A stretch of 64,000 nt of DNA, taken from positions 62,001 through 126,000 of the forward strand of contig JANYDS010000096.1 in assembly GCA_025363475.1 (NCBI GenBank). The letters run 5' to 3'. This stretch comes from Terriglobia bacterium (GTDB lineage: Bacteria > Acidobacteriota > Terriglobia > Bryobacterales > Bryobacteraceae). A program made the translations under genes and the position numbers. Below are positions 1-64,000 of the stretch, piece by piece (positions within the stretch are counted from its first letter, which is position 1; each line of letters opens with the position of its first letter). The notes below the pieces were generated by a model that was not told where the DNA came from, ran no database searches, and was given only the letters and a program-made list of their open reading frames with translations.

Positions 1-2187
1 AAAGTGGACTTCCTGAACACTCACTTTCTACCGCCGGGGGTGAAAATCGTACCGCATCTCGACCGCAGCGACCTGGTCCACCTGACTACTCATACGGTTT
101 TGCACAACTTGACTGAAGGTATCATTCTGGTGTCCCTGATTTTATTTGTCTTTCTGGGGAATGTTCGGGGTGCCCTGATTGTCACGCTGACCATTCCTTT
201 TTCTCTTCTGTTCGCTTCGATTTGTCTCGACTTGAGTCACATCCCCGCGAATCTGCTGTCACTGGGCGCACTCGATTTCGGCATGCTGGTGGAAGGTGCG
301 GTAGTGATGATCGAAAATATCGTCCGCCTGCTTTCGCATCCGGGAAAGTACGCAGATGAGCCAGTCTCCCGAAGGATCAAGATTGCCGCCAATGAAGTTC
401 AGCGACCCGTGTTCTATTCGATCCTGATCATCATCACGGCTTACCTGCCCATCTTCACGCTGCAGCGCGTGGAAGGCCGCTTGTTCCGACCCATGGCGTG
501 GACCGTTGCCTTCGCGCTGCTGGGCGCGTTGCTCTTCTCCATGTTCTTGGGGCCGGTACTTGCGAGCCTTGTTTTCCCCAGGGGCACAAGCGAATGGCAT
601 AACCCGCTGATGACGCTGTTGACGCGAGGTTACTCCAGGATCCTGGGCACCGCAATCCGGTGGCGCTGGGCAACAGTCATCATCTGTGTCGGGATTCTCG
701 TAGGCGCGGGAATGCTAAGCCGGAGCATCGGGTCAGAATTCCTGCCGCACCTTGATGAAGGCGCAGTTTGGGCGCGCGGTTCTTTGGCACCAAGTACCGG
801 ACCAACCGAAGGCACACGCGTAATGAATCAGGGCCGCATTGCGTTCGCGCGGTTCCCGGAAGTGAGACAAGTTGTGAGTCAGGTTGGCCGTCCGGATGAC
901 GGGACAGATACAACTGGATTTTTCAATACCGAATACTTCATCGATCTTTGGCCCAAGGAACAATGGCGCACCCAGTTCCATCAGGATAAGGATGAGCTGG
1001 TGGCCGCACTGGGCAAAGAAGCGGAGCGGATCCCCGGCGTGATCTGGAATTTCTCGCAGCCCATTGCCGACAACATGGAAGAAGCAGTGAGCGGCGTGAA
1101 AGGCGAACTGGCGATCAAGATCTACGGCACCGATTTGAAGACGCTGGAATCGAAAGGCGACGAAATTGTCGATACCATGAGCAAGATTCGCGGCGTGGAA
1201 GGCCTGGGTATTTTCCGCGTAATTGGCCAGCCGAATCTCAACCTGGTGGTTGATCGCGCCAAGGCGGACCGGTTCGGACTCAATGTGTCTGATGTGCAGG
1301 ATGCTGTTGAAACCGCAGTCGGCGGCAAGGCAGTTACTCAGGTGCTCAGGGGAGAAGAGCGGTACGACATGGTGGTGCGCTATCTGCCCCAGTACCGCAG
1401 TACCATTGAAGAAATTGAAAACATACGCATCCTTGCGCCTTCGGGCGAGCGCGTGTCTCTGGGCCAGGTCTGCAATGTGAGCGTGACTGAGGGTGCGTCG
1501 GAAGTTTATCGCGAAGGTAACTCACGCTATGTGGCGATCAAGTACGGAGTGCGTGGCCGCGACCTCGGCAGCACAGTGGAAGAGGCCATCAGCAAAGTAA
1601 CTTCCGCGGTGAAGCTCCCGCCCGGCTATCGTCTCGAATGGGCAGGCGAGTATGAATCGCAGAAGCGTTCCCAGAAGCGACTCATGATCGTGATTCCGAT
1701 GACCCTGGCGTTGATTTTCCTGATCCTTTATTCGATGTTCAATTCGCTGAAATGGGCAGGCCTGATTCTGCTGAACGTGGCGATGGCACCGGTGGGCGGA
1801 ATCCTCGGACTCTACCTGACACACACAAATTTCAGCGTATCTTCCGGCGTGGGTTTCCTTGCCCTGTTCGGTGTCTCAGTGCAGACCGGGGTGATCATGG
1901 TGGAGTACATTAACCAGTTGCGCGCACGCGGCCACAACGTGCTGGATGCTGCTATCGAAGGTTCAGTACTGCGCTTTCGTCCCATCATGATGACCATGCT
2001 GGTGGCTTCTCTGGGGCTCGTGCCGGCGGCGACCTCTCACGGCATCGGCTCGGATTCGCAGCGTCCTTTTGCGATCGTAATCGTGGGCGGCCTGATGGCT
2101 GTTTTGTTGATGAGCATTTTTCTGTTACCCGTGCTTTACACGTGGTTCGCGAGGGCCGGTGACGTGGCCCCGGAGGAAGCAAACTGA
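1..2187 (+). CDS. Heavy-metal RND efflux pump, inner-membrane subunit (CusA/CzcA family), 5'-truncated
   Basis: Proton-driven inner-membrane pump of a tripartite metal or cation exporter. The frame is open from base 1, so the gene starts outside the window; about 728 residues are visible against roughly 1,040 in the family, so about the first 300 are missing. Several hydrophobic segments, the large periplasmic loop and the final membrane block are present. The proton-relay helix reads DFGMLVEGAVVMIENI (about residues 91-106 of the visible part). Its aspartate and final glutamate are kept, but the middle acid, usually Asp in CzcA-type pumps, is Glu here. The metal cannot be assigned. A universal stress protein follows 27 bases downstream. 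The partner membrane-fusion and outer-membrane proteins would lie upstream of the window. Confidence 0.93.
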   Translation, partial: KVDFLNTHFLPPGVKIVPHLDRSDLVHLTTHTVLHNLTEGIILVSLILFVFLGNVRGALIVTLTIPFSLLFASICLDLSHIPANLLSLGALDFGMLVEGAVVMIENIVRLLSHPGKYADEPVSRRIKIAANEVQRPVFYSILIIITAYLPIFTLQRVEGRLFRPMAWTVAFALLGALLFSMFLGPVLASLVFPRGTSEWHNPLMTLLTRGYSRILGTAIRWRWATVIICVGILVGAGMLSRSIGSEFLPHLDEGAVWARGSLAPSTGPTEGTRVMNQGRIAFARFPEVRQVVSQVGRPDDGTDTTGFFNTEYFIDLWPKEQWRTQFHQDKDELVAALGKEAERIPGVIWNFSQPIADNMEEAVSGVKGELAIKIYGTDLKTLESKGDEIVDTMSKIRGVEGLGIFRVIGQPNLNLVVDRAKADRFGLNVSDVQDAVETAVGGKAVTQVLRGEERYDMVVRYLPQYRSTIEEIENIRILAPSGERVSLGQVCNVSVTEGASEVYREGNSRYVAIKYGVRGRDLGSTVEEAISKVTSAVKLPPGYRLEWAGEYESQKRSQKRLMIVIPMTLALIFLILYSMFNSLKWAGLILLNVAMAPVGGILGLYLTHTNFSVSSGVGFLALFGVSVQTGVIMVEYINQLRARGHNVLDAAIEGSVLRFRPIMMTMLVASLGLVPAATSHGIGSDSQRPFAIVIVGGLMAVLLMSIFLLPVLYTWFARAGDVAPEEAN

Positions 2188-2214
2188 CACACAGAAAGAA
2201 AACAAGGAGTGGCG

Positions 2215-3012
2215 GTGTTTAAGATTTCGACCATTCTTTTCCCTGTCGATTTTTCGGCACGGTGTCGGGGGGCTGCGGCCTATGTTGAGGCAATGGCAGG
2301 GCGGTTTGACGCCGAACTGATTCTGCTGCACGTGACACCGCCGCCGACCTACAACGCTTTGTTGGACGCACCTGCGGCGGATCCAGCCGAATTCGACCGC
2401 TTCTTCGGAGAAGATCTGAAGCACCTGCGTGTGCAACGGGTGATCTCGCATGGTGAGGCTGGCGGCAGGATTGTCGAGTGCGCCGCAGCCCGCGGTGCCA
2501 GCCTGATCATGCTGCCGACGCAGGGCAAGGGCGTCTACCGGCGTCTTCTGCTCGGTTCCACTGCGGCCAAGGTACTTCACGACGCCGATTGTCCGGTGTG
2601 GACTGGTGTTCATCTCGAAAACGCGCCGCCTCTTGAGGCCGTCGCGTGCAGACGGATTCTGTGCGCAGTAGACCTTCCACCGGCTCATCCGCAAGTTATG
2701 CAATGGGCTTGCGGACTGGCCGCAGAATACCAGGCGGAACTCACGTTGCTTCATGTCGCCGCAGGTGAGCCCGCACAAGCGCGCAGAACCCTCGAATCTA
2801 TGCTTCCGCACAATTTTACAAACGCGGTGATCCGTGCTGTGATCCGTGTCGAAGAAGGCGACCCGGCACGTACGATCGCGAGAGTGGCTGGGGAGATCGC
2901 AGCGGATCTGCTCGTGATCGGACGCAAGAAACAATCAGGCATTCTCGGGCGTCTGGATGAAAACGGGTACGCAATCATACGGCGGTCGCCCTGCCCGGTC
3001 CTCAGCGTTTAG
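2215..3012 (+). CDS. Tandem-domain universal stress protein (UspA family)
   Basis: Cytoplasmic stress protein with two Usp folds, about residues 1-140 and 145-265. The first domain ends in a recognisable nucleotide-binding loop, with GKGVYRRLLLGS matching the later part of the G-x2-G-x9-G-S pattern, but the first glycine is replaced. The second domain's loop is more degenerate, so ATP binding there is doubtful. The GTG at 2215 is preferred over the GTG at 2209 because AAGGAG (2204-2209) would overlap the earlier codon and sits about five bases before the later one. It is probably co-transcribed with the RND pump just upstream. The specific stress is unknown. Confidence 0.9.
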   Translation: MFKISTILFPVDFSARCRGAAAYVEAMAGRFDAELILLHVTPPPTYNALLDAPAADPAEFDRFFGEDLKHLRVQRVISHGEAGGRIVECAAARGASLIMLPTQGKGVYRRLLLGSTAAKVLHDADCPVWTGVHLENAPPLEAVACRRILCAVDLPPAHPQVMQWACGLAAEYQAELTLLHVAAGEPAQARRTLESMLPHNFTNAVIRAVIRVEEGDPARTIARVAGEIAADLLVIGRKKQSGILGRLDENGYAIIRRSPCPVLSV

Positions 3013-3071
3013 GAAAGCAGCCAAAACCGCCCGGTAACTCGCCCGGTTGTCGCTAAGATAAAGGATTGATC

Positions 3072-5807
3072 ATGCAAATGAATATGAATCGTCTCCTTAC
3101 CTTTTCCGCGTGTGCGGGCCTTGCGGCAGTTGCTCTGGTGGCGCAGAACCGAATGGGTTTCGGAGTGATTTCGCAGGACAGCGGCCATGTGGCTTTGGGC
3201 CTGGCGTTGCGAAAACTCAATGTGACGGGAACGTTCATGCAGGCTCCCGCGCATCCGGACGATGAGACCAATTCCGTATTGGCGCTGGAAGGTTTGGGGC
3301 AGGGACTGCGCGTAGTGGATGTTCAGAACAACCGTGGCGATGGTGGCCAGAACGAAATCGGACCGGAACTGTTCCGCGACATCGCGGTGCTGCGGACTTC
3401 GGAATTGCTCTCAGCCCACCGGATTGACGGAGCAGAACAGTATTTCACGCGCGCCATCGACTACGGGTATTCGTTCTCGCCCGAAGAAGCGGTTGAGAAG
3501 TGGGGCCACAAAGAAATCGTCGGCGATTATGTCCGGTTCATCCGCACCATGCGGCCGGATGTCCTGCTCACCATGAACATCCAGGGCGGCGGCGGCGACC
3601 GCGCTCACGAATCGACCACCATCCTGGTTCGCGAAGCTTACCACGCTGCTGGCAACCCTGCTATGTATCCGGAACAGCTGGCGGAAGGGCTGCGCGTCTG
3701 GCAGCCGAAGAAACTCTATTCGCCTTCTGGCAGAGGCGCGATTCCCGCAGGCGGCGGGCGCGGCCCGGGCGGCCCTCCGGCCGAGGTGCTGCCTGCCGGA
3801 ACCAAGCTTTGCAAGGTGGACGTGAACAGCTATGACACTCTGCTGGGACGCACATGGAATGAGATTGGGACGGATGCGCGGACCAATCACCGTTGCCAGG
3901 GCATGAGCGGTTTGCCGCCGCTGCCGGGAGTTCCGGGCGGACGCGGGGGGCCGGGTGCGGGTAGTTATGTAATGACCGGCAGTTCCGCGCCCGCACTGAT
4001 GGGGAAGGATGAAACTTCGCTCTTTGACAATATTGACGTGAGCCTGACGGGCTTGGCGCAGTATGCGGGGACGAATCCGCCGGCTGCTCTGACTGCTGCC
4101 CTGGAGGCGATTGCCATTGAGGCGAAACGGGCACAGGCTGCTTATGCGACCGGTAATGATGCCGGGACTGCGGCTCCTGCGGAAGCCGGATTGGCTGCTC
4201 TGCGGACACTGCGCACTCAGCTGGTGTCGATGCCGCTCTCTGATCTGGCGAAATACGAAATTGATTTCCGGCTGAAGAATGAAGGAAGAGATTTTGAGAA
4301 TGCCGTGCTTGCCGCGCATGGTGTTTCGTTCGATGCAGTAGCGGATGACGGGCTCGTGGTGGCTGGGCAATCATTAAAGGTTTCGCTGGTGGCAGTGAAC
4401 CGCGGCGCTTCCGATGTGACGGTGACGCAGGTTGCACTGGCGGGCTTTGAAGGCCCTGGTAATTGTGCTGCTGCTTCCGTGAAGAAAGACGCGGCGTTTA
4501 CCTGCACAGTGGATGCGAAAATTCCACAGAACGCGAAAGCGACCACGCCCTACTTCAACGACAATTACTGGAAGCATCCAGAGAATTCAGCAATCCAGAT
4601 CTATGAGCCGGGCGTTGAATTCGGTGTTCCGTTTGCACCATCGCCGTTCCGCGTGGTGTTCCATGTGAAGGCGGGAAACGTGGATGTTCATCGCGAGTTG
4701 CCCGTGCAGTTCCGTTACGTCAAAGACGTTTATCACGGCGACAAGCGGATGGAAATTAACGTCGTACCGGAGTTCTCGGTTCGCATCACCCCGCCGCTGG
4801 CTGTGATCCCGGTGACGCCGGGCGCAGCCAAAGTAAGTCAGCGCGAAGTGCGTGTGGCGGTTACGAATGGCACAAAGGGTGCGGCGAACGTGACTGTTGC
4901 GCTGCAACTGCCAGCCGGCTGGAAAGCAACACCCGCCGGCATCCCCGTGAGTTTCGAGCATGAAGACCAGGCGCTCTCAGCGCGCTTTCAGGTTACGGCT
5001 CCGACCGGAGTCAAAATTGGTGACTATACGGTTACGGCTGTTGTTACGGCTGGCGGCCAGAAGTTTTCAACCGGGTATCAGGAGATTGAATATCCGCACA
5101 TTCAGCGGCGGCAGGTAATCAAGCCCGCTGAAGTTACTCTGAAAGTAATTGATGTCAAAACCACGTCAGGCCTGAATATCGGCTACATCGTGGGAGTGGG
5201 CGATCAGGTTCCGCCTGCACTGGAACAACTGGGCGCGAAGGTCTCACTGATTGAGCCGGACGAACTCGCCGGCGGAGACCTTTCAAAATATTCGGTGATC
5301 ATTACCGGCGTGCGCGCCTATGAGAGGCGTGGCGATCTGCGGGCCTATAACAAGCGCCTTCTCGAATATGCGGACCGCGGCGGCACGGTGATTGTGCAGT
5401 ACAACAAGTTCGAATTTAATCAGGGCGAATACGGGCCGTATCCGGTAAAGGTAAGCGGAAACCGCGTGTCGGATGAATCAGTGCCGGTAAAAATTCTGAC
5501 GCCGTCGCACCCGGTGTTTAACTATCCGAATAAGATTGGCGCGACCACCTGGGCTAACTGGACCCAGGAACGCGGGCTCTATTTTCTGGGCGAAAAAGAC
5601 CCTAAGTACATAGATCTGGTATCGATCACAGATTCGTATAAAGACAATCCGGGCGAGAAACTAGGGGCGTTTGTGGAAGCACGGGTTGGCCGCGGACGCT
5701 GGCTATACCTCGGCTTGGGCTTGTGGCGCCAGTTGCCTGCAGGCACCGAAGGCGCATACCAGTTGCTCGCGAATTTGATCAGCTTGTCGGGCGAGAAAAA
5801 ACCTTAG
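3072..5807 (+). CDS. Secreted PIG-L/LmbE family deacetylase with C-terminal beta-sandwich and GATase-like regions
   Basis: Predicted exported zinc-dependent N-deacetylase, about 911 residues. A short hydrophobic signal segment precedes the diagnostic AHPDDE metal motif at about residues 60-65, and a further conserved His lies in RAHESTT. The PIG-L fold covers roughly the first 300 residues and contains glycine-rich insertions. It is followed by immunoglobulin-like regions resembling NEW3/CARDB modules and a final segment of the class-I glutaminase-amidotransferase-like kind. The ATG at 3072 is chosen because AAAGGA lies about six bases ahead; a TTG at 3066 would be too close. Family members remove acetyl groups from N-acetylglucosamine-type sugars; the substrate here is unknown. 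This long multidomain form is common in Acidobacteriota and Bacteroidota. Confidence 0.88.
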   Translation: MQMNMNRLLTFSACAGLAAVALVAQNRMGFGVISQDSGHVALGLALRKLNVTGTFMQAPAHPDDETNSVLALEGLGQGLRVVDVQNNRGDGGQNEIGPELFRDIAVLRTSELLSAHRIDGAEQYFTRAIDYGYSFSPEEAVEKWGHKEIVGDYVRFIRTMRPDVLLTMNIQGGGGDRAHESTTILVREAYHAAGNPAMYPEQLAEGLRVWQPKKLYSPSGRGAIPAGGGRGPGGPPAEVLPAGTKLCKVDVNSYDTLLGRTWNEIGTDARTNHRCQGMSGLPPLPGVPGGRGGPGAGSYVMTGSSAPALMGKDETSLFDNIDVSLTGLAQYAGTNPPAALTAALEAIAIEAKRAQAAYATGNDAGTAAPAEAGLAALRTLRTQLVSMPLSDLAKYEIDFRLKNEGRDFENAVLAAHGVSFDAVADDGLVVAGQSLKVSLVAVNRGASDVTVTQVALAGFEGPGNCAAASVKKDAAFTCTVDAKIPQNAKATTPYFNDNYWKHPENSAIQIYEPGVEFGVPFAPSPFRVVFHVKAGNVDVHRELPVQFRYVKDVYHGDKRMEINVVPEFSVRITPPLAVIPVTPGAAKVSQREVRVAVTNGTKGAANVTVALQLPAGWKATPAGIPVSFEHEDQALSARFQVTAPTGVKIGDYTVTAVVTAGGQKFSTGYQEIEYPHIQRRQVIKPAEVTLKVIDVKTTSGLNIGYIVGVGDQVPPALEQLGAKVSLIEPDELAGGDLSKYSVIITGVRAYERRGDLRAYNKRLLEYADRGGTVIVQYNKFEFNQGEYGPYPVKVSGNRVSDESVPVKILTPSHPVFNYPNKIGATTWANWTQERGLYFLGEKDPKYIDLVSITDSYKDNPGEKLGAFVEARVGRGRWLYLGLGLWRQLPAGTEGAYQLLANLISLSGEKKP

Positions 5808-5858
5808 CCCGGCTTGGCGTTCCGTGGCCATGCGGATTTGTTATATGATCCGTAGGCC

Positions 5859-7148
5859 ATGAAACTTCTTTCCGCATTGCTGCTCTTAACGGCCCCCCTC
5901 TGGGCACAGGCGATTCCGCCAGTCTGGACAATTCCTCCGGCTCCAGCCGCGAAGCCGCCAGCCATCGTAGCGGTGAAAGCGGGCAGGCTGTTCGACTCGA
6001 AATCCGGCACGCTGTTGCGCAATCAGGTGATTCTGATGCGTGGCGACAGGATTACCGACGTCGGCCCTGGTCTTGCGATTCCGGCAGGGGCACAGGTGAT
6101 TGATCTCAGCCAGGCCACCGTACTGCCCGGCTTGATCGATACCCACCTGCATGTAATGGATGGCGGTGGCAGTGGCCCGAACATTTCACTGCAGTACCGC
6201 GAACTGGTAGCGCTGCAGAACGCACAGCGGGATCTCAATGCCGGCTTCACAACCATTGTGGATTTGATGTCGCACGGCGGAATGTACGGGACAGTGGATT
6301 TGCGCAATGCCATCAACCGGGGCCTGGTCAAAGGTCCGCGTATGCAGGTAGCCGGACCGGGCATCGTGAATACGAACAAGGCTGGCGGCGCTTACACCCC
6401 ACGCACTCCGGTTTCATTTGTTGGAGCGCAGGTGGCGAATACGCCGTGGGGCGTGCGCGAAGCGGTCCGCGAACAGGCGCACTATGGTGTGGACTGGATC
6501 AAGATTTACAGCACTGAAGAGTACACCCTGAAGGCGGATGGAACCATTATCGCGACGCCTGGTTTCACGCTGGAAGAGACGCTCGCCATTGTGGATGAGG
6601 CGCACCGCAAGGGTTTGAAAGTGGCCTGCCACGCCTATGGCGGTGAGGGTCTGCGCAATTGCGTTGCGGCGGGGGTGGATGTCCCCACGCATGCACTCGA
6701 TCTTGATGACGTATCACTTAAAATGATGCTCGAGAAAAAACTTCCGTTGACTGCCACTCTTTTCGATCTGAGTATGGACGATGCGATGGAGATGCGGGAG
6801 TTCGGTAACAGTCGCTGGCGCATGATGGAAAAGAGCTGGAAGAAGGCTCTGGCCGCTGGTGTGAAGCTCACGTTTGGCAGCGGGGCCGGGCCGTTTCCGC
6901 ATGGTACGCAGGGCGATATGTTTGCGTACTTTGTGAAGTGGGGGATGGCTCCGGCTCAGACCCTGCAGATGGCCACCAGTACGGCGGCGGAGATCATCGG
7001 CTGGGCAGACCGCGTAGGTTCCGTGGAGAAGGGTAAGTTTGCCGATCTCGTGGCTGTATCGGGCGACCCTGTGGCGGATATTACTGAGATGTCACGCGTG
7101 AAGTTTGTAATGAAGGGCGGAGAAGTTGTAAGGAACGAACTGAAGTAG
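5859..7148 (+). CDS. Secreted metal-dependent amidohydrolase (imidazolonepropionase-like)
   Basis: TIM-barrel hydrolase of 429 residues with a clear signal peptide (MKLLSALLLLTAPLWAQ). The metal motif DTHLHV follows PGLI, as in the amidohydrolase superfamily, and later metal ligands are visible as CHAYGGEG and PTHALD. The C-terminal part returns to the small beta-sandwich typical of the family (EKGKFADLVAVSGDP). Secreted members cleave dipeptides, prolidase-like substrates or cyclic amides; none can be chosen from sequence. It starts 51 bases after the PIG-L gene on the same strand. A TATGAT hexamer lies about 12 bases before the ATG, but no convincing -35 was found. Confidence 0.88.
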   Translation: MKLLSALLLLTAPLWAQAIPPVWTIPPAPAAKPPAIVAVKAGRLFDSKSGTLLRNQVILMRGDRITDVGPGLAIPAGAQVIDLSQATVLPGLIDTHLHVMDGGGSGPNISLQYRELVALQNAQRDLNAGFTTIVDLMSHGGMYGTVDLRNAINRGLVKGPRMQVAGPGIVNTNKAGGAYTPRTPVSFVGAQVANTPWGVREAVREQAHYGVDWIKIYSTEEYTLKADGTIIATPGFTLEETLAIVDEAHRKGLKVACHAYGGEGLRNCVAAGVDVPTHALDLDDVSLKMMLEKKLPLTATLFDLSMDDAMEMREFGNSRWRMMEKSWKKALAAGVKLTFGSGAGPFPHGTQGDMFAYFVKWGMAPAQTLQMATSTAAEIIGWADRVGSVEKGKFADLVAVSGDPVADITEMSRVKFVMKGGEVVRNELK

Positions 7149-7151
7149 ATT

Positions 7152-7928
7152 TCAGGGGTGCGCCAAAAAGACGTAGTTGCGTCCGCTGGAGAATTCTTCG
7201 GCCAGTTCTTCGCGTGAGAGCTGCGGGCCGGACCGCAGCCAGTCGTGCATCAGTGAAATGCGGAGTCCGCAGCCGGTGAGTAAGTCGAATACCATTTCTG
7301 GTTCCGTGCCATAGGCGTCTGCTGCGCCAAGGCCGTGCTCGAAAACAACAAAGGGACGACACCGGCTGAGTGTTTGCGCCGCACCGCGTAATACCTGAAG
7401 TTCTGCGCCCTCCACATCGATCTTGATGAAACGGACATCGAAACCTGGCGGTAACACATCGTCAAGAGTCATAAGAGAGACAGTGATTTCGACGACATCT
7501 TCGTGCGGGCGGTCATAGCGTCGCCGCAGCAGTCCGCTATAAGCCGGGTTAGTGACCACGTGCTGGAATTGCGTCCTGCCAGTTGCATCACCGAGAGCCG
7601 CATTGAACAGGTGAAGCTTCCCCTCAGCAGCGTATTTGGCGACCGCCGCAGCGAACAGATCCGGCAAGGGTTCAAATCCATAGTGATCGCCTTCCGGAGC
7701 GGCTCGAAGGATGTTGTCGAGGATCGCGCCGGTATGCAGGCCCACATCAATCGCGCTGGAACGGCGGCCCAGCACGCGTTTGATCACCGCTAACGTTTGC
7801 GCGTCATACCGGTCATTGAGTGTGGTTCGCTGAAAAGCCGAACGCAACAGGCGGAGGACGTGCCTGCCGGGCCACTCACTTTTCAGACGCAAGTTCAGCG
7901 CGTTCCACACCCGGTGCCGGGTCAACAT
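7152..7928 (-). CDS. FkbM family methyltransferase
   Basis: SAM-dependent O-methyltransferase of the FkbM family, 258 residues. The SAM-binding start is visible as SAIDVGLHTG, the acidic second motif as YGFEPLP, and the family hallmark FIKIDVEGAELQVLRGA is intact. Family members methylate sugars or polyketide and exopolysaccharide hydroxyls; the substrate is unknown. The ATG at 7928 overlaps the end of the upstream cupin gene by 53 bases, so a somewhat later start is possible. It converges with the amidohydrolase at 7148 with only a few bases between stops. Confidence 0.87.
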   Translation of the reverse strand: MLTRHRVWNALNLRLKSEWPGRHVLRLLRSAFQRTTLNDRYDAQTLAVIKRVLGRRSSAIDVGLHTGAILDNILRAAPEGDHYGFEPLPDLFAAAVAKYAAEGKLHLFNAALGDATGRTQFQHVVTNPAYSGLLRRRYDRPHEDVVEITVSLMTLDDVLPPGFDVRFIKIDVEGAELQVLRGAAQTLSRCRPFVVFEHGLGAADAYGTEPEMVFDLLTGCGLRISLMHDWLRSGPQLSREELAEEFSSGRNYVFLAHP

Positions 7929-8460
7929 TGGGAATGCGGATTTCCACGTATTCGATCATGCCGTCAATTTCACTCAGCCAGTGCGGAGTGCCCGGCAGAT
8001 TTACAATCACGTCACCCGGCGCGATCTTTCTCGCCAGCCCGCCTTTCACTCCGGCAGCGCTCCTGATGATGGCGTTCGGATCGCTGGAAGGGTAGATATC
8101 GCTGTCGATAATCGGCGGAATCAGCGTGCCCCCTGTCACCATGGTGCCGCTGCCTTTCGTGACCACCACGTATTCAATGTCGCGTGTGTGCGTGATAGCA
8201 TACTGCGGGCCGGTCACACGCCGTCGAACCACCGCATTCAAACCTTTCCCGATAGCGACAGACCCGCCGGTTTGCGATGCCACCAGTTTAGGCTCGACCT
8301 TTGCCAGCGCAGCCTGAATGTCGGCAGCACTCATATAAGGGGAAGGGACGCGGGCGGGCGGCACTCTGCTGTGATCGCCTTCCGCTCGCGCCGCAGTTTG
8401 TGCCGGAAGCAGCGTGCCAAGTAACAACACACCGAGGGTTACATTCACTAATCTGATCAT
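7876..8460 (-). CDS. Secreted cupin-domain protein
   Basis: Small beta-barrel protein of 194 residues with an N-terminal signal segment ending near LLPAQTAARA. The cupin core runs from about residue 70, with ITHTRDIEYVVVTKGSGTMV as strand-rich motif 1 and GDVIVNLPGTPHWLSEID as motif 2, which supplies a conserved His. It is paralogous to the neighbour at 8472-9005 and to the cupin at 42777-43349; all three share the pattern of a pre-cupin stretch, G-T-L/M-V-T-G and an APGDV-x-PGTPH-like block. Function is unknown. It probably forms an operon with the upstream cupin (11-base gap). Confidence 0.82.
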   Translation of the reverse strand: MIRLVNVTLGVLLLGTLLPAQTAARAEGDHSRVPPARVPSPYMSAADIQAALAKVEPKLVASQTGGSVAIGKGLNAVVRRRVTGPQYAITHTRDIEYVVVTKGSGTMVTGGTLIPPIIDSDIYPSSDPNAIIRSAAGVKGGLARKIAPGDVIVNLPGTPHWLSEIDGMIEYVEIRIPNVDPAPGVERAELASEK

Positions 8461-8471
8461 TCAAATTCCTC

Positions 8472-9005
8472 TTACTTCAACCCAATCGACTTACTGGGGT
8501 CAACGCGGTAGACAAGATAGCGGATAGTGCCATCAAGCTGGGTAAACATGTGGGGCGTACCGGCGGTGATGAAGACCACGTCACCAGGGGAGACGCGCTT
8601 GGTCTGGCCGCCGTTGATGCTGGTGCCGCTCCAGCCGGGTCCGATGGTCTTGCTAATTTCAGAGCGTTTGCCGCCGACGATTGAACCACCAGTGACCAGC
8701 GTCCCCCCTCCTTCAAGCATGTAATAAACTTCGTCAATTTTGTCATGACTCAGGGCACTTTGATCGGCACTGGTACGGCGGACCAGAGCGACACCGAGGT
8801 AGTGATTGCCGGCGTCGATCACACGTACAGGCATGTCGATGAGCGCGGCGGTCTGGTTGGGCGCACCTTTGAATGCAGTGTTCATTTCAGGTGTTGTGAC
8901 GATGGTGGACGGAGCTGCCGGTTTGGGCGTCTGGGCGAAGCTGGCCGCGCAGGCGTAGGCGAAGATTAGCGCAATCCGCAGGGGTGAGGAGATGTGTTTG
9001 GACAT
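8472..9005 (-). CDS. Secreted cupin-domain protein
   Basis: 177-residue exported protein with a signal peptide ending near ACAASFAQ. A single cupin domain contains KIDEVYYMLEGGGTLVTGG and SPGDVVFITAGTPHMF. The second block carries the usual Pro-Gly-Asp and a His that may bind metal. It is the first gene of a minus-strand group with a second cupin and an FkbM methyltransferase. A catalytic role cannot be assigned; similar secreted cupins are abundant in Acidobacteriota. Confidence 0.82.
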   Translation of the reverse strand: MSKHISSPLRIALIFAYACAASFAQTPKPAAPSTIVTTPEMNTAFKGAPNQTAALIDMPVRVIDAGNHYLGVALVRRTSADQSALSHDKIDEVYYMLEGGGTLVTGGSIVGGKRSEISKTIGPGWSGTSINGGQTKRVSPGDVVFITAGTPHMFTQLDGTIRYLVYRVDPSKSIGLK

Positions 9006-9091
9006 GACAGGTTTGTTTTCAAAATTCTGCCTCAGTCTATCACCGATGTTGGCGGTACTCTATCCGGGAGTTTCCGCCATCGATCACATGA

Positions 9092-10858
9092 TCAGCTGTC
9101 GCGTTTACCGTGGAGCAGCATATCCACTGCATGTTCCATGGATCCAGCCTCTGTAATTTCTCCGGAGTTGACGAAGAAAATCTGATCTACGTTGTCGATC
9201 GTGTTGAGCCGGTGGGCGATGATTACCTTGGTCGTGTACTCAGGCAGCTTCGCAAGAATCTCTTCGAGTAGCTGCTCCGTCACGGTATCGATATTGGCTG
9301 TCGCTTCGTCGAGAATCAGCAACTCCGGTTTCCGCAAAGTCGCGCGTATGAATGCAATCAGTTGCTTTTGCCCCAGACTAATGCTGTTGCCGCTGGTCGC
9401 AACTCTCGTATCCAGACCTTCGGAGAAACGCTCCATCAGCGACGTCAGATTCGCCTGCTCCAAAACCTCCGCAAGCTGCGCGCTCGAATAGTCCTGCAAC
9501 TCGGGATTGCCGTAAACGATGTTGTCGCGGACGGATCCGCTGAACAGAAACGGGTCCTGCAAAATGAAACCAATTTTCTGCGCGCGTTCTTCCGGCTTCC
9601 ACGAACGGATGTCCCGTCCATTCAGAAACACCGAGCCTGCCGTCGGATCATAAAGCCGGGCCATCAGCGAAGCCGTGGTGGTCTTGCCGCCACCTGTGGG
9701 CCCCACCAGCGCATAAGCCTTGCCCTTCTCCAGATCGAAGCTGACATTCCGCAGAATGTCTTTGCTGTCCGGATAAGCAAAGTGCACATTGCGGAAGGAA
9801 AGCACTGCAGTTGATTCCAGAGTTTCGCCGGTTGTTACCGACATATCCGATTCCAGCGAAAGTACATCCGAAATCCGGTCCAGCGCGGCAAGACCCATCT
9901 GAAACGAAGACCACACAGAAGCCAGTTGCCGCAGCGGCATATAGAAGCTGTTGACGTACATCAGGAAGCCAACCAGAAGGCCCAGCGAAATCTGTCCCGC
10001 GTTAATCAGCCGGATTCCGTAAGCAATCACGATGAGCTGCGCCAGAGTCGCAGACAAACCATACAACGGCATGAAAATGTTATTGGCAAAACCCGCAGCC
10101 GTTGATGCGTTGTAATTAACTTCGTTAGCCGCCTCAAACTTACGACGGAAGTAATCCACGCGGTTGAAGGCGACGATTACTTTGAAGTTATTCAGGCTTT
10201 CCTGAATTTCACTGCTCATGCCCCCGAGTCCCTGGAGACTCTTGACGTTGCGGCCCTTGACCCACGCGGAAGTCATCCGTGTAATGGCGAGGACAATCAC
10301 CGCTGGCACCAGTGCCGCAGCCCCAAGCCGCGTATTGAGCGAAAGCAGGAAGATACCTGCGCCGGTAATCATGAACGCACTGCCCATGAACTGCATCAGC
10401 GCCTGCGCGACAAATTGATTGAGTTTATCGGTATCGTTATTGAGGCGCGAAATCAGATCACCCGCTTTGTTCTGATTGAAGAACGCTACAGGCAGTTGCT
10501 GTAGTTTTGTGAACAGCGCATTACGCAGGCGGAACAAAAGCCTCCGGCCCGCACTGCCCATCGTGCGTACCTGAACGTAACTGGCCACGACACCCCAAAG
10601 ATAGACTCCAAGGACCTGCAGAGCCGCGCGTTCCAGGCCGTGGGTGTCTTTGTGGCGGATGTAAGTATCGACGGCACCGGCGATGAGTACCGGCGCAGTA
10701 AGACTGGCCAGTGAACTGACCAGGATGGCAAGCAGCGAAACGATGACGCTCTTCTGCTCACCCGGCATGAGCGGAGCCAGCCGGTCAATGCCTGCGCGGA
10801 GGGTTAGTTTCGGGCGGGGAGTATTTCCTCCCTGCCCGGAATCAAGCTTGTACTTCAT
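9092..10858 (-). CDS. ABC exporter half-transporter, catalytically complete subunit
   Basis: Type IV (MsbA/TM288-like) exporter half: six membrane helices in about residues 20-320, then an ATPase domain. Walker A is GPTGGGKTT, Walker B LLILDEAT with its catalytic Glu, and the switch His is present in IAHRLNTI. The signature loop is degenerate (ISLGQKQ instead of LSGGQ). The ATG at 10858 overlaps the upstream ABC gene by 17 bases; a GTG two codons earlier is possible. Its partner at 10842-12620 has the opposite set of defects, which fits a heterodimer with one working and one degenerate ATP site. The substrate is unknown, possibly a drug, lipid or peptide. Confidence 0.92.
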   Translation of the reverse strand: MKYKLDSGQGGNTPRPKLTLRAGIDRLAPLMPGEQKSVIVSLLAILVSSLASLTAPVLIAGAVDTYIRHKDTHGLERAALQVLGVYLWGVVASYVQVRTMGSAGRRLLFRLRNALFTKLQQLPVAFFNQNKAGDLISRLNNDTDKLNQFVAQALMQFMGSAFMITGAGIFLLSLNTRLGAAALVPAVIVLAITRMTSAWVKGRNVKSLQGLGGMSSEIQESLNNFKVIVAFNRVDYFRRKFEAANEVNYNASTAAGFANNIFMPLYGLSATLAQLIVIAYGIRLINAGQISLGLLVGFLMYVNSFYMPLRQLASVWSSFQMGLAALDRISDVLSLESDMSVTTGETLESTAVLSFRNVHFAYPDSKDILRNVSFDLEKGKAYALVGPTGGGKTTTASLMARLYDPTAGSVFLNGRDIRSWKPEERAQKIGFILQDPFLFSGSVRDNIVYGNPELQDYSSAQLAEVLEQANLTSLMERFSEGLDTRVATSGNSISLGQKQLIAFIRATLRKPELLILDEATANIDTVTEQLLEEILAKLPEYTTKVIIAHRLNTIDNVDQIFFVNSGEITEAGSMEHAVDMLLHGKRDS

Positions 10859-12620
10859 AGACACTCGTGCTCCGCTGGGAATCGTAGATCTGCACGTATT
10901 CAGGCGAGGTCTCCATCAGATGCCGGTGAGTACCGGAGTCGAGGATTTCGCCTTCCATGAGGAGGATGATCTGGTCGTAGTCTTCAACCGAAGCTATTTT
11001 CTGAGTCACTGAAATGAGAGTGATACCCGGGTATTCTGCGTGGACGTTTGCCAAAATTTTGCGCTCAGTTGAGGAGTCAACGCGGGCAGTAAAATCGTCC
11101 AGCAGCAGTACTTTGGGATTCAGTGTAAGTGCCCGCGCCAGCATAACGCGCTGTTTCTGCCCGCCGGAGAGACTGTTGCCGCGCTCCGAAACTACAGTAT
11201 CGAGGCCCTGCGGCAGGGTGTCGATGAAGTCGCGCAGTTCAGCCGCGTTGATAGCCTTTTCGATGTCCGTGTCGCTTGCGGTATTGCTGAACGCGATGTT
11301 TTCGCGCAGCGTGAGATTAAAGAGAACACTATCCTGAAAAACAATGCCGATCTGCCGGTGCAGGGCTTCCTTCTCATATGAAACGAGGGGCTGGCCGTCA
11401 TAAGTCACGGTGCCGGCGCTGGGTTCGAGCAAACCGATGAGTAAGTAGAGAAGTTGAGTTTTACCAGCTGCGGTGGGCCCGATAATCGCAGTGGTTGTCC
11501 CGGCTTTGGCAGAGATACTAACGTTCTTGAGCGCTTCTTTGTCGCCAAACGCCAGCGAGACATTGTCGATGGCGAAATCGCCGCGCAGCATAGTCAGAAG
11601 GTTGAGGGCTGGTTTCTGATCTGGAGCAGTAAGAATGGCCCCAAGCCGCGCGAAACTGGCACTGGCCTGAGCGATCACGTTACTCATGAAACCGAGGATC
11701 ATGATGGGGAAAATCAAAATCGCCAGGTAACTGTTGAAGGCAGCGAATTCACCCAGCGTCATGCTCCCAGTGATTACGAAATGCCCACCCAGCAGCAGAA
11801 TTACCACAGTCGCCAGGTTAGTGGCGAACGTGATGATGGGAATGAGGCCCGCGAAAAGGCGCAGGATACTGAGCCCAATTTGCTTCGACTGCTCATTTGC
11901 GTTACTGAATTTTTCGAACTCGATATTCTGTGTATGAAGAATGCGAATGAGCGAGGCACCCAGGATGCTTTCGCTGATGACACGGTTGAGCCAGTCCACA
12001 GTCTCCTGCCCGAGCTTAAAAAGCTTGCGTACGCGCGAAAGTACGAGGGCAAGAGTAAGTCCAATGACAGGAATAATGCCGAGGATGCTGAGGCCGAGCC
12101 GCCAGTTGATAGTGAGCAGCAGAATGCTCGCGCCAAAAATTAAAAAGACGGAAGAGATGATCGAAGCGATGGCTTGAGAGATGAAGAGTTTGACGGCATC
12201 GACGTCTGACGTCAGGTTCGTGAGCATCTTCGCCGGAGTGATTTGTTCCACGAAGGCAAAAGATTGAACTGAAATTTTGGCCACCAGTTTCGCGCGAAGG
12301 TCCTTGGCCACGCGTTCAGAAGCATAGGTTTGAACCAGCGCCTGGAAATAAGTCAGAATGAAGACGACGGCGGCCAAAAGGGCGAACTGAATCACTGTAT
12401 TGGTGAGGTCAAAGCCCGGGCGGCGAAAGCCATCAATGGCGCGCGCTATCAGCCGCGGCACCACCAGGTTGAGTCCGTTGCCCGCAACCGTCAGGGCCAG
12501 CAGCAGCAAAATCAGGCCTTTGTAGGGCTTGAGCAGCAGAAAGAGCCCGGCAGGTCCGGGCGCTCCAGCGGGGCGTCCGCGTTTGGTTTTAGGGGGAGTT
12601 TGGGGTTCGCTCAACTCCAA
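10842..12620 (-). CDS. ABC exporter half-transporter, degenerate-site subunit
   Basis: About 592 residues: a proline- and lysine-rich N-tail, six membrane helices, then an ATPase domain. Walker A (GPTAAGKTQ) and the signature (LSGGQKQR) are canonical, but Walker B ends in LLLDDF, with Asp where the catalytic Glu belongs, and the H-loop reads VTQKIASV with Gln for His. These are the hallmarks of the non-hydrolysing half of asymmetric exporters such as TM287/288 or BmrCD. The frame begins at TTG 12620 with no clear ribosome site, so the start is uncertain. It is translationally coupled to the downstream partner. Confidence 0.9.
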   Translation of the reverse strand: MELSEPQTPPKTKRGRPAGAPGPAGLFLLLKPYKGLILLLLALTVAGNGLNLVVPRLIARAIDGFRRPGFDLTNTVIQFALLAAVVFILTYFQALVQTYASERVAKDLRAKLVAKISVQSFAFVEQITPAKMLTNLTSDVDAVKLFISQAIASIISSVFLIFGASILLLTINWRLGLSILGIIPVIGLTLALVLSRVRKLFKLGQETVDWLNRVISESILGASLIRILHTQNIEFEKFSNANEQSKQIGLSILRLFAGLIPIITFATNLATVVILLLGGHFVITGSMTLGEFAAFNSYLAILIFPIMILGFMSNVIAQASASFARLGAILTAPDQKPALNLLTMLRGDFAIDNVSLAFGDKEALKNVSISAKAGTTTAIIGPTAAGKTQLLYLLIGLLEPSAGTVTYDGQPLVSYEKEALHRQIGIVFQDSVLFNLTLRENIAFSNTASDTDIEKAINAAELRDFIDTLPQGLDTVVSERGNSLSGGQKQRVMLARALTLNPKVLLLDDFTARVDSSTERKILANVHAEYPGITLISVTQKIASVEDYDQIILLMEGEILDSGTHRHLMETSPEYVQIYDSQRSTSVYEVQA

Positions 12621-12688
12621 TCAGTTTAAACAGGCGTTTAATGAGGTGTCAAGTGTACCCCGTACCTTATAGAATCAAAAGGAAACCC

Positions 12689-15274
12689 ATGCTATTCACT
12701 CCTCAGGCGGTTCACGAGGCCCGCGACCATACGTTACAACGATTAGACCGGGGCGAGTTGACCCCCGCGCAGGTATTGCAGGAACTGTTGCAGCGGGACC
12801 CGGACGACCATATCGCGATGGTGGGGATGGCCCGGCTGCGCCGCGATGCGGGAGACCTGGCTGGGGCGGAGGAGTACTTATGGCGGGCAATCGAAACCCA
12901 TCCGTGCGGGAGTGTGCACTATCTCCAACTTGCGCACATCCTCTTTCAGGCGCCTGAATCCAGCGCACTGGCCGCCGGACTGAGCGAACTGGGGCTTAGC
13001 AATTTCGCCTATAACCTTGAGGCAGCAAGCATCGGGCTTGACGCCGAAAATACGGGCGTCAGCATCGAAGCGGTGCCAGAGAGCTTTAAAACATTGTCCG
13101 CCGCAGCTCAGTGCACCGTGATGGCGAAAGCGTCGCGCAAGAAACGGGCTGGCGAGCCCGCTGCTGTCGGGGAGTGCCTTAGGCCGTACCGGCTGCTGCA
13201 ACAGATTCAGGAGAACGGAGATCTGGATGCGTTAACGGTGAACCGCATCATCGCCGAAGGCCAGCGCATGGTGCCTGTTCTGATCGGTGCGATGAGAGGC
13301 TGGGCACGGAACCTTCTGGCCGTTGAAAGCGATACCCTGGTTGAAAATTCCCTGGCGCTGCTGGGTGAGATTGGCCCGCCCGCGATGATTGAGCACCTGC
13401 TGGAATTTGTGGATCTGGAACATGAGGGGGCAGGTGGCGCGTCGCGCTGGGCCATGGGCCGGATTATCGAGCGGCAACCGAAGGATTCGGCTGCCTGGCT
13501 GGGATCGATCATCGCAGATTTGGATTTGGCGAGCAGGCTGGCTGTGGCAGATCAAATCATGCATCATGCCGTGCTTGATCCGGCGGGGAGCTTACTGGAG
13601 CGTCTCCCCGAAGGACTTGATTCAATGGAGAAGGCGGACCGTGACAGACTGTTCCCGCCGATTTTGATTTCCATGGCCATGGGTCGCGGAGTCGCAGGAT
13701 TGAAGATGGCTGGTACCGCTTTACTAAGTTACGGTTCCCTGCTATCGCCGATAACCCGAAATCACTGTGAGAAGTTGCTAAGGGCGGTACGGCACGAAAG
13801 CGTGTCTCCAATTCCGATTGAACCCTCACCATTTGATATCTACGACATTTGCGGCGGCAACGCGGTCTGGGACGAAGAAATGGAGCCTGAGCCGGTCGCG
13901 CGCAAAGTGGTACCAGGGCGGAACGACCCCTGCTGGTGCAATAGCGGGAAGAAATACAAGAAGTGCCATCTCGAATCTGATGAAGGTGGCGTTCGCGACG
14001 TGCCCCGGGAAGTACCCGATCCAGAGACACCGGTATGGCAGAAAGATCAATTTAGTAACCTGCGGAGGCGGCTGGGAGATTTTTTGGGCGAGGTCCTGCC
14101 GGCACACGAAATGAAGCGAGCGATCAGAGAGTTTTTTGGCGAGGACGGATTGGAGGAAGAACTCGACAAACTCCCGCTGGTCGACTGGATTCTCCACGAC
14201 CGCTTTTCGTCCAGTCTGCGCGGTACTGTGATGGGGGAATTTCTGGAAAGGCGCGGCAGCGGACTTACGAAACCGGAACAGCAGATGCTGGATGCATGGT
14301 CACGAAGCTTTGTAGTCCTGTATGAAGTGCAGCAAATCGAGGAAGGCAAGGGCTTGCTGCTCGAGGATCTGATCTTCGGGGAGAAGATCTTTGTTCACGA
14401 CGTCAATATGTCAGAGAGACTCCTGCGGTGGGACGTCATATTTGCGCGGGTCGTGCCGGGAGAGCGGGGTACGGAGGTAACTGGTGCCGGGCTATTGGTG
14501 CCGCGCAACATGTTGTCAGAGCTTCGCGAATGGATGGATCACGACCGCAGGGTAAAGGGCGCGGAGTGGCCTCGGTACCTGAAGAATAACTGGTACCGGA
14601 TCCGGCAGCGTTCGCTCGAAATCGCAATCACCAACCGTGAATCACTTCGACTGGCCAATACGGATGGCGACGAACTGCTGATTTCAAAGGCCGTGTATCG
14701 CGTCACAGATCAAGAGGCGCTGATCAAGGCGCTGCTGATCACGGCCCTTAAGGATTCGGGGACGTTCCGGAGCGAACCAGGAGAAAAGACCGGCGCTCCG
14801 CACTTCGTCTGGCTCAACCACCAGCAGACAGTTCTCGGCAACATCAAAACCGGTGACGGGCAACTGGCGCTGCAGTGCAATTCACGGGAGCGTCTTGAGC
14901 GCGGGAAGCAACTCCTCGAGTCAATCGCCGGCACATTGTTGCGGCATCTGCGGGATGAATTTACTACCCAGAAGGAACTGATGCGGCAGGCGGCAAACGC
15001 CCAGCCGACTCCAATGCCTGAGAGTGGGATACCAAAGGAAGAGCACGATGCAATCCTGGGACAGTTTATCGAGCAGCATTATCTTAAATGGCCAGATACG
15101 AACCTGCCCGGGCTGAACGGGAAGACGGCGCGCGAAGCGGTTAAAAATGCAGAAGGCCGCGCCCGTGTCGTGGAGCTGCTGAAGGACATTGAGAACGGCG
15201 AGGAGCGCAAACGACGGTCTGGTTCGCCCTCGTTCGATATGGGACGCGTGCGCAAGGAACTAGGGCTGGAGTGA
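12689..15274 (+). CDS. Large SEC-C zinc-motif protein with TPR-like N-terminus
   Basis: About 861 residues with no secretion signal. The N-terminal part (1-110) looks like tetratricopeptide helices; residues about 170-380 are helical and HEAT-like. A SEC-C metal motif, PGRNDPCWCNSGKKYKKCH, lies near residues 409-427 with all zinc ligands. The C-terminal half is a long region I do not recognise, and the tail (GLNGKTAREAVKNAEGRARV) resembles the end of other SEC-C proteins. ATG 12689 is preferred because AAAAGGA lies just upstream; the frame is open from 12641. A weak TATAGA hexamer is at 12667. SEC-C motifs occur in SecA and in stand-alone proteins of unknown role, so function is not assigned. 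Confidence 0.75.
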   Translation: MLFTPQAVHEARDHTLQRLDRGELTPAQVLQELLQRDPDDHIAMVGMARLRRDAGDLAGAEEYLWRAIETHPCGSVHYLQLAHILFQAPESSALAAGLSELGLSNFAYNLEAASIGLDAENTGVSIEAVPESFKTLSAAAQCTVMAKASRKKRAGEPAAVGECLRPYRLLQQIQENGDLDALTVNRIIAEGQRMVPVLIGAMRGWARNLLAVESDTLVENSLALLGEIGPPAMIEHLLEFVDLEHEGAGGASRWAMGRIIERQPKDSAAWLGSIIADLDLASRLAVADQIMHHAVLDPAGSLLERLPEGLDSMEKADRDRLFPPILISMAMGRGVAGLKMAGTALLSYGSLLSPITRNHCEKLLRAVRHESVSPIPIEPSPFDIYDICGGNAVWDEEMEPEPVARKVVPGRNDPCWCNSGKKYKKCHLESDEGGVRDVPREVPDPETPVWQKDQFSNLRRRLGDFLGEVLPAHEMKRAIREFFGEDGLEEELDKLPLVDWILHDRFSSSLRGTVMGEFLERRGSGLTKPEQQMLDAWSRSFVVLYEVQQIEEGKGLLLEDLIFGEKIFVHDVNMSERLLRWDVIFARVVPGERGTEVTGAGLLVPRNMLSELREWMDHDRRVKGAEWPRYLKNNWYRIRQRSLEIAITNRESLRLANTDGDELLISKAVYRVTDQEALIKALLITALKDSGTFRSEPGEKTGAPHFVWLNHQQTVLGNIKTGDGQLALQCNSRERLERGKQLLESIAGTLLRHLRDEFTTQKELMRQAANAQPTPMPESGIPKEEHDAILGQFIEQHYLKWPDTNLPGLNGKTAREAVKNAEGRARVVELLKDIENGEERKRRSGSPSFDMGRVRKELGLE

Positions 15275-15635
15275 ACCGCGTGACGGGCGCGGTTTCTTCC
15301 GGGTCTTCTGATCAATGAAGTTCCAGGCTTCGCGGATGAGTGAAGCCAGTTGGTCATCATCGACTTCAGCCAGTTCAACGCCCACCCAGCCGGCAACTCC
15401 GACATACGGTGGCCTGTAAAAAATACGGGGTTCCTCTGCGATCATCAATTCCTGCATCCCCGGCGCGGCGGGCAGGCAGACGGAGACATGAACCGTCGTT
15501 GTGGTGGTGGCTGGAAACCATGGCGAAGACCCGCTTGCGCAGGAAAAATGTCGGTTCACCATGCGAAAGCTTTGCACTGGTTTCCGGCAGACTCAGGCAG
15601 ATCTTGCGTACTCGTTCCGTAGCTTGTTCGCTCAC
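15260..15635 (-). pseudogene. MmcQ/YjbR family protein, disrupted by a one-base frameshift
   Basis: Two overlapping minus-strand frames together make one YjbR-like protein of about 124 residues. The first (GTG 15635) gives [20 protein letters not shown] and [12 protein letters not shown]; the second continues [20 protein letters not shown] and [20 protein letters not shown]. Together they cover the family from its N-terminal helix to its end. Removing one base of the AA pair at 15491-15492 (plus strand) restores a continuous protein through [13 protein letters not shown]. Total length is 3n+1, as expected for a single insertion. Members are small proteins with a DNA-binding-like fold of uncertain role. 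It may be a recent mutation or a consensus error. Confidence 0.8.
15274..15294 (+). terminator. Probable intrinsic terminator after the SEC-C gene
   Basis: Inverted repeat AACCGCG...CGCGGTT with a seven-base loop, followed by TCTTCC on the plus strand. It begins at the last base of the SEC-C stop codon and overlaps the 3' end of the convergent YjbR pseudogene. The T-tract is interrupted, so the call is moderate. Confidence 0.45.
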
Positions 15636-15656
15636 CCGCTTAGGATGCCAGATTTT

Positions 15657-17894
15657 TCAGAAGCGCAACAGATAGCTCATTTTGGCGAAAAACTGGCGCT
15701 GCGTGGTGGTGGAAAGAAACGCGATACGGTTCAGACTTGGCGGCGAACCGGGATTGAGCGCAAGGTTTTCCAGACTATCCGTGTAACCCACATAAACCGC
15801 GGTGCCAGGGTGCAGCAGCCAGATGATGAGCGCGTCTCCGCTCAGCCGTTTCTGTCGTTCGAAACTCACCAGCGAAGCATTTTCCAGCGTTGCGTTATAG
15901 TCGGCAATCAGGCGCAGTGACAGCTGTTTGTTGAACTGGTAATTGAATCGCGAACGCAGCAGATGATTCACAAATGCTGTGGTGCCTGCGGGTGTTGCCA
16001 ACTCCGTGTAGTAGTAAATTTCATCCAGCTTCAGCCGTGAAGCGGGGCGCAGGGTGAGGGTCGTACGGAATTCTTTACCGTTGCCGAGGAACGGATTTAC
16101 GCCCGCCGGAGAGGCGTAATTGATCCTGGTTCCCTGCGAGTAATTCAGGTCAACCACGGCTGCTTTGAAATATTCCGAATGGAACCCCAGACCCGTATTC
16201 CAGTGCAGGAAGTTGGTAGAGCTGAAGCGCTCAAAATAATTGGAATAGTTGACGTTGAAGAAGGTGGAACGCGGCATCTCCATCTGCAGGCCAGGGCTCA
16301 TTTGCCAGTCCTGCTGAACGCCACTGTGGTCATAATCGGCATTCACAAAAATGCGCGGACCCCAACTCACCACGTATTTGTTCTGCGGGTGGAAACGGCG
16401 CAGTGCGAATAGCTGCGCCTGGCGGATATTGACACGCGGGATGAAACCGAGCTCGGCCCGAAAGCCCTCCGCACGATCCGTGTAGGTGAGGTCGTAAACG
16501 TAGTCGCGGTGCTGCGCGTGCAGGTTGAGATTCCAGGCATCGCCGCCCGAAATGGCGCCATTGGTTTGTTTGGTCTGGCTGATGATGCCCTGGCCGTTGA
16601 AGGTCCAGTTCTGGTTGAGTCGAAGTTTGGTGTCAAGGGACGCAACGCGATTCCAGCCGCCGGCGAAAGCGCGGTCAGTTATGAGAAAACCCGCACTTGA
16701 CTGGGTGCCGAATTCACGCTGTACACGGGCCACACCGATGACCGCGCTCTGGCCGAAATGCGAATCCGCCGAACCCACTGCGATGCTGGCGGCTCGGTCA
16801 TTGATACCAAGAAAACCAAGGTCCCAGCGACCGAGTTTGCCGGTGAGGCGCGTGCCATAGGTCGGGTCAATAACGCGACGTGAGAAGAACAGGGTTTCGG
16901 GCGTTGCAAAGAAGCCATTATTCTCAATGAAGAACGGGCGCTTTTCATCGAAGCGAACTTCGTAACGCTGATTGACAGTAACCTGCGGATCGTCTGTTTC
17001 CACCTGACTAAAATCGGGCTTCAGCGCGACATCAAGACTTAGGGAATCGTGCAGAATCAGTTTGAAGTCAAGCCCCGCACGAATATCTGTATTGGTGCGA
17101 AACAGCGGGCCACCGTTGACCGGGTTATCCAGAAAGTGTGCATGGCCCAGCGCGCCATATGGGATGAGCTGAATGTTGCGACCGGGGGAAATAGACTCAA
17201 GTCCGGTAAGATTGCCCAGTTGCGCACTGAAGCCATTGACACGATTGGTGAGGAAGGGCCAGAACGAAGACTCGTTGTTGGAAGGGATAAAACGGCCCAG
17301 TGCGAAGCCCCAGGTCTGCACGTCCGCTGAGGCGAACCGCAGACTCTTGAAGGGAATCGCGATCAGGACCGCGTAACCATCGGGGGTGATTCGGCCTTCA
17401 GAGTTCCACAGCGTATCGAAGCTGAAGTCGTCGTTCTGCCCGTCGGTTTGGACAGCGTCGGCCTGGATGCCCAGCGGGTTAACCAGAAATTCGTACGCGC
17501 GCTGATGGTCGTGATACGTGTCGAGAAACACACCAACTTTATCGTCGTTATTGATGTCTTCACGCCGCCCCATGCGGGCACGGATTTCGTTGTGTGGGGC
17601 TTCACACACGAAAGCAGCGTAAAAATTCTTGTCGTCGTAGCCGATAAAGGCCGAGGTCTTGCGCGTGGCAGGTTCGCCATCACCTGGCTGTCGCTGACGA
17701 AAAGTTTCTACGTGCAACATATCCAGACGGGACTTGCCGTCGAGAAATTCTTCAAGGCGGGGTCGGGAAGTAATCCGCGGAATACTGAGGTCTCTTGCGT
17801 TCGATACAGAGGCAGGGGAAACGGTCTGCGCGTCCGCCGGGGCCGCGCAGAATCCGACGAAGAAAAACAAAAGCGCAGCCCGAAACAGTCTCAA
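15657..17894 (-). CDS. DUF5916 outer-membrane-type protein with N-terminal CBM9-like domain
   Basis: 745 residues with a signal peptide ending near APADA. Residues about 40-220 resemble the carbohydrate-binding family 9 fold (GVFLDTYHDHQRAYEFLVNP is characteristic); the remainder is long alternating beta-strand sequence ending in an aromatic residue followed by Arg-Phe (LLRF), as expected for an outer-membrane barrel of the DUF5916 family. The start is TTG 17894. Function is unknown; such proteins are frequent in Acidobacteriota and Bacteroidota and often lie near exported hydrolases. A PQQ sugar dehydrogenase lies just upstream on the same strand. Confidence 0.85.
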   Translation of the reverse strand: MRLFRAALLFFFVGFCAAPADAQTVSPASVSNARDLSIPRITSRPRLEEFLDGKSRLDMLHVETFRQRQPGDGEPATRKTSAFIGYDDKNFYAAFVCEAPHNEIRARMGRREDINNDDKVGVFLDTYHDHQRAYEFLVNPLGIQADAVQTDGQNDDFSFDTLWNSEGRITPDGYAVLIAIPFKSLRFASADVQTWGFALGRFIPSNNESSFWPFLTNRVNGFSAQLGNLTGLESISPGRNIQLIPYGALGHAHFLDNPVNGGPLFRTNTDIRAGLDFKLILHDSLSLDVALKPDFSQVETDDPQVTVNQRYEVRFDEKRPFFIENNGFFATPETLFFSRRVIDPTYGTRLTGKLGRWDLGFLGINDRAASIAVGSADSHFGQSAVIGVARVQREFGTQSSAGFLITDRAFAGGWNRVASLDTKLRLNQNWTFNGQGIISQTKQTNGAISGGDAWNLNLHAQHRDYVYDLTYTDRAEGFRAELGFIPRVNIRQAQLFALRRFHPQNKYVVSWGPRIFVNADYDHSGVQQDWQMSPGLQMEMPRSTFFNVNYSNYFERFSSTNFLHWNTGLGFHSEYFKAAVVDLNYSQGTRINYASPAGVNPFLGNGKEFRTTLTLRPASRLKLDEIYYYTELATPAGTTAFVNHLLRSRFNYQFNKQLSLRLIADYNATLENASLVSFERQKRLSGDALIIWLLHPGTAVYVGYTDSLENLALNPGSPPSLNRIAFLSTTTQRQFFAKMSYLLRF

Positions 17895-17940
17895 GCTATA
17901 AGTACTCTTCAGACCGCGATTGGTTACGACAAAAGACCAG

Positions 17941-19263
17941 CTATTTGCTGGTATACATCACGCGCCAGATCCTGCCCTTCTGGCTGTCCGTGATGTAGAG
18001 CGACCCGTCGGGCGCTTCCGCAACGCCATCAGGCCGGGATTGCGCCTGCGTACGCCCCGTCACCGGTTCAGTGCCGGCAAAACCATCGGCGAAGACTTCA
18101 TGCTTGCCGGAAGGCTTGCCATTAACGAAAGGCTGGAAGGCAACCACAAATCCATCCTGCGGCAAGGGCGAGCGGTTCCATGAACCATGGAAGGCCACAA
18201 ACGCCCCGTCTTTATAGTGGACGGGAAACTGCTTGCCGTTGTAGAAAGTCATGTCCACCGGAGCCCAGTGGGCCGGGAACGTAGCGACAGGCAGCTTGAA
18301 TTCGGTACAGCGACCCTGAGTCTTGCCGTCGCCGCCATATTCGGGGTTGAGCAGCAGTTTCTGCTGGCCGTAATCGAAGAAGCAGTAGGGCCAACCGAAG
18401 TTGGAACCCATCTCAGCGCGGTACATAGGCTCGGCCGGGCGGTCGGCATTTTCCTGTGCGGAAAACGCTTCGCCCCACATGGTATCGAGTTGGTCGCGGC
18501 TGTTCATAGTGATGTAAACCGCGCCGTCATGCCAGGCAATGGCGGGCATCTGGCGGAGTCCGGTGGCGAAGCGCACGCCGTCAGTCTGTTTCTGGTTCAG
18601 CTTGTTCTCATCGAACTTCCAGATACCTGCATATTGTTCAAGCAGCGGGCAGGGGTCCTGACCGGGAACTTTCGCGCGGCGGTCCTGTGCCTGACAAGCG
18701 TTGGAAGGTGCGCCCACATTGATGTAGAGCGAACCCTTGCCGTCAAACGTAATGCCTTTGTCTTCATGCATCCGCTGTTCCGGCAGTGCGGTCACGATGG
18801 TTTCCGGGTCACCGGTAATTTCCTTGCCGGGGGTGTATTTATAACGGACCACGGTCGTTACCGTCGCGACATAGAGGTAGCCGTTGTGGAGCTCGATCCC
18901 GGTGCTGTTGCCGGCGGGAATGATCTGTTTGACGGTGAGGTGGCCATTGGCATCGGGCGTCATGGCGGCGATGCCTCCGCCGAAGCCCCCGCGACCGCGC
19001 TGCAGCGCGACAAACACATCGCCATTCGGGGCAACGGCCAGGTGGCGGGCAGAACCGTACATGGTGGCACCGGATGTCGCGTTCTTGCCCACGTCGATAC
19101 CGTCTGTCGCGAGGAAGGCGCAGAAGCCGCTGGGGAGCTTCAGGCCGCCGTTTGTGGGATCGCAGGCCGGAGCGGCTTCCAGGTTCGCAACGCTGAAAGA
19201 TGCTGCGGCGCAGGTTGCTGCGAACACAGCAGCGCGGAGATGTTTGGTTACTTTGGCTGTCAT
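17941..19263 (-). CDS. Secreted PQQ-dependent sugar dehydrogenase (sorbosone/glucose dehydrogenase-like)
   Basis: Six-bladed beta-propeller oxidase, about 440 residues, with a signal peptide starting MTAKVTKHLRAAVF. Typical blocks are visible: RHLAVAPNGDVFVAL near the start, HEDKGITFDGKGSLYINVG in the middle, GSNFGWPYCF and FVAFHGSWNR toward the end, and SRPDGVAEAPDGSLYITDS as the last blade. These match the periplasmic sGDH/sorbosone dehydrogenase family, which passes electrons to cytochromes. The ATG at 19263 is chosen because it begins the signal peptide; the frame is open to 19305. It is divergent, with a 62-base gap, from a small cytochrome c that could be its electron acceptor. Confidence 0.88.
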   Translation of the reverse strand: MTAKVTKHLRAAVFAATCAAASFSVANLEAAPACDPTNGGLKLPSGFCAFLATDGIDVGKNATSGATMYGSARHLAVAPNGDVFVALQRGRGGFGGGIAAMTPDANGHLTVKQIIPAGNSTGIELHNGYLYVATVTTVVRYKYTPGKEITGDPETIVTALPEQRMHEDKGITFDGKGSLYINVGAPSNACQAQDRRAKVPGQDPCPLLEQYAGIWKFDENKLNQKQTDGVRFATGLRQMPAIAWHDGAVYITMNSRDQLDTMWGEAFSAQENADRPAEPMYRAEMGSNFGWPYCFFDYGQQKLLLNPEYGGDGKTQGRCTEFKLPVATFPAHWAPVDMTFYNGKQFPVHYKDGAFVAFHGSWNRSPLPQDGFVVAFQPFVNGKPSGKHEVFADGFAGTEPVTGRTQAQSRPDGVAEAPDGSLYITDSQKGRIWRVMYTSK

Positions 19264-19325
19264 TACAGAATAAATAGTATCAGGGGTTATCGCGGAACCT
19301 GGCACAGCCGTTAAGATAGAGGTGC

Positions 19326-19751
19326 GTGAAAAACAGCATTGCGATAACGGTTATCATGGGCTCAGTGAGCATCGCTTTGATGCAGGGCCAGACCGAAAAA
19401 TCGGTCTGGGATGGCGTTTATTCGCCCCTTCAGGCTACTCGCGGGGCAACGGCGTATGCCCTCCGGTGCGCTTCATGTCACTCCGACGATCTGGAAGGCG
19501 CCGGCCAGAATCCTGGCCTGACCGGCGCGGGTTTTCGCAAGGAATGGGACGGCAAGGCCGTCGCTGACCTGTTTGACCGGATACGAATCTCGATGCCCGC
19601 TGACAATCCTGGCTCACTCACTCGCGCTGAAAATGCCGATATCGTCGCTTTCATTCTCAAGACGAATGGTTATCCTGCCGGCTCGGCTGAGTTGAAAAGC
19701 GACGCTGATTCGCTCAAAGTAATTCGGGTGGTTGCGGTTAAACCGAAATAG
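19326..19751 (+). CDS. Small secreted class I cytochrome c
   Basis: 141 residues: signal segment, then a single haem-binding CASCH at about residue 48 and a distal Met candidate in RISMPADNPG, which fits the usual sixth ligand position. One haem is expected in the periplasm. The start is GTG 19326 with AGAGG shortly upstream. The divergent gene encodes a PQQ sugar dehydrogenase, so this protein may accept its electrons; that link is inferred from position only. DNA glycosylase I follows nine bases later. Confidence 0.88.
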   Translation: MKNSIAITVIMGSVSIALMQGQTEKSVWDGVYSPLQATRGATAYALRCASCHSDDLEGAGQNPGLTGAGFRKEWDGKAVADLFDRIRISMPADNPGSLTRAENADIVAFILKTNGYPAGSAELKSDADSLKVIRVVAVKPK

Positions 19752-19760
19752 TCAGATCCC

Positions 19761-20288
19761 GTGTCATATTGCGATTTTGTCAAATCCGGAAAAGCTCATC
19801 CGGTGCATCTCGCTTATCATGACCACGAGTATGGGTTTGCGGTTTCAGATGACCGCGTACTTTTTGAGCGCCTGGTGCTGGAAATCAATCAGGCGGGATT
19901 GTCGTGGGAGACGATCCTGAAAAAGCGTGATGGTTTTCGTGACGCCTATCACGGTTTTGAAATCGCTACCGTAGCCTGCTACGGTGATGCGGATGTGGCT
20001 CGATTACTGGGTGATGCGCGAATCATTCGCAACCGGTTAAAGGTCGCGGCGGCGATCCACAATGCGGGCCGTGTGCTGGAATTCCAAGCTCAGCACGGGT
20101 CTTTCGCGGCATGGCTGGCTTCTCACGGAAAACTTGCGAAAGCAGATTGGGTGAAGGTCTTCAAGCAGAACTTCCGGTTCACCGGCGGCGAGATTGTGAG
20201 TTTATTTCTGATGAGTATCGGGCTGATGCCCGGAGCTCATGATGCAGACTGTTCAATCTATCCGTTAACTCAATATCGGGACGCTTGA
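19761..20288 (+). CDS. tag: DNA-3-methyladenine glycosylase I
   Basis: Base-excision repair enzyme that removes 3-methyladenine from alkylated DNA. 175 residues, near the family length of about 187. Hallmarks are YHDHEYGFAVSDDRVLFERL, the active-site stretch INQAGLSWETILKKRDGFR, and KVFKQNFRFTGGEI near the end. The usual C-terminal zinc site is partly altered: the early Cys/His pair is visible, but the last His-Cys region is shortened to DADCSIYPL. The start is GTG 19761. Its 3' end overlaps the convergent TPR gene by 19 bases. Confidence 0.92.
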   Translation: MSYCDFVKSGKAHPVHLAYHDHEYGFAVSDDRVLFERLVLEINQAGLSWETILKKRDGFRDAYHGFEIATVACYGDADVARLLGDARIIRNRLKVAAAIHNAGRVLEFQAQHGSFAAWLASHGKLAKADWVKVFKQNFRFTGGEIVSLFLMSIGLMPGAHDADCSIYPLTQYRDA

Positions 20289-21877
20289 ATCCAGGCATCC
20301 GACCGGGCCCACGCCGCGTCGAACTGCCTTCCGATATCAATAGATGGCTTTCCCTGGCCGTCAAGTGCAGCTTTCAAGCCGAACAGCGACCAGCCATTAT
20401 TCGGATGTTTTTTGAGTTCTTCGCGGTAGGTTTGCTCCGCCTCCGGATAGCGTTTCGCTTCCAGCAGTGCTGCGCCCAGCCAGTGCTGCGCGGCAAAGGG
20501 CAGGGTTTCCGGTTCGTCGTAGATCAATTTGTTGTAAAGTTCCACGCCCCGCTGAAACGCGACGATGGCTTTATCCGGATCGCCGTCGGCGCGATAGAGT
20601 TCGCCTTCGAGAATCCCCCCCAGTGCCCCGATCAAATTCTTCGCCGGATGTCCGCGAAATACAGCGTCTGATTCCGCCGCAGTCTTCAGAACTCGCGCCA
20701 GATAAGGCCGTGCAAATTCCTTTTCGCCCGTCCGCAGGTGCGCATAGCCCTGGCCGAAATCCCAGATGCCCGCAGCAATGGTTTCAGTCGGGCGCTTCGT
20801 AATTTCCAGCACTTCATCAAAACGCCCGAAACGAATCAGTGTCAACACCTGCAGCATGTTGCTGCCATTGAGCCGGGTGTAGTCTTTCGCCGCCTGATTG
20901 GCCACCGATCCCTGGCCATCCATTGATGCGGCGAAGAGCAGCATGTGCAGGTTATGGTCCGGGTAAATCGCAAACCCTTCACCGATGGCAGCCTTCTGAT
21001 CGGAGTGCCAGGCTTCGATATTGGCGCGCACCGAATCAGGCCAGCGCCCGAGTTGATTGTAAGTATGCGCGGGCATGTGATTGAGGTGGCTGGCACCAGG
21101 TATCTGATGCCCCAGCGTATCGGCGCAAGCCTCAGCCAGACGTGGTTCCGTGGTGGCTTCGGTCAGGTGAACATAGAGGTGGCAGGCGCCCACATGGGTG
21201 TGGTCCATGGCAATGATGCGTTCCAGTTCTTTGGCAATTTTCTGGACGGCTGGCGCGTTGATGTCACGCGAACCGCGCCGCGGTTCCATGATGAATAAAG
21301 AGTCCGCGTAGAGGGTGCCGGCGTCCAGATCGTTCGGGAAACGCTCACTGAGTTTCCGCATGGCTTCGGCGTAAGCGCCATCCTGATCGCGGCGTTTCGC
21401 GACCTCGAAATGTTCCACATAGCGAACCGTCATAGCCTCAATCAGCGCCGCTTCAATCGGCGTGGTGTGGCCGGGCGCGAGCGCAATAGCTTTCTGCATC
21501 GCCGCGTATGCGTAGGGTGCTTCAAACGGCTGCATGGGGCCGTTGAGGTAAGAACCCCAGGACCAGGCTTCGCCCCAGTAACAGATGGCACAATCAGGGT
21601 CACGCTTCTCAGCCTCGCGGAAGGCACGCGTTGCATCCTGCTTGCCGTAGGCGTACATAAGCTGGAAGCCCTGATCGAAGTACGCCTGCGCCCCAGCGTT
21701 CTTTGATGAGATCGGCCGCGTGAACTTGCCCAGGGCTTTGGGGAATAGCGCCATGGGTTCGGCGAAGTTCTTCGGCAAACCGCTGGGGGCCATGTCGTTG
21801 TCGTGCGACATCGGCGGGGCCTGGGCGAACATCGGCGCTGCGAGCAGCGAAAGAATGAGAATCAGCGGGCGAATCAT
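20270..21877 (-). CDS. Secreted tetratricopeptide-repeat protein with DCAICYWG motif
   Basis: About 535 residues. A signal peptide (MIRPLILILSLLAAPMFAQ) supports ATG 21877, which has AAGGAA upstream; the frame is open to 21928. Helical TPR-like repeats fill the protein: GAQAYFDQGFQLMYAY near the start, a block around LERIIAMDHTHVGACHLYVH, and TPR units near the end. A Cys-x2-Cys within DCAICYWGEAWSWG resembles a family of uncharacterised secreted TPR proteins with DCAMCYWG; it lacks the His of a haem site. Function is unknown. Confidence 0.8.
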   Translation of the reverse strand: MIRPLILILSLLAAPMFAQAPPMSHDNDMAPSGLPKNFAEPMALFPKALGKFTRPISSKNAGAQAYFDQGFQLMYAYGKQDATRAFREAEKRDPDCAICYWGEAWSWGSYLNGPMQPFEAPYAYAAMQKAIALAPGHTTPIEAALIEAMTVRYVEHFEVAKRRDQDGAYAEAMRKLSERFPNDLDAGTLYADSLFIMEPRRGSRDINAPAVQKIAKELERIIAMDHTHVGACHLYVHLTEATTEPRLAEACADTLGHQIPGASHLNHMPAHTYNQLGRWPDSVRANIEAWHSDQKAAIGEGFAIYPDHNLHMLLFAASMDGQGSVANQAAKDYTRLNGSNMLQVLTLIRFGRFDEVLEITKRPTETIAAGIWDFGQGYAHLRTGEKEFARPYLARVLKTAAESDAVFRGHPAKNLIGALGGILEGELYRADGDPDKAIVAFQRGVELYNKLIYDEPETLPFAAQHWLGAALLEAKRYPEAEQTYREELKKHPNNGWSLFGLKAALDGQGKPSIDIGRQFDAAWARSDAWIQASRY

Positions 21878-21891
21878 TGCGTATATTTCCT

Positions 21892-22461
21892 TCAACAGTA
21901 GCGGACTCGTGGAACCGAACCTCTGCACGCTATGGATGCAGCATAGCCCTCAGGTGCCGTAATGTCGAGGGCGAAGATATCGGTGAGGGGGGCGGCGAAC
22001 AGCTCTCCGCCGGCTGCTTTGGAGCGGGCTTCCCGCTGCGTCCAGCGCTGGAAGAGCTCCGGAACGGTGTCCGGCAAATCGGTTTCGCTTAAACGCCGGA
22101 GCAGCGCGGCAATGTCTACTTTCGGCCGGACGCGTTCGATGTCGATTCCCACGGGTGCGTCTTCGCACAGAGCAAACAGGGCATAGTCGCCCGCGTGCGA
22201 AAGATTGAAGTGAAGCCGCGCTTCCGGTTGCAGCGCGGGTTTGCCATGCGGCCCCGTTAGGAAGCGCAAAGCTGCGGCTGGCTGGTTCAAATAACTGCCC
22301 AGGATGGCACGCAGCGCGGCACGCGAACGAATCCACCGGATTCTGTCTCCTTCAAAGCGCAGTCGGGCGGCCCGGGCGGTTTCGTCAAAGGAAAGAACCG
22401 CAGCGTCGTGGCCAGGGTGCGGTTCAGTCAGCGAAATCGTCCAGACATCGACAAGTGGCAA
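21892..22461 (-). CDS. 4'-phosphopantetheinyl transferase (Sfp type)
   Basis: Transfers the phosphopantetheine arm from CoA to a carrier-protein serine. 189 residues, short for the Sfp class (about 220-240). The catalytic signatures are intact: FNLSHAGDYALFAL, the Mg-binding GIDIERVRP, and WTQREARSKAAG. The annotated start is TTG 22461, with no clear ribosome site. Only 16 bases separate it from the earliest possible start of the divergent radical SAM gene. No polyketide or peptide synthetase lies in the window, so its target carrier is unknown. Confidence 0.87.
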   Translation of the reverse strand: MPLVDVWTISLTEPHPGHDAAVLSFDETARAARLRFEGDRIRWIRSRAALRAILGSYLNQPAAALRFLTGPHGKPALQPEARLHFNLSHAGDYALFALCEDAPVGIDIERVRPKVDIAALLRRLSETDLPDTVPELFQRWTQREARSKAAGGELFAAPLTDIFALDITAPEGYAASIACRGSVPRVRYC

Positions 22462-22517
22462 GCCCTGATCTTAGCGGGTGACTTTAGAGGGTCAATCGGC
22501 AGCCGCTAACGTTCAAT

Positions 22518-22546
22518 TTGACAATGGCGAACAAAAGACGAATAAT
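22518..22546 (+). promoter_or_regulatory. Sigma-70-type promoter upstream of radical SAM gene and purine operon
   Basis: A perfect TTGACA at 22518-22523, a 17-base spacer, and AATAAT (5 of 6 consensus) at 22541-22546. Transcription would begin near 22553. This places the radical SAM start downstream (ATG 22574, or leaderless GTG 22553) and rejects the longer GTG 22478 frame start. With only eight bases between the radical SAM stop and xdhA, the same promoter may drive the purine genes. Confidence 0.7.
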
Positions 22547-22573
22547 AGCGAGGTGCTGTTCGGCGATTCTCCC

Positions 22574-23539
22574 ATGACGGGCTTGGTCGGAATCGCGAAA
22601 CTTGCGGCTCAGAGTGAAGTACTGGAATCGAAACGTGTGGTCCAGTACTTCGAACTCGAATCGCGGGGGCTGCTGAACCGGACCAGGCCCGGGTTGCCGT
22701 TTGAATGGACGCTGAACCCTTATCGGGGCTGCGAATTTGGCTGCCGTTACTGCTACGCCCGTTACTCCCACGAGTTCATGGAACTGCGCGACAGCGTGGA
22801 TTTTGAAGACAAGATTTATGCGAAGTTGGGAGTCGGCCCCATCCTGCGGCGTGAGTTGAAACGGCTGGCTCCAGGAACGCGCATTTCCATCGGCACCGCC
22901 ACTGACCCTTACCAGCCAGCCGAAAGACGTTTTGCGCGCACCCGCGCTGCCCTCGAAGCTTTCGCCGAACAGCGCGGGCTGGTGCTTTCCATCACCACCA
23001 AATCTGATCTCGTGAAGCGCGACGTTGCGATGCTCCAACAAATTCAGCAGCACAATTCCGTCAGCGTCAACATGACTATCACAACGCTCGATACAGAGCT
23101 GGCGCGCCTGCTGGAACCGCGTGCGCCACGGCCAGAATTGCGCCTGCGTGCAGTGCGCGAACTGGCGGCGGCGGGCATTCCCGTAGGTGTGTTTCCCAAC
23201 CCCATCATGCCGCTCATCACTGACCAGGAAGCGCGCCTGGACGCCCTTGCCCGCGCCGCGCAGGAACACGGCGCGACCTACTTCGGCGGCGGCGTTCTGT
23301 TCCTGATGCAGTGCTCCCGCAAAGTCTTTTTCCCCTTCGTGGCACAGCACTTTCCGCATCTGCTGCGCCGCTACCAGGAGCGCTATGAAGGGGTGGCGTA
23401 TCTCAAGGGTCCATACCGTGACATGATTCGTGACCGCGTGGCTGCGATCCGGTTGAAACATGGCTTACGCTCCGGCCCGCCCGGTCCGGAAACCCTTTCC
23501 TGGGACAGCCCGCAAGGCGAATTGTTCTCAATACAGTAA
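22574..23539 (+). CDS. Radical SAM protein (SPL-like / Rv2578c-PA0069 type)
   Basis: About 321 residues. The 4Fe-4S motif is CEFGCRYCYA inside LNPYRGCEFGCRYC, followed by ISIGTATDPYQPAE and ITTKSDLVKRDV, typical of the spore-photoproduct-lyase-like subgroup of radical SAM proteins. The reaction is not known for this subgroup. The promoter at 22518-22546 lies inside the longer open frame, so the shorter ATG start is chosen; GTG 22553 is an alternative. It lies just ahead of the purine operon, but no role in purine use is implied by its domain. Confidence 0.88.
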   Translation: MTGLVGIAKLAAQSEVLESKRVVQYFELESRGLLNRTRPGLPFEWTLNPYRGCEFGCRYCYARYSHEFMELRDSVDFEDKIYAKLGVGPILRRELKRLAPGTRISIGTATDPYQPAERRFARTRAALEAFAEQRGLVLSITTKSDLVKRDVAMLQQIQQHNSVSVNMTITTLDTELARLLEPRAPRPELRLRAVRELAAAGIPVGVFPNPIMPLITDQEARLDALARAAQEHGATYFGGGVLFLMQCSRKVFFPFVAQHFPHLLRRYQERYEGVAYLKGPYRDMIRDRVAAIRLKHGLRSGPPGPETLSWDSPQGELFSIQ

Positions 23540-23547
23540 AATCGGGT

Positions 23548-24900
23548 GTGGCGACTCCCGTCTGTCGCGAGTTCCAGTTCACCTTAAACGGCCTGCCCGT
23601 AAAGGTGAGCGGAGTCGCACCGCAGATCACACTGCTCGATTTCGTTCGGTCCCGCGGGCTCACAGGCGCGAAGGAAGGCTGCGCCGAGGGTGAGTGCGGG
23701 GCATGCGCGGTTCTTTTCATACGCAACAGCGTCAACGGCACCTGCTACCAGCCGGTAAATAGCTGTCTGGTCCCTCTGCCGGCGGTTGCCGGGCAGGAAG
23801 TGCTCACGGTAGAAGCGCTGGCCGAATCCGGCGAACTCTGTGAAGTGCAGCAGGCGATGGCGGCGGGGGGCGGTTCGCAATGCGGTTACTGTACCCCCGG
23901 GTTTGTCGTCAGTATGTTTGCGGAACACCACAGGCGTGAAAACCGGCCCGCGGACGTTCATGCTCTTTCCGGAAATCTGTGCCGGTGTACCGGGTATCGG
24001 CCCATTCAGGACGCGCTGAAATCTCTGGGGACACCCGGCGGGAGCGCGCTGAAGCGGCGTCTGGGCAAGCCGGCGCCCAGGTTTGCGCCGGTCCGCTACG
24101 AGAGCACGGAGGGGCGTTTCTCGCGCCCCGGGAATCTGGCGGAATCTCTGGACCTGATGGCCGCTGATGATGCGGCGCAGTTCGTCGCCGGGAACACCGA
24201 TCTTGGCGTCCTGACCAACTTGCGTGGGCAGCGCTTTCCGCATTTGATCAGCCTCGAAGGCGTCGCGGAACTGCGGACTTTCCATGCGGGCAGTGATTAC
24301 GTCGAAATCGGGGCTGCACTGACGCTGAGCGAAATTTCTGAACGGTGGAGCGATGCGCCTGACGTGTTTCGCGAATGGCTTCGTTTATTCGCTTCTCCTC
24401 TGATCCGCAATCGCGCCACGCTGGGCGGCAATCTGGCCACCGCATCACCCATAGGGGATTCCGCACCGCTGCTGTTGGCCTTGGGTGCAGAAGTGGTGAT
24501 CGCAAACTTGACAGGCAACCGCACCGCACCGCTCAGCCAGTTCTTCCTCGGCTATCGCAAGACCCTGCTCAAGCCGGGTGACATTTTGCGCGCCGTGCGG
24601 CTTCCCAAACCCCTGCCCGACGTCGTGCGCTTCTATAAAGCAGCGAAGCGCAGCACGGATGACATCAGTACTGTAGCGATCGGAATCGCGGTAGTGGGCG
24701 ACAACCTTCGAGCGGGGTTCGGCGGCGTGGGACCCGTCCCGGTCGGCCTGACTGCTCACCCCGACGCTCTGCCCGAACTGATCCGCACCACACTCAAACC
24801 GATCAGCGATCATCGCGGCTCTGCGGAATATCGTCTGGCCGTGGCGCAAAGCCTGGTGGCGAAGTTCCGGCATGAGGCTGGGGTATCAACGTGGGTATGA
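23548..24900 (+). CDS. xdhA: Xanthine dehydrogenase, iron-sulfur/FAD subunit
   Basis: Electron-transfer subunit of xanthine dehydrogenase, 450 residues. Plant-type [2Fe-2S] ligands are C45, C50, C53 and C73 (EGCAEGECGAC...NSC); the second cluster uses C112, C115, C145 and C147 (QCGYC...LCRCTGY). The FAD domain follows from about residue 185 (FVAGNTDLG, TLGGNLATASPIGD), then the flavoprotein C-terminal domain. The start is GTG 23548, eight bases after the radical SAM stop. It overlaps xdhB by ATGA. First gene of the purine breakdown operon. Confidence 0.95.
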   Translation: MATPVCREFQFTLNGLPVKVSGVAPQITLLDFVRSRGLTGAKEGCAEGECGACAVLFIRNSVNGTCYQPVNSCLVPLPAVAGQEVLTVEALAESGELCEVQQAMAAGGGSQCGYCTPGFVVSMFAEHHRRENRPADVHALSGNLCRCTGYRPIQDALKSLGTPGGSALKRRLGKPAPRFAPVRYESTEGRFSRPGNLAESLDLMAADDAAQFVAGNTDLGVLTNLRGQRFPHLISLEGVAELRTFHAGSDYVEIGAALTLSEISERWSDAPDVFREWLRLFASPLIRNRATLGGNLATASPIGDSAPLLLALGAEVVIANLTGNRTAPLSQFFLGYRKTLLKPGDILRAVRLPKPLPDVVRFYKAAKRSTDDISTVAIGIAVVGDNLRAGFGGVGPVPVGLTAHPDALPELIRTTLKPISDHRGSAEYRLAVAQSLVAKFRHEAGVSTWV

Positions 24901-27185
24901 GCGTGACGCACGAAAGCGCGCGCGGCCACGTCACCGGCGAAGCGCTGTATACGGATGACCTTGCGGGCCGTCTGCCAGAAATCCTCCACGCCTGGCCTGT
25001 TATCGCGCCGCATACCCACGCGAGGCTTATCCGGATCGACGTAACTCCGGCATTGCAGCAGCCAGGCGTAGTTACCACACTCACAAATGCAGACGTACCA
25101 GGCGAAGGCAACTCGGGCGCGAACCGGCACGACGAACCGCTCTTCCCCGATGAGATTACTTTCCATTCCCAGCCTGTTGCCTGGGTTCTGGGTGAAACGC
25201 TCGAAGCCGCGCGTTTAGGAGCGGCACGCGTCATAGCGGAATACGAACCCTTGCCGGCAATCCTGACAATTCCAGACGCTATCGCAGAAGTCAGTTTTCA
25301 TTCCGGGCCGTTCCACATCGTCCGGGCCGACGCCGCCGCGGCCATTTCGGCCAGCCCTCACAGGCTCTCGGGCGAATTGGCCATCGGCGGGCAGGAACAT
25401 TTCTATCTGGAGACCCAGTGCGCAATCGCCCGCATGGATGAAAGCGATGGCATCGTGGTGGAATCTTCCACACAACATCCCACTGAGACCCAGGAAATTG
25501 TAGCGCGGGTTCTCGGTCTCGCCAACAACCAGGTGACGGTGCAGTGTCTGCGCATGGGCGGGGCCTTTGGCGGCAAAGAAGTTCAGGCGAATCCGTATGC
25601 GGCTATCGCGGCACTGGGTGCCTGGAAAACCAAACGTCCCGTGCGCGTCCGTCTGCCCCGGCACTTGGATATGGTGCTCTCAGGCAAGCGTCACCCGTTC
25701 CTTGCGAAGTTCACCGCAGGCTTCGATACCGATGGCCGGTTACGAGGAGCAGAAGTCAAACTCTATTCGGATGGCGGCTGGAGTCTCGACCTTTCTGAAC
25801 CCGTGCTCTGGCGTGCGCTCTTCCATTGCGACAACACGTATCTGATCCCCGCGCTCGATGCCACCGGCTGGGTTTGCAAGACGCACAAGACTTCACAGAC
25901 CGCCTTTCGCGGCTTTGGCGGACCCCAGGGGATGATCGTGATCGAAGATATTCTCGACCGCATCGCGCGGACTTTGGGCGTGGCCCCGCACCTGGTCCGG
26001 GAGCGCAATTTCTATCGCGAGGGCGACTCCACACATTACGGCCAGCCCGTGAAAGATGCAGCGCGGATCGAACGAATCTGGAATGAACTGAAGGCGTCGA
26101 GTGATTTTGAATCACGACGGGCAGAGGTCAACCGCTTTAATGCCGCGAACCTTCACACTAAGCACGGCATCGCCATCACACCGGTGAAATTCGGTATCTC
26201 ATTTACGGCCACTTTTTTCAATCAGGCCGGTGCGCTGGTGATGTTTTATCGCGACGGCAGCGTGCAAATAAACCACGGCGGCACAGAAATGGGACAGGGC
26301 TTGCACACCAAAATCCGCGAGATCGCCTCACAATCGCTGGGCGTGCTCTCTTCCTCCGTCCGGATCATGCCGACGCGTACCGACAAGGTTCCAAATACCT
26401 CAGCAACCGCAGCCTCTGCGGGCACCGATCTGAATGGCGCAGCAGTATTGGATGCCTGCCGGCAATTGCAGGGTCGCCTGATTCCCGTCGCTGCCGCGTT
26501 GGTGAACTGCGAAGGGTCAAAGGTACGCTTTGCGGCGGGACTGGTAACAGGAGACACCGAAGTTGCGCTACCCATCGCGAAGGTCGTGGAGGCAGCCTAC
26601 CGCCAGCGCATTCCCCTCTTCGCACAAGGCTATTACCGGACGCCTGACATTCATTTCGACCCCATCGCGGCGCGCGGCAAACCCTTTCACTATTTCGCGT
26701 ATGGCGCTGCCGTGGCTGAAGTTGAAATCGACGGCTTCACCGGTGCCCACCGCACGCTGCGGGCTGACCTGTTACAGGATGTGGGCGATTCCATCGCGCC
26801 GGTCATCGACCTGGGCCAAGTCGAAGGCGGCTTCGCCCAGGGCGTGGGCTGGCTGACTCTGGAGGAACTGGTTTGGGACGCGCAGGGACGGCTGGCGACC
26901 AGCGGCGCGTCCACTTACAAGCTGCCTTCGTGGCCGGAATTGCCTGCGGTCTTCAACGTCAACTTCCTCCAGCGTGCCACCGAACCTGGAGTTGTCTTCG
27001 GCAGTAAGGCCGTTGGCGAACCACCTCTGATGCTGGCATTCTCAGTGCGGGAAGCAATACGCGAAGCCATTGCGGCGTTTGGGAAAGGCGGCATTGTTGA
27101 ACTCGACAGCCCCGCCACGCCGGAGCGAATCTATTGGGCAATTGAGCGGGCACGCGACACAGCAATAGAACGGGCACGCGCTTGA
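24897..27185 (+). CDS. xdhB: Xanthine dehydrogenase, molybdopterin-binding subunit
   Basis: Catalytic subunit oxidising hypoxanthine/xanthine to urate, about 762 residues. Molybdopterin-contact loops are present: GGAFGGKE, TAFRGFGGPQG and GGTEMGQGLHTKI. The catalytic glutamate lies in SKAVGEPPLMLAF near the C-terminus. ATG 24897 shares bases with the xdhA stop (ATGA), implying coupled translation; the frame also has a GTG two codons upstream. No xdhC sulfuration chaperone is in the window. The next gene begins at its last stop base. Confidence 0.95.
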   Translation: MSVTHESARGHVTGEALYTDDLAGRLPEILHAWPVIAPHTHARLIRIDVTPALQQPGVVTTLTNADVPGEGNSGANRHDEPLFPDEITFHSQPVAWVLGETLEAARLGAARVIAEYEPLPAILTIPDAIAEVSFHSGPFHIVRADAAAAISASPHRLSGELAIGGQEHFYLETQCAIARMDESDGIVVESSTQHPTETQEIVARVLGLANNQVTVQCLRMGGAFGGKEVQANPYAAIAALGAWKTKRPVRVRLPRHLDMVLSGKRHPFLAKFTAGFDTDGRLRGAEVKLYSDGGWSLDLSEPVLWRALFHCDNTYLIPALDATGWVCKTHKTSQTAFRGFGGPQGMIVIEDILDRIARTLGVAPHLVRERNFYREGDSTHYGQPVKDAARIERIWNELKASSDFESRRAEVNRFNAANLHTKHGIAITPVKFGISFTATFFNQAGALVMFYRDGSVQINHGGTEMGQGLHTKIREIASQSLGVLSSSVRIMPTRTDKVPNTSATAASAGTDLNGAAVLDACRQLQGRLIPVAAALVNCEGSKVRFAAGLVTGDTEVALPIAKVVEAAYRQRIPLFAQGYYRTPDIHFDPIAARGKPFHYFAYGAAVAEVEIDGFTGAHRTLRADLLQDVGDSIAPVIDLGQVEGGFAQGVGWLTLEELVWDAQGRLATSGASTYKLPSWPELPAVFNVNFLQRATEPGVVFGSKAVGEPPLMLAFSVREAIREAIAAFGKGGIVELDSPATPERIYWAIERARDTAIERARA

Positions 27186-28477
27186 TGGAACTCCTGCGCT
27201 CCACAATTTTTCATACTCCAAACAATCCCTTCCGTTCGCCGGATACCTTTGTTGCGCTGGAAGACGGCGGCCTGCTGATTACCGAAGGCCGCGTAACCGG
27301 CTGCGCTGACTATTCCACGTTGCGCACTACCCATCCGGACGCGGTTGTCCGCGATCTGCGGGGCGGTTTTATCGTACCCGGCCTTGTAGACGCCCACGTT
27401 CACTTTCCCCAGGTGCGCATCATCGGCGGCCTGGGTTACTCGCTGCTCGACTGGCTGGAACAATTGACTCTGCCGGAAGAGGCCCGTCTCGCCGATGTCA
27501 CGTACGCTTCCGCGATCGCCGGTGAGTTTGTCAACGCGCTGGCAGCGCACGGCACCACCACTGCCCTGGTCTTCGGTTCGCACTTCGCCCCTGCAACAAC
27601 TGCCCTCTTTGAAGCGGCGGAAAAACGCGGGCTGCGTGTCTTCAGTGGACTGGTGCTTTCTGATCGCCTGATGCGCCCGGAACTCCACCAGTCTCCGGAT
27701 TCTGCGTGGCGCGAAAGTAAAGCTCTCGCAGAACGCTTCCACGGCAACGGGCGACTGGGCTACGCCGTGACGCCGCGCTTCGCACTCTCGTGTTCGGAAG
27801 CCATGCTGGAAGTCTGCGGCGCATTGCTTCGTGACGACGCCACGCTGCGGTTTACATCCCATATCAATGAAAATCCGCGCGAAATTGAAGAGGTCGAAAG
27901 ACTCTTCGCTGGTGCCAGCGACTACCTTGAAGTCTATGAACGCTTCGGCCTGACCGGTCCGAATTCTGTTCTGGCCCACAGCGTCCACACGACCAACGAG
28001 CAACTTGTCCGCCTGGCGACAAGCCGAACATCTATCGCACATTGCCCCTGCAGTAATGCCTCTCTGGGCAGTGGTGTTATGCCGATGAAACGGCATCTTG
28101 ATCATGGAGTCCCTCTGGCGCTGGGAACGGATGTCGGTGGTGGCACCGGCTTCGGCATGATGAAAGAAGCCCTCCAGGCCTATCTGCAACAAAGGGTTGC
28201 CGCAGAGCCGTTCACACTCACCCCCGCGCAGATGTTGTATTTGGCGACCCGGGCTGGTGCGGAAGCTCTGGGCCTGGGCAATCAAACCGGCGACTTTACA
28301 TCAGGCAAAGCCGCCGATTTCGTATACCTGAAACCGGTTGCTGGCAGTGTGCTCGACGGCGTTCTGAAACACACCGAAGCCCCTGAGCGAAAGCTGGCGG
28401 CGCTATTCACACTCGCCGGCGCAGAGTGCGTCAGAGAAGTTCGCGTGGCCGGAGATCTGGTTTTTCATGCAGCTTGA
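27185..28477 (+). CDS. guaD: Guanine deaminase
   Basis: Hydrolyses guanine to xanthine and ammonia, feeding xanthine dehydrogenase. About 430 residues with complete amidohydrolase metal ligands: DAHVHFPQ (His71, His73), FTSHINENPREIEEV, LAHSVHTTNEQ and LGTDVGGGTGFGM. The HCPCSNASLGSG block is characteristic of GuaD. ATG 27185 shares its A with the xdhB stop (TGATG), so translation is coupled. It overlaps uraD by 11 bases. Confidence 0.94.
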   Translation: MELLRSTIFHTPNNPFRSPDTFVALEDGGLLITEGRVTGCADYSTLRTTHPDAVVRDLRGGFIVPGLVDAHVHFPQVRIIGGLGYSLLDWLEQLTLPEEARLADVTYASAIAGEFVNALAAHGTTTALVFGSHFAPATTALFEAAEKRGLRVFSGLVLSDRLMRPELHQSPDSAWRESKALAERFHGNGRLGYAVTPRFALSCSEAMLEVCGALLRDDATLRFTSHINENPREIEEVERLFAGASDYLEVYERFGLTGPNSVLAHSVHTTNEQLVRLATSRTSIAHCPCSNASLGSGVMPMKRHLDHGVPLALGTDVGGGTGFGMMKEALQAYLQQRVAAEPFTLTPAQMLYLATRAGAEALGLGNQTGDFTSGKAADFVYLKPVAGSVLDGVLKHTEAPERKLAALFTLAGAECVREVRVAGDLVFHAA

Positions 28478-28952
28478 CCAGATCAACGCGCTCACAACGG
28501 AACAGTTCATAGCCCTGTTGGGCGGCATCTTTGAACACTCGCCCTGGGTGCCGGAACGCGCATGGCCGGAGCGTCCGTTTACTTCAGTCAGCCACCTGAG
28601 TGACCGCATGAACGCAGTCGTACAAGCCGCCTCCCGCAACGAACAACTCGCGCTTCTCCGCGCCCATCCGGATCTGGGGACCCGCGCTCAGGTGAGCCAG
28701 AGTTCCACCAGTGAACAAGCCGGGGCCGGACTCAACCAGCTCACACAAACCGAATACGATGACCTGCTGAACCTGAACTCCGCCTACCGCGCGAAGTTCG
28801 GTTTCCCCTTTCTCTGCGCAGTAAAAGGCAGCGGTAAGGCAGCCATCCTCGAAGCCCTCCGAACACGCTCAAACTCCGCCCCGGAATTAGAATTTGAAGA
28901 GGCCCTGCGGCAGGTATTCCGCATCGCCCGTTTTCGACTGGAAGACTTATGA
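28467..28952 (+). CDS. uraD: 2-oxo-4-hydroxy-4-carboxy-5-ureidoimidazoline (OHCU) decarboxylase
   Basis: Third enzyme after xanthine oxidation: decarboxylates OHCU to S-allantoin. 161 residues, standard length. Family signatures are RAHPDLGTRAQ with the catalytic His, SEQAGAGLNQL, and LNSAYRAKFGFPFLCAVKG. The start ATG lies inside the 3' end of guaD. Its 3' end overlaps the uricase start (ATGA). All three enzymes of urate-to-allantoin conversion are consecutive here. Confidence 0.94.
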   Translation: MQLDQINALTTEQFIALLGGIFEHSPWVPERAWPERPFTSVSHLSDRMNAVVQAASRNEQLALLRAHPDLGTRAQVSQSSTSEQAGAGLNQLTQTEYDDLLNLNSAYRAKFGFPFLCAVKGSGKAAILEALRTRSNSAPELEFEEALRQVFRIARFRLEDL

Positions 28953-29812
28953 ATCAATTCGCCAGTGGTTGGAAAAAGAGTTACTACGGTAAAGGCGATG
29001 TAATCGCCTACCGGCTCCACCGCGACGGCAAGCCGCCCACAGGCCAGAGTGCTTTCTTTGGCGCGAACGTCCTGATCCTGATCTACGGCGAAGCCTTCTG
29101 GCCCACTTACACGACAGGCGATAACTCAAGTCTGGTGGCCACAGACTCGATGAAGAATTTCATTCAGCGCGAGACCCTGAACTTCCCCGGCGATGACCTT
29201 GAAGCCTACTGCCAGTTCCTGGGCGAAAAATTCATGGGGCTGTACCCGCAGGCGGAAGGTGCGCAGGTTACCGCCAGCCAGATTCCCTATGAAACTCTGA
29301 CGGCCAGCGGGATTTCTTTCGTACCCGCAGGACCCGATTGTGCGAATGCACGCCTCGAACTGGTACGCGATAGCGCGGCGCTCAAGACGCAGGAGCTTCG
29401 TTCCGGCATCAAAGGTTTTCGTCTGCTGCGACTCAATGGAAGTGCCTTCAAGGGTTTTGTACGCGACCAATACACCACGCTGCCCGATATCCTGAATCGC
29501 CCGCTGCATATGTGGCTCGATCTTGACTGGAGTTACATCAACGCCGAGTCAGCTTTCAGCAAAGGTGCAGTCACAGCCGGCGCACGCAAAATCGTGCATG
29601 AAGTGTTTGATGGTTTTGAATCGGGCAGCATTCAGCAGATCATCCATCAGATCGGCACCCGTATGCTGAATGACATTCCCGCGATTGCCGGGATCCATCT
29701 CGAAGCCAGCAATCGCACCTGGGATACGATCACCGAACCCGGCGACACGCTGGGTGTCTACACCGATGCCCGCCCGCCCTACGGTTGCCTCGGCCTCTCG
29801 CTGCGGAGATAA
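28949..29812 (+). CDS. uox: Urate oxidase (cofactor-free uricase)
   Basis: Converts urate and oxygen to 5-hydroxyisourate and hydrogen peroxide. 287 residues, similar to other bacterial uricases. The charge-relay residues are visible: Lys in YGKGDVIAYR, Thr in VATDSMKNFI and His near GIHLEASNRTWDT. Substrate-binding stretches GSAFKGFVRDQYTTLPD and RPPYGCLGLSLRR complete the fold. ATGA overlap with uraD. The hydrogen peroxide product needs a catalase; the only katG in the window is a remnant at 61722. Confidence 0.95.
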   Translation: MNQFASGWKKSYYGKGDVIAYRLHRDGKPPTGQSAFFGANVLILIYGEAFWPTYTTGDNSSLVATDSMKNFIQRETLNFPGDDLEAYCQFLGEKFMGLYPQAEGAQVTASQIPYETLTASGISFVPAGPDCANARLELVRDSAALKTQELRSGIKGFRLLRLNGSAFKGFVRDQYTTLPDILNRPLHMWLDLDWSYINAESAFSKGAVTAGARKIVHEVFDGFESGSIQQIIHQIGTRMLNDIPAIAGIHLEASNRTWDTITEPGDTLGVYTDARPPYGCLGLSLRR

Positions 29813-29814
29813 AT

Positions 29815-30147
29815 ATGGCCCGAATATCCACGCACGTTCTTGATGTCTCGCGGGGCAAACCCGCGCCAGGGATTGCAGTCGAATTGCGCCGTGATGACAT
29901 TTCGATCGCAACCGCCACAACCAATGCCGATGGCCGCACCGACGCGCCTCTGCTCAGTGCCGACGCGCTCCCGGTCGGCCAGTATGAGCTGATATTCCAA
30001 GCGGGGCCATACCTGACAGCGACAGGCGCAGCGCCGCTCTTCTTCGACGAAATCAAACTGCAGTTCCATGTAAATGATGCGCAGGCAAATTACCACGTCC
30101 CCCTGCTGCTGGCGGCACATGGCTACAGCACATATCGCGGATCATGA
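29815..30147 (+). CDS. uraH: 5-hydroxyisourate hydrolase (transthyretin-like)
   Basis: Opens the ring of 5-hydroxyisourate to OHCU. 110 residues. The family's three signatures are present: STHVLDVSRGKPA at the N-terminus, the Arg in TTNADGRTDAPLL, and the C-terminal YRGS tetrapeptide that forms the active site. ATG 29815 follows the uricase stop by two bases with GGAGAT upstream. It precedes the next gene with an ATGA overlap. Confidence 0.95.
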   Translation: MARISTHVLDVSRGKPAPGIAVELRRDDISIATATTNADGRTDAPLLSADALPVGQYELIFQAGPYLTATGAAPLFFDEIKLQFHVNDAQANYHVPLLLAAHGYSTYRGS

Positions 30148-31367
30148 AAACCCTTGCTGAACGCGTAATCGCCTGCTGCCGGGAACTTGCGACGTTTACC
30201 GAAGAGCCGGGCAGCACCACCAGAACTTTTCTTTCACTACCCATGCAGGACGTCCACCACGCACTACGCGTCTGGATGGAAAGGCTCGGGATGCGCGTCT
30301 CCGTTGATGCTGCGGGCAATCTGAGAGGCATCCGCCGTCTGTGCGCTTCGCGCAAAAATTATAGACAGGCGTCGCGCAGGCTGCTGATCGCGTCTCACCT
30401 CGACACGGTGCCCAATGCGGGTGCGTTCGATGGCATCCTCGGCGTGGTCCTCGGCATCGCACTTGTTGAAGCGCTCGCGGATCAATGTCCGGATCTCATG
30501 CTCGAAGTCATTGGCTTTTCCGAAGAAGAAGGGGTGAAGTTTGGTGTGCCATTCATCGGCAGCCGGGCACTTGTCGGCACCCTCGATCACGCCCTCATCA
30601 ACAGCGGCGTGGGCCATGCCATTCGCGCCTTCGGACTCGACCCCGCGGACATCCCAAAAGCACGTCTGACGCCAGACACAATCGGGTATCTGGAATTCCA
30701 CATCGAACAGGGTCCGGTACTCGAAAGCCTCGGCTTCCCTCTGGGTATTGTCGATGCGATTGCCGGACAATCACGGCTCATGTTCACTTTTACCGGAGCG
30801 GCAAACCATGCCGGCACCACTCCCATGAACTTGCGCCGCGATGCAATAGCGGCAGCGGCTGAATGGATTGGCTGCGTGGAAGCACTGGCAGGCAACACCC
30901 CCGGTCTGGTCGCAACCACGGGATCCATCTCTGTCGAACCCAATGCCACCAACGTGATCGCGGGACTGGTCCGCGCCACTCTCGATATCCGCCATCCCCT
31001 CGACGAAACACGAGAAGCAGCCCTAAACCAGCTCACCACCAGCGCCGAGCAAATCTGTCAGCGACGCGGAATCACGCTGGCCCGGGAGCAGCGTCTGAAT
31101 CAGGCAGCAGTCTCCATGAACCCGCACCTCACTGGACTCCTCACGCAAGCCGTTACAGACGCAGGCTTCCCCATCCACCGCATCATCAGCGGAGCTGGCC
31201 ACGATGCCATGATCATCGCCCCGCACGTGCCTGCCGCCATGCTTTTCCTGCGCAGTCCCGGCGGCGTCAGCCATCACCCGGACGAGTCAGTAATAACGGA
31301 AGATGTGGCAGCAGCGCTCGAAGTTGGACTTAAATTCATCTACCTACTGGAGGCCGCCCATGTTTGA
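30144..31367 (+). CDS. allC: Allantoate amidohydrolase (M20 family, AllC-like)
   Basis: Hydrolyses allantoate to ureidoglycine, carbon dioxide and ammonia. 407 residues with the M20 metal motifs: ASHLDTVPNAGAFDGILGV, the catalytic FSEEEGVKFG, HIEQGPVLESLG, ANHAGTTPMNLRRDA and SGAGHDAMI. Assignment to AllC rather than a generic N-carbamoylase rests on the operon (next to allB and allE). ATG 30144 overlaps the uraH stop; it overlaps allB by eight bases. A second M20 enzyme ends the operon. Confidence 0.88.
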   Translation: MKTLAERVIACCRELATFTEEPGSTTRTFLSLPMQDVHHALRVWMERLGMRVSVDAAGNLRGIRRLCASRKNYRQASRRLLIASHLDTVPNAGAFDGILGVVLGIALVEALADQCPDLMLEVIGFSEEEGVKFGVPFIGSRALVGTLDHALINSGVGHAIRAFGLDPADIPKARLTPDTIGYLEFHIEQGPVLESLGFPLGIVDAIAGQSRLMFTFTGAANHAGTTPMNLRRDAIAAAAEWIGCVEALAGNTPGLVATTGSISVEPNATNVIAGLVRATLDIRHPLDETREAALNQLTTSAEQICQRRGITLAREQRLNQAAVSMNPHLTGLLTQAVTDAGFPIHRIISGAGHDAMIIAPHVPAAMLFLRSPGGVSHHPDESVITEDVAAALEVGLKFIYLLEAAHV

Positions 31368-32706
31368 TCTCGTCATTCGCGGCGGAGTCGTAGTCACCCC
31401 GCATGGAACGATCAATGCCGATATCGCAATTGAAAACGAACGGATCGCAGCCCTCGGCCCTGAACTGCCCTCGGGTAAATCCGAAATCGACGCCAGCGGC
31501 ATGACCGTAATGCCGGGTCTGATCGATATCCACCTCCACTTCAACGAACCTGGCCGCACCGAATGGGAAGGTGCCGCCACCGGTAGCCGCGCCTTCGCTG
31601 CCGGCGGCGGAACACTCTATTTCGACATGCCGCTCAACTCATCGCCCTGCACCGTTGGCCCGCATGAGTTCGACGCCAAATCTAAAGCACTCGCTGCGGC
31701 TTCCATCACGGACTTCGCGCTCTGGGGCGGCATCATCCCAGGCAACCTGAATGCCCTTGGTGATCTTGCCGAATGCGGCGTGGTCGGCTTCAAAGCCTTC
31801 ATGTGCGATTCGGGCCTTCCGGAGTTTCCGCGTGCCGACGACCTTACGCTCTACGAAGGCATGCGCGCCGCCGCCAGACTGGGCCTGCCGGTAGCGGTCC
31901 ATGCGGAAAGTGAAGAGATCACCAAAGCCCTTGCCCGCCGCATCGCCGCCAGCGCACGCCACGATATTCCCGCCTTCCTCGAATCCCGTCCCGTGCTGGC
32001 AGAGGTGGAGGCAATCCACCGCGCCGGCCTGCTGGCACGCGAGACAAAATGTAAGCTGCACATAGTCCACATCAGCTCCGGCAGCGGTGTAGCGGCAGCC
32101 CTGGAAGCCCGCTCACTGGGCGCTGATATCTCAATCGAAACGTGCCCGCACTACCTGATGTTCACGGACGACGATCTGTTGCGTACCGGCGCTTTATTAA
32201 AATGCACGCCGCCCCTGCGCGGGGCTTCCGAACGCGATGAGCTTTGGGCTGCAGTCCAGCGCGGCGAAGTGGATATGTTCGGGTCTGACCACTCCCCCTG
32301 TCCGCCCGAAATGAAACAAGCCGAAGACTTCTTCGGCATCTGGGGTGGTATTGCCGGAGTGCAATCGACACGCAGTGCCCTCGCAAGAAAGGGTCTGGAT
32401 CCGTGGAGACTGGCCGAACTCACGTCCGCAAACCCTGCCACCCGCTTCGGCATTAGAGACAAAGGCACAATAGAAACGGGGCAGCATGCGGATTTCGAAA
32501 TTGCCGATCCGGTCAAATCTTACACGGTGGATTCCAGCGCACAGCACCAGCGGCATCGGGCTTCGCCATATCTGGGAATGAAGCTCCGCAGCGTCACAAG
32601 GCAAACCATCCGTCGCGGTCAGGTGATCTGGTCAGACGGTAAAATTACGGCCACTACCAACGGAAAGCTGGTAATTCCGCAGCGGAAAATGAAGACAAGG
32701 AATTGA
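31360..32706 (+). CDS. allB: Allantoinase
   Basis: Hydrolyses allantoin to allantoate. 448 residues. Dihydroorotase-class metal ligands are all present: DIHLHFNEPGRTEWEG, the carboxylated Lys in VVGFKAFM, VAVHAESEE, LHIVHISSGSG and FGSDHSPCPPEMK. ATG 31360 is chosen because GGAGG lies six bases upstream; the frame is open from 31303. It directly abuts allE, whose ATG begins one base after the stop. Confidence 0.94.
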   Translation: MFDLVIRGGVVVTPHGTINADIAIENERIAALGPELPSGKSEIDASGMTVMPGLIDIHLHFNEPGRTEWEGAATGSRAFAAGGGTLYFDMPLNSSPCTVGPHEFDAKSKALAAASITDFALWGGIIPGNLNALGDLAECGVVGFKAFMCDSGLPEFPRADDLTLYEGMRAAARLGLPVAVHAESEEITKALARRIAASARHDIPAFLESRPVLAEVEAIHRAGLLARETKCKLHIVHISSGSGVAAALEARSLGADISIETCPHYLMFTDDDLLRTGALLKCTPPLRGASERDELWAAVQRGEVDMFGSDHSPCPPEMKQAEDFFGIWGGIAGVQSTRSALARKGLDPWRLAELTSANPATRFGIRDKGTIETGQHADFEIADPVKSYTVDSSAQHQRHRASPYLGMKLRSVTRQTIRRGQVIWSDGKITATTNGKLVIPQRKMKTRN

Positions 32707-33426
32707 ATGCAAAATCTCGGCTTTACCCGCAGCAGCAACAAGCAGGATCATATTCTGCAAACACCTGATACGTTCGTCCGCGCACCCCTGCCGGGCATGC
32801 TGGATGCGACTGCCATCATCCATATCGCCCCGGCGCGTGGCGCGGGTTTCACACAATACACTGTTGAGTTCGAAGCCGGTGGCTCATTCATTCCTGGCCC
32901 CACACAGACATTCATCTATGTGCTGGAAGGCCAGCTTACAGCAGGCGAACAAACTCTGGGACCCAACCACTACGCTTACCTGCCGGAAGGCACTGAGGTT
33001 GAAGTCTCCGCACAAGACTCCGCACGTGCAGTCTTCATTGAAAAGCCCTGTAATGACCTTGACAGCGGCGACCCCGAACCATTTTCCGGCAGCGAACAGG
33101 CGGTTACATCCACACCACTTGCCGGTGATGACGCGCTCCAGGTGCGAACCCTGTTTCCCGATGACCCCGCGTACGATTTTGCCGTCAACACCATGGAATA
33201 TCAGCCCGGCGCGCGCCTTTCCATGGTGGAAATTCACGTGATGGAACATGGCCTGCTCATGCTCGAAGGCGAAGGTATCTACCGGCTGGGCGACCACTGG
33301 TATCCGGTTAAAGCGGGTGACTTCATCTGGATGGCACCCTATTGTCCACAGTGGTTCGGAGCTTTCGGCAAGACCCCTGCAAAATATCTGATCTACAAAG
33401 ACTGGAACCGCCACCCACTGGCCTGA
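32707..33426 (+). CDS. allE: (S)-ureidoglycine aminohydrolase, bicupin
   Basis: Releases ammonia from (S)-ureidoglycine to give (S)-ureidoglycolate. 239 residues with two cupin domains. The second holds the Mn site: MEYQPGARLSMVEIHVMEHG followed by KAGDFIWMAPYCPQWFGAFG near the C-terminus. Its presence shows that the pathway goes through ureidoglycine, as in E. coli and plants. It lies between allantoinase and the final M20 hydrolase. Confidence 0.93.
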   Translation: MQNLGFTRSSNKQDHILQTPDTFVRAPLPGMLDATAIIHIAPARGAGFTQYTVEFEAGGSFIPGPTQTFIYVLEGQLTAGEQTLGPNHYAYLPEGTEVEVSAQDSARAVFIEKPCNDLDSGDPEPFSGSEQAVTSTPLAGDDALQVRTLFPDDPAYDFAVNTMEYQPGARLSMVEIHVMEHGLLMLEGEGIYRLGDHWYPVKAGDFIWMAPYCPQWFGAFGKTPAKYLIYKDWNRHPLA

Positions 33427-33431
33427 CGAAC

Positions 33432-34670
33432 ATGAATCTGAATATTGAAATTACGCAACTTTCCACCGAACTCGATAAACTGGCCACCTTTACTGACGCC
33501 CCGTATCCCGCCGTCACCCGCATCGTGTTTTCTGAACCGGACCGCCGCGCCCGCGAGTGGCTGAGGCGCGTTTGCGCCGACGCAGATCTCGATGTCCGCG
33601 AAGACGCCATCGGTAATATGTTTGCGCGCTGGCCTGGCTCCGATCTCAGTCTTGGCGCGATAGGTACCGGCTCTCATACTGACGCGATTCCGCACTCTGG
33701 CCGTTATGACGGGACCGTGGGCGTGCTCGGCGGACTCGAAGCCATCCGCGCGCTGAAAGATGCAGGTTTTCAACCCCGCCATTCCATCGAACTACTAATG
33801 TTCACCTCCGAAGAGCCGACCCGCTTCGGAATTGGCTGTCTGGGGAGCCGCCTGCTGGCAGGCACAATAGAGCCTTCCGTTGACGATACCTACTTTGACG
33901 CTGCGGGCCGTTCTCTGCGCGAAATACGTACTGAAGCCGGCTTTACCGGTGAACTCTCAACGGTCCCTCTCGCCGCCGATTATTATTCAGCGTTTGTCGA
34001 ACTCCATATTGAACAGGGCCCTCTGCTGGAACAACGCAATGTTCCCCTGGGAATCGTAACCGCCATCGCAGCCCCGGCCAGCGTCCGGGTGCTTGTTGAC
34101 GGGCAGGGCGGGCACGCTGGTGCCGTTCTTATGCCCGCCCGCCATGACGCTTTTATGGCAGCCGCCGAGATCGCGCTGGCCCTTGAAGCCGCTGCCATCG
34201 GCACGGGCGCAATCGATAGTGTTGCCACTACCGGCATTTGCGAACTTTTCCCCGCAGCCGTCAACAGCATCCCCAGCAACGTCAACATGGCGATGGATAT
34301 CCGCGACATCGATGAAGCCCGCCGCGACGGCATGCTCACCGCACTCGAGGTGGCATGCGCAAATGTGTCCGCCCGCCGCGGCGTCACCGCCCGCATCGAA
34401 ATCATCAACCGTGATGCGCCTGCGAAGTGCGATCCACTGATTATTGCCGCCCTTGAAAACGCCTGCGCAACCCATGAACTGGCCTTCGATTCCATGGTGA
34501 GCCGTGCCTATCACGATTCCCTCTTCATGTCGCGCATCTGTCCCGTTGCCATGCTCTTCATCCCGTGCAAAAACGGCGTCAGCCACCGGCCGGAAGAATA
34601 TGCCAGCCCGGAAGCACTGGAACAGGGTGTCCGGGTGCTGGCGGAAACGCTGGCGGCGCTGGCCTCTTAG
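33432..34670 (+). CDS. M20-family amidohydrolase, probable ureidoglycolate amidohydrolase
   Basis: Probably splits ureidoglycolate to glyoxylate, carbon dioxide and ammonia, finishing purine use. About 412 residues: TGSHTDAIPHSGRYDGTVG, TSEEPTRFGIGCLGSRLL, ELHIEQGPLLEQ and GQGGHAGAVLMP are M20 hallmarks, and SRAYHDSLFMSRICPVAM resembles plant-type ureidoglycolate amidohydrolases more than AllC. ATG 33432 follows the allE stop by five bases; the frame is open from 33342. An alternative is a second allantoate or N-carbamoyl amino acid hydrolase. Confidence 0.85.
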   Translation: MNLNIEITQLSTELDKLATFTDAPYPAVTRIVFSEPDRRAREWLRRVCADADLDVREDAIGNMFARWPGSDLSLGAIGTGSHTDAIPHSGRYDGTVGVLGGLEAIRALKDAGFQPRHSIELLMFTSEEPTRFGIGCLGSRLLAGTIEPSVDDTYFDAAGRSLREIRTEAGFTGELSTVPLAADYYSAFVELHIEQGPLLEQRNVPLGIVTAIAAPASVRVLVDGQGGHAGAVLMPARHDAFMAAAEIALALEAAAIGTGAIDSVATTGICELFPAAVNSIPSNVNMAMDIRDIDEARRDGMLTALEVACANVSARRGVTARIEIINRDAPAKCDPLIIAALENACATHELAFDSMVSRAYHDSLFMSRICPVAMLFIPCKNGVSHRPEEYASPEALEQGVRVLAETLAALAS

Positions 34671-34712
34671 CAATCCCCTACAATCGACTATGCGCCCGTA
34701 AGTTTCGCATTT

Positions 34713-35543
34713 ATGGAAAAAGCTCTCTCCAGTCACGTTGTCGTCAACCACCGTTTGAGCACTTCCTGGCTTCAGCGGGTGGAAGCTGCGGGTATTGGCG
34801 CGGTGGAGCTTTTCTGCGCGCCGCAGCACTTGAACTGGCGTGATAAATCTCAGGTGGAAGACCTGGGCCACTGGTTTCGGGATTCCACAGTCAAGCTGCA
34901 CTCGCTGCATGCACCGATGTTTACCGATGAGATCTGGGGCCGGTCCGGGCCGGATACCCATATCAACATCACGGAAAGGGCCAAAGCGCTGCGCCTGCAG
35001 TGGGTGGGCGAAATCAAGCGCGCAATCGAAGTCGCTGAGATCATTCCGTTCCGTTATCTGATTCAGCATCTGGGCGTGAACGGGCAGGAATATTCGGATT
35101 ATTTTCTGGATTCGGCGTTCTCTTCACTCGAAGAACTTTACGTCTTCGCCCGGCAGCGTGGTGTGGAAATCCTGCTGGAAAATACGCTGAATGATCTCTC
35201 GACTGCCGAGCGCCTGGAACACTTCAACCGCACCACACATCTGAATCTGAATTATGTTTTCGATGCAGGCCACGCTCACATCGGCGCGGGCATTGAGAAT
35301 GAGTTCGGCATCATGAAACAGCGCATCCGTTCGCTGCATCTGCACGACAACAACGGCAAAGAAGACCAGCACCTGTTTCCCGTGCGCGATCAAACCGGCA
35401 CGGTCGATTGGAAGGCTGCCATGAAACTGCTGCGCACGTGCCCCGGCCAATATCCCTTGATGCTGGAACTGCGCGAAGTGCCTGAGATGGAAAACCCCGT
35501 CGGCGAAATTGCCAAAGTATTTAAGGACCTCGAAGCCCTCTAA
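34713..35543 (+). CDS. Sugar phosphate isomerase/epimerase-like TIM barrel
   Basis: 276 residues of the AP-endonuclease-2 superfamily. Metal-site candidates are [36 protein letters not shown] and the final MLELRE, matching the usual Glu-Asp/His-His-Glu arrangement. Such proteins isomerise sugars or act on inositol-like compounds; the substrate is unclear. It starts 42 bases after the purine operon and ends two bases before asnS, so it may belong to either transcript. Confidence 0.83.
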
Positions 35544-35545
35544 TC

Positions 35546-36853
35546 ATGTCTCTCAGAATCACTATTTCCGATGCAGCCGGTCACGCGGGCGAGACTGTTG
35601 AAATTGCCGGCTGGCTCTACAACTTGCGCAAATCCGGCAAGATTGTCTTCCCCATTCTGCGCGACGGCTCCGGCATCATGCAGTGTGTTGCCCTTAAGAG
35701 TCTGCTGCCCGAAGAAGTTTTTGAAGAGCTGAAGCACCTCACTCAGGAATCGTCGCTCATCGTGCGTGGCAAACTGCGCGCTGAAGTCCGCGCGCCGGGC
35801 GGCTATGAGCTTGATGTGGAAGGCGTCACGATCCTCCAGAAAGTATCGGAGACTGAGCCGTATCCGATCACGCCCAAGGACCACGGCATTGAGTTCCTGA
35901 TGGACCACCGGCACCTCTGGCTGCGCTCCCAGCGCCAGCACGCCATCATCCGGGTGCGTCACGAAATCATCAAAGCTGTTCGCGACTATTTCGACAGCCA
36001 TGGCTTCACGCTGGTCGATACGCCCATCTTCACGCCGGCGGCCTGCGAAGGCACCACTAACCTTTTCGAAGTGAACTACTTCGAAGACGATAAGGCCTAT
36101 TTGACGCAGTCCGGCCAGCTTTACAGCGAAGCCACGGCGATGGCGTTCGGCAAGGTCTACTGCTTTGGCCCAACCTTCCGTGCCGAGAAATCCAAGACCC
36201 GCCGCCACCTCACTGAGTTCTGGATGGTGGAACCGGAAATGGCCTTCGCTGACCTGGAAGAGATCAAGCGGGTCGCTGAGGAGATGATCCTCTTCATCGT
36301 GGGGCGCGTACTCGAAAACAAGCGCGAAGAACTTAAAGTTCTGGAACGCGACATCTCCAAACTCGAAATGATTCAGGGTCCGTTCATCCGCATGAGTTAC
36401 GACGACGCGGTGAAGAACCTGCAGGCCAACGGTTCCGAAATCGTTTGGGGAGGCGACCTCGGCGGCGGGGATGAAACCATCCTCACCAAACAGTTCGACA
36501 AGCCGATCATGGTGGATCGTTTCCCCACAGCCATCAAAGCGTTCTATATGCAGCCCGATCCCGAACGTGAAGAGGTTGCGCTTGGCGTCGATGTGCTCGC
36601 ACCCGAAGGGTACGGCGAAATCATCGGTGGCGGCCAGCGCATCCACGATCCTGACCTGCTGTTGCGCCGCATCGAAGAGCACGGCCTTCCCAAAGAAGCC
36701 TTCGACTGGTATCTCGATTTGCGCAAATATGGCACCGTGCCGCACGGCGGTTTCGGTATGGGTATTGAACGCTGTGTGGCCTGGATTTGCGGCCTGGAAC
36801 ACATTCGCGAAACCATCGCATTCCCGCGTCTGCTCAACCGGCTGCGCCCGTAA
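35546..36853 (+). CDS. asnS: Asparaginyl-tRNA synthetase
   Basis: Charges tRNA-Asn. 435 residues: an OB-fold anticodon-binding domain ([21 protein letters not shown]) then a class II core. Motif 2 is [21 protein letters not shown] minus its last residue; motif 3 is [20 protein letters not shown]. The stretch [13 protein letters not shown] resembles the short AsnRS type. It is only two bases from the preceding gene and seven from ddl. A long antisense frame over this gene is a shadow. Confidence 0.93.
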
Positions 36854-36859
36854 AAAAAT

Positions 36860-37837
36860 ATGAAAACCTGCGTTGCCGTTGTCTATGGCGGTCGCAGCGG
36901 CGAGCATGAGATCTCGCTGCTCTCCGCTGAATCCGTAATCGCCGCGATGGACCCCGAGCGGTACGAAGTGGTGCGCTATTTCATTGGCAAAGACGGCCGA
37001 TGGGACCCTTTCCCGTTACTCCCCGAGCCCGGCGCTCAACCGCATATTGACGTTGTCTTCCCCGTCCTCCACGGGACGTTTGGTGAAGACGGCACCATGC
37101 AGGGGCTGCTGGAACTGGCCGATCTTCCATACGTCGGTGCCAACGTACTGGCGTCGTCCGTTTCCATGGACAAGGATTTCATGAAGCGGGTGTGCCGCGA
37201 TAACGGCCTGCCGGTTGTGGAATGGATGGTTTTATCGCGTGGCGCAATCGACGCGGAAGCCGTAGCGAAAGAACTGGGTTTTCCCATCTTCGTGAAGCCC
37301 GCCAACCTCGGCTCTTCTGTCGGTATCTCAAAAGCGCACGACCTTGCTGAACTCAAAGCGGCGCTCAAGCTCGCGGCCAAATACGATCGAAAGATCGTCG
37401 TCGAACGCGGTATTGAAGGGCGGGAATTCGAGTGCGCCGTACTCGGCAATGATGAACCGCTGGCGTCCACTCCGTGCGAGATTCTGCCTTCCAAAGAATT
37501 CTACGATTACGAAGATAAATACGAACTGAACCTGGCGAAGATCAAGCTTCCCGCTGAGTTGCCCGCAGCCGAGATTGCGGAAATGCAGCGCCTCGCCGTG
37601 GAATGTTACAAAGCAGTGGCGTGCGAAGGCATGGGCCGCGTTGACTTCCTGCGTGAAGCCGCCACCGGCAAGCTGTATATCAACGAGATTAATACAATCC
37701 CCGGCTTCACCTCCATCAGCATGTATCCCAAAATGTGGGCATATTCGGGGATCGCGTATCCGCAACTGATTGACCGGCTCATTGAACTGGCACTGCAGCG
37801 CCACGCAGCCAAAAAAGGCACCCGGTTCACGCGATAA
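36860..37837 (+). CDS. ddl: D-alanine--D-alanine ligase
   Basis: Makes the D-Ala-D-Ala dipeptide of peptidoglycan precursors. 325 residues with ATP-grasp signatures: GRSGEHEISLLSAESV, HGTFGEDGTMQGLLEL, KPANLGSSVGISKAHD and NEINTIPGFTSISMYPKMW. The Tyr in SKEFYDYEDKY matches dipeptide ligases rather than the D-lactate (vancomycin-resistance) type. Seven bases after asnS; its TAA shares the A with the ATG of the S41 protease gene. Confidence 0.94.
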   Translation: MKTCVAVVYGGRSGEHEISLLSAESVIAAMDPERYEVVRYFIGKDGRWDPFPLLPEPGAQPHIDVVFPVLHGTFGEDGTMQGLLELADLPYVGANVLASSVSMDKDFMKRVCRDNGLPVVEWMVLSRGAIDAEAVAKELGFPIFVKPANLGSSVGISKAHDLAELKAALKLAAKYDRKIVVERGIEGREFECAVLGNDEPLASTPCEILPSKEFYDYEDKYELNLAKIKLPAELPAAEIAEMQRLAVECYKAVACEGMGRVDFLREAATGKLYINEINTIPGFTSISMYPKMWAYSGIAYPQLIDRLIELALQRHAAKKGTRFTR

Positions 37838-39360
37838 TGAGGCACCGCCCCGTGCCGCGTCCGTTTGCCATTCTGATCTCTTGCGCCATTCTCTGCGCAT
37901 CCGTCTTAAACGGCGCCGACCTCGGCAAAGATGACGCGCGCGATATGAAACGCTTCATCGACGTGCTGGAAATCCTCAACCAGAACGTTGCCGACCCTGT
38001 TGACTTCGATCAGGCCTTCTATCAGGGAGCGATCCCCGGTCTGCTCCGGCACCTCGATCCCCATACGGTCTTCTTCGACCCCGGCCAGTATGAACAACTG
38101 CGGCAAATGGAATCGTCCACACGCAAAGGTTTCGGCACCGTGGTTTCCATTTTGCCAGGTCGCGTGGTGGTTTTGCAGGCCCTCCCCAACACGCCTTCAG
38201 AACGCGCTGGCATGTCCCCCGGCGATGAAATCCTGGCCGTCAATGGCTACCGACTGGATCGTTTGGAGTTCGACCAGATCATCGAACTGCTCAACGTTTC
38301 GAAACAGAAAGCCGCCCAGCTGGTGGTCCGGCGTCCAGACAATGCCCGGCTCCTTGAGCTCACCCTCACTCCCGAAGACATGCAGTCCTCCAGTGTGGAT
38401 CGCATATTTGAAATCAAACCCGGTATCGGCTTCATCCGCGCCACCGGGTTTGAAGAGAAGACTGCCGGTCAGTTCCGTCAGGCCATTGAAACCCTGGGCG
38501 GCAACAAGTTAAAGGGTCTGGTGATTGACTTGCGCAACAATCCCGGTGGCCTTGTCGAAGCGGCACTGGATATTGCGTCTGCTTTTCTGAAACCACACGA
38601 TCTCATCTTGTCCGCCAAAGGCCGCAACGTCCCCGAGACCTTTCAGCGCGTGCCTGATGACAACAAACCCTACACTTTCCCGATTGCCGTCATCGTGAAC
38701 GCGAAGACTGCCAGCGCTGCAGAGATCGTTTCCGGTGCCTTGCAGGATCATGACCGCGCCGTCATTGTCGGCGAATCCAGCTTCGGCAAGGGTTTAGTTC
38801 AGAGCGTTTTTCCACTCTCGGAAAATACGGGCATTGCGCTAACCACGGCTCTCTATTACATCCCCAGCGGGCGCTCCATCCAGAAGACGTTCAGTTCTCA
38901 ACGGGCGTTCGGCACGGAAAATTTTGAACTCGACGCCACGGCCACTCATCCCAACGACCGCACTGATTTCAAGACGGACAACGGCAGACCAGTACCCGGC
39001 GGCGGCGGCATCGTCCCTGACATTCAGGTCGCGCCGCGCGGCCTCACTGATTTCACCAGCGTCCTCGAAAACAGCGGGTCATTCACGTCCTTCGCAACCG
39101 AATACATTCGCGATCACAAGATCGTGGCTGGCTGGGAAGTCCCTTCTCAGGCCTTTGATCAGTTTCAGCAATGGCTCAACCAGCGAAACATTCAGCCCAG
39201 CCTGCGCGAATGGTTTAGCGCGCATGATTTCGTCGAAGCCCGGCTTAAGACTGAGATTTACAACCAGGCGTTAGGTGTAGATCGCGGCGATGAAGTCGAG
39301 TTGCAGAATGACGCACAGGTTCAGAAGGCACTCGAAGCGCTGTTCAAGCCCATCCCCTGA
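37837..39360 (+). CDS. S41-family C-terminal processing protease with PDZ domain
   Basis: Exported serine protease, 507 residues. A signal segment at residues 1-27 precedes a helical N-terminal region, a PDZ domain around residues 95-180 (SERAGMSPGDEILAVNGYRL), and the S41 core with the catalytic Ser in KTASAAEIVSGAL and Lys in ESSFGKGLVQSVFPL. Family members cut C-terminal tails of periplasmic proteins. Coupled to ddl by TAATG overlap, a link that fits cell-envelope work. The last 40 bases overlap the convergent RNA methyltransferase gene. Confidence 0.9.
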   Translation: MRHRPVPRPFAILISCAILCASVLNGADLGKDDARDMKRFIDVLEILNQNVADPVDFDQAFYQGAIPGLLRHLDPHTVFFDPGQYEQLRQMESSTRKGFGTVVSILPGRVVVLQALPNTPSERAGMSPGDEILAVNGYRLDRLEFDQIIELLNVSKQKAAQLVVRRPDNARLLELTLTPEDMQSSSVDRIFEIKPGIGFIRATGFEEKTAGQFRQAIETLGGNKLKGLVIDLRNNPGGLVEAALDIASAFLKPHDLILSAKGRNVPETFQRVPDDNKPYTFPIAVIVNAKTASAAEIVSGALQDHDRAVIVGESSFGKGLVQSVFPLSENTGIALTTALYYIPSGRSIQKTFSSQRAFGTENFELDATATHPNDRTDFKTDNGRPVPGGGGIVPDIQVAPRGLTDFTSVLENSGSFTSFATEYIRDHKIVAGWEVPSQAFDQFQQWLNQRNIQPSLREWFSAHDFVEARLKTEIYNQALGVDRGDEVELQNDAQVQKALEALFKPIP

Positions 39361-39893
39361 GTCATTACCCGGTACTTTCGCAACAACTCATACATCACCA
39401 CGCTGCCCGCGCTCGCCACGTTGAGCGAATGCTTGCGCCCTAGCATTGGTATACGAATATGGCGGTCAGCCAGTGCCGAAGCTTCGGGTGTCAGACCATC
39501 TGTTTCATGCCCGAAGAGCACGCACACGGGAAAGCGCGGTTGCCAGTCAAAAATATCCACGGCATGAACGCTGGTTTCGATCGCGGCGATTTCGAAACCC
39601 CGCTCACGCAGGCCAGCGATCACATCCACAGCGTTTGCGTGGTGCTCCCACGGCACTGTTTCCTCAGCCCCCAGGGCGGTTTTCGAAATCATATTGTGCG
39701 GCGGATAGCCGGTGAAACCGGTCAGATAGAGTTTTTCCAGTGCCACCGCGTCGGCAGTGCGATAGAACGCGCCTACGTTGTAAAGGCTCCGAACATTTTC
39801 GAGCATCACGCAGGCGGGCATCGGTCGAATTTGATCGTAAGCCGCCGCTCCCGTGGTGGCGCGATAGGGCATTCTGGCGTCACCGGATGACAC
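39321..39893 (-). CDS. SpoU/TrmH-family RNA 2'-O-methyltransferase
   Basis: Knotted SAM-dependent RNA ribose methyltransferase, about 190 residues and lacking the extra N-terminal RNA-binding domain of RlmB-like members. The three family motifs are clear: LENVRSLYNVGAFYRTAD, VCVLFGHETDGLTPEA and IPMLGRKHSLNVASAGSVVM. The start is uncertain: GTG 39893 has GGAG nine bases upstream, TTG 39899 is too near it, and ATG 39872 is also possible. With the first two it overlaps the end of the Cas6-like gene, so the two are likely one transcript. The target RNA is unknown. Confidence 0.87.
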   Translation of the reverse strand: MSSGDARMPYRATTGAAAYDQIRPMPACVMLENVRSLYNVGAFYRTADAVALEKLYLTGFTGYPPHNMISKTALGAEETVPWEHHANAVDVIAGLRERGFEIAAIETSVHAVDIFDWQPRFPVCVLFGHETDGLTPEASALADRHIRIPMLGRKHSLNVASAGSVVMYELLRKYRVMTQGMGLNSASSAF

Positions 39894-40671
39894 AGTCAAT
39901 CACTCCATTCCCCCAAACCGTGTGCCGGCCAACGCCGCTCCAGTGCGCAGCCATAAGCCAGGGTACAAACTCAGTAAGGTCGCCCTCATACTCAGCAGAC
40001 CCCGTGAAGCCGCCAATGCCGTGCGTCTGTCCGGTACGTGAACTGCGGCGCATAACATCGTTGTATTGCAGTTCAGACCTCACCATTCGGACCGCAGCTG
40101 CACGTGTGCCCAGCGCCTTGAAGTTAACCTCCAGCAGCCCGTCTCCATACAAGCCACTGAGCGTTGCAATACGGTCGCGCAACCGCGCAAACAGCACGCC
40201 AAATGGCATCTGATCTGGCGAAGGGTTTCCCTTGAGTTCAGTCGGGCTGCGAAAGAAAACGCTCGCACCGGAAGCCGGTTCCGACGAAGCAAGGTCTACT
40301 TCCTGAATCTCCCCGGCGCGCAGAGGCAACAGTTCAACCCGCGCACGGCCCGGGCCCAAACCCGTTCTCGCCAGTTCCGCAAACGCCTCCGCAAAGACCC
40401 GTGTCAATGGCGTCCGCAAATCAAAAATATGGACGCCCACTCCAAATACATCGCCCGGGCAGAAGGTCATGCCGTCTAAATGCGCCGCCCGAAAAACAAA
40501 GGGCTTGGGTGGATCGGCGAGTCCACTCGGCCCGCCGGCAGGAGGGCCGGGCAGAGGCGCAGAGAGCATCCCAAACGCCCCCCGCAAAACATTCCCAGCC
40601 TTGCCTGGAGGAAAGTAAACGCTATCCACGGCGCGAAATTCAAATCGTTCAATAAGAATCCGGAAAACCAA
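39880..40671 (-). CDS. Orphan Cas6-like RAMP protein
   Basis: 263 residues resembling Cas6 pre-crRNA endoribonucleases. The N-terminal ferredoxin fold is marked by PPGKAGNVLRGAFG (residues about 21-34). The C-terminal RAMP part has GFTGSAEYEGDLTEF and HWSGVGRHTVWGNGVI, matching the glycine-rich Cas6 C-terminal pattern. The Cys-rich insert often found after the first motif is missing. No other cas gene and no repeat array occurs in the window. The 3' end overlaps the SpoU methyltransferase gene, suggesting a CRISPR-independent RNA role. The TTG start at 40671 is weakly supported; no ribosome site is visible. Confidence 0.75.
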   Translation of the reverse strand: MVFRILIERFEFRAVDSVYFPPGKAGNVLRGAFGMLSAPLPGPPAGGPSGLADPPKPFVFRAAHLDGMTFCPGDVFGVGVHIFDLRTPLTRVFAEAFAELARTGLGPGRARVELLPLRAGEIQEVDLASSEPASGASVFFRSPTELKGNPSPDQMPFGVLFARLRDRIATLSGLYGDGLLEVNFKALGTRAAAVRMVRSELQYNDVMRRSSRTGQTHGIGGFTGSAEYEGDLTEFVPWLMAAHWSGVGRHTVWGNGVIDCVIR

Positions 40672-40715
40672 TCAGCAATGCTAGCAGCACCCAAGAACGG
40701 TGATAAACTCTGACG

Positions 40716-42752
40716 GTGCCGCGCCCAGTAATTCTGCTCACAATTTTCCTCGCCATCCTTGCCCGGCTCCCGGCCCAAACAGCCGCCAAGTCTGGAGAAT
40801 GGCCCTCATACGGCGGCGACCTGCGCAACTACCGCTACTCGCCGCTTGATCAGATCAACTCCGCCAACTTCAACAAACTCGAAGTCGCCTGGCGCTTCAA
40901 GACAGACCACCTCGGAACCCGCCCCGAATACAAACTCGAAGGTACGCCCCTCATGGTCAACGGCGTTGTCTATGCGACAGGCGGTACGCGCCGTTCCGTA
41001 GTCGCGCTTGACGCTGTTACCGGCGAAGTAATCTGGACCCACTCCGAACGCGAGGGCGAACGTGCCGCCAACTCACCCCGCCAGCTCTCCGGCCGCGGCG
41101 TCTCGTACTGGACTGACGGCAAGGGCGATGAACGCATTGTCTACGTCACAACCGGCTACCAGCTCGTAAGCCTCAACGCCCATAACGGTGCAAGAATTCC
41201 CGGCTTCGGAACAGGCGGCATTGTGGATCTGAAGCGCCTCGCCGTTTATGGCACCGGTCAGCCCATCGATATTGATACCGGCGAGATCGGCCTTCATGCC
41301 ACGCCGGCGGTGACGCGCTCAGGTGTCATTCTGGTCGGCTCCGCATTCCGTGAAGGCGGAACTCCGAAAACACACAACAACACCAAGGGCATGGTGCTTG
41401 CATTCGACATTCACACGGGCAAAAAACTCTGGCAGTTCAATACGATTCCGCGACCCGGTGAATTCGGTAATGAATCCTGGCTCAATGAATCGTGGGCAGT
41501 GAATGGCAATGCAGGCGTCTGGACGCAGATGGCTGTTGACGAAGACCTGGGGCTTGCATATCTGCCCGTTGAAACTCCCAGTTCAGATTTCTATGGCGGT
41601 CACCGTCCAGGCAATAATCTCTACGGCGACAGCCTGGTCTGCGTCGATCTCAAGACCGGTCAGCGCAAATGGCATTTCCAGCTGGTGCACCATTCCCTCT
41701 GGAATATGGACATGGCCACCGCTCCGATTCTGGCCGATATCAACGTTAATGGACGCATCATCAAAGCCGTCGCGGTGTCGAGCAAGCAGGCGTTTCTGTA
41801 TGTCTTCAACCGCGTCACCGGTGAACCGGTCTGGCCCATCGAAGAACGCCCCGTGCCAAAGGGTGACGTTCCCGGTGAGTGGTATTCACCTACCCAGCCG
41901 TTCCCCACCAAACCACCTGCTTTCGACTATCAGGGCGTGACCATCGAGAACCTCATCGACTTCACACCTTCTCTGCGTGCTGAAGCCGAGCGTATCGTTT
42001 CCAAATACAAAATCGGCCCGATCTTCACGCCGCCCGTCGTGAGCAAGATTGACGGACCTCTTGGTGGTTTCCGCTCGTCAGGCGGCATGAACTGGCCCGG
42101 CTTTTCCTACGACCCTGAGACCCACACGGCCTACATTCCGTCGTTCGTTTCCCTGCCGCCGGTGGGGCTGTTGCCGCCGCCCGGCAAAGACTTCTCCGAC
42201 ATTGCCTACGTTGAGGGTGACGCCCGTGTTGGCGTTCAATACGTGTCCGGGCCCGGTGAGAATGTAGGTGCCGATGCCAAACAGCGTCCCGTCGCGGCTC
42301 CAGGACCGGGACGCGGTGCCGGACTCCTGCCGCAGGGGCTGCCTTTGATGAAACCGCCGTACGGTCGCATCACAGCTATTAATCTTGACCGTGGCGAGTT
42401 CGTCTGGCAGATCGCGCACGGCGAGACTCCCGACTACATCCGTGACCATGCCGCACTCAAAGGCCTGACTATTCCCCGCACAGGGCAGTCGGGCTACGTT
42501 GGAGTTCTCGTAACGAAGACACTGGTCATCGCGGCAGACCCGATAGCGACCACGGCCCCGGGCCGTCCGCGCGGTGCCATGCTGCGCGCATACGACAAAG
42601 CCACGGGTAAAGAGGTGGGCGCAGTGTGGATGCCCGCACCGCAAAGCGGATCACCGATGACTTACAGCGTCAAGGGTCGCCAGTACATCGTAATCGCTGT
42701 CAGTGGCGGTAACTATTCAGGCGAGTATCTTGCCTTTGCGCTTTCTGACTAA
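40716..42752 (+). CDS. Secreted PQQ-type beta-propeller dehydrogenase (quinoprotein glucose dehydrogenase-like)
   Basis: 678 residues with a signal segment, then an eight-bladed quinoprotein propeller. Family signatures are WPSYGGDLRNYRYSPLDQI at the start, GGHRPGNNLYGDSLV in the middle, VHHSLWNMDMATAPIL, and PMTYSVKGRQYIVIAVSGG at the end. These match soluble relatives of membrane glucose dehydrogenase. No CxxCH haem motif is seen, so electrons must leave by another carrier. The start is GTG 40716. It is paralogous to 61998-63968. A secreted cupin follows 24 bases downstream. Confidence 0.88.
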   Translation: MPRPVILLTIFLAILARLPAQTAAKSGEWPSYGGDLRNYRYSPLDQINSANFNKLEVAWRFKTDHLGTRPEYKLEGTPLMVNGVVYATGGTRRSVVALDAVTGEVIWTHSEREGERAANSPRQLSGRGVSYWTDGKGDERIVYVTTGYQLVSLNAHNGARIPGFGTGGIVDLKRLAVYGTGQPIDIDTGEIGLHATPAVTRSGVILVGSAFREGGTPKTHNNTKGMVLAFDIHTGKKLWQFNTIPRPGEFGNESWLNESWAVNGNAGVWTQMAVDEDLGLAYLPVETPSSDFYGGHRPGNNLYGDSLVCVDLKTGQRKWHFQLVHHSLWNMDMATAPILADINVNGRIIKAVAVSSKQAFLYVFNRVTGEPVWPIEERPVPKGDVPGEWYSPTQPFPTKPPAFDYQGVTIENLIDFTPSLRAEAERIVSKYKIGPIFTPPVVSKIDGPLGGFRSSGGMNWPGFSYDPETHTAYIPSFVSLPPVGLLPPPGKDFSDIAYVEGDARVGVQYVSGPGENVGADAKQRPVAAPGPGRGAGLLPQGLPLMKPPYGRITAINLDRGEFVWQIAHGETPDYIRDHAALKGLTIPRTGQSGYVGVLVTKTLVIAADPIATTAPGRPRGAMLRAYDKATGKEVGAVWMPAPQSGSPMTYSVKGRQYIVIAVSGGNYSGEYLAFALSD

Positions 42753-42776
42753 CTTAGTAACTGAAGGAGTAACTCA

Positions 42777-43349
42777 ATGAAGAAAACATTACTTGGACTC
42801 ATCGCCCTCATCGCGGCGCTGTCCGCACAGACCCGGCCAACCTGCAATAAGTGTTCAGCGACATGGATCAGCGCCGCCGAAACCCAGGCTTATACAAAAC
42901 GCGCCATCGACAAGCATTTGATCGATCAGCAGGTACGGGCCGTCGATATCGGCAAAGCGCACGTCGGGATTGGCATGGTCTATCGCGGCAAGCTCGACAA
43001 ACCCCAGACCGCGTCGGTGGCCGAACATGATCAGGTCAGCGAGGTTTACCACATCATTGATGGCTCGGCGACGCTGGTAACCGGCTCAGACCTCATCAAC
43101 GCAAAGGCCCGCCCGCTCGACAGCGAAACCGTGCGACTGCTGAATGGCCCGGGTAACAATGCCGAGTCCATCCGCAACGGCGCAACTTATCACCTGATGC
43201 CCGGCGACGTAATCGTCATCCCTGCAGGCGTCGGCCACTGGTATACAAAGATCGACGACCACATCACTTATCTGATGGTAAGAATCGATCCAGATCAGGT
43301 TGTCCCGCTCAAAGACGAAGCGGCATCAAAGGAATATCTGGCCAAATAG
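42777..43349 (+). CDS. Secreted cupin-domain protein
   Basis: 190 residues with a signal peptide (MKKTLLGLIALIAALSAQ) and a single cupin: EHDQVSEVYHIIDGSATLV and MPGDVIVIPAGVGHWYTKID. AAGGAG lies seven bases before the ATG, one of the strongest ribosome sites in the window. It shares architecture with the cupins at 7876-9005. Position after a PQQ dehydrogenase suggests a shared transcript. Two Cys near the mature N-terminus (CNKC) are unusual for the group. Function is unknown. Confidence 0.83.
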   Translation: MKKTLLGLIALIAALSAQTRPTCNKCSATWISAAETQAYTKRAIDKHLIDQQVRAVDIGKAHVGIGMVYRGKLDKPQTASVAEHDQVSEVYHIIDGSATLVTGSDLINAKARPLDSETVRLLNGPGNNAESIRNGATYHLMPGDVIVIPAGVGHWYTKIDDHITYLMVRIDPDQVVPLKDEAASKEYLAK

Positions 43350-43386
43350 TATGCATCCAAGATGCATACTGGTACACCGATACCAG
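43348..43386. terminator. Two stem-loops between convergent genes, probable bidirectional terminator
   Basis: The first hairpin (43348-43370) is a perfect 10-bp stem, AGTATGCATC with GATGCATACT, and a CAA loop; it begins inside the cupin stop codon. The second (43369-43386) pairs CTGGTA with TACCAG around a six-base loop. Both lie in the 54-base gap between the cupin (+) and ferredoxin (-) genes. There is no long T-tract, so termination efficiency is inferred. Confidence 0.55.
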
Positions 43387-43403
43387 CGGCGACCCATTAA
43401 AAT

Positions 43404-43751
43404 TTAGTGGCCTTCGCTGACGTAATTCCGGTTCCATTCCGGAATCGATACCGTGACGTCGCCCTTAACCACTGCCTGGCAACCCAGCCGTGAATGCAGC
43501 TGGAAATCGGCAGCCTGCTCCACGCGGTCCAGTTCGTCATCGTCCATTTCTGACAAATTAGCTCCGCCCGCCTTCACCACCACATGACAGGTAGTGCAGG
43601 CGCAACTGCCCCCGCAGGCGTGTTCCAGATGGAATCCGAAGTTCATTGCGACATCCAGCAGCGATTCCGGCAAACCGTGGTCTTTATAAGGGAGCTTGCC
43701 GCTCTCGAACTCAAACGTCTCATTCGCGGGCAAAAACGTAACTTTAGGCAC
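43404..43751 (-). CDS. Isc-type [2Fe-2S] ferredoxin
   Basis: 115-residue electron carrier. Cluster ligands are C46, C52, C55 and C91 (C-x5-C-x2-C-x35-C), the spacing of adrenodoxin/Isc-type ferredoxins, in EHACGGSCACTTCHV and SRLGCQAV. GTG 43751 gives the natural N-terminus (VPKVTFLP); the frame continues upstream but that part has no ferredoxin likeness. A TATAAT lies only seven bases before this GTG with no ribosome site between, so the mRNA may be leaderless. Not next to isc genes here. Confidence 0.9.
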   Translation of the reverse strand: MPKVTFLPANETFEFESGKLPYKDHGLPESLLDVAMNFGFHLEHACGGSCACTTCHVVVKAGGANLSEMDDDELDRVEQAADFQLHSRLGCQAVVKGDVTVSIPEWNRNYVSEGH

Positions 43752-43758
43752 TTCGGCA

Positions 43759-43764
43759 ATTATA
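43759..43764 (-). promoter_or_regulatory. Perfect -10 element for the ferredoxin gene
   Basis: TATAAT on the minus strand, separated by seven bases from the GTG start. A transcription start about seven bases downstream would fall on the start codon. No good -35 hexamer was found at 16-18 bases. Confidence 0.45.
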
Positions 43765-43830
43765 CCGGACCGACACGAAAACTTGGCTGAGACAAACGCC
43801 GCCCTCCGCGCACTGAACAAACGGCAAGCC

Positions 43831-45843
43831 ATGAAACGCGCCGCTTTATTCCTGCTCTCCCTCACTTTCGCCCTGGCGGCGGAAGACCCCGCCTGGGCAC
43901 CACTCAACAAAGCCTTTGAGGCCTTGCGCCTGCATGATTACGATACGGCGATTCCACTCTTTGAACAGGCCGTGTCGCTGGCCCCGGGCCGCGCTGATAT
44001 CCGCAAGAACCTGGCCTATACTCTGCTCAAGACCGGCGAGACGCCTGCCGCTCGCGAGCAGTTTGGCGAGGCAATGGGCCTTGACCCGGCCGACCTCCAT
44101 CTGGCTCTCGAATACGCCTTCCTGTGTTTCGAAGCCACGGACAACGCCCCGGCCCGGAAAGCGGAAGCCCGCCGTATCTTCGACCGCGTTCGTACCGCTC
44201 AAGATGCGGTTACAGCGGCCACGGCCGCCCAGGCGTTTCAGAATATCGATGCCCCGCTTGAAGCCGGTATAGCCCGCTGGAAAACCGTTCTCGCCACCTC
44301 ACCCCCCACCTTCAGCGCACACTATGAACTTGCCCAACTTGCGGAACAGCGCGACGACCTTGCGCTTGCCGCCACCCATTACACCGCCTCATTCCGGTTA
44401 CTGCCCGAGCGCAAATCAGTACTGCTTGAACTGGCCCGGGTCGAGAGTGCCCGTGGCAATTCTGAGGCCGCCACCGCCGCACTCATCGCCGCATCGCGCG
44501 CAGATGAACCCCGCGCTGCCGAACTCGCCCGCGAACGGCTTCCGAATCGTTACCCCTATGTCTACGAGTTTCGGCAGGCCCTGGAACTTGATCCGAAGAA
44601 CACCACGCTGCACCGGGAACTGGCCTGGCTGCTTCTCAGCATGTCCGAAAAAGACGAATCGAAACGCGTGGAGGCCGAACACGAATTCCAAACGATCGTC
44701 AGCGCCGCGCCTGATGACTACCTGGCCGCCGCGCAACTCGGCCTGCTCTACCTGCAGCGCAATGACCCGGCTGCCACGGCGGTTCTGCGCAATGTCCTCG
44801 ACCACGCCGATGCCGCGACCGCCAACCGAGTCCGTACGGCTTTGAAGCTGCCGCTCGTACTACAGGAAAATCATGCCGCCACCGCCGCATCCGATCCCCG
44901 CATCCTGGGTGAACAAAGCTACAACTCAGGCTTTCTAAAAGACGCCAAACGCTACTTCCAGCAGGCGCACGAACAGAACCCTGTCGATGCCTCAGTCATC
45001 CTTAAACTCGGTTGGACCAACAACCTGTTGCATGACGACCAGACCGCCCTCCGCTGGTTCAACCAGGCCCGCCGCAGCGCAGACCCTGCCATCTCCACCG
45101 AAGCCGGTCGGGCCTACAACAACCTGCGTCCTGCGCTTGCTCCCCTGCGCACTACGGTTTGGATCTATCCGCTGCTTTCTACCCGCTGGAGTGACCTCTT
45201 TGGTTACGGCCAGATCAAGACCGAAATCCGCCAGAAACGTTTCCCGTTTCTACAGCCTTACGCTTCTGTCCGTTTCGTCGGCGACGCCCGCCGCACTACC
45301 GGCGGACCAGCGCCGCAAAACCTCTCCGAAAGCGCTTTCATTCTGGCCGCAGGTGTCTCCACTCACCCCTGGCATAACGCTTCCGCCTGGTTCGAAGCCG
45401 GCGGCATGTTTGGCTACCTCAACACCACGCGCGAGCAGGACTATCGCGGCGGCATTACCTGGAACCGCACCTTCGGCAAATCCCTCGCTGCCGAAAGTGC
45501 CGGCTGGTTTTTCGAGACCACAGACGATTCCGTATTCGTCAGCCACTTTCAGAACGACCTGATCATTTATTCCCAAAACCGTACCGGCTATACCAGCGCC
45601 TTTGGCCCGTTCAAAACCCAGATGTTCTGGAACACCAACATCACCTTCGACGCGAAGCTGCTCTACTGGGCGACCTTCGCTGAAACCGGCCCCGGAGTGC
45701 GCTTCCGCCATCCGGCCATGCCCCGTTCCATGTCAGTCACACTCAGTGCTGTCCGCGGCATTTATCTGATTAACGAAGCAAACCCGGGACGCCCCAATTT
45801 TAACGATCTCCGTGCAGGAATCTGGTATGCATTTACGAAATAG
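43831..45843 (+). CDS. Secreted TPR protein with C-terminal outer-membrane barrel (NfrA/PgaA-like)
   Basis: About 670 residues. A signal peptide begins at ATG 43831 (MKRAALFLLSLTFALAAED); the longer frame from 43696 is rejected. Residues about 25-430 are tetratricopeptide repeats (SLAPGRADIRKNLAYTLLKT, QLGLLYLQRNDPAATAV). The last 230 residues are amphipathic beta-strands ending RAGIWYAFTK, consistent with an outer-membrane pore like the C-terminus of NfrA or PgaA. Such proteins export exopolysaccharide or act as phage receptors. It overlaps the glycosidase-like gene by 17 bases. No polysaccharide synthase is nearby. Confidence 0.78.
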   Translation: MKRAALFLLSLTFALAAEDPAWAPLNKAFEALRLHDYDTAIPLFEQAVSLAPGRADIRKNLAYTLLKTGETPAAREQFGEAMGLDPADLHLALEYAFLCFEATDNAPARKAEARRIFDRVRTAQDAVTAATAAQAFQNIDAPLEAGIARWKTVLATSPPTFSAHYELAQLAEQRDDLALAATHYTASFRLLPERKSVLLELARVESARGNSEAATAALIAASRADEPRAAELARERLPNRYPYVYEFRQALELDPKNTTLHRELAWLLLSMSEKDESKRVEAEHEFQTIVSAAPDDYLAAAQLGLLYLQRNDPAATAVLRNVLDHADAATANRVRTALKLPLVLQENHAATAASDPRILGEQSYNSGFLKDAKRYFQQAHEQNPVDASVILKLGWTNNLLHDDQTALRWFNQARRSADPAISTEAGRAYNNLRPALAPLRTTVWIYPLLSTRWSDLFGYGQIKTEIRQKRFPFLQPYASVRFVGDARRTTGGPAPQNLSESAFILAAGVSTHPWHNASAWFEAGGMFGYLNTTREQDYRGGITWNRTFGKSLAAESAGWFFETTDDSVFVSHFQNDLIIYSQNRTGYTSAFGPFKTQMFWNTNITFDAKLLYWATFAETGPGVRFRHPAMPRSMSVTLSAVRGIYLINEANPGRPNFNDLRAGIWYAFTK

Positions 45844-47770
45844 CTTTCTCATTCTGGCTGTCGCCTCGACCGCTTCAGCGGGTACCTTTGCCATACTCGG
45901 ATCGCAAACCGGATCATGGCCCGCCGTGCTTTCTTCTGTAGGCCACCTGCCCGGACCCGCCACTTCAGCCGACATCTTTGTGGCCCCGCCCGGCACCCCT
46001 GCCGCAGCCGACTGGCAGGCCAAAGTCCGTAACGGAGCAGCCCTCATTCTGGAGGGTTCATCACCGCTCGCCGCCAGCTTCGGCTTCAATCCGCGCAGCG
46101 AAACCGTCTCGGTAATCCACCTGATTGACGTGGCGAATCCAACGCTGCCCGTTATCTGGGGCCAGGCCCAGAGCCTGCCTCGCTACGATGTTCCTGCTAC
46201 CGCTCAGGTCTTAGCCAAAGACCGCTGGACTGCGGCACCGCTGGTGGCAGGGCAGCGTATGGGCAAGGGTGCCGTGCTTTGGGTGGCGCTCAACCCCGGC
46301 CCCACAGGCTATGAGCGGTTCCCCTATTTGATGCAAACTCTCGCCAGCCTGGGCTTCGAGCCGACGGTTCGTTCGTCGCATCTCTGGGCGTTTTTCGACT
46401 ACTCCTACCGGACCCGCGCCGACCCCGACTATCTGGCCGAACGCTGGCGCAAAGCAGGCATCGCGGCGTTGCATGTGGCCTCCTGGCATTTCTACGACAC
46501 CGACCCTGCACGCGACCAGTATCTGCACCTGCTGATTGAAGCCGCCCACCGCCACGGCGTGCTGGTTTACGCCTGGGTGGAACTGCCGCACGTCAGCGAA
46601 AAATTCTGGAGTGATCATCCGCAATGGCGCGAAAAAACCGCCTTGCTGCAGGACGCACAACTGGACTGGCGCAAGCTGATGAATCTGCAGAATGCAGACT
46701 GCACGGAGGCCATCCGCACCGGACTGCGCAGCATGATGGAGCGGTTTGACTGGGACGGCGTCAACCTGGCCGAACTGTATTTCGAATCGCTTGAAGGCGC
46801 AGGCAACCCTTCCCGTTTCACGCCCATGAATGACGACGTTCGTGCGGAATTTCGCAAGCAGTTTGCGTGGGATCCGCTTGAAATCTGGAAGACCCATAAT
46901 GATGCTGCTTCGTTGCGCCAGTTCCTGGACTACCGTGCGGGGCTGGCACGGCGCATGCAGGAGGACTGGCTTAACGCTGTCGAGACGTTCCGGACATTCA
47001 AGCCCGACCTCGACATTGTCCTGACCCATGTGGATGACCGCTTCGACACTGGCATGAAAGACTCTATTGGCGCCGACGCCGCCAGCGTACTTCCGCTGCT
47101 GGGCACCCATCAGTTCTCCTTTCTGATCGAAGATCCGGCAACGGTTTGGAACCTTGGCCCGCAGCGCTATCCCGAAATCGCGAAACGTTACCAGCCCCTG
47201 ACATCACATACGGAAAAGCTCGCCATCGACATCAATATCGTGGACCGCTACCAGGATGTTTACCCGACTAAACAGCAGACCGGGACAGAGCTGTTCCAGC
47301 TGGTACATCTGGCATCAACAGCGTTTCCCCGGGTGGCTCTGTATTTCGAGAACAGCATCCTGAAACCGGACCTTTCGCTGCTCGCTGCCTCATCCGCAGT
47401 CGTTACACGTTACTCAGGCAACACACTCGAATCACCGCAAGACATTGAACTGATCTGGAAGCCGGAGGGCGCGTTGGTGGACGGCAAACCCTGGCCGGTA
47501 CAGTCGGCGACAACGCTGCGTCTGCCGCCGGGCAGCCATACGATCATTGCGGGCTCAAAGCGCCAGGGCATAGCGCTTACGGACCTGAATGCCAAACTGC
47601 GGTCGGCATCCAGCGAAGGAAAGAGTATTTCGTTCGACTACACGAGCGACAGCCGGGCCATTGCGAGGTTCGACCGCAAACCGGCAGGCATTGAAGTCGA
47701 CGGCACCGCGATTTCCTCGTCAGAAACGGTGCTGCTGCCCAGAGGGGCCCACAAGGTTACGGCCCGATAG
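45827..47770 (+). CDS. Secreted glycosyl-hydrolase-like TIM-barrel protein
   Basis: About 647 residues with a signal peptide (MHLRNSFLILAVASTASA). Residues about 20-180 resemble a flavodoxin/GATase-like module. From about residue 190 a TIM barrel of the GHL10/DUF-type glycosidase kind begins: HVASWHFYDTDP, HRHGVLVYAWVELPH, and FDWDGVNLAELYFES with acidic catalytic candidates. The tail is beta-rich. It starts within the previous gene's end, so the two are translationally coupled. By analogy with PgaA/PgaB it may trim or modify a polysaccharide passing through the barrel protein; this is inference from layout. Confidence 0.7.
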   Translation: MHLRNSFLILAVASTASAGTFAILGSQTGSWPAVLSSVGHLPGPATSADIFVAPPGTPAAADWQAKVRNGAALILEGSSPLAASFGFNPRSETVSVIHLIDVANPTLPVIWGQAQSLPRYDVPATAQVLAKDRWTAAPLVAGQRMGKGAVLWVALNPGPTGYERFPYLMQTLASLGFEPTVRSSHLWAFFDYSYRTRADPDYLAERWRKAGIAALHVASWHFYDTDPARDQYLHLLIEAAHRHGVLVYAWVELPHVSEKFWSDHPQWREKTALLQDAQLDWRKLMNLQNADCTEAIRTGLRSMMERFDWDGVNLAELYFESLEGAGNPSRFTPMNDDVRAEFRKQFAWDPLEIWKTHNDAASLRQFLDYRAGLARRMQEDWLNAVETFRTFKPDLDIVLTHVDDRFDTGMKDSIGADAASVLPLLGTHQFSFLIEDPATVWNLGPQRYPEIAKRYQPLTSHTEKLAIDINIVDRYQDVYPTKQQTGTELFQLVHLASTAFPRVALYFENSILKPDLSLLAASSAVVTRYSGNTLESPQDIELIWKPEGALVDGKPWPVQSATTLRLPPGSHTIIAGSKRQGIALTDLNAKLRSASSEGKSISFDYTSDSRAIARFDRKPAGIEVDGTAISSSETVLLPRGAHKVTAR

Positions 47771-47779
47771 GACTAGGAT

Positions 47780-49897
47780 TTAGAAACGTTCCCGCTTCTC
47801 CAGATGCTGCTCAATATCTTTCCGCTCGCGTAAGACCGGGAGCAGTTTTTTATCCGAAAGCATCTGCAGTTCATCCCCGAGATGCGGACTGCCCGGCTGG
47901 CTTGCATTGCCATATCCCAGCAGGCAGGAGGCTTTCTGCGGAGAGCCAAATTCAATAGCGCAAACGATGGTTTCGCCATGCGCGGCGTAATATTTATTAC
48001 CTTCCTTCCGGGTAAACGCAATGGTGCGGAAGATTCCCATACCGCCTGCGCCGCCATTCCCTGGCACGTCAGAAGTACCGCTGGCATAACGGTAAACATC
48101 GCCCCACTTTATATCGAGCGCACCGTACGTTTTCTTCACTTCAACCGCGGCTGTCTCCAGCACTTTGAGTGCACCCGCCGGATCATTCAAGCCATAGGCC
48201 GATTCCAGCGGTTTCGCAGGGTCATACTTCACTTTCATCTTGTTCGCAATCCCGCCCGGGCCTTTGAAATAGGCATCCGCAAAGGCCTGAAACAGGACGC
48301 CACCGCGGCTGCCCACTTCAGTCATCCGGTCCCATTTATCGAGTACGCTGGCCGCTTCCGACCTGGCTCCCGATATACCCCCTGCCGCTTTCAGCAAATC
48401 CGGCAGCACCTTATCCGCCAGCTCCATCCGCGTGGAATGAAGATTCGCCACGAACTGGTCATACGTGGTCGGCTTATGCTCGTTAATCAAACGTAGTGAG
48501 CGCAGCGTCCGCATCTGCGGCTGTTCCTCACCGGTGGGTGCAACGTAGGCGGCATATTTCGTCCGGTCCAGCTGCGGAAATGTGGATGTCCAGGGCGGCT
48601 CATTCGTATTCTGATTCCAGCCCGATTTAGGATCAACCGATTTGGGAAGTTCGTCAAAACTCAGATAATCGTTCCACATCGTTGCCGAGGTATCGCCCGG
48701 CACGACCTTTGACCAGTAGGCGAAATCACCTTTCTTGCGCCGGGGCACGAGACCATCGAACACCAGCATTAAATGCCCATCGGCATCCGCGTAATCGGCA
48801 TTCCACATGGGCACCGACATCATCTTCATGGCTGCCGTGAATTCCGTCAGATTTTTCGCTTCGCCCATGCGGAACCACTGCTCCAGCATCTTCGGGCGGT
48901 CAAGACCCGCTACGCGCATGGCCACCGTCACGCCTTTGTCGTCAAAGACAACCGGACCCTGAATACTGCGGCGCACGTCGAGCTTTTCTTCCTTGAATGA
49001 CCCATTGGGCTGTTTGATCTTGAGCGTCTTTGTCTCATGTTCGAACGGCATCAGCTTGCCGTCATATTCGTACTGCCCGTTCTTCACGGTCAGCTTGTAG
49101 AAATCCACGGTATCGATGGTGTTGACGGTGCGGCCCCAGCCCGCAGTCCGGTTGAACCCCACTACCGGCACCGGGAAACCGATCTGCGGAGCCCCAAACA
49201 GGTCATAACCGGGGCCCACCAGATGCACCTGCATATATCGATAGAAAGTATCGCCCCAGGCGAGGTGCGGATTGATGAGCAGCATCGCCTTGCCGCTGGC
49301 CGAAAGTGACGGCCCAATTGCCCAGGTATTTGAACCCGGGTGTTGATCCTGTTCGGAGAGCTTCGGTACATCGAGCAGGGCCACTTGCGTGCCCTTCAGC
49401 ATCGCGTTCACTTCGCGCTGCATGCGTTCGCGAGACGCCATATACATATAGTGCACAGCGCGGAGAGAATGCCCCACGACATCGACGCCGGTGACGGGCA
49501 GCACCACCTTATATTCTGCGCCGATGGCTTCAGGATGCGCTTTGGCGAAATCGTTAATCCCGCCGGCGAACGCATCCATATATTTGCGGAAGGTGGGGTC
49601 CTGGGCGGCGTACCACTGCTTCGCACGATCGGGCACGCCGTTGAGCTGGACCCAGCGATCGAGCTCAATATTTGAGGGCCCCCAGTACTCCGCTGCGCGT
49701 CCGCGCGATTCGCCGTAGAGCTTCAGCAGGAGATTGGCCTGATTCTGCATCTGGGCGTAACCGTGCGCCCGGAACATGGCCTCGCGGTCAGTGGCGAAGA
49801 TGTGAGGAATCCCGTAGGTATCCCAGAGGATTTCGGTTTTGTCTGCGGCGAAGAGCGACGGGGCCAACATGAGGAGGAGAAGGGAGAGGGCGCGCAT
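47780..49897 (-). CDS. Secreted penicillin/acyl-homoserine-lactone acylase family protein
   Basis: Ntn-hydrolase precursor of 705 residues with a signal peptide (MRALSLLLLMLAPSLFA). The self-cleavage site and nucleophile are in HPGSNTWAIGP (Ser189), giving a small alpha chain and a large beta chain. NPHLAWGDTFYRY, GFNRTAGWGRTVN and NTNEPPW are further family blocks. Substrates of such enzymes range from penicillins to acyl-homoserine lactones; none can be selected. A helically phased TTAGG array lies 79-136 bases upstream of its start. Confidence 0.9.
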   Translation of the reverse strand: MRALSLLLLMLAPSLFAADKTEILWDTYGIPHIFATDREAMFRAHGYAQMQNQANLLLKLYGESRGRAAEYWGPSNIELDRWVQLNGVPDRAKQWYAAQDPTFRKYMDAFAGGINDFAKAHPEAIGAEYKVVLPVTGVDVVGHSLRAVHYMYMASRERMQREVNAMLKGTQVALLDVPKLSEQDQHPGSNTWAIGPSLSASGKAMLLINPHLAWGDTFYRYMQVHLVGPGYDLFGAPQIGFPVPVVGFNRTAGWGRTVNTIDTVDFYKLTVKNGQYEYDGKLMPFEHETKTLKIKQPNGSFKEEKLDVRRSIQGPVVFDDKGVTVAMRVAGLDRPKMLEQWFRMGEAKNLTEFTAAMKMMSVPMWNADYADADGHLMLVFDGLVPRRKKGDFAYWSKVVPGDTSATMWNDYLSFDELPKSVDPKSGWNQNTNEPPWTSTFPQLDRTKYAAYVAPTGEEQPQMRTLRSLRLINEHKPTTYDQFVANLHSTRMELADKVLPDLLKAAGGISGARSEAASVLDKWDRMTEVGSRGGVLFQAFADAYFKGPGGIANKMKVKYDPAKPLESAYGLNDPAGALKVLETAAVEVKKTYGALDIKWGDVYRYASGTSDVPGNGGAGGMGIFRTIAFTRKEGNKYYAAHGETIVCAIEFGSPQKASCLLGYGNASQPGSPHLGDELQMLSDKKLLPVLRERKDIEQHLEKRERF

Positions 49898-50498
49898 AGT
49901 CGGCGTTAGTCTATCAAGAATCCGCTGTCGTGGTGGGGCGAGGAGATCGCGACTGGCGATTCGAGGCCTGAATTTTTAGGATCGGATTAGCATATTTTAG
50001 GACCGGATTAGGATATTTTAGGATCCTTTTAGGATGGTTTTGGCCTATCCTACTTTTGTGTTTCGTGGCGCTAACTGGTTTTAAATCATAGGGGCAGAGG
50101 GTTTTCCGGCCTGTGGAAATTAGGATCAAATGGTGAATTTAGTGTTTTTTGTTTCCTCTCCCCGGTTTGCCCCTGATTTGCCAGGGTTGTCGAGGGTTGA
50201 ATATTCAATTGTCAAAGAGCGCGCGGCCGGAGCACTTTTCAGGGACGGCTGCAAATCGCACGGGTTAGTGAGCGATTTCTGGCTGGACAATACCATGCTG
50301 GACCAAGAAACGGGGCGGAGTGGGGCTGGACAAGCGGCTTGCGGCGTTGTGTTGCAACAGGATAGAAATATTTCTACGATTTGTGACTCTCCAACGACAG
50401 GAAGTCGAAATAGAAGAGTCCGCCTTGCTCTTGCCAACTCCCCCCGTAATCCCGTCGATATATAGCGAACAAATGGCGAATATGATATCTTACTCTCC
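49898..50498. other. Intergenic region with phased repeat, no convincing gene
   Basis: About 600 bases, more AT-rich than the surroundings, between the acylase (-) and the restriction-modification unit (+). It holds the TTAGG array (49976-50033) and one further TTAGGATC near 50121. Frames of 111 and 124 codons on the two strands (50130-50500) show no family signature and no ribosome site and are not called. It may mark the left edge of a transferred island. Confidence 0.6.
49976..50033. repeat. Helically phased TTAGG array (six copies)
   Basis: TTAGG (one copy TTAGC) starts at 49976, 49987, 49997, 50008, 50018 and 50029, giving alternating 11- and 10-base spacing, close to one DNA turn. Copies form a 21-base unit repeated about 2.7 times: the first two units are nearly identical, the third is diverged. 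All copies therefore face the same side of the helix, as expected for a cooperative protein-binding or bent-DNA site. Confidence 0.85.
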
Positions 50499-50768
50499 AT
50501 GGCAAACTACGTCGAGCCTCAACGCCCAAGAATAATTGTTCGCTTGGCGCCATTGTGGCGCCATAATACATTTGTGAACACTGTTGTTTCGGAAGGCAAA
50601 GTTCGCCAGAACCTCCGCCTCGACCCGGATTTATGGTCTGCAATCGATACAGATCGGGCAAAGCGCCCTGGCAACATCTCCCGCAACACATGGATAACCG
50701 AAGCCATACTTGACAAGCTGGCGCGGCAGGCAGCACCCAATCAAAACGCAAGAGACCGGAATGCCTGA
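50499..50768 (+). CDS. Small ribbon-helix-helix DNA-binding protein, probable regulator of the R-M genes
   Basis: 89 residues if started at ATG 50499. A ribbon-helix-helix fold is visible at about residues 35-77: KVRQNLRLDPDLWSAID then ISRNTWITEAILDKLARQ. Such proteins bind operators as dimers. The first 25 codons are not family-like and contain two palindromes, so GTG 50574 (64 residues, six bases after CATAAT, hence leaderless) is an equally good start. It overlaps the methyltransferase gene by eight bases, so the two are coupled. It could be a controller of methylase and nuclease, or an antitoxin-like protein. Confidence 0.65.
   Translation: MANYVEPQRPRIIVRLAPLWRHNTFVNTVVSEGKVRQNLRLDPDLWSAIDTDRAKRPGNISRNTWITEAILDKLARQAAPNQNARDRNA
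50545..50563. promoter_or_regulatory. Paired TGGCGCCA palindromes, candidate operator
   Basis: Two perfect 8-bp palindromes, TGGCGCCA, at 50545-50552 and 50556-50563, exactly 11 bases apart. The second overlaps a CATAAT (50562-50567) that could serve as -10 for a start at GTG 50574. The arrangement resembles operators that a dimeric autoregulator covers side by side. The -35 is weak. Confidence 0.5.
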
Positions 50769-51906
50769 CTTCTACGAATTCTTCGCGGGCGGTGGCATGG
50801 TGCGAGCTGGGCTCGGCCCTAACTGGACGTGTCTTTTTGCCAACGACTTCGATCACAAGAAGAGCCGTGTCTACCGCGAGAATTGGGGTGAACACGAACT
50901 CAAGACCGATGATGTCGGCATCCTCAAGCCTTCCGATCTTCCGGGCCAGCCCGATTTAGTTTGGGCATCGTTTCCGTGCCAAGACCTTTCGCTGGCGGGT
51001 GGCGGCGCTGGACTCAAGGGCAACCGCTCCGGCACATTCTGGCCGTTCTGGCGACTGATGAAGGCACAGATTGCAGAGCAACGGGCACCCGACATGATCG
51101 TCCTCGAAAACGTTTGCGGAACGCTTACATCACACGAGGGAAAGGACTTCACAACCATTTGCGATGCTGTCGCAGATGAGGGCTATTCGGTTGGAGCGAT
51201 TGTAGTTGATGCGGCTCTGTTTGTTCCCCACTCAAGGCCCCGCCTTTTTGTGGTGTGCGTCCGCGCTACAGCCGCGATTCCGCACACATGCATTTCGGAC
51301 GAGCCAGCATTTCCGTTTCATACAAAGGCGCTGCGGACTGCGTATGAGAGACTGCCTGCGCGAACTCGACGATCATGGATATGGTGGAACCTGGCTAAAC
51401 CGCCTGCCCGCGAGACATCGCTCAGCGATCTGATTGAAGACCACCCCTCCGACGTCCGCTGGTTCACCGCAGACGAAACCCTGCGACTGGTAGCAAAGAT
51501 GAGCAACCTCAACAAGGAGAAGCTTGCTCAAGCAAAGCTCGAAGGGCGACGTATTGTTGGAGGCCTGTACAGGCGAACCAGACAGGATGAGTTCGGATGC
51601 AAGGTTCAGCGCGCGGAGATTCGATTCGACGATATTTCCGGTTGCCTGAGGACACCCGCTGGCGGCTCCAGTCGGCAGGTCATTTTAGTTGTGGAAGGGG
51701 AATCTGTGAAGGCCCGTCTGATCTCCGGTCGCGAGACCGCCCGGTTGATGGGGCTGCCTGATGCGTATATGCTCCCCAAAAACTATAACGAGGCGTACCA
51801 TCTCACTGGGGACGGTGTCGTGGTCCCAGTCGTGAGGCACCTAGCGCACTGCATCTTCGAGCCAGTTATAGACTTGACGGAAGTGAGAGCCAGCGTCGCT
51901 GCATGA
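50761..51906 (+). CDS. DNA (cytosine-5) methyltransferase
   Basis: 381 residues. Motif I is FYEFFAGGGMVRAGLG, motif IV FPCQDLSLAGGG with catalytic Cys73, motif VI VLENVCG (Glu116), motif VIII HSRPRLFVV, and motif X GDGVVVPVVRHLA. The recognition region between VIII and X is about 180 residues, enough for one target domain. ATG 50761 begins the conserved fold; the frame is open from 50710. It overlaps both its neighbours (eight bases with the RHH gene, ATGA with the next gene). It probably protects host DNA from the downstream nuclease. The target sequence is unknown. Confidence 0.92.
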   Translation: MPDFYEFFAGGGMVRAGLGPNWTCLFANDFDHKKSRVYRENWGEHELKTDDVGILKPSDLPGQPDLVWASFPCQDLSLAGGGAGLKGNRSGTFWPFWRLMKAQIAEQRAPDMIVLENVCGTLTSHEGKDFTTICDAVADEGYSVGAIVVDAALFVPHSRPRLFVVCVRATAAIPHTCISDEPAFPFHTKALRTAYERLPARTRRSWIWWNLAKPPARETSLSDLIEDHPSDVRWFTADETLRLVAKMSNLNKEKLAQAKLEGRRIVGGLYRRTRQDEFGCKVQRAEIRFDDISGCLRTPAGGSSRQVILVVEGESVKARLISGRETARLMGLPDAYMLPKNYNEAYHLTGDGVVVPVVRHLAHCIFEPVIDLTEVRASVAA

Positions 51907-52760
51907 GCGTAATACCGTGCGAACTGAATACGAACCTGCGCCGCATCGTCGGTGAGTATTCAGAAGTACTCAAGACCGAAGCGCACACGCTCGGCAATCA
52001 CGGATTGGATGAGAAAGAGTTCTATAACAGCGGCATTTTTCGTGGTGCGATAGAGCAGATTCGGGGAGAGTTTTCAGCCACCATGAGCGAGAAGCGCGAA
52101 TTTGTAACCGCGATTCTCAATTTCATGGAGGACCAGGGCTTCATTGATGGCTGGGAATCGGCAGGAGAAGCCAACCGCCATGACTACTCGGTCACGCTGC
52201 GGGACGGCCGCATCGCTATTATCGAACTCAAGGGGTGCATGGACGGGAACAACACGATCATCTTTGAGCGGCCTCCACATGCCCAGGAATTCATTATCTG
52301 GAGTGTTTGCAGCAACCCCGGCTCCGACCCACGCCATAATGCCTGGTCAGGCATCCATACAAGGTTGAGCGCAGACATAATCGAGCGTGAGCAGCAAGTG
52401 GATGGCGTCATCATCTGGGATATGGTTTGCAGCACCCTGGGTCGCGCCTGCCCGAAGGTAGTGGCCGATCCCGACAGAATCACCCGTGTCTCACACTATG
52501 AGCTGCCGCCTCCCTGTATTTACGTCTTTCCGGCCACCATCGCAAGCCCTCGCAACAATCCAAAGCCGCTTGCCCAGCCGCTTGAGCGTACCCACCTTTT
52601 GAAAGCATTCCACGACTGTTTCGGAGGTCGACCTGAAGAGGTGAACTACGTCGATTTCGAGGTTGAACATAGAGGCACCGACACCGTTCGGCGCACTCGG
52701 GTTCGTCGGGGTGGACAAATTGTACGAGAATCTCGGTTGATAGCTATCCGCCGAGTTTAA
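51903..52760 (+). CDS. Candidate restriction endonuclease (PD-(D/E)XK-like), unrecognised family
   Basis: 285 residues with no signal or membrane segment. A nuclease-like signature lies in RHDYSVTL (Asp94) followed 14 residues later by IAIIELKG (Glu108, Lys110), on predicted beta-strands, as in PD-(D/E)XK enzymes. The N-terminal 70 residues are helical; the C-terminal part ends in a basic stretch (RTRVRRGGQIVRESR) suited to DNA contact. Its start overlaps the methyltransferase stop by ATGA. Neighbourhood and signature together point to a type II restriction enzyme, but I recognise no specific family. It could instead be an accessory nuclease. Confidence 0.62.
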   Translation: MSVIPCELNTNLRRIVGEYSEVLKTEAHTLGNHGLDEKEFYNSGIFRGAIEQIRGEFSATMSEKREFVTAILNFMEDQGFIDGWESAGEANRHDYSVTLRDGRIAIIELKGCMDGNNTIIFERPPHAQEFIIWSVCSNPGSDPRHNAWSGIHTRLSADIIEREQQVDGVIIWDMVCSTLGRACPKVVADPDRITRVSHYELPPPCIYVFPATIASPRNNPKPLAQPLERTHLLKAFHDCFGGRPEEVNYVDFEVEHRGTDTVRRTRVRRGGQIVRESRLIAIRRV

Positions 52761-52973
52761 TTTCCTCCGCCGTTGCGGACGCGGCCAGCAACCACCTCAA
52801 ACTTCCCCACCCGCTCCTCCCCACATCACCTTCGCCCGTTTCGCCAGCTGTGCCGACCTGAATTCGACAGTGCGGAGTCGGTTTCGGCATCTGGATCATT
52901 TCGGGCCAGCCCGCTCGCCCAGAACTTGCCAGAGAAACGAAGCCGAGGACGACGGGCCTGTAGAGGAGTTCGC
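52761..52973. other. Intergenic gap between nuclease gene and multicopper oxidase gene
   Basis: 213 bases separating convergent genes. A 77-codon minus-strand frame (52744-52977) overlaps the oxidase stop by ATGA, but its sequence has no recognisable fold and its end overlaps the nuclease gene, so it is not called. No clear terminator was seen. Confidence 0.4.
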
Positions 52974-54434
52974 TCATGCATAGCGAAACAGTGTTTTGAA
53001 GCCGTAATCCATGTGGTGTTGGATATGGCAGTGAAATAAGGTCAGGCCCGGCTGGTCCGCCGTAAAATCTACGCTTGCGCGGCCATATGTGGGCACCATC
53101 ACCGTATCCTTGATGATGCCCGATGTTGCCTTGCCATAGATCTCCGTAATTTCGAACTGATGTCTGTGCAGGTGCATCGGATGGGCGTCGTCAGTTCGGT
53201 TGTGAAACGTCAGCCTGTAACGCGTGCCCTGTTTGAGCACAAACTCCTGCTCGTGCGGATACGGTTTGCCGTTTACCGTAAAACTGTTGAACTTGCCCGC
53301 ACCGCGCGGTATTTTTTCAAAAATCATTTCCAGCTTTTCTGTCGGTGCCTGTGCCTGTGATGACTGCGGCTTGCCGAACCGCGTATAGTCCCAGAACGAA
53401 CGGGGTGGAGGCGTCCACTGCGGGGTGCGACGCTGGTTGGCGTATTCGATCACAATGCCCAGGCCCCCCTCACGCACCGGGTCTTCGGGCGCGCCCATAA
53501 TCCATACCCCCGCACGGTCCATGGTTACCCACGCATCAATACGCTCCCCCGGGCCGAGCATCAACACATCCACGGCGGCCGGCACCGGCACCGGGTTCCC
53601 GTCCAGCGCAATCACGTTGAACTTATGACCCGGGAGGGCGATGTGACGGCTCTCGATCGCGCTGGCATTCAAAAAATGGAACATCACGCGTTCGCCGGTA
53701 CGGACGCGGATCGGCTCTCCGGCTCCAAGCGCCTTGTCATTGATAGAGAAGATATCTGCCGTCACCTCCATCCCCGGCGGCCGGGTATCGAGCACATCCG
53801 GTTTTTCCGGCCTTGGCAGCCCAGGGTCGAGATCGTCGTTATCCATCAGCTGGTTGGTGAAATACGGCTCCCAGTCGCGGAGGGCCAGGTAGTGTTCCTG
53901 ATCGAAGTTGCCCGGATCGCGGGTGCCCTCGACAATTAAGAAGCCGAACATCCCCGTATAGCTGCCGCGATGCAGGTCGTCCATAGACATGGTGTGGGTG
54001 TGGTACCAGCGGGTGCCGGCGGGCGTCGGAGTGAAGTGGTACGTGCGCTTACCGCGGGGAGGCACCACGGGGGTCCCTTCCTCCTCCGAGCCGTCCACAT
54101 CAGAAGGAATCAGCAAACCGTGAAAGTGGACGTACTCGGGCACGTCTGTGTCGTTGACGACGTTGACCGTGACGGGCACGCCTTCCTTCATTCTCAGCCG
54201 GGGTCCCGGGGAGGTGCCGTTGTAGCCGATCGTGCTGACAATGCGATTGGGTGCCAGTTCCACCGTGACCGGAGCGATTTGCAGGGTGAACTCGGGGCCG
54301 GAAAGTTCTGCCAGACCGGCTGTCGATGGCAAGGCCCGCATGGGCATCTGACTCTGCTGGGCAGCACTGTCGGTAGCCAGCGACGTTCCCGCGGCGGTGA
54401 GCGCCGTGAGTTGGAGGAATTCTCGTCTTTGCAT
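52974..54434 (-). CDS. Tat-exported multicopper oxidase
   Basis: 486 residues; the N-terminus MQRREFLQLTALTAAG is a twin-arginine signal. Copper ligands of all sites are present: YVHFHG, TRWYHTHTMS, DAHPMHLHRHQF and the type 1 site FHCHIQHHMDYG. The next position after the type 1 His suggests Met or none as axial ligand. Three cupredoxin domains are expected. Roles in this family include copper or phenol oxidation; a Met-rich loop typical of CueO is absent. The gene converges on the R-M island and is divergent from a DUF4159 gene. Confidence 0.93.
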   Translation of the reverse strand: MQRREFLQLTALTAAGTSLATDSAAQQSQMPMRALPSTAGLAELSGPEFTLQIAPVTVELAPNRIVSTIGYNGTSPGPRLRMKEGVPVTVNVVNDTDVPEYVHFHGLLIPSDVDGSEEEGTPVVPPRGKRTYHFTPTPAGTRWYHTHTMSMDDLHRGSYTGMFGFLIVEGTRDPGNFDQEHYLALRDWEPYFTNQLMDNDDLDPGLPRPEKPDVLDTRPPGMEVTADIFSINDKALGAGEPIRVRTGERVMFHFLNASAIESRHIALPGHKFNVIALDGNPVPVPAAVDVLMLGPGERIDAWVTMDRAGVWIMGAPEDPVREGGLGIVIEYANQRRTPQWTPPPRSFWDYTRFGKPQSSQAQAPTEKLEMIFEKIPRGAGKFNSFTVNGKPYPHEQEFVLKQGTRYRLTFHNRTDDAHPMHLHRHQFEITEIYGKATSGIIKDTVMVPTYGRASVDFTADQPGLTLFHCHIQHHMDYGFKTLFRYA

Positions 54435-54530
54435 GAAGAAGCTCTGCCTGAATCCCCGGGCTAACGCCGGGCCTGAAAAATTCTTGAGCCATTTTATGAT
54501 ACCCTTCGAGACAAATCGAGGTCATATCTG

Positions 54531-55313
54531 ATGAAGGTGGCGCGGCTGTCTTTCGCGATTGCGCTTATGTTATTCGCCAGCCTCGGTCTGTGGGCGCTGC
54601 AGTTCGGGGGCAGGATCAGCGGTCGGCAATCGTCGGTCACCGGCGAACGGCAAGAGTCCTCGGAGTTTTATTTCAGCCGCCTGCAGTACAAATCCTTCGG
54701 ATATCGCGGCTTTCGCGGCACTTGGTCCCAGGATTTCCCCCGTGCGGACGATGATTGCCTCATTGTCATCCGGCGCCTGACACGCATTGATGCTCCGGCA
54801 CCTCTCAACGTTGTAGATCTCGATAGTGACCGGATTTTTAACTTCCCCTGGATCTACGCGGTCGGCGTGAACACATGGTCTTTCACGGACGCTGAGGCCG
54901 CACGTCTGCGCGATTATCTATCGAGGGGCGGGTTCCTCATGGTGGACCATTTTCACGGGGAAGCCGACTGGGCGCGTTTCATGGCGGGTATGAACATGGT
55001 GCTGCCGGATGCCATCGTGGAAGATCTCCCGGACAGCGACGCGATCTACCATAACGTCTACAGTATTGATGAGAAGTTTCAAATTCCCGGCGAGATCTAC
55101 GTCAACACAGGCCGCACTTACGAGAAGGATGGCTACGTACCCAGGTGGCGCGGTATTCGTGACAGCCACGGGCGCATCGTAGTGGCGATCTGCGCCAACA
55201 TGCACCTGGGCGACGCATGGGAATGGGCGAATACAGGGGAATACCCCGAGAAATTTTCTGGCCTCGCGTTTCGCATCGTGATCAACTATATAACCTACGC
55301 CATGAGCCATTAG
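54531..55313 (+). CDS. DUF4159 domain protein with N-terminal membrane/signal segment
   Basis: 260 residues. A hydrophobic N-terminus (MKVARLSFAIALMLFASLGL) is followed by a DUF4159 domain: FYFSRLQYKSFGYRGFRGTW, DLDSDRIFNFPWIYAV, LRDYLSRGGFLMVDHFHG and GLAFRIVINYITYAM. The fold is GATase-like, and family members often sit with MoxR/BatA-type genes, which are absent here. Function is unknown. The end of the gene overlaps the stop of the hicA remnant on the opposite strand. Confidence 0.85.
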   Translation: MKVARLSFAIALMLFASLGLWALQFGGRISGRQSSVTGERQESSEFYFSRLQYKSFGYRGFRGTWSQDFPRADDDCLIVIRRLTRIDAPAPLNVVDLDSDRIFNFPWIYAVGVNTWSFTDAEAARLRDYLSRGGFLMVDHFHGEADWARFMAGMNMVLPDAIVEDLPDSDAIYHNVYSIDEKFQIPGEIYVNTGRTYEKDGYVPRWRGIRDSHGRIVVAICANMHLGDAWEWANTGEYPEKFSGLAFRIVINYITYAMSH

Positions 55314-55366
55314 ACCCCAAGGCTGCGAAACCGCTTGATCAGTTCCCGGCGGGAGATCGGTTCCAA
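55310..55366 (-). pseudogene. hicA toxin remnant
   Basis: The minus strand just after hicB encodes LEPISRRELIKRFRSLGV then a stop at 55312-55310. This matches only the first helix of HicA mRNA-interferase toxins, whose dsRBD fold and catalytic His should follow but are missing; the DUF4159 gene occupies the expected place. The stub overlaps the hicB stop, the layout expected of a real hicBA pair. No start codon with a ribosome site is visible. Confidence 0.7.
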
Positions 55367-55368
55367 CT

Positions 55369-55617
55369 TCAGGCAGCCTTCACAGGTAAACCGATCCGTC
55401 CCATTTTAGGGATTTTTTCGTGATCGCGTATCTTCAGGATCAGCCACTCTTCGAGGACTTCCCGCAGTACTTCGCGACACTGATCCAGAGCCCGCTCGTT
55501 GGCCCAAACACCGGGCACGCCCGGGATCTCCCCAAAATACGTTTTGTCAGCGAGAACTTTGTAGCGAGCCCGCAACATGGCCTCGTGAATGTAGCGGCTG
55601 AGCATGAAATTCATCAT
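55369..55617 (-). CDS. hicB: HicB-family antitoxin
   Basis: 82 residues of the short HicB type: YIHEAMLRARYKVLADKTYF, IPGVPGVWANERALDQCREV and LREVLEEWLILKIRD, with the partial RNase-H-like fold of HicB. Normally neutralises HicA. Here the toxin is reduced to a stub directly downstream, so the antitoxin is orphaned and may persist through autoregulation or be decaying. ATG 55617 or 55614. Confidence 0.82.
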   Translation of the reverse strand: MMNFMLSRYIHEAMLRARYKVLADKTYFGEIPGVPGVWANERALDQCREVLREVLEEWLILKIRDHEKIPKMGRIGLPVKAA

Positions 55618-55729
55618 AGCGCGCGCCGGAAAGACAGACTCTCAGGGAGAGGTGGGCCGGGCACATTCCGCCACTGCCGGAACCCGGCGCCCATACTTTG
55701 AACAGAATATGAGCAGGAACCGGACACGA

Positions 55730-56239
55730 ATGAACGCTCCCTCAATCTTCGACTTAAGCCCTTCTGAAAAGCTCCAACTCGTGGAAGTTCTCTGGGATGA
55801 CATTGCTGCGGATCCGGAAGCCGTGCCGATCCATGACCGGCAAAAACTTGAACTCGCCGAAAGGAAAGCAAACCTCTCAGCAAACCCTGCTTCGGTGCCG
55901 TCATGGGATGAAGTAAGGCGCGCCTGGTTCGCGCGCACCACGCCCATTGATCTGGTGTTTGCGCCAGAGGCAGAAAAAGATATTGCAGAGGCTTACAGTT
56001 GGTACGAAGGCCGACGGGCTGGATTTGGGAGAGGAGTTTCTCAGTTCAGTCAACGTTTCCTTAGAACAAATCCGCCGTTGGCCCCAAATCCACGCCGTGG
56101 TCTGCGACAACTATCGTCGCGCACTAATCCGCAGGTTTCCTTACGGATTTTTTACGAAGAAGCGGACGGGACTGTGAGAATTTACGGTGTGTTGCATACT
56201 GCCCGCGATCCTCAAAAATGGCGTCAGCGCCTTGCCTGA
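55730..56239 (+). pseudogene. RelB-type antitoxin fused to ParE/RelE-type toxin, with two compensating frameshifts
   Basis: Residues 1-65 match small addiction-module antitoxins (LSPSEKLQLVEVLWDDIAAD, PSWDEVRRAW). With no stop, the frame runs straight into a ParE/RelE toxin (IDLVFAPEAEKDIAEAYSWY). One extra T in TTT at 56024-56026 shifts it out; the second frame then gives LGEEFLSSVNVSLEQIRRWP and NYRRALIRRFPYGFF. A missing T in the six-T run 56148-56153 returns it to the first frame for VRIYGVLHTARDPQKWRQRL. Both changes are in T runs. The toxin's middle 40 residues are therefore scrambled as read. True decay and consensus error are both possible. Confidence 0.78.
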
Positions 56240-56254
56240 GCGTGACTCTGCCTA

Positions 56255-57322
56255 TCACTTGCCAGTGCGCGGAGCCGCCTTCTCAACATATTGCAGAAAC
56301 TCCAGAAAATTCTTTTTCACTTCTTCTGGAGCCTCCTGTTCGGTCCAGTGCCCTACGCCAGGCAGCAGCACTTTCCGCCAGAGGTTCGGCACACTCTTTT
56401 CGAGATTGTCCACTCCGGCCCGTGCGAACTCGTAGACCAGATCGTCAGTCCCGCCGACAAACAGCGTCGGCTGCAGCATCTTCCTGCCCAACAGAAATGG
56501 CGTGTTCTGCCAGAAAAAATCCTGATTCCGATACCAGTTCAGACCACCGCGGAAGCCTGTTCTCCTGAACTCGCCGGCGTAAGAGTCCAAGTCCTCAGGC
56601 GTCAGCCATTTCGGCAGCAGGCCGGGATCCTTAACCGCATCAAACATCTTCTGATTGGAGCCAAAAACGAACGGCAGTTTGTGTTCTTTCGGAATCGAAC
56701 CGGAACCGGAGTAGAGGAATCTCCGCATGGTCTGTTTCGGGTCCGCATCCAACTCTTTCTCGGCCACACCGGGCTCCTGGAAATAAGTCTGGTAAAACTG
56801 CATTCCGGCGGGCACACGCGCTTTCATACCGTCGGTCGGTTTGACTGCTCCCTCCCCGCGCGCGCCATAAGGAACACTCAGCAACATCACAGCGCGGAAC
56901 ATGTCAGGTCTCAGAATGGCAGCATTTGAAGCCACCGGGGAACCCCAGTCGTGTCCGGCAATTACCGCCTGTTCGTAGCCCAGGACCTTTACCAGGCCGA
57001 CGATGTCGCCGACAAACTGGAGCTGCGTGTAATCCTCTACGCGCGGCGGCGCTTCTGTCTGACCGTAGCCGCGCATATCGGGTGCCACCACGTGATAACC
57101 GGCCGCAGCGATCGCCGGAATGATGTGGCGCCAGCTGTACCAAAGTTCCGGAAAACCGTGTACCAACACCACCAGCGGTCCTTCACCCTGTTCGGCGATG
57201 TGCATTTTGATGCCGTTCACGGTGACGAACCGGTGTTTGATCCCGCTCTTCTGCGCGGGTGCCGCTGGAATCATGACCGCCAGCATAGCAACGCAGGCGA
57301 GGGGCACCGGGCGAAAACGCAT
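56255..57322 (-). CDS. Secreted alpha/beta hydrolase (epoxide-hydrolase-like)
   Basis: 355 residues with a signal segment ending near PAAPAQ. The oxyanion motif is HGFPELWYSWRH, the nucleophile Asp lies in AGHDWGSPVA, and the catalytic His in GVGHWTEQE. Lid Tyr residues (FYQTYF, NWYRNQDF) fit epoxide hydrolases, which convert epoxides to diols; haloalkane dehalogenase is less likely. It begins three bases after the stop of the SAM methyltransferase gene, hence a two-gene transcript. Confidence 0.88.
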   Translation of the reverse strand: MRFRPVPLACVAMLAVMIPAAPAQKSGIKHRFVTVNGIKMHIAEQGEGPLVVLVHGFPELWYSWRHIIPAIAAAGYHVVAPDMRGYGQTEAPPRVEDYTQLQFVGDIVGLVKVLGYEQAVIAGHDWGSPVASNAAILRPDMFRAVMLLSVPYGARGEGAVKPTDGMKARVPAGMQFYQTYFQEPGVAEKELDADPKQTMRRFLYSGSGSIPKEHKLPFVFGSNQKMFDAVKDPGLLPKWLTPEDLDSYAGEFRRTGFRGGLNWYRNQDFFWQNTPFLLGRKMLQPTLFVGGTDDLVYEFARAGVDNLEKSVPNLWRKVLLPGVGHWTEQEAPEEVKKNFLEFLQYVEKAAPRTGK

Positions 57323-57325
57323 TAG

Positions 57326-58141
57326 TTAGAGGCTCACCGTAACCTTCATGAACGTCGCAGGAATCGATGTGGTGCCGTCGGTCGCGGTGTTCTGGGCGTT
57401 GGCCAGTTCCACCAGTTGCCCGTGAAGCTCAGCCACTTTCCCCGCCGCCTCCGCCGCTGCGTAGGCATTCATCGTTGGTCCGTAAAACGTCCTGAAGATT
57501 TCCACCAGTTCGGTGGGGCTCTTGTCATGCGAGGTGAAAAGAAAGACATCGCGCACCATCGAAATATTTTCCGCCGGTATGCCTGCCTGCCCGAATCGGT
57601 CAATGATATGAGATTCCACTCCCCACAACATCGGGCTGATAAAACCCTCTGGTGGTGGTGGCGCAAACGACGAACTGATCTTCAGCAACTGAGAAACAAA
57701 TGAGGTGGGGTCATTCGGAATCCAGTTCCCCATCACGATGCGACCACCGGGTTTCGTTACCCTCACCAGTTGCCTGGCCACATCAATTGGTTTGGGAGCG
57801 AACATGGCACCGAAAATCGACATGCTCAGGTCAAAGCATTGATCCGGTACGCCCTCGAGTGAGCAGGCGTCGCCTTCCTGAAATTTAAGATTGGTCAAAC
57901 CAGCCGCAGCAGCCCGCCGGTTCCCCGCCTCCACCAGATTCCGCGCGATATCAATCCCGGTCACATCGGCGCCCAGTTGCGCCACCGGCAACGCTGTTGT
58001 CCCGTCACCGCAACCGAGGTCGAGCACCTTCAAAGGCGCTGAGACTCCCAATGACTTCACCAGCGCCTCACCCGACGCCCGCATCATTCCCGCAATCTCC
58101 GTGAAATCGCCCTTTTCCCACAATGCCTGATTTGGATTCAT
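57326..58141 (-). CDS. Class I SAM-dependent methyltransferase
   Basis: 271 residues, cytoplasmic. The SAM site is VLDLGCGDGTTALPVAQLG, followed by VTGIDIARNLVEAGNRRAAA, EGDACSL and the post-I motif VTKPGGRIVMGNWIP. It resembles UbiE/COQ5-type or small-molecule methyltransferases; the substrate is unknown. ATG 58141. Upstream 58142-58388 contains no convincing gene. Confidence 0.88.
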   Translation of the reverse strand: MNPNQALWEKGDFTEIAGMMRASGEALVKSLGVSAPLKVLDLGCGDGTTALPVAQLGADVTGIDIARNLVEAGNRRAAAAGLTNLKFQEGDACSLEGVPDQCFDLSMSIFGAMFAPKPIDVARQLVRVTKPGGRIVMGNWIPNDPTSFVSQLLKISSSFAPPPPEGFISPMLWGVESHIIDRFGQAGIPAENISMVRDVFLFTSHDKSPTELVEIFRTFYGPTMNAYAAAEAAGKVAELHGQLVELANAQNTATDGTTSIPATFMKVTVSL

Positions 58142-58388
58142 TCTCAGATGTTATCGCGGAACCGCCCCGTGAAGTCGTTTCGAATACAAGCCCTGTTGCT
58201 GTGAGTTGTTTTCAGCTGGAGTTCCCGCAGATCAGCGTATTTGACCGCTTCGCGAGGATTTAAGTAAGCTGGCTGAACTGTTGGCAGCCCAATGGCAGCC
58301 CTAACGAAGCGGTTGCCGGACATGTGATAAGCTCCTCGGAAGCCGCAGCCCGGATTCAGAATCCAGGTTGAAATTTCAGTCGTACAGC

Positions 58389-59553
58389 ATGGACCAGACA
58401 ATGACGAAAAGAATCGCCCCGCTATTCGTTGGAATACTCATTATCGCCGCCGCGCTCACGAACGCTCATGCGCAGATTTCCACTCCGCAACAGCAGGCCG
58501 AGCAGGATGCGCTGGACGCAAAAACTCCCAAACTGAACTACACCGAAGAAGTGCTTCAGCTTCTCATCCCCGACTACACCATGGGGCAGACCGTTGGGGC
58601 AGACCGTTGGGGCATACCGTTGGGGCAGACGTTAATTCGGCCAATCACATTTTTGTCTATTCGCGCACCAATCCTCAAGGCATCACCCGCGGCGGCGCGG
58701 CGCAATGCTGTGGGAGTTCGAACCGGGCGGCAAGTTCGTCAAGGAATGGGGCCCGCACAATTACGCGGCGTCTTTCGCCCACTCAGTCCGGGTCGATAAG
58801 AACGACAACGTGTGGCAGGTCGATGAAGGCTCCGGCATGGTGGTCAAGTACAATCCCCAAGGCGTGCCGGTCGAACAATTCGGGCGGACGCTCGAAGCAA
58901 TCGACTACCTGGAAGATTCGCTCGAAAAGCAGGGCCACGGCTTTGAAAACGGGGCCCGCCGGGAAGCCCTGCCCGCAACTTCTGAAAATCTCCGTAAGAA
59001 GATACACCCGGATGGCAACGTCGGCACTTTCAATCGTCCCACAGACGTGGCCTGGGACTCCGCCGGCAATGTCTTCGTCATCGATGGCTACGGCAATTCA
59101 CGTCTGGTCAAGATCGCGCCCGGTGGCCACTGGCTGAAGTGGGTGGGTACCAATGGCACGGGCCCTGACCAGTTCAACATCGTTCACAGCGTTGCGGTTG
59201 ATAGAAATGACAATGTCTACGCCGCCAATCGCAACAATCACCGCATTCAGGTGTACGACGATAATCTGAACTTCAAGAAATCCATCACCGGTATGGGCGC
59301 ACCCTGGGGGTTATGCATTCCGAAGCCTGACGCCACCGGCAAGCAGTATATCTTCAGCTCCGATGGAACTTCCGGCCGCCTGTATAAGATCGACTATGAC
59401 AGCGGCAAGGTCGTTGGCTGGGCACAGACCAGTCTGGGCCGTGGAGAAGATGACGCCGGGCGGCTGATCCACGAGATCGGCTGCAAAGACCCGAACGTGG
59501 TGTACCTCGGCTCCGCCATTCTCTGGAACGTAACCAAGGTCACAATCAAGTAA
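58389..59553 (+). pseudogene. Secreted NHL-repeat beta-propeller protein, disrupted by tandem expansion and a second indel
   Basis: Three frames make one protein. Frame 1 (ATG 58389 or 58401) gives the signal peptide and KLNYTEEVLQLLIPDYTMGQ. Frame 2 continues VNSANHIFVYSRTNPQGITR. Frame 3 from about 58705 gives the propeller: FAHSVRVDKNDNVWQVDEG, VAWDSAGNVFVIDGYGNSRL, VHSVAVDRNDNVYAANRNNH, ending VTIK. The first shift is explained by two extra copies of a 13-base unit (26 bases); the second by a one-base loss or two-base gain near 58697-58705. Six-bladed NHL proteins of this type resemble peptidyl-alpha-hydroxyglycine lyase-like secreted proteins. As read, the gene is broken. Confidence 0.8.
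58583..58633 (+). repeat. 13-bp tandem repeat (four copies) inside the NHL gene
   Basis: GGGGCAGACCGTT at 58583-58595 and 58596-58608, GGGGCATACCGTT at 58609-58621, and GGGGCAGACGTT (12 bases) at 58622-58633. Keeping only the first and last copies restores the reading frame through MGQTVGADVNSANH, so two copies are probably late additions by slippage or unequal exchange. Confidence 0.9.
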
Positions 59554-59583
59554 GGTCACAATCAAGTAAGGTCACGATCAAGT
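59536..59583 (+). repeat. 16-bp tandem repeat (three copies) at the NHL gene stop
   Basis: AAGGTCACAATCAAGT at 59536-59551 and 59552-59567, then one mismatch (C-G for A) in the copy at 59568-59583. The first copy encodes the last residues and donates the T of the stop; the extra copies lie after the stop and so do no harm. It is the second tandem duplication in the same gene. Confidence 0.9.
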
Positions 59584-59608
59584 AAGCGGGTGCTCAAAAC
59601 GCCTCAGC

Positions 59609-61489
59609 CTATTCGACGCCGAAGGCCAGCAGCGCATTGCCGGGTGACCCGCCGCCGAGTGCGGCGTAACCCGAGGTAACGTAGACCATTCCATTCACCA
59701 CCGTGGCGCCAGGTCCGTCAATACGGCCACCATGCGTGGGCACACCGTTAACTGCCTTAAAATCCCGCTCGGTGCTGTACTCCCAAATGATGTTCCCGTT
59801 GGCAGCATTGTAGGCACGCATGATGCCGTTGGTGGCACCGGAGAATACAACGCCTGGGATCACGGTGACTGCGGCCGATTGCGCCTGCACGCACTTGGGA
59901 TCGCGAATGCCGTTCGGGCAGGGAATGGGAGGAGGACGTGTTGCCCACACCCGTTCGCCGGTCTCAATCTTCACGGCCGCAAGCCCACCGGCTTTCTCTG
60001 CCCCAAAACTGCCATCAGCATTGGCGAAATATACCAGGCTTCCATCGGTGGCTGATCCCCATTCCATGCCGCCACCCGTGCTTCCCAGCCCCAGCCGGTG
60101 AGACCATATGACCGCCCCTTTCTTGTCCGGATCAAGCCCCCAGCCGATTCCCGATTTCTGGCCGATCACGATAATGTCGCGGCCATTGGCAAGTGACTGC
60201 AACATAGGAGACTGACCGAAGTCGAAATCGGGGCCCTCCTCGGCGACTGGCGGACAGGTCTCTGAGCGGTCCTTGCTTTTGTCGTCTGCCCGGCAGTTGA
60301 CCACCCAGGCATCACCGGACAGCAGTTGTTGCGACCATGCCACCTGGCCGCTCTTGAGATCAATTGCCATCACGGCGTCGGAAGTAGCGGCCGCCGGCGC
60401 AGTGTAAGCATCGCCGGTGGCGAAATATAACATTCCGCGCTTAGCATCAACGGTGGGGGCGTTCCAAACCCCTGCTCCCGCCGGACCCCAAAGTTGGGTG
60501 CCTTTCGAAGTCTTCCTTGTGGGAGCGGGTGCGTCCGGTATCGTATATGTCTTCCAGATTTCGTTGCCGCTCGAAGCATTGTAGGCCACAATACTGCCCC
60601 GAAAAGTGCAGCACTCATAGCCGGGATCGCCGCCCGTCATTTCTTCCAGTGAGGCGACCGGTACATACAAACGCCCCTCATGAAGAACGGGCGCACCCGT
60701 GATCCGCGCGATCGGGTGCGTGTCCGATTTTTTCGTCCAGATCAGCTTGCCTGTCGCAGCGTCCACCGCGTAAACGTTGGCTTTGACGTCCCCGAAGTAA
60801 GCAGCGTACCGCGCCGGTTTCGAACCCTCCACGGCCGCGATGGTGATGGCTGTGCGGACACCGGACTGGGCGTGGAATGACCAATAAACACAGCCTGTCG
60901 CAGCGTTCAGGGAATAGACAATTCCCGTGTCTGAGGATGCATAAACGCGGCCTCCGGCGACGGTGGGCTGGCTGTACATTGAGCCGGCGTTGGGGAATCC
61001 GAAAGCCCATTTCAATTTCAGGCGGGGAACCTGAGCCGCCGTCAGCCCTGCCGCAGAAGCCGGCTGATAGCGTGTATTCCCGGCATCCGCGCCCCAGCCG
61101 TTCCAGCCGGGTCCTTTGGTCGGATCTGCTATGGCAGTCGCGGCACACCGATTGGGCATTTTCGAAGCATCACCCGATGAGTTGGAACCCAGCCGGCGTC
61201 CGACCACGTATTCGGCAAGCGTGCGCTTCTGCTCTGATGAAAGATCACGCGCCATAGCCGCCATAGGCCCGGTGGAAATCGCTTCGAGCACGGCCTCCGG
61301 AGTGCGGCGCGCCAGGTCTTCGCGATTGGGCGTTCGGCTGTCCGGGGCCGGGGCAGCGTGGCACTGTGCGCAATGGTTTTCAAAAAGCACGATGGCGCGC
61401 GCTCCCTGCGCGTGGAGCAACGGCGAGCCGGCTGAGCAAACCATCAAGGTAGTGACGGAAAAGAGAAACCAGTGAACACGCTGTTTCAT
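59609..61489 (-). CDS. Secreted cytochrome c-PQQ propeller dehydrogenase (polyvinyl-alcohol dehydrogenase-like)
   Basis: About 626 residues: signal peptide, N-terminal cytochrome c domain with CAQCH at about residue 40 and Met candidates in STGPMAAMARDLS, then an eight-bladed quinoprotein propeller (WNGWGADAGNTRYQPAS, GVWNAPTVDAKRGMLYFATG, SPMLQSLANGRDIIVIGQKS). Two adjacent Cys (ECCTFRG) may form the vicinal disulfide known from quinoprotein alcohol dehydrogenases. This layout matches PVA dehydrogenase-like enzymes that oxidise alcohols and pass electrons internally to haem. ATG 61489 starts the signal peptide; the frame reaches 61498. Confidence 0.88.
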   Translation of the reverse strand: MKQRVHWFLFSVTTLMVCSAGSPLLHAQGARAIVLFENHCAQCHAAPAPDSRTPNREDLARRTPEAVLEAISTGPMAAMARDLSSEQKRTLAEYVVGRRLGSNSSGDASKMPNRCAATAIADPTKGPGWNGWGADAGNTRYQPASAAGLTAAQVPRLKLKWAFGFPNAGSMYSQPTVAGGRVYASSDTGIVYSLNAATGCVYWSFHAQSGVRTAITIAAVEGSKPARYAAYFGDVKANVYAVDAATGKLIWTKKSDTHPIARITGAPVLHEGRLYVPVASLEEMTGGDPGYECCTFRGSIVAYNASSGNEIWKTYTIPDAPAPTRKTSKGTQLWGPAGAGVWNAPTVDAKRGMLYFATGDAYTAPAAATSDAVMAIDLKSGQVAWSQQLLSGDAWVVNCRADDKSKDRSETCPPVAEEGPDFDFGQSPMLQSLANGRDIIVIGQKSGIGWGLDPDKKGAVIWSHRLGLGSTGGGMEWGSATDGSLVYFANADGSFGAEKAGGLAAVKIETGERVWATRPPPIPCPNGIRDPKCVQAQSAAVTVIPGVVFSGATNGIMRAYNAANGNIIWEYSTERDFKAVNGVPTHGGRIDGPGATVVNGMVYVTSGYAALGGGSPGNALLAFGVE

Positions 61490-61498
61490 GTCATCCAT

Positions 61499-61721
61499 CC
61501 TATATCGAATTTCCCACGGAATTTCCGAGGCAGTTTGCCGGATGCCGGACCTGGTTTTGAGGCGCCGCCGCAGTGAGATTTAATTCCCGCAACACCTCAG
61601 GCATGTTCCCCGAGAAACTGCCTGGCAGCACCCTGCCAGCCCGGTTTAGAAGCCCCGACGCGCTAGCATGGGTCTCGATTTACCACCGTTTCTTCGACTC
61701 ATTTTAAGGAAAATTGAACAC
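61499..61721. other. Intergenic region upstream of the katG remnant
   Basis: 223 bases with no gene. It contains a perfect hairpin, CTGGCAG with CTGCCAG around CACC (61622-61639), without a T-tract, and TAAGGA (61705-61710) placed 11 bases before the remnant's ATG. The latter suggests the ancestral katG ribosome site survives. Confidence 0.45.
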
Positions 61722-62009
61722 ATGGAAAAAGACCTCAACACCCCCGAAACCGCCGCCAAATATCCCGTTGCCCACGGCCCCCGCAGACACACGGCAGCCG
61801 GTGCCGCCGGGAATGCCGAGTGGTGACCGAATCAACTCAATCTCAAAATCCTGCACCAGCACTCCCCCTTGTCCGATCCCATGGATAAAGACTTCAATTA
61901 CGCCGAAGAATTCAAAACCCTTGACCTCGACTCCGTCGTAAAAGACCTGGCCCAGGTCCGGGTGTCTCGCGGAGCACTCACCCGTCCAGCCTGGGAACTA
62001 GCTGCCTAG
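61722..62009 (+). pseudogene. katG: Catalase-peroxidase katG N-terminal remnant
   Basis: ATG 61722 opens MEKDLNTPETAAKYPVAHGP and NAEW, then TGA at 61824-61826 where KatG has its second Trp. Reading through in the same frame gives [20 protein letters not shown] and [19 protein letters not shown], the conserved start of KatG. Likeness stops near 61950, before the distal haem-site Arg-Trp-His, and the frame ends at 62009 inside the tail of the convergent PQQ gene. The remaining 600-plus residues are absent. So the gene has both a nonsense change and a large deletion. Confidence 0.85.
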
Positions 62010-63968
62010 TTTGAAGACCAGGAGTTCTCCGCTATACACTCCACCGCTGACTGAGACGGTGAGGTACTGTTCCCCATCGACCATGTAGGTCATGGGTGAA
62101 CCGGTTTGGGGGGCGGGGATGTAGACAGCTCCCGCGTCCTTGCCTGTCGCTTTATCGTAGGCGCGCAACATGGCTCCGCGCTGTCCGCCAGGGGTTGTGA
62201 CGAAGCCGCCCTCTCCCGCAATTACGAGAGTCTTTGTCACCAGGGTTCCGATGCGACCCTGACGGCCGGTGCGCGGAATGGTGACGCCCTTGAGCGCCGG
62301 GTTGTTTTTGATGTTGTCGGGAGTATCACCGTGCGCAATCTGCCAGGCGATTTCGCCCTTGTTGAGGTCGATGGCGGTGATGCGCCCGTATGGTGGTTTC
62401 ACGATGGGCAGACCGGAAACGTTAAGACCGCCTCCGCCCTCTTCTCCGCCACCGCCTGGAGGTGCTGCACCTTCCGCCCGCGCAGTGCCGCCCGTGTAAA
62501 GCATGTCGGAACGCGAGGAATCGGGATGAATCAGCCCGTTCGACATGATTCCGGTATTGGAGAAAACATAAACAAAGCCGGTTTCAGGATCGTAAGAACC
62601 ACCCTGCCAGTTGGCACCTCCGGTGGCGGTGGGCGACATCAGCGTACCCAGCGGACCGTTCGTATTACTGGCGACGGGCGGAGTGAAGATGGGCCCCATT
62701 TTATATTTCTTCACCATCTCCACAGCCTGGGCTTTGAGGGCCGGAGTGAAATCGATCAGGTCATCGAGAGTGACGCCCTGACGGTCAAAAGCAGGTGGTT
62801 TGGAGGGGAACGGCTGGGTGGCGCTGGTGATTTCGGCAGGCACATCGGATTTCTCGACTGGCTTCTCTACGATTGGCCAAACGGGCTTGCCGTTGGTGCG
62901 GTCGAAGACATACATCCAGGCCTGTTTGGTTGGCTGGGTGATGGCCTTGATCTTCTTGCCATCGACGGTGATGTCAGTGAGGATGGGGGCGCAGGGAATG
63001 TCCCAGTCCCAGATGCCGTGGTGGATGAACTGGTAATGCCAGATGCGTTTGCCGGTCTTCAGATCGAGCGCGACGAGGGTCTCGCCGAACAGACCGTCAC
63101 CGGGGCGATGGCCGCCGAAGTAGTCGCCGGTGGGTGTTTCGACGGGGAGGTAGACGATGCCGAGTTCTTCATCGACGGTGATCTGGCCCCAGACGCCGGT
63201 GTTGCCGGTGAAAGAAGCGGAATCCTTATTCCAGGTGTCGTAGCCGAATTCGCCGGAACGCGGGATGGTGTGGAAAATCCAGAGTCGTTTGCCGGTGCGG
63301 ACGTCGAAGCCGCGGACGAAACCTTTGGTGTTGGTTTTGCTTTTGGGAGTGCCGCCGGGGGTGTGTGCCGCGCCGACGATGATGGTGTCTTTGGCGACGA
63401 CGGGGGCGGACTGGTAGCCGACATCGGCTGTATCGAGATCGAGCAACTGGTCGTCTTCGAGCTTGAGGTCAACGACACCGCCTTTACCGAAAGAGGGAAT
63501 GACGTTGCCGGTTTTGGCGTCGAGGCAGATGAGGCGGTAGCCTGGAGTTACGTAGAGGATGCGGGCTTCCTTGCCATCGGTCCAGTAGGAAAGTCCGCGG
63601 CCGGAGAGCTGACGGGGCGCGTTGCTGGCGCGTTTGCCTTCATTCTCGCTGTGCATCCAGAGCATTTCGCCGGTTTTGGCATTGAGGGCGACGGCTGCGC
63701 GGCGGGTGCCGGCGGTGAGGTAGAGAACACCGTTGACCATGAGGGGCGTGGCCTGGAAATTGAACTCCGGGCGCGGACCCAGCTGGTCTGTTTTGAAGCG
63801 CCAGGCTAGTTCGAGCTTGTTGAAGTTTGTGGAATTGATTTTATCGAGGGGTGAATAGCGGGTGCTGGCGAGGTCACCTCCATAGGTACGCCATTCACCG
63901 TTTTTTGTTTGGGCAAGGGCCGTGAGTGCGAGGGTTGCGGCGAGAAGAGCAAAACGGAGAGAACGCAT
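61998..63968 (-). CDS. Secreted PQQ-type beta-propeller dehydrogenase (quinoprotein glucose dehydrogenase-like)
   Basis: 656 residues with a signal peptide ([20 protein letters not shown]). It shares almost all motifs with the protein at 40716-42752: [51 protein letters not shown] and [20 protein letters not shown]. Differences include a glycine-rich insert near residue 490 ([12 protein letters not shown]). No haem motif. The two are probably paralogues with different substrates. AAGGA lies about 13 bases before the ATG. The 3' end overlaps the katG remnant by 12 bases. Confidence 0.9.
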
Positions 63969-64000
63969 TTATTTTTTGGTATCCTTTGAGGCCGAAACAT

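What the first reader, a model, noticed from the sequence alone, without database searches (positions are those of the whole stretch)
50499..52760. Compact three-gene unit: RHH protein, C5 methyltransferase and an unrecognised D...ExK protein
The three genes overlap by eight and four bases, so they are translated as one unit. The methyltransferase motifs are complete. The last protein has Asp94 and Glu108-x-Lys110 on predicted strands but no family I can name. A ribbon-helix-helix regulator in place of the usual HTH C-protein would be unusual for a restriction-modification system. The unit sits in a segment with different base composition between housekeeping-like genes, suggesting transfer.
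Basis: partly seen in the sequence, partly recalled or inferred. Interest (0 to 1): 0.75.

Follow-up and report, generated by a model that had tools for sequence, protein, structure and literature searches.

The report
KasI-like restriction unit with self-target operator
This is a three-gene bacterial restriction-modification (DNA immune) unit whose cutting enzyme belongs to the family of the known enzyme KasI, and in front of its small regulator gene lie two copies of what is probably the unit's own target sequence, which suggests a regulator that could read the same DNA mark the unit writes.

Summary
In detail: three + strand genes overlapping by 8 and 4 bases. The "unrecognised" 285-aa protein is a KasI-family type II restriction endonuclease: PADLOC REase_II matches its whole length (E 3e-132), and its 65%-identical relative in phage AH2 is in print as 64% identical to KasI (GGCGCC). 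D94, E108 and K110 are invariant in 68 of 68 aligned sequences; a C5 MTase lies immediately upstream in 112 of 114 loci with enough sequence. That part is a new member of a known kind.

The new point lies upstream. Two GGCGCC boxes 11 bp apart (50546-50551, 50557-50562) precede the RHH gene, which probably starts at GTG 50574. The exact pair occurs in 14 of 18 KasI-type loci with this RHH type, 0 of 94 others, and nowhere else in 997 kb of the same loci. It also heads MTase+DUF4928 units that carry this RHH (7 of 8), and is missing from two that lack it.

Best reading: the RHH is a dedicated autoregulator whose operator consists of the system's own target sites, so methylation could gate it. 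The RHH-operator link is well supported by comparison; methylation sensing is untested, and five units with another RHH type use boxes that are not GGCGCC.

The parts
50546..50551 (.). GGCGCC box 1 (in TGGCGCCA): probable RHH operator half and probable target site of the unit itself
   Evidence: Pair 11 bp apart conserved in 20 of 25 loci with this RHH type; 14 of 18 against 0 of 94. The window's only two GGCGCC sites less than 100 bp apart
50557..50562 (.). GGCGCC box 2
   Evidence: As box 1
50539..50567 (+). Tentative core promoter: -35 TTCGCT (50539-50544), 17-bp spacer holding the boxes, -10 CATAAT (50562-50567)
   Evidence: Read by eye; the consensus scan did not list it, so weak
50574..50768 (+). 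RHH regulator, type A (SRNTW motif), probable true extent from GTG 50574 (listed ORF 50499-50768)
   Evidence: phrog_13890 E 1.5e-11; no Pfam hit itself; 5 of 16 aligned relatives hit Pfam RHH_1, best E 5.4e-4; invariant R36, R40, S61-R62-N63-T64-W65
50761..51906 (+). C5 cytosine DNA methyltransferase (M.KasI-like)
   Evidence: PF00145, TIGR00675; 65% identical to AH2 gp35
51903..52760 (+). KasI-family type II restriction endonuclease, 285 aa; D94, E108, K110
   Evidence: PADLOC PDLC03501 REase_II E 3.2e-132, residues 1-284; phrog_31486 E 1.4e-141; 68 of 68 invariant catalytic residues; model m53e91c762de1

Best explanation
A KasI-type (probable target GGCGCC) type II RM operon: RHH regulator - C5 MTase - REase, translated as one coupled unit. 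The MTase methylates GGCGCC in the host genome and the REase cuts unmethylated incoming DNA. The RHH protein is a dedicated autoregulator in the place of an HTH C protein: two RHH dimers bind two TGGCGCCA boxes one helical turn apart in the operon's own promoter and, because the boxes overlap the core promoter, most likely repress it. As the boxes are the system's own target sites, the MTase should methylate them, so regulator binding and MTase/REase action meet on the same bases. Shown here by sequence: gene order, families, the paired boxes, and their strict link with this RHH type. Taken from print plus homology: the KasI relation and GGCGCC. Inferred: binding, repression, any effect of methylation.
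For: REase: full-length PADLOC REase_II E 3.2e-132; 65% identity to AH2 gp34, which PMC3483164 (passages) gives as 64% identical to KasI, with gp35 like M.KasI; KasI = GGCGCC in PMC3724700 (passage); D94/E108/K110 in 68 of 68; MTase directly upstream in 112 of 114 loci; MTase and REase trees agree (Mantel r 0.53, 0 of 2000 permutations as high, 110 loci). Operator: GGCGCC-N5-GGCGCC in 14 of 18 KasI-type loci with type-A RHH against 0 of 94 others (12 of 16 against 0 of 86 after removing near-copies), 0 in 997,220 bp of the rest of the same loci; of all 4096 hexamers and spacings 7-30, only GGCGCC at 11 and frame shifts of it pair up in 3 or more of 25 type-A loci (GGCGCC 20); only T-GGCGCC-A and GGCGCC are conserved among otherwise different flanks; 7 of 8 MTase+DUF4928 plasmid units with this RHH have the pair, while two DUF4928 units with the same MTase family but no RHH have none, so the boxes follow the RHH, not the MTase or REase. 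In L275 RHH and boxes are degenerate together.
Against: Specificity GGCGCC rests on 64-65% identity through one intermediate, not on an assay; KasI's own sequence was not at hand. The window RHH has no Pfam hit of its own, its model is weak (pLDDT 71.5) and structure search gave nothing. In 5 units with type-B RHH the boxes are TGCACCA/TGGTGTA/TGGTGCA, not GGCGCC, so a self-target operator is not needed for a KasI-type unit. Four of 18 type-A loci lack one exact box (L037, L100, L113, L114). Over all 102 non-redundant loci GGCGCC is not among the five most enriched upstream palindromes, as most loci lack the RHH. The 18-base pattern alone marks nothing: of 120 viral stretches with TGGCGCCANNNNGGCGCC one (L135, the contig of L118) has the RHH behind it. 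No good -35/-10 was found by the scan.
Confidence: 0.78

Rival explanations
1. The RHH is an ordinary autorepressor whose preferred box merely happens to coincide with GGCGCC; methylation of the boxes has no regulatory role.
For: Type-B RHH loci use related but non-palindromic boxes TGGTGTA/TGGTGCA, so TGGyG-type boxes may be what this RHH lineage binds anyway; some type-A loci keep half-changed boxes (TGGTGAG in L100, L113).
Against: In 20 of 25 type-A loci both boxes are the exact 6-bp target; a palindromic hexamer box matching one given target has prior odds near 1 in 64.
Confidence: 0.45
2. The MTase itself, not the RHH, is the regulator: its target sites in the promoter are methylated or bound as in CfrBI or LlaJI.
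For: Known mechanism: CfrBI, AhdI and LlaDII are regulated by promoter methylation (PMC12707154 passages); the LlaJI promoter holds two LlaJI sites (PMC1459862 passage).
Against: 94 KasI-type loci without type-A RHH have no pair, nor do two DUF4928 units with the same MTase family but no RHH.
Confidence: 0.12
3. Gene 3 is not an active endonuclease (decayed, or a partner protein).
For: No assay; structure matches are weak and tied with acetyl-CoA carboxylase rows (Z 5.8); broken copies of the REase exist in relatives (L010, L013, L014, L280).
Against: Intact frame with all 44 invariant family positions necessarily included, catalytic D/E/K kept in 68 of 68; best matches are mostly nucleases of the PD-(D/E)XK type (family names recalled).
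Confidence: 0.05

Closest known systems
KasI restriction-modification system (Kluyvera ascorbata; G^GCGCC, cut position recalled) and phage AH2 gp34/gp35
   Same: REase and MTase families (65% identity to AH2 gp34/gp35; AH2 to KasI 63-66% in PMC3483164, passages), MTase-then-REase order with 4-base overlap in AH2
   Different: AH2 has no RHH by profile and carries GIY-YIG and Vsr genes; the window has an RHH and paired GGCGCC boxes and no Vsr or GIY-YIG beside it
HTH C-protein-regulated RM systems (PvuII, BamHI; PMC12707154 section 13 read)
   Same: Small regulator gene first in the unit, autoregulation by tandem operator boxes (inferred here)
   Different: RHH instead of HTH fold; regulator sits before the MTase rather than only before the REase; operator is made of the probable target site
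Promoter-methylation-regulated RM systems (CfrBI, AhdI, LlaDII; LlaJI)
   Same: Own target sites in the own promoter
   Different: Here the sites follow a separate regulator protein and are missing when it is missing
M.EcoRII/M.SsoII dual-function MTases (passages)
   Same: Link between own regulation and target methylation: M.EcoRII represses only when its sites are methylated
   Different: Regulator is a separate RHH protein, not an HTH domain of the MTase
E. coli lexA operator holding a Dcm site (PMC9210283, abstract start seen in listing)
   Same: Transcription factor operator overlapping a C5 methylation site
   Different: Not an RM system's own regulator

Membership tests
KasI-family type II restriction endonuclease | Full-length sequence similarity to the family profile | tested here: met
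   PDLC03501 REase_II E 3.2e-132, residues 1-284 of 285; 65% identity to AH2 gp34, itself 64% to KasI in PMC3483164
KasI-family type II restriction endonuclease | Conserved D...E-x-K catalytic residues | tested here: met
   D94, E108, K110 invariant in 68 of 68
KasI-family type II restriction endonuclease | Partner C5 MTase next to it | tested here: met
   50761-51906; 112 of 114 loci
KasI-family type II restriction endonuclease | Cleaves GGCGCC | not testable with these tools
   Needs an assay. Genome counts do not decide: 915 GGCGCC in 4.16 Mb, but 6 of 18 genus relatives without the unit are as low, at or under about 250 per Mb
PD-(D/E)XK nuclease fold | Core fold match to solved members | tested here: inconclusive
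   Foldseek: no E <= 0.001, best SfsA, EcoO109I, AvaII; VIA best Z 5.8 BsmI, tied with acetyl-CoA carboxylase at 5.8
Ribbon-helix-helix regulator | RHH sequence family | tested here: inconclusive
   Window protein: no Pfam hit; 5 of 16 relatives hit RHH_1, best 5.4e-4. Type-B proteins pass the RHH_1 cut-off, 4 of 4
Ribbon-helix-helix regulator | Strand-helix-helix layout | tested here: inconclusive
   Model pLDDT 71.5: extended stretch, then helices 43-54 and 62-78; no structural match
HTH C protein (controller of RM systems) | HTH fold | tested here: not met
   No HTH family in Pfam for P0001; layout differs

The most novel reading that the evidence does not exclude
A methylation-sensing RM controller: the RHH protein reads the methylation state of the system's own target. 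Two GGCGCC boxes in the operon promoter are bound by RHH while unmethylated and released (or bound differently) once the unit's MTase has methylated them, so full expression of the operon, endonuclease included, waits until the cell's sites are protected. The RHH plus its boxes form an exchangeable control cassette that heads at least two unrelated restriction enzyme kinds served by the same MTase family.
Probability: 0.35. Interest if true: 0.75.

Novelty: new variant of a known kind. Interest (0 to 1): 0.5.

Why it matters
How an RM system delays its toxic nuclease until the new host's DNA is protected is the central control problem of type II systems. Tying expression directly to the presence and working of the MTase is called logical but 'apparently rarely used' in a 2025 review (PMC12707154, passage). 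A separate regulator whose operator is the target site itself would be a direct way to do so, and it is testable with a gel shift on methylated and unmethylated DNA. It also gives a sequence handle (RHH plus paired boxes) from which the target of uncharacterised units may be read off.

Tried and rejected
GGCGCC avoidance as a test of the target: own genome 915 sites (220 per Mb; control CCGCGG 1728), but 6 of 18 genus relatives lacking the unit lie at or under about 250 per Mb, three of them lower than the own genome (G014, G017, G018); in the window GGCGCC is 16 against 36.5 expected, seventh lowest of 64 palindromes. Inconclusive.

Palindrome enrichment upstream over all 102 non-redundant loci: GGCGCC not in the top five, because most loci lack the RHH.

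Empty site: the acylase-like gene at 47780-49897 and the oxidase-like gene at 52974-54434 have relatives in the genus, but the close ones lie on different contigs or places (e.g. G010 C120 and C20), so no empty site could be shown.

Type-A RHH outside RM units: 10 of 385 and 5 of 369 genomes of two classes have a match (each count includes the query genome itself; the rest are weak, best E 6.2e-11); of four of these looked at, three lie behind a ParA-like gene by eye (L259, L261, L268), one does not (L260). No type-A RHH in front of an MTase with a clearly different target was found, so the natural test (does the box follow the target?) was not available.

Structure: Foldseek and VIA gave only weak matches for the REase and none worth naming for the RHH; solved-structure sequence searches gave nothing significant. 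Methylomonas DH-1 MTase paper (PMC7720504, passages) concerns TGGCCA, not this system.

Literature: (open PMC library, capped listings) showed me no study of an RHH regulator of a type II RM system; I looked at passages of PMC3874152, PMC3346939, PMC13092281 and PMC10853773. That is not proof that none exists.

Full report
What is there. Three + strand genes at 50499-50768, 50761-51906 and 51903-52760 overlap by 8 and 4 bases. Gene 2 is a C5 DNA methyltransferase (PF00145 E 2.2e-44; TIGR00675 E 1.2e-40). GC of the genes is close to the window mean of 0.578; the dip (0.486) is in the 5' flank.

Gene 3 is not an orphan. It has no Pfam or NCBIfam family, but PADLOC's REase_II profile PDLC03501 matches residues 1-284 at E 3.2e-132 and phrog_31486 at E 1.4e-141. 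Relatives at 57-69% identity sit on plasmids and phages. One of them, gp34 of Burkholderia phage AH2 (65% identical to gene 3), is described in PMC3483164 as 64% identical to the restriction enzyme KasI, and the neighbouring gp35 as like M.KasI (passages). KasI recognises GGCGCC (PMC3724700, passage). So gene 3 is a KasI-family REase; that the target is GGCGCC is inferred through this one step. No sequence of a solved structure resembles it significantly.

Nuclease features. In an alignment of 68 sequences D94, E108 and K110 are invariant. The AlphaFold2 model is confident (pLDDT 89.4). Foldseek finds no match at E <= 0.001; the first rows are SfsA, EcoO109I and AvaII. The second look puts BsmI first at Z 5.8 (rmsd 3.4, 130 aligned), tied with acetyl-CoA carboxylase (Z 5.8), with Hjc, RecU, EcoRV and McrBC further down. 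Z under 8 can be mere arrangement, so the fold is suggested, not shown.

Do the genes travel together? From viral and genome collections (one search kept the best 80 of 99 genome loci; viral) plus annotated records I had 123 loci, 121 with a REase relative at 45% identity or more; 114 of these reach 1,300 bases upstream, and 112 of 114 have the MTase directly upstream on the same strand (near-copies not removed). The exceptions are L010, where an IS256 transposase gene lies between the split parts, and L055. MTase and REase distances correlate over 110 loci (Mantel r 0.53; 0 of 2000 permutations as high, maximum 0.157). Some loci add Vsr and GIY-YIG genes; the window does not.

The regulator. 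By a profile built from the first hits, 24 of 115 loci have an RHH-like gene just before the MTase. I split these by eye on protein sequence: type A (motif SRNTW; 18 loci, the window included), type B (motif VSVAWV; 5 loci) and one other. Type B passes Pfam's RHH_1 cut-off in 4 of 4 tested. Type A is more divergent: the window protein has no Pfam hit and 5 of 16 relatives hit RHH_1 weakly; its model shows an extended stretch and two helices at pLDDT 71.5, with no structural match. Several type-A homologues start about 12 residues before the strand RxNLRL, which places the window's start at GTG 50574.

The paired boxes. GGCGCC occurs 16 times in the window, and only two of these lie less than 100 bp apart: 50546 and 50557, immediately before GTG 50574. 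The same pair, exactly 11 bp apart, stands at the same place in other type-A loci. Among 112 KasI-type loci with usable upstream sequence the exact pair is found in 14 of 18 type-A loci and 0 of 94 others (12 of 16 and 0 of 86 without near-copies; Fisher p about 1e-12), and in none of the remaining 997,220 bp of these loci. The four exceptions (L037, L100, L113, L114) keep one exact box. Testing all 4096 hexamers at spacings of 7-30 in 25 type-A loci, only GGCGCC at 11 (20 loci) and its frame shifts pair up in 3 or more (the 25 leave out L011, L021 and L278 as near-copies). The only conserved columns are T-GGCGCC-A and the second GGCGCC.

A natural control. The same RHH type also heads a second RM kind on plasmids of Pseudomonas, Achromobacter, Serratia, Burkholderia and Azospirillum: MTase (57-61% identical to the window's) plus a DUF4928 protein that PADLOC calls REase_II (E 6e-43). 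Seven of these eight loci have the exact pair; in the eighth (L275) both boxes and RHH are degenerate. Two DUF4928 units from viral contigs with the same MTase family (57-60%) but no RHH have no pair (L292, L293). So the boxes follow the RHH, not the MTase or the nuclease: the simplest reading is that they are its operator. On the REase and MTase trees type A needs 9 and 10 changes (shuffled means 16.9 and 17.1), so the cassette has been gained or lost repeatedly.

How it most likely works. Inferred: RHH dimers use strand residues R36, N38 and R40 (window numbering; R36 and R40 invariant) to read the two boxes from one face of the DNA. The boxes fall between a weak -35 (TTCGCT) and a -10 (CATAAT), though the scan did not list this promoter, so binding should repress the operon. 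Since the boxes are the probable target of the unit's own MTase, they will be methylated in a modified cell, and methyl groups in the major groove could change binding. That would make the regulator a sensor of protection. This last step is not shown.

What speaks against the bold step. Type-B units use TGCACCA/TGGTGTA/TGGTGCA boxes, so a KasI-type unit can be controlled without self-target boxes. The pattern alone is common in large collections: of 120 viral stretches one has the RHH behind it, the contig already known. Site counts in the genome and genus do not confirm the target.

Comparison with print. A 2025 review (PMC12707154: passages, section 13 read) lists promoter methylation (CfrBI, AhdI, LlaDII), MTase repressors (Ecl18kI, SsoII, EcoRII) and C proteins as separate mechanisms; the term ribbon-helix-helix does not occur in its main text. 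The LlaJI promoter holds two LlaJI sites (PMC1459862, passage). The present arrangement, a separate RHH with an operator of target sites, would join two of these classes. My searches listed no such study, within an open-access library and capped lists.

Transfer. 0 of 18 genus relatives carry the unit; one genome of the order has a fragment of the REase (38 residues) beside MTase and Vsr genes. The nearest locus found is from an Acidobacteria MAG (71%). An empty site was not found.

Verdict. The RM unit itself is a new member of a known kind; the RHH with a self-target operator is a new variant worth a bench test.

Noticed in passing
L008:3935-7985 and L009:3914-7973: Distant relatives of the KasI-type REase (26% and 30% identity) stand first in operons with a second protein (ParB-like by annotation in L008) and an SNF2/DEAD helicase (best PADLOC match ZorD, E about 1e-18), with no MTase: possibly an undescribed defence system.
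   Followed up: partly
window 49974-50054: Direct repeats TTTTAGGATCGGATTAGCATA, spacing 21, 21 and 11, in the AT-richer flank before the unit; could mark an element boundary or a binding region.
   Followed up: no
L003, L050, L059, L073, L097 upstream of the RHH gene: Type-B RHH genes have their own conserved boxes, TGCACCA N3 TGGTGTAATGTGGTGCA and close variants, a likely operator of a different RHH lineage on the same RM kind.
   Followed up: partly
L016 (genome of the same order, G035): MTase (61%) and Vsr genes beside a fragment of the KasI-type REase (about 38 residues matched): probably a remnant unit that kept the MTase.
   Followed up: no
L259, L261, L268, L127: Weaker relatives of the type-A RHH lie behind ParA-like ATPase genes (judged by eye), which suggests a plasmid-partition origin of this regulator.
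   Followed up: partly
GGCGCC counts in the genus: GGCGCC is scarce (about 170-250 per Mb) in 7 of 19 genomes of the genus, only one of which carries this unit, and 5 to 6 times commoner in others; another GGCGCC-directed system or past exposure may be the cause.
   Followed up: no
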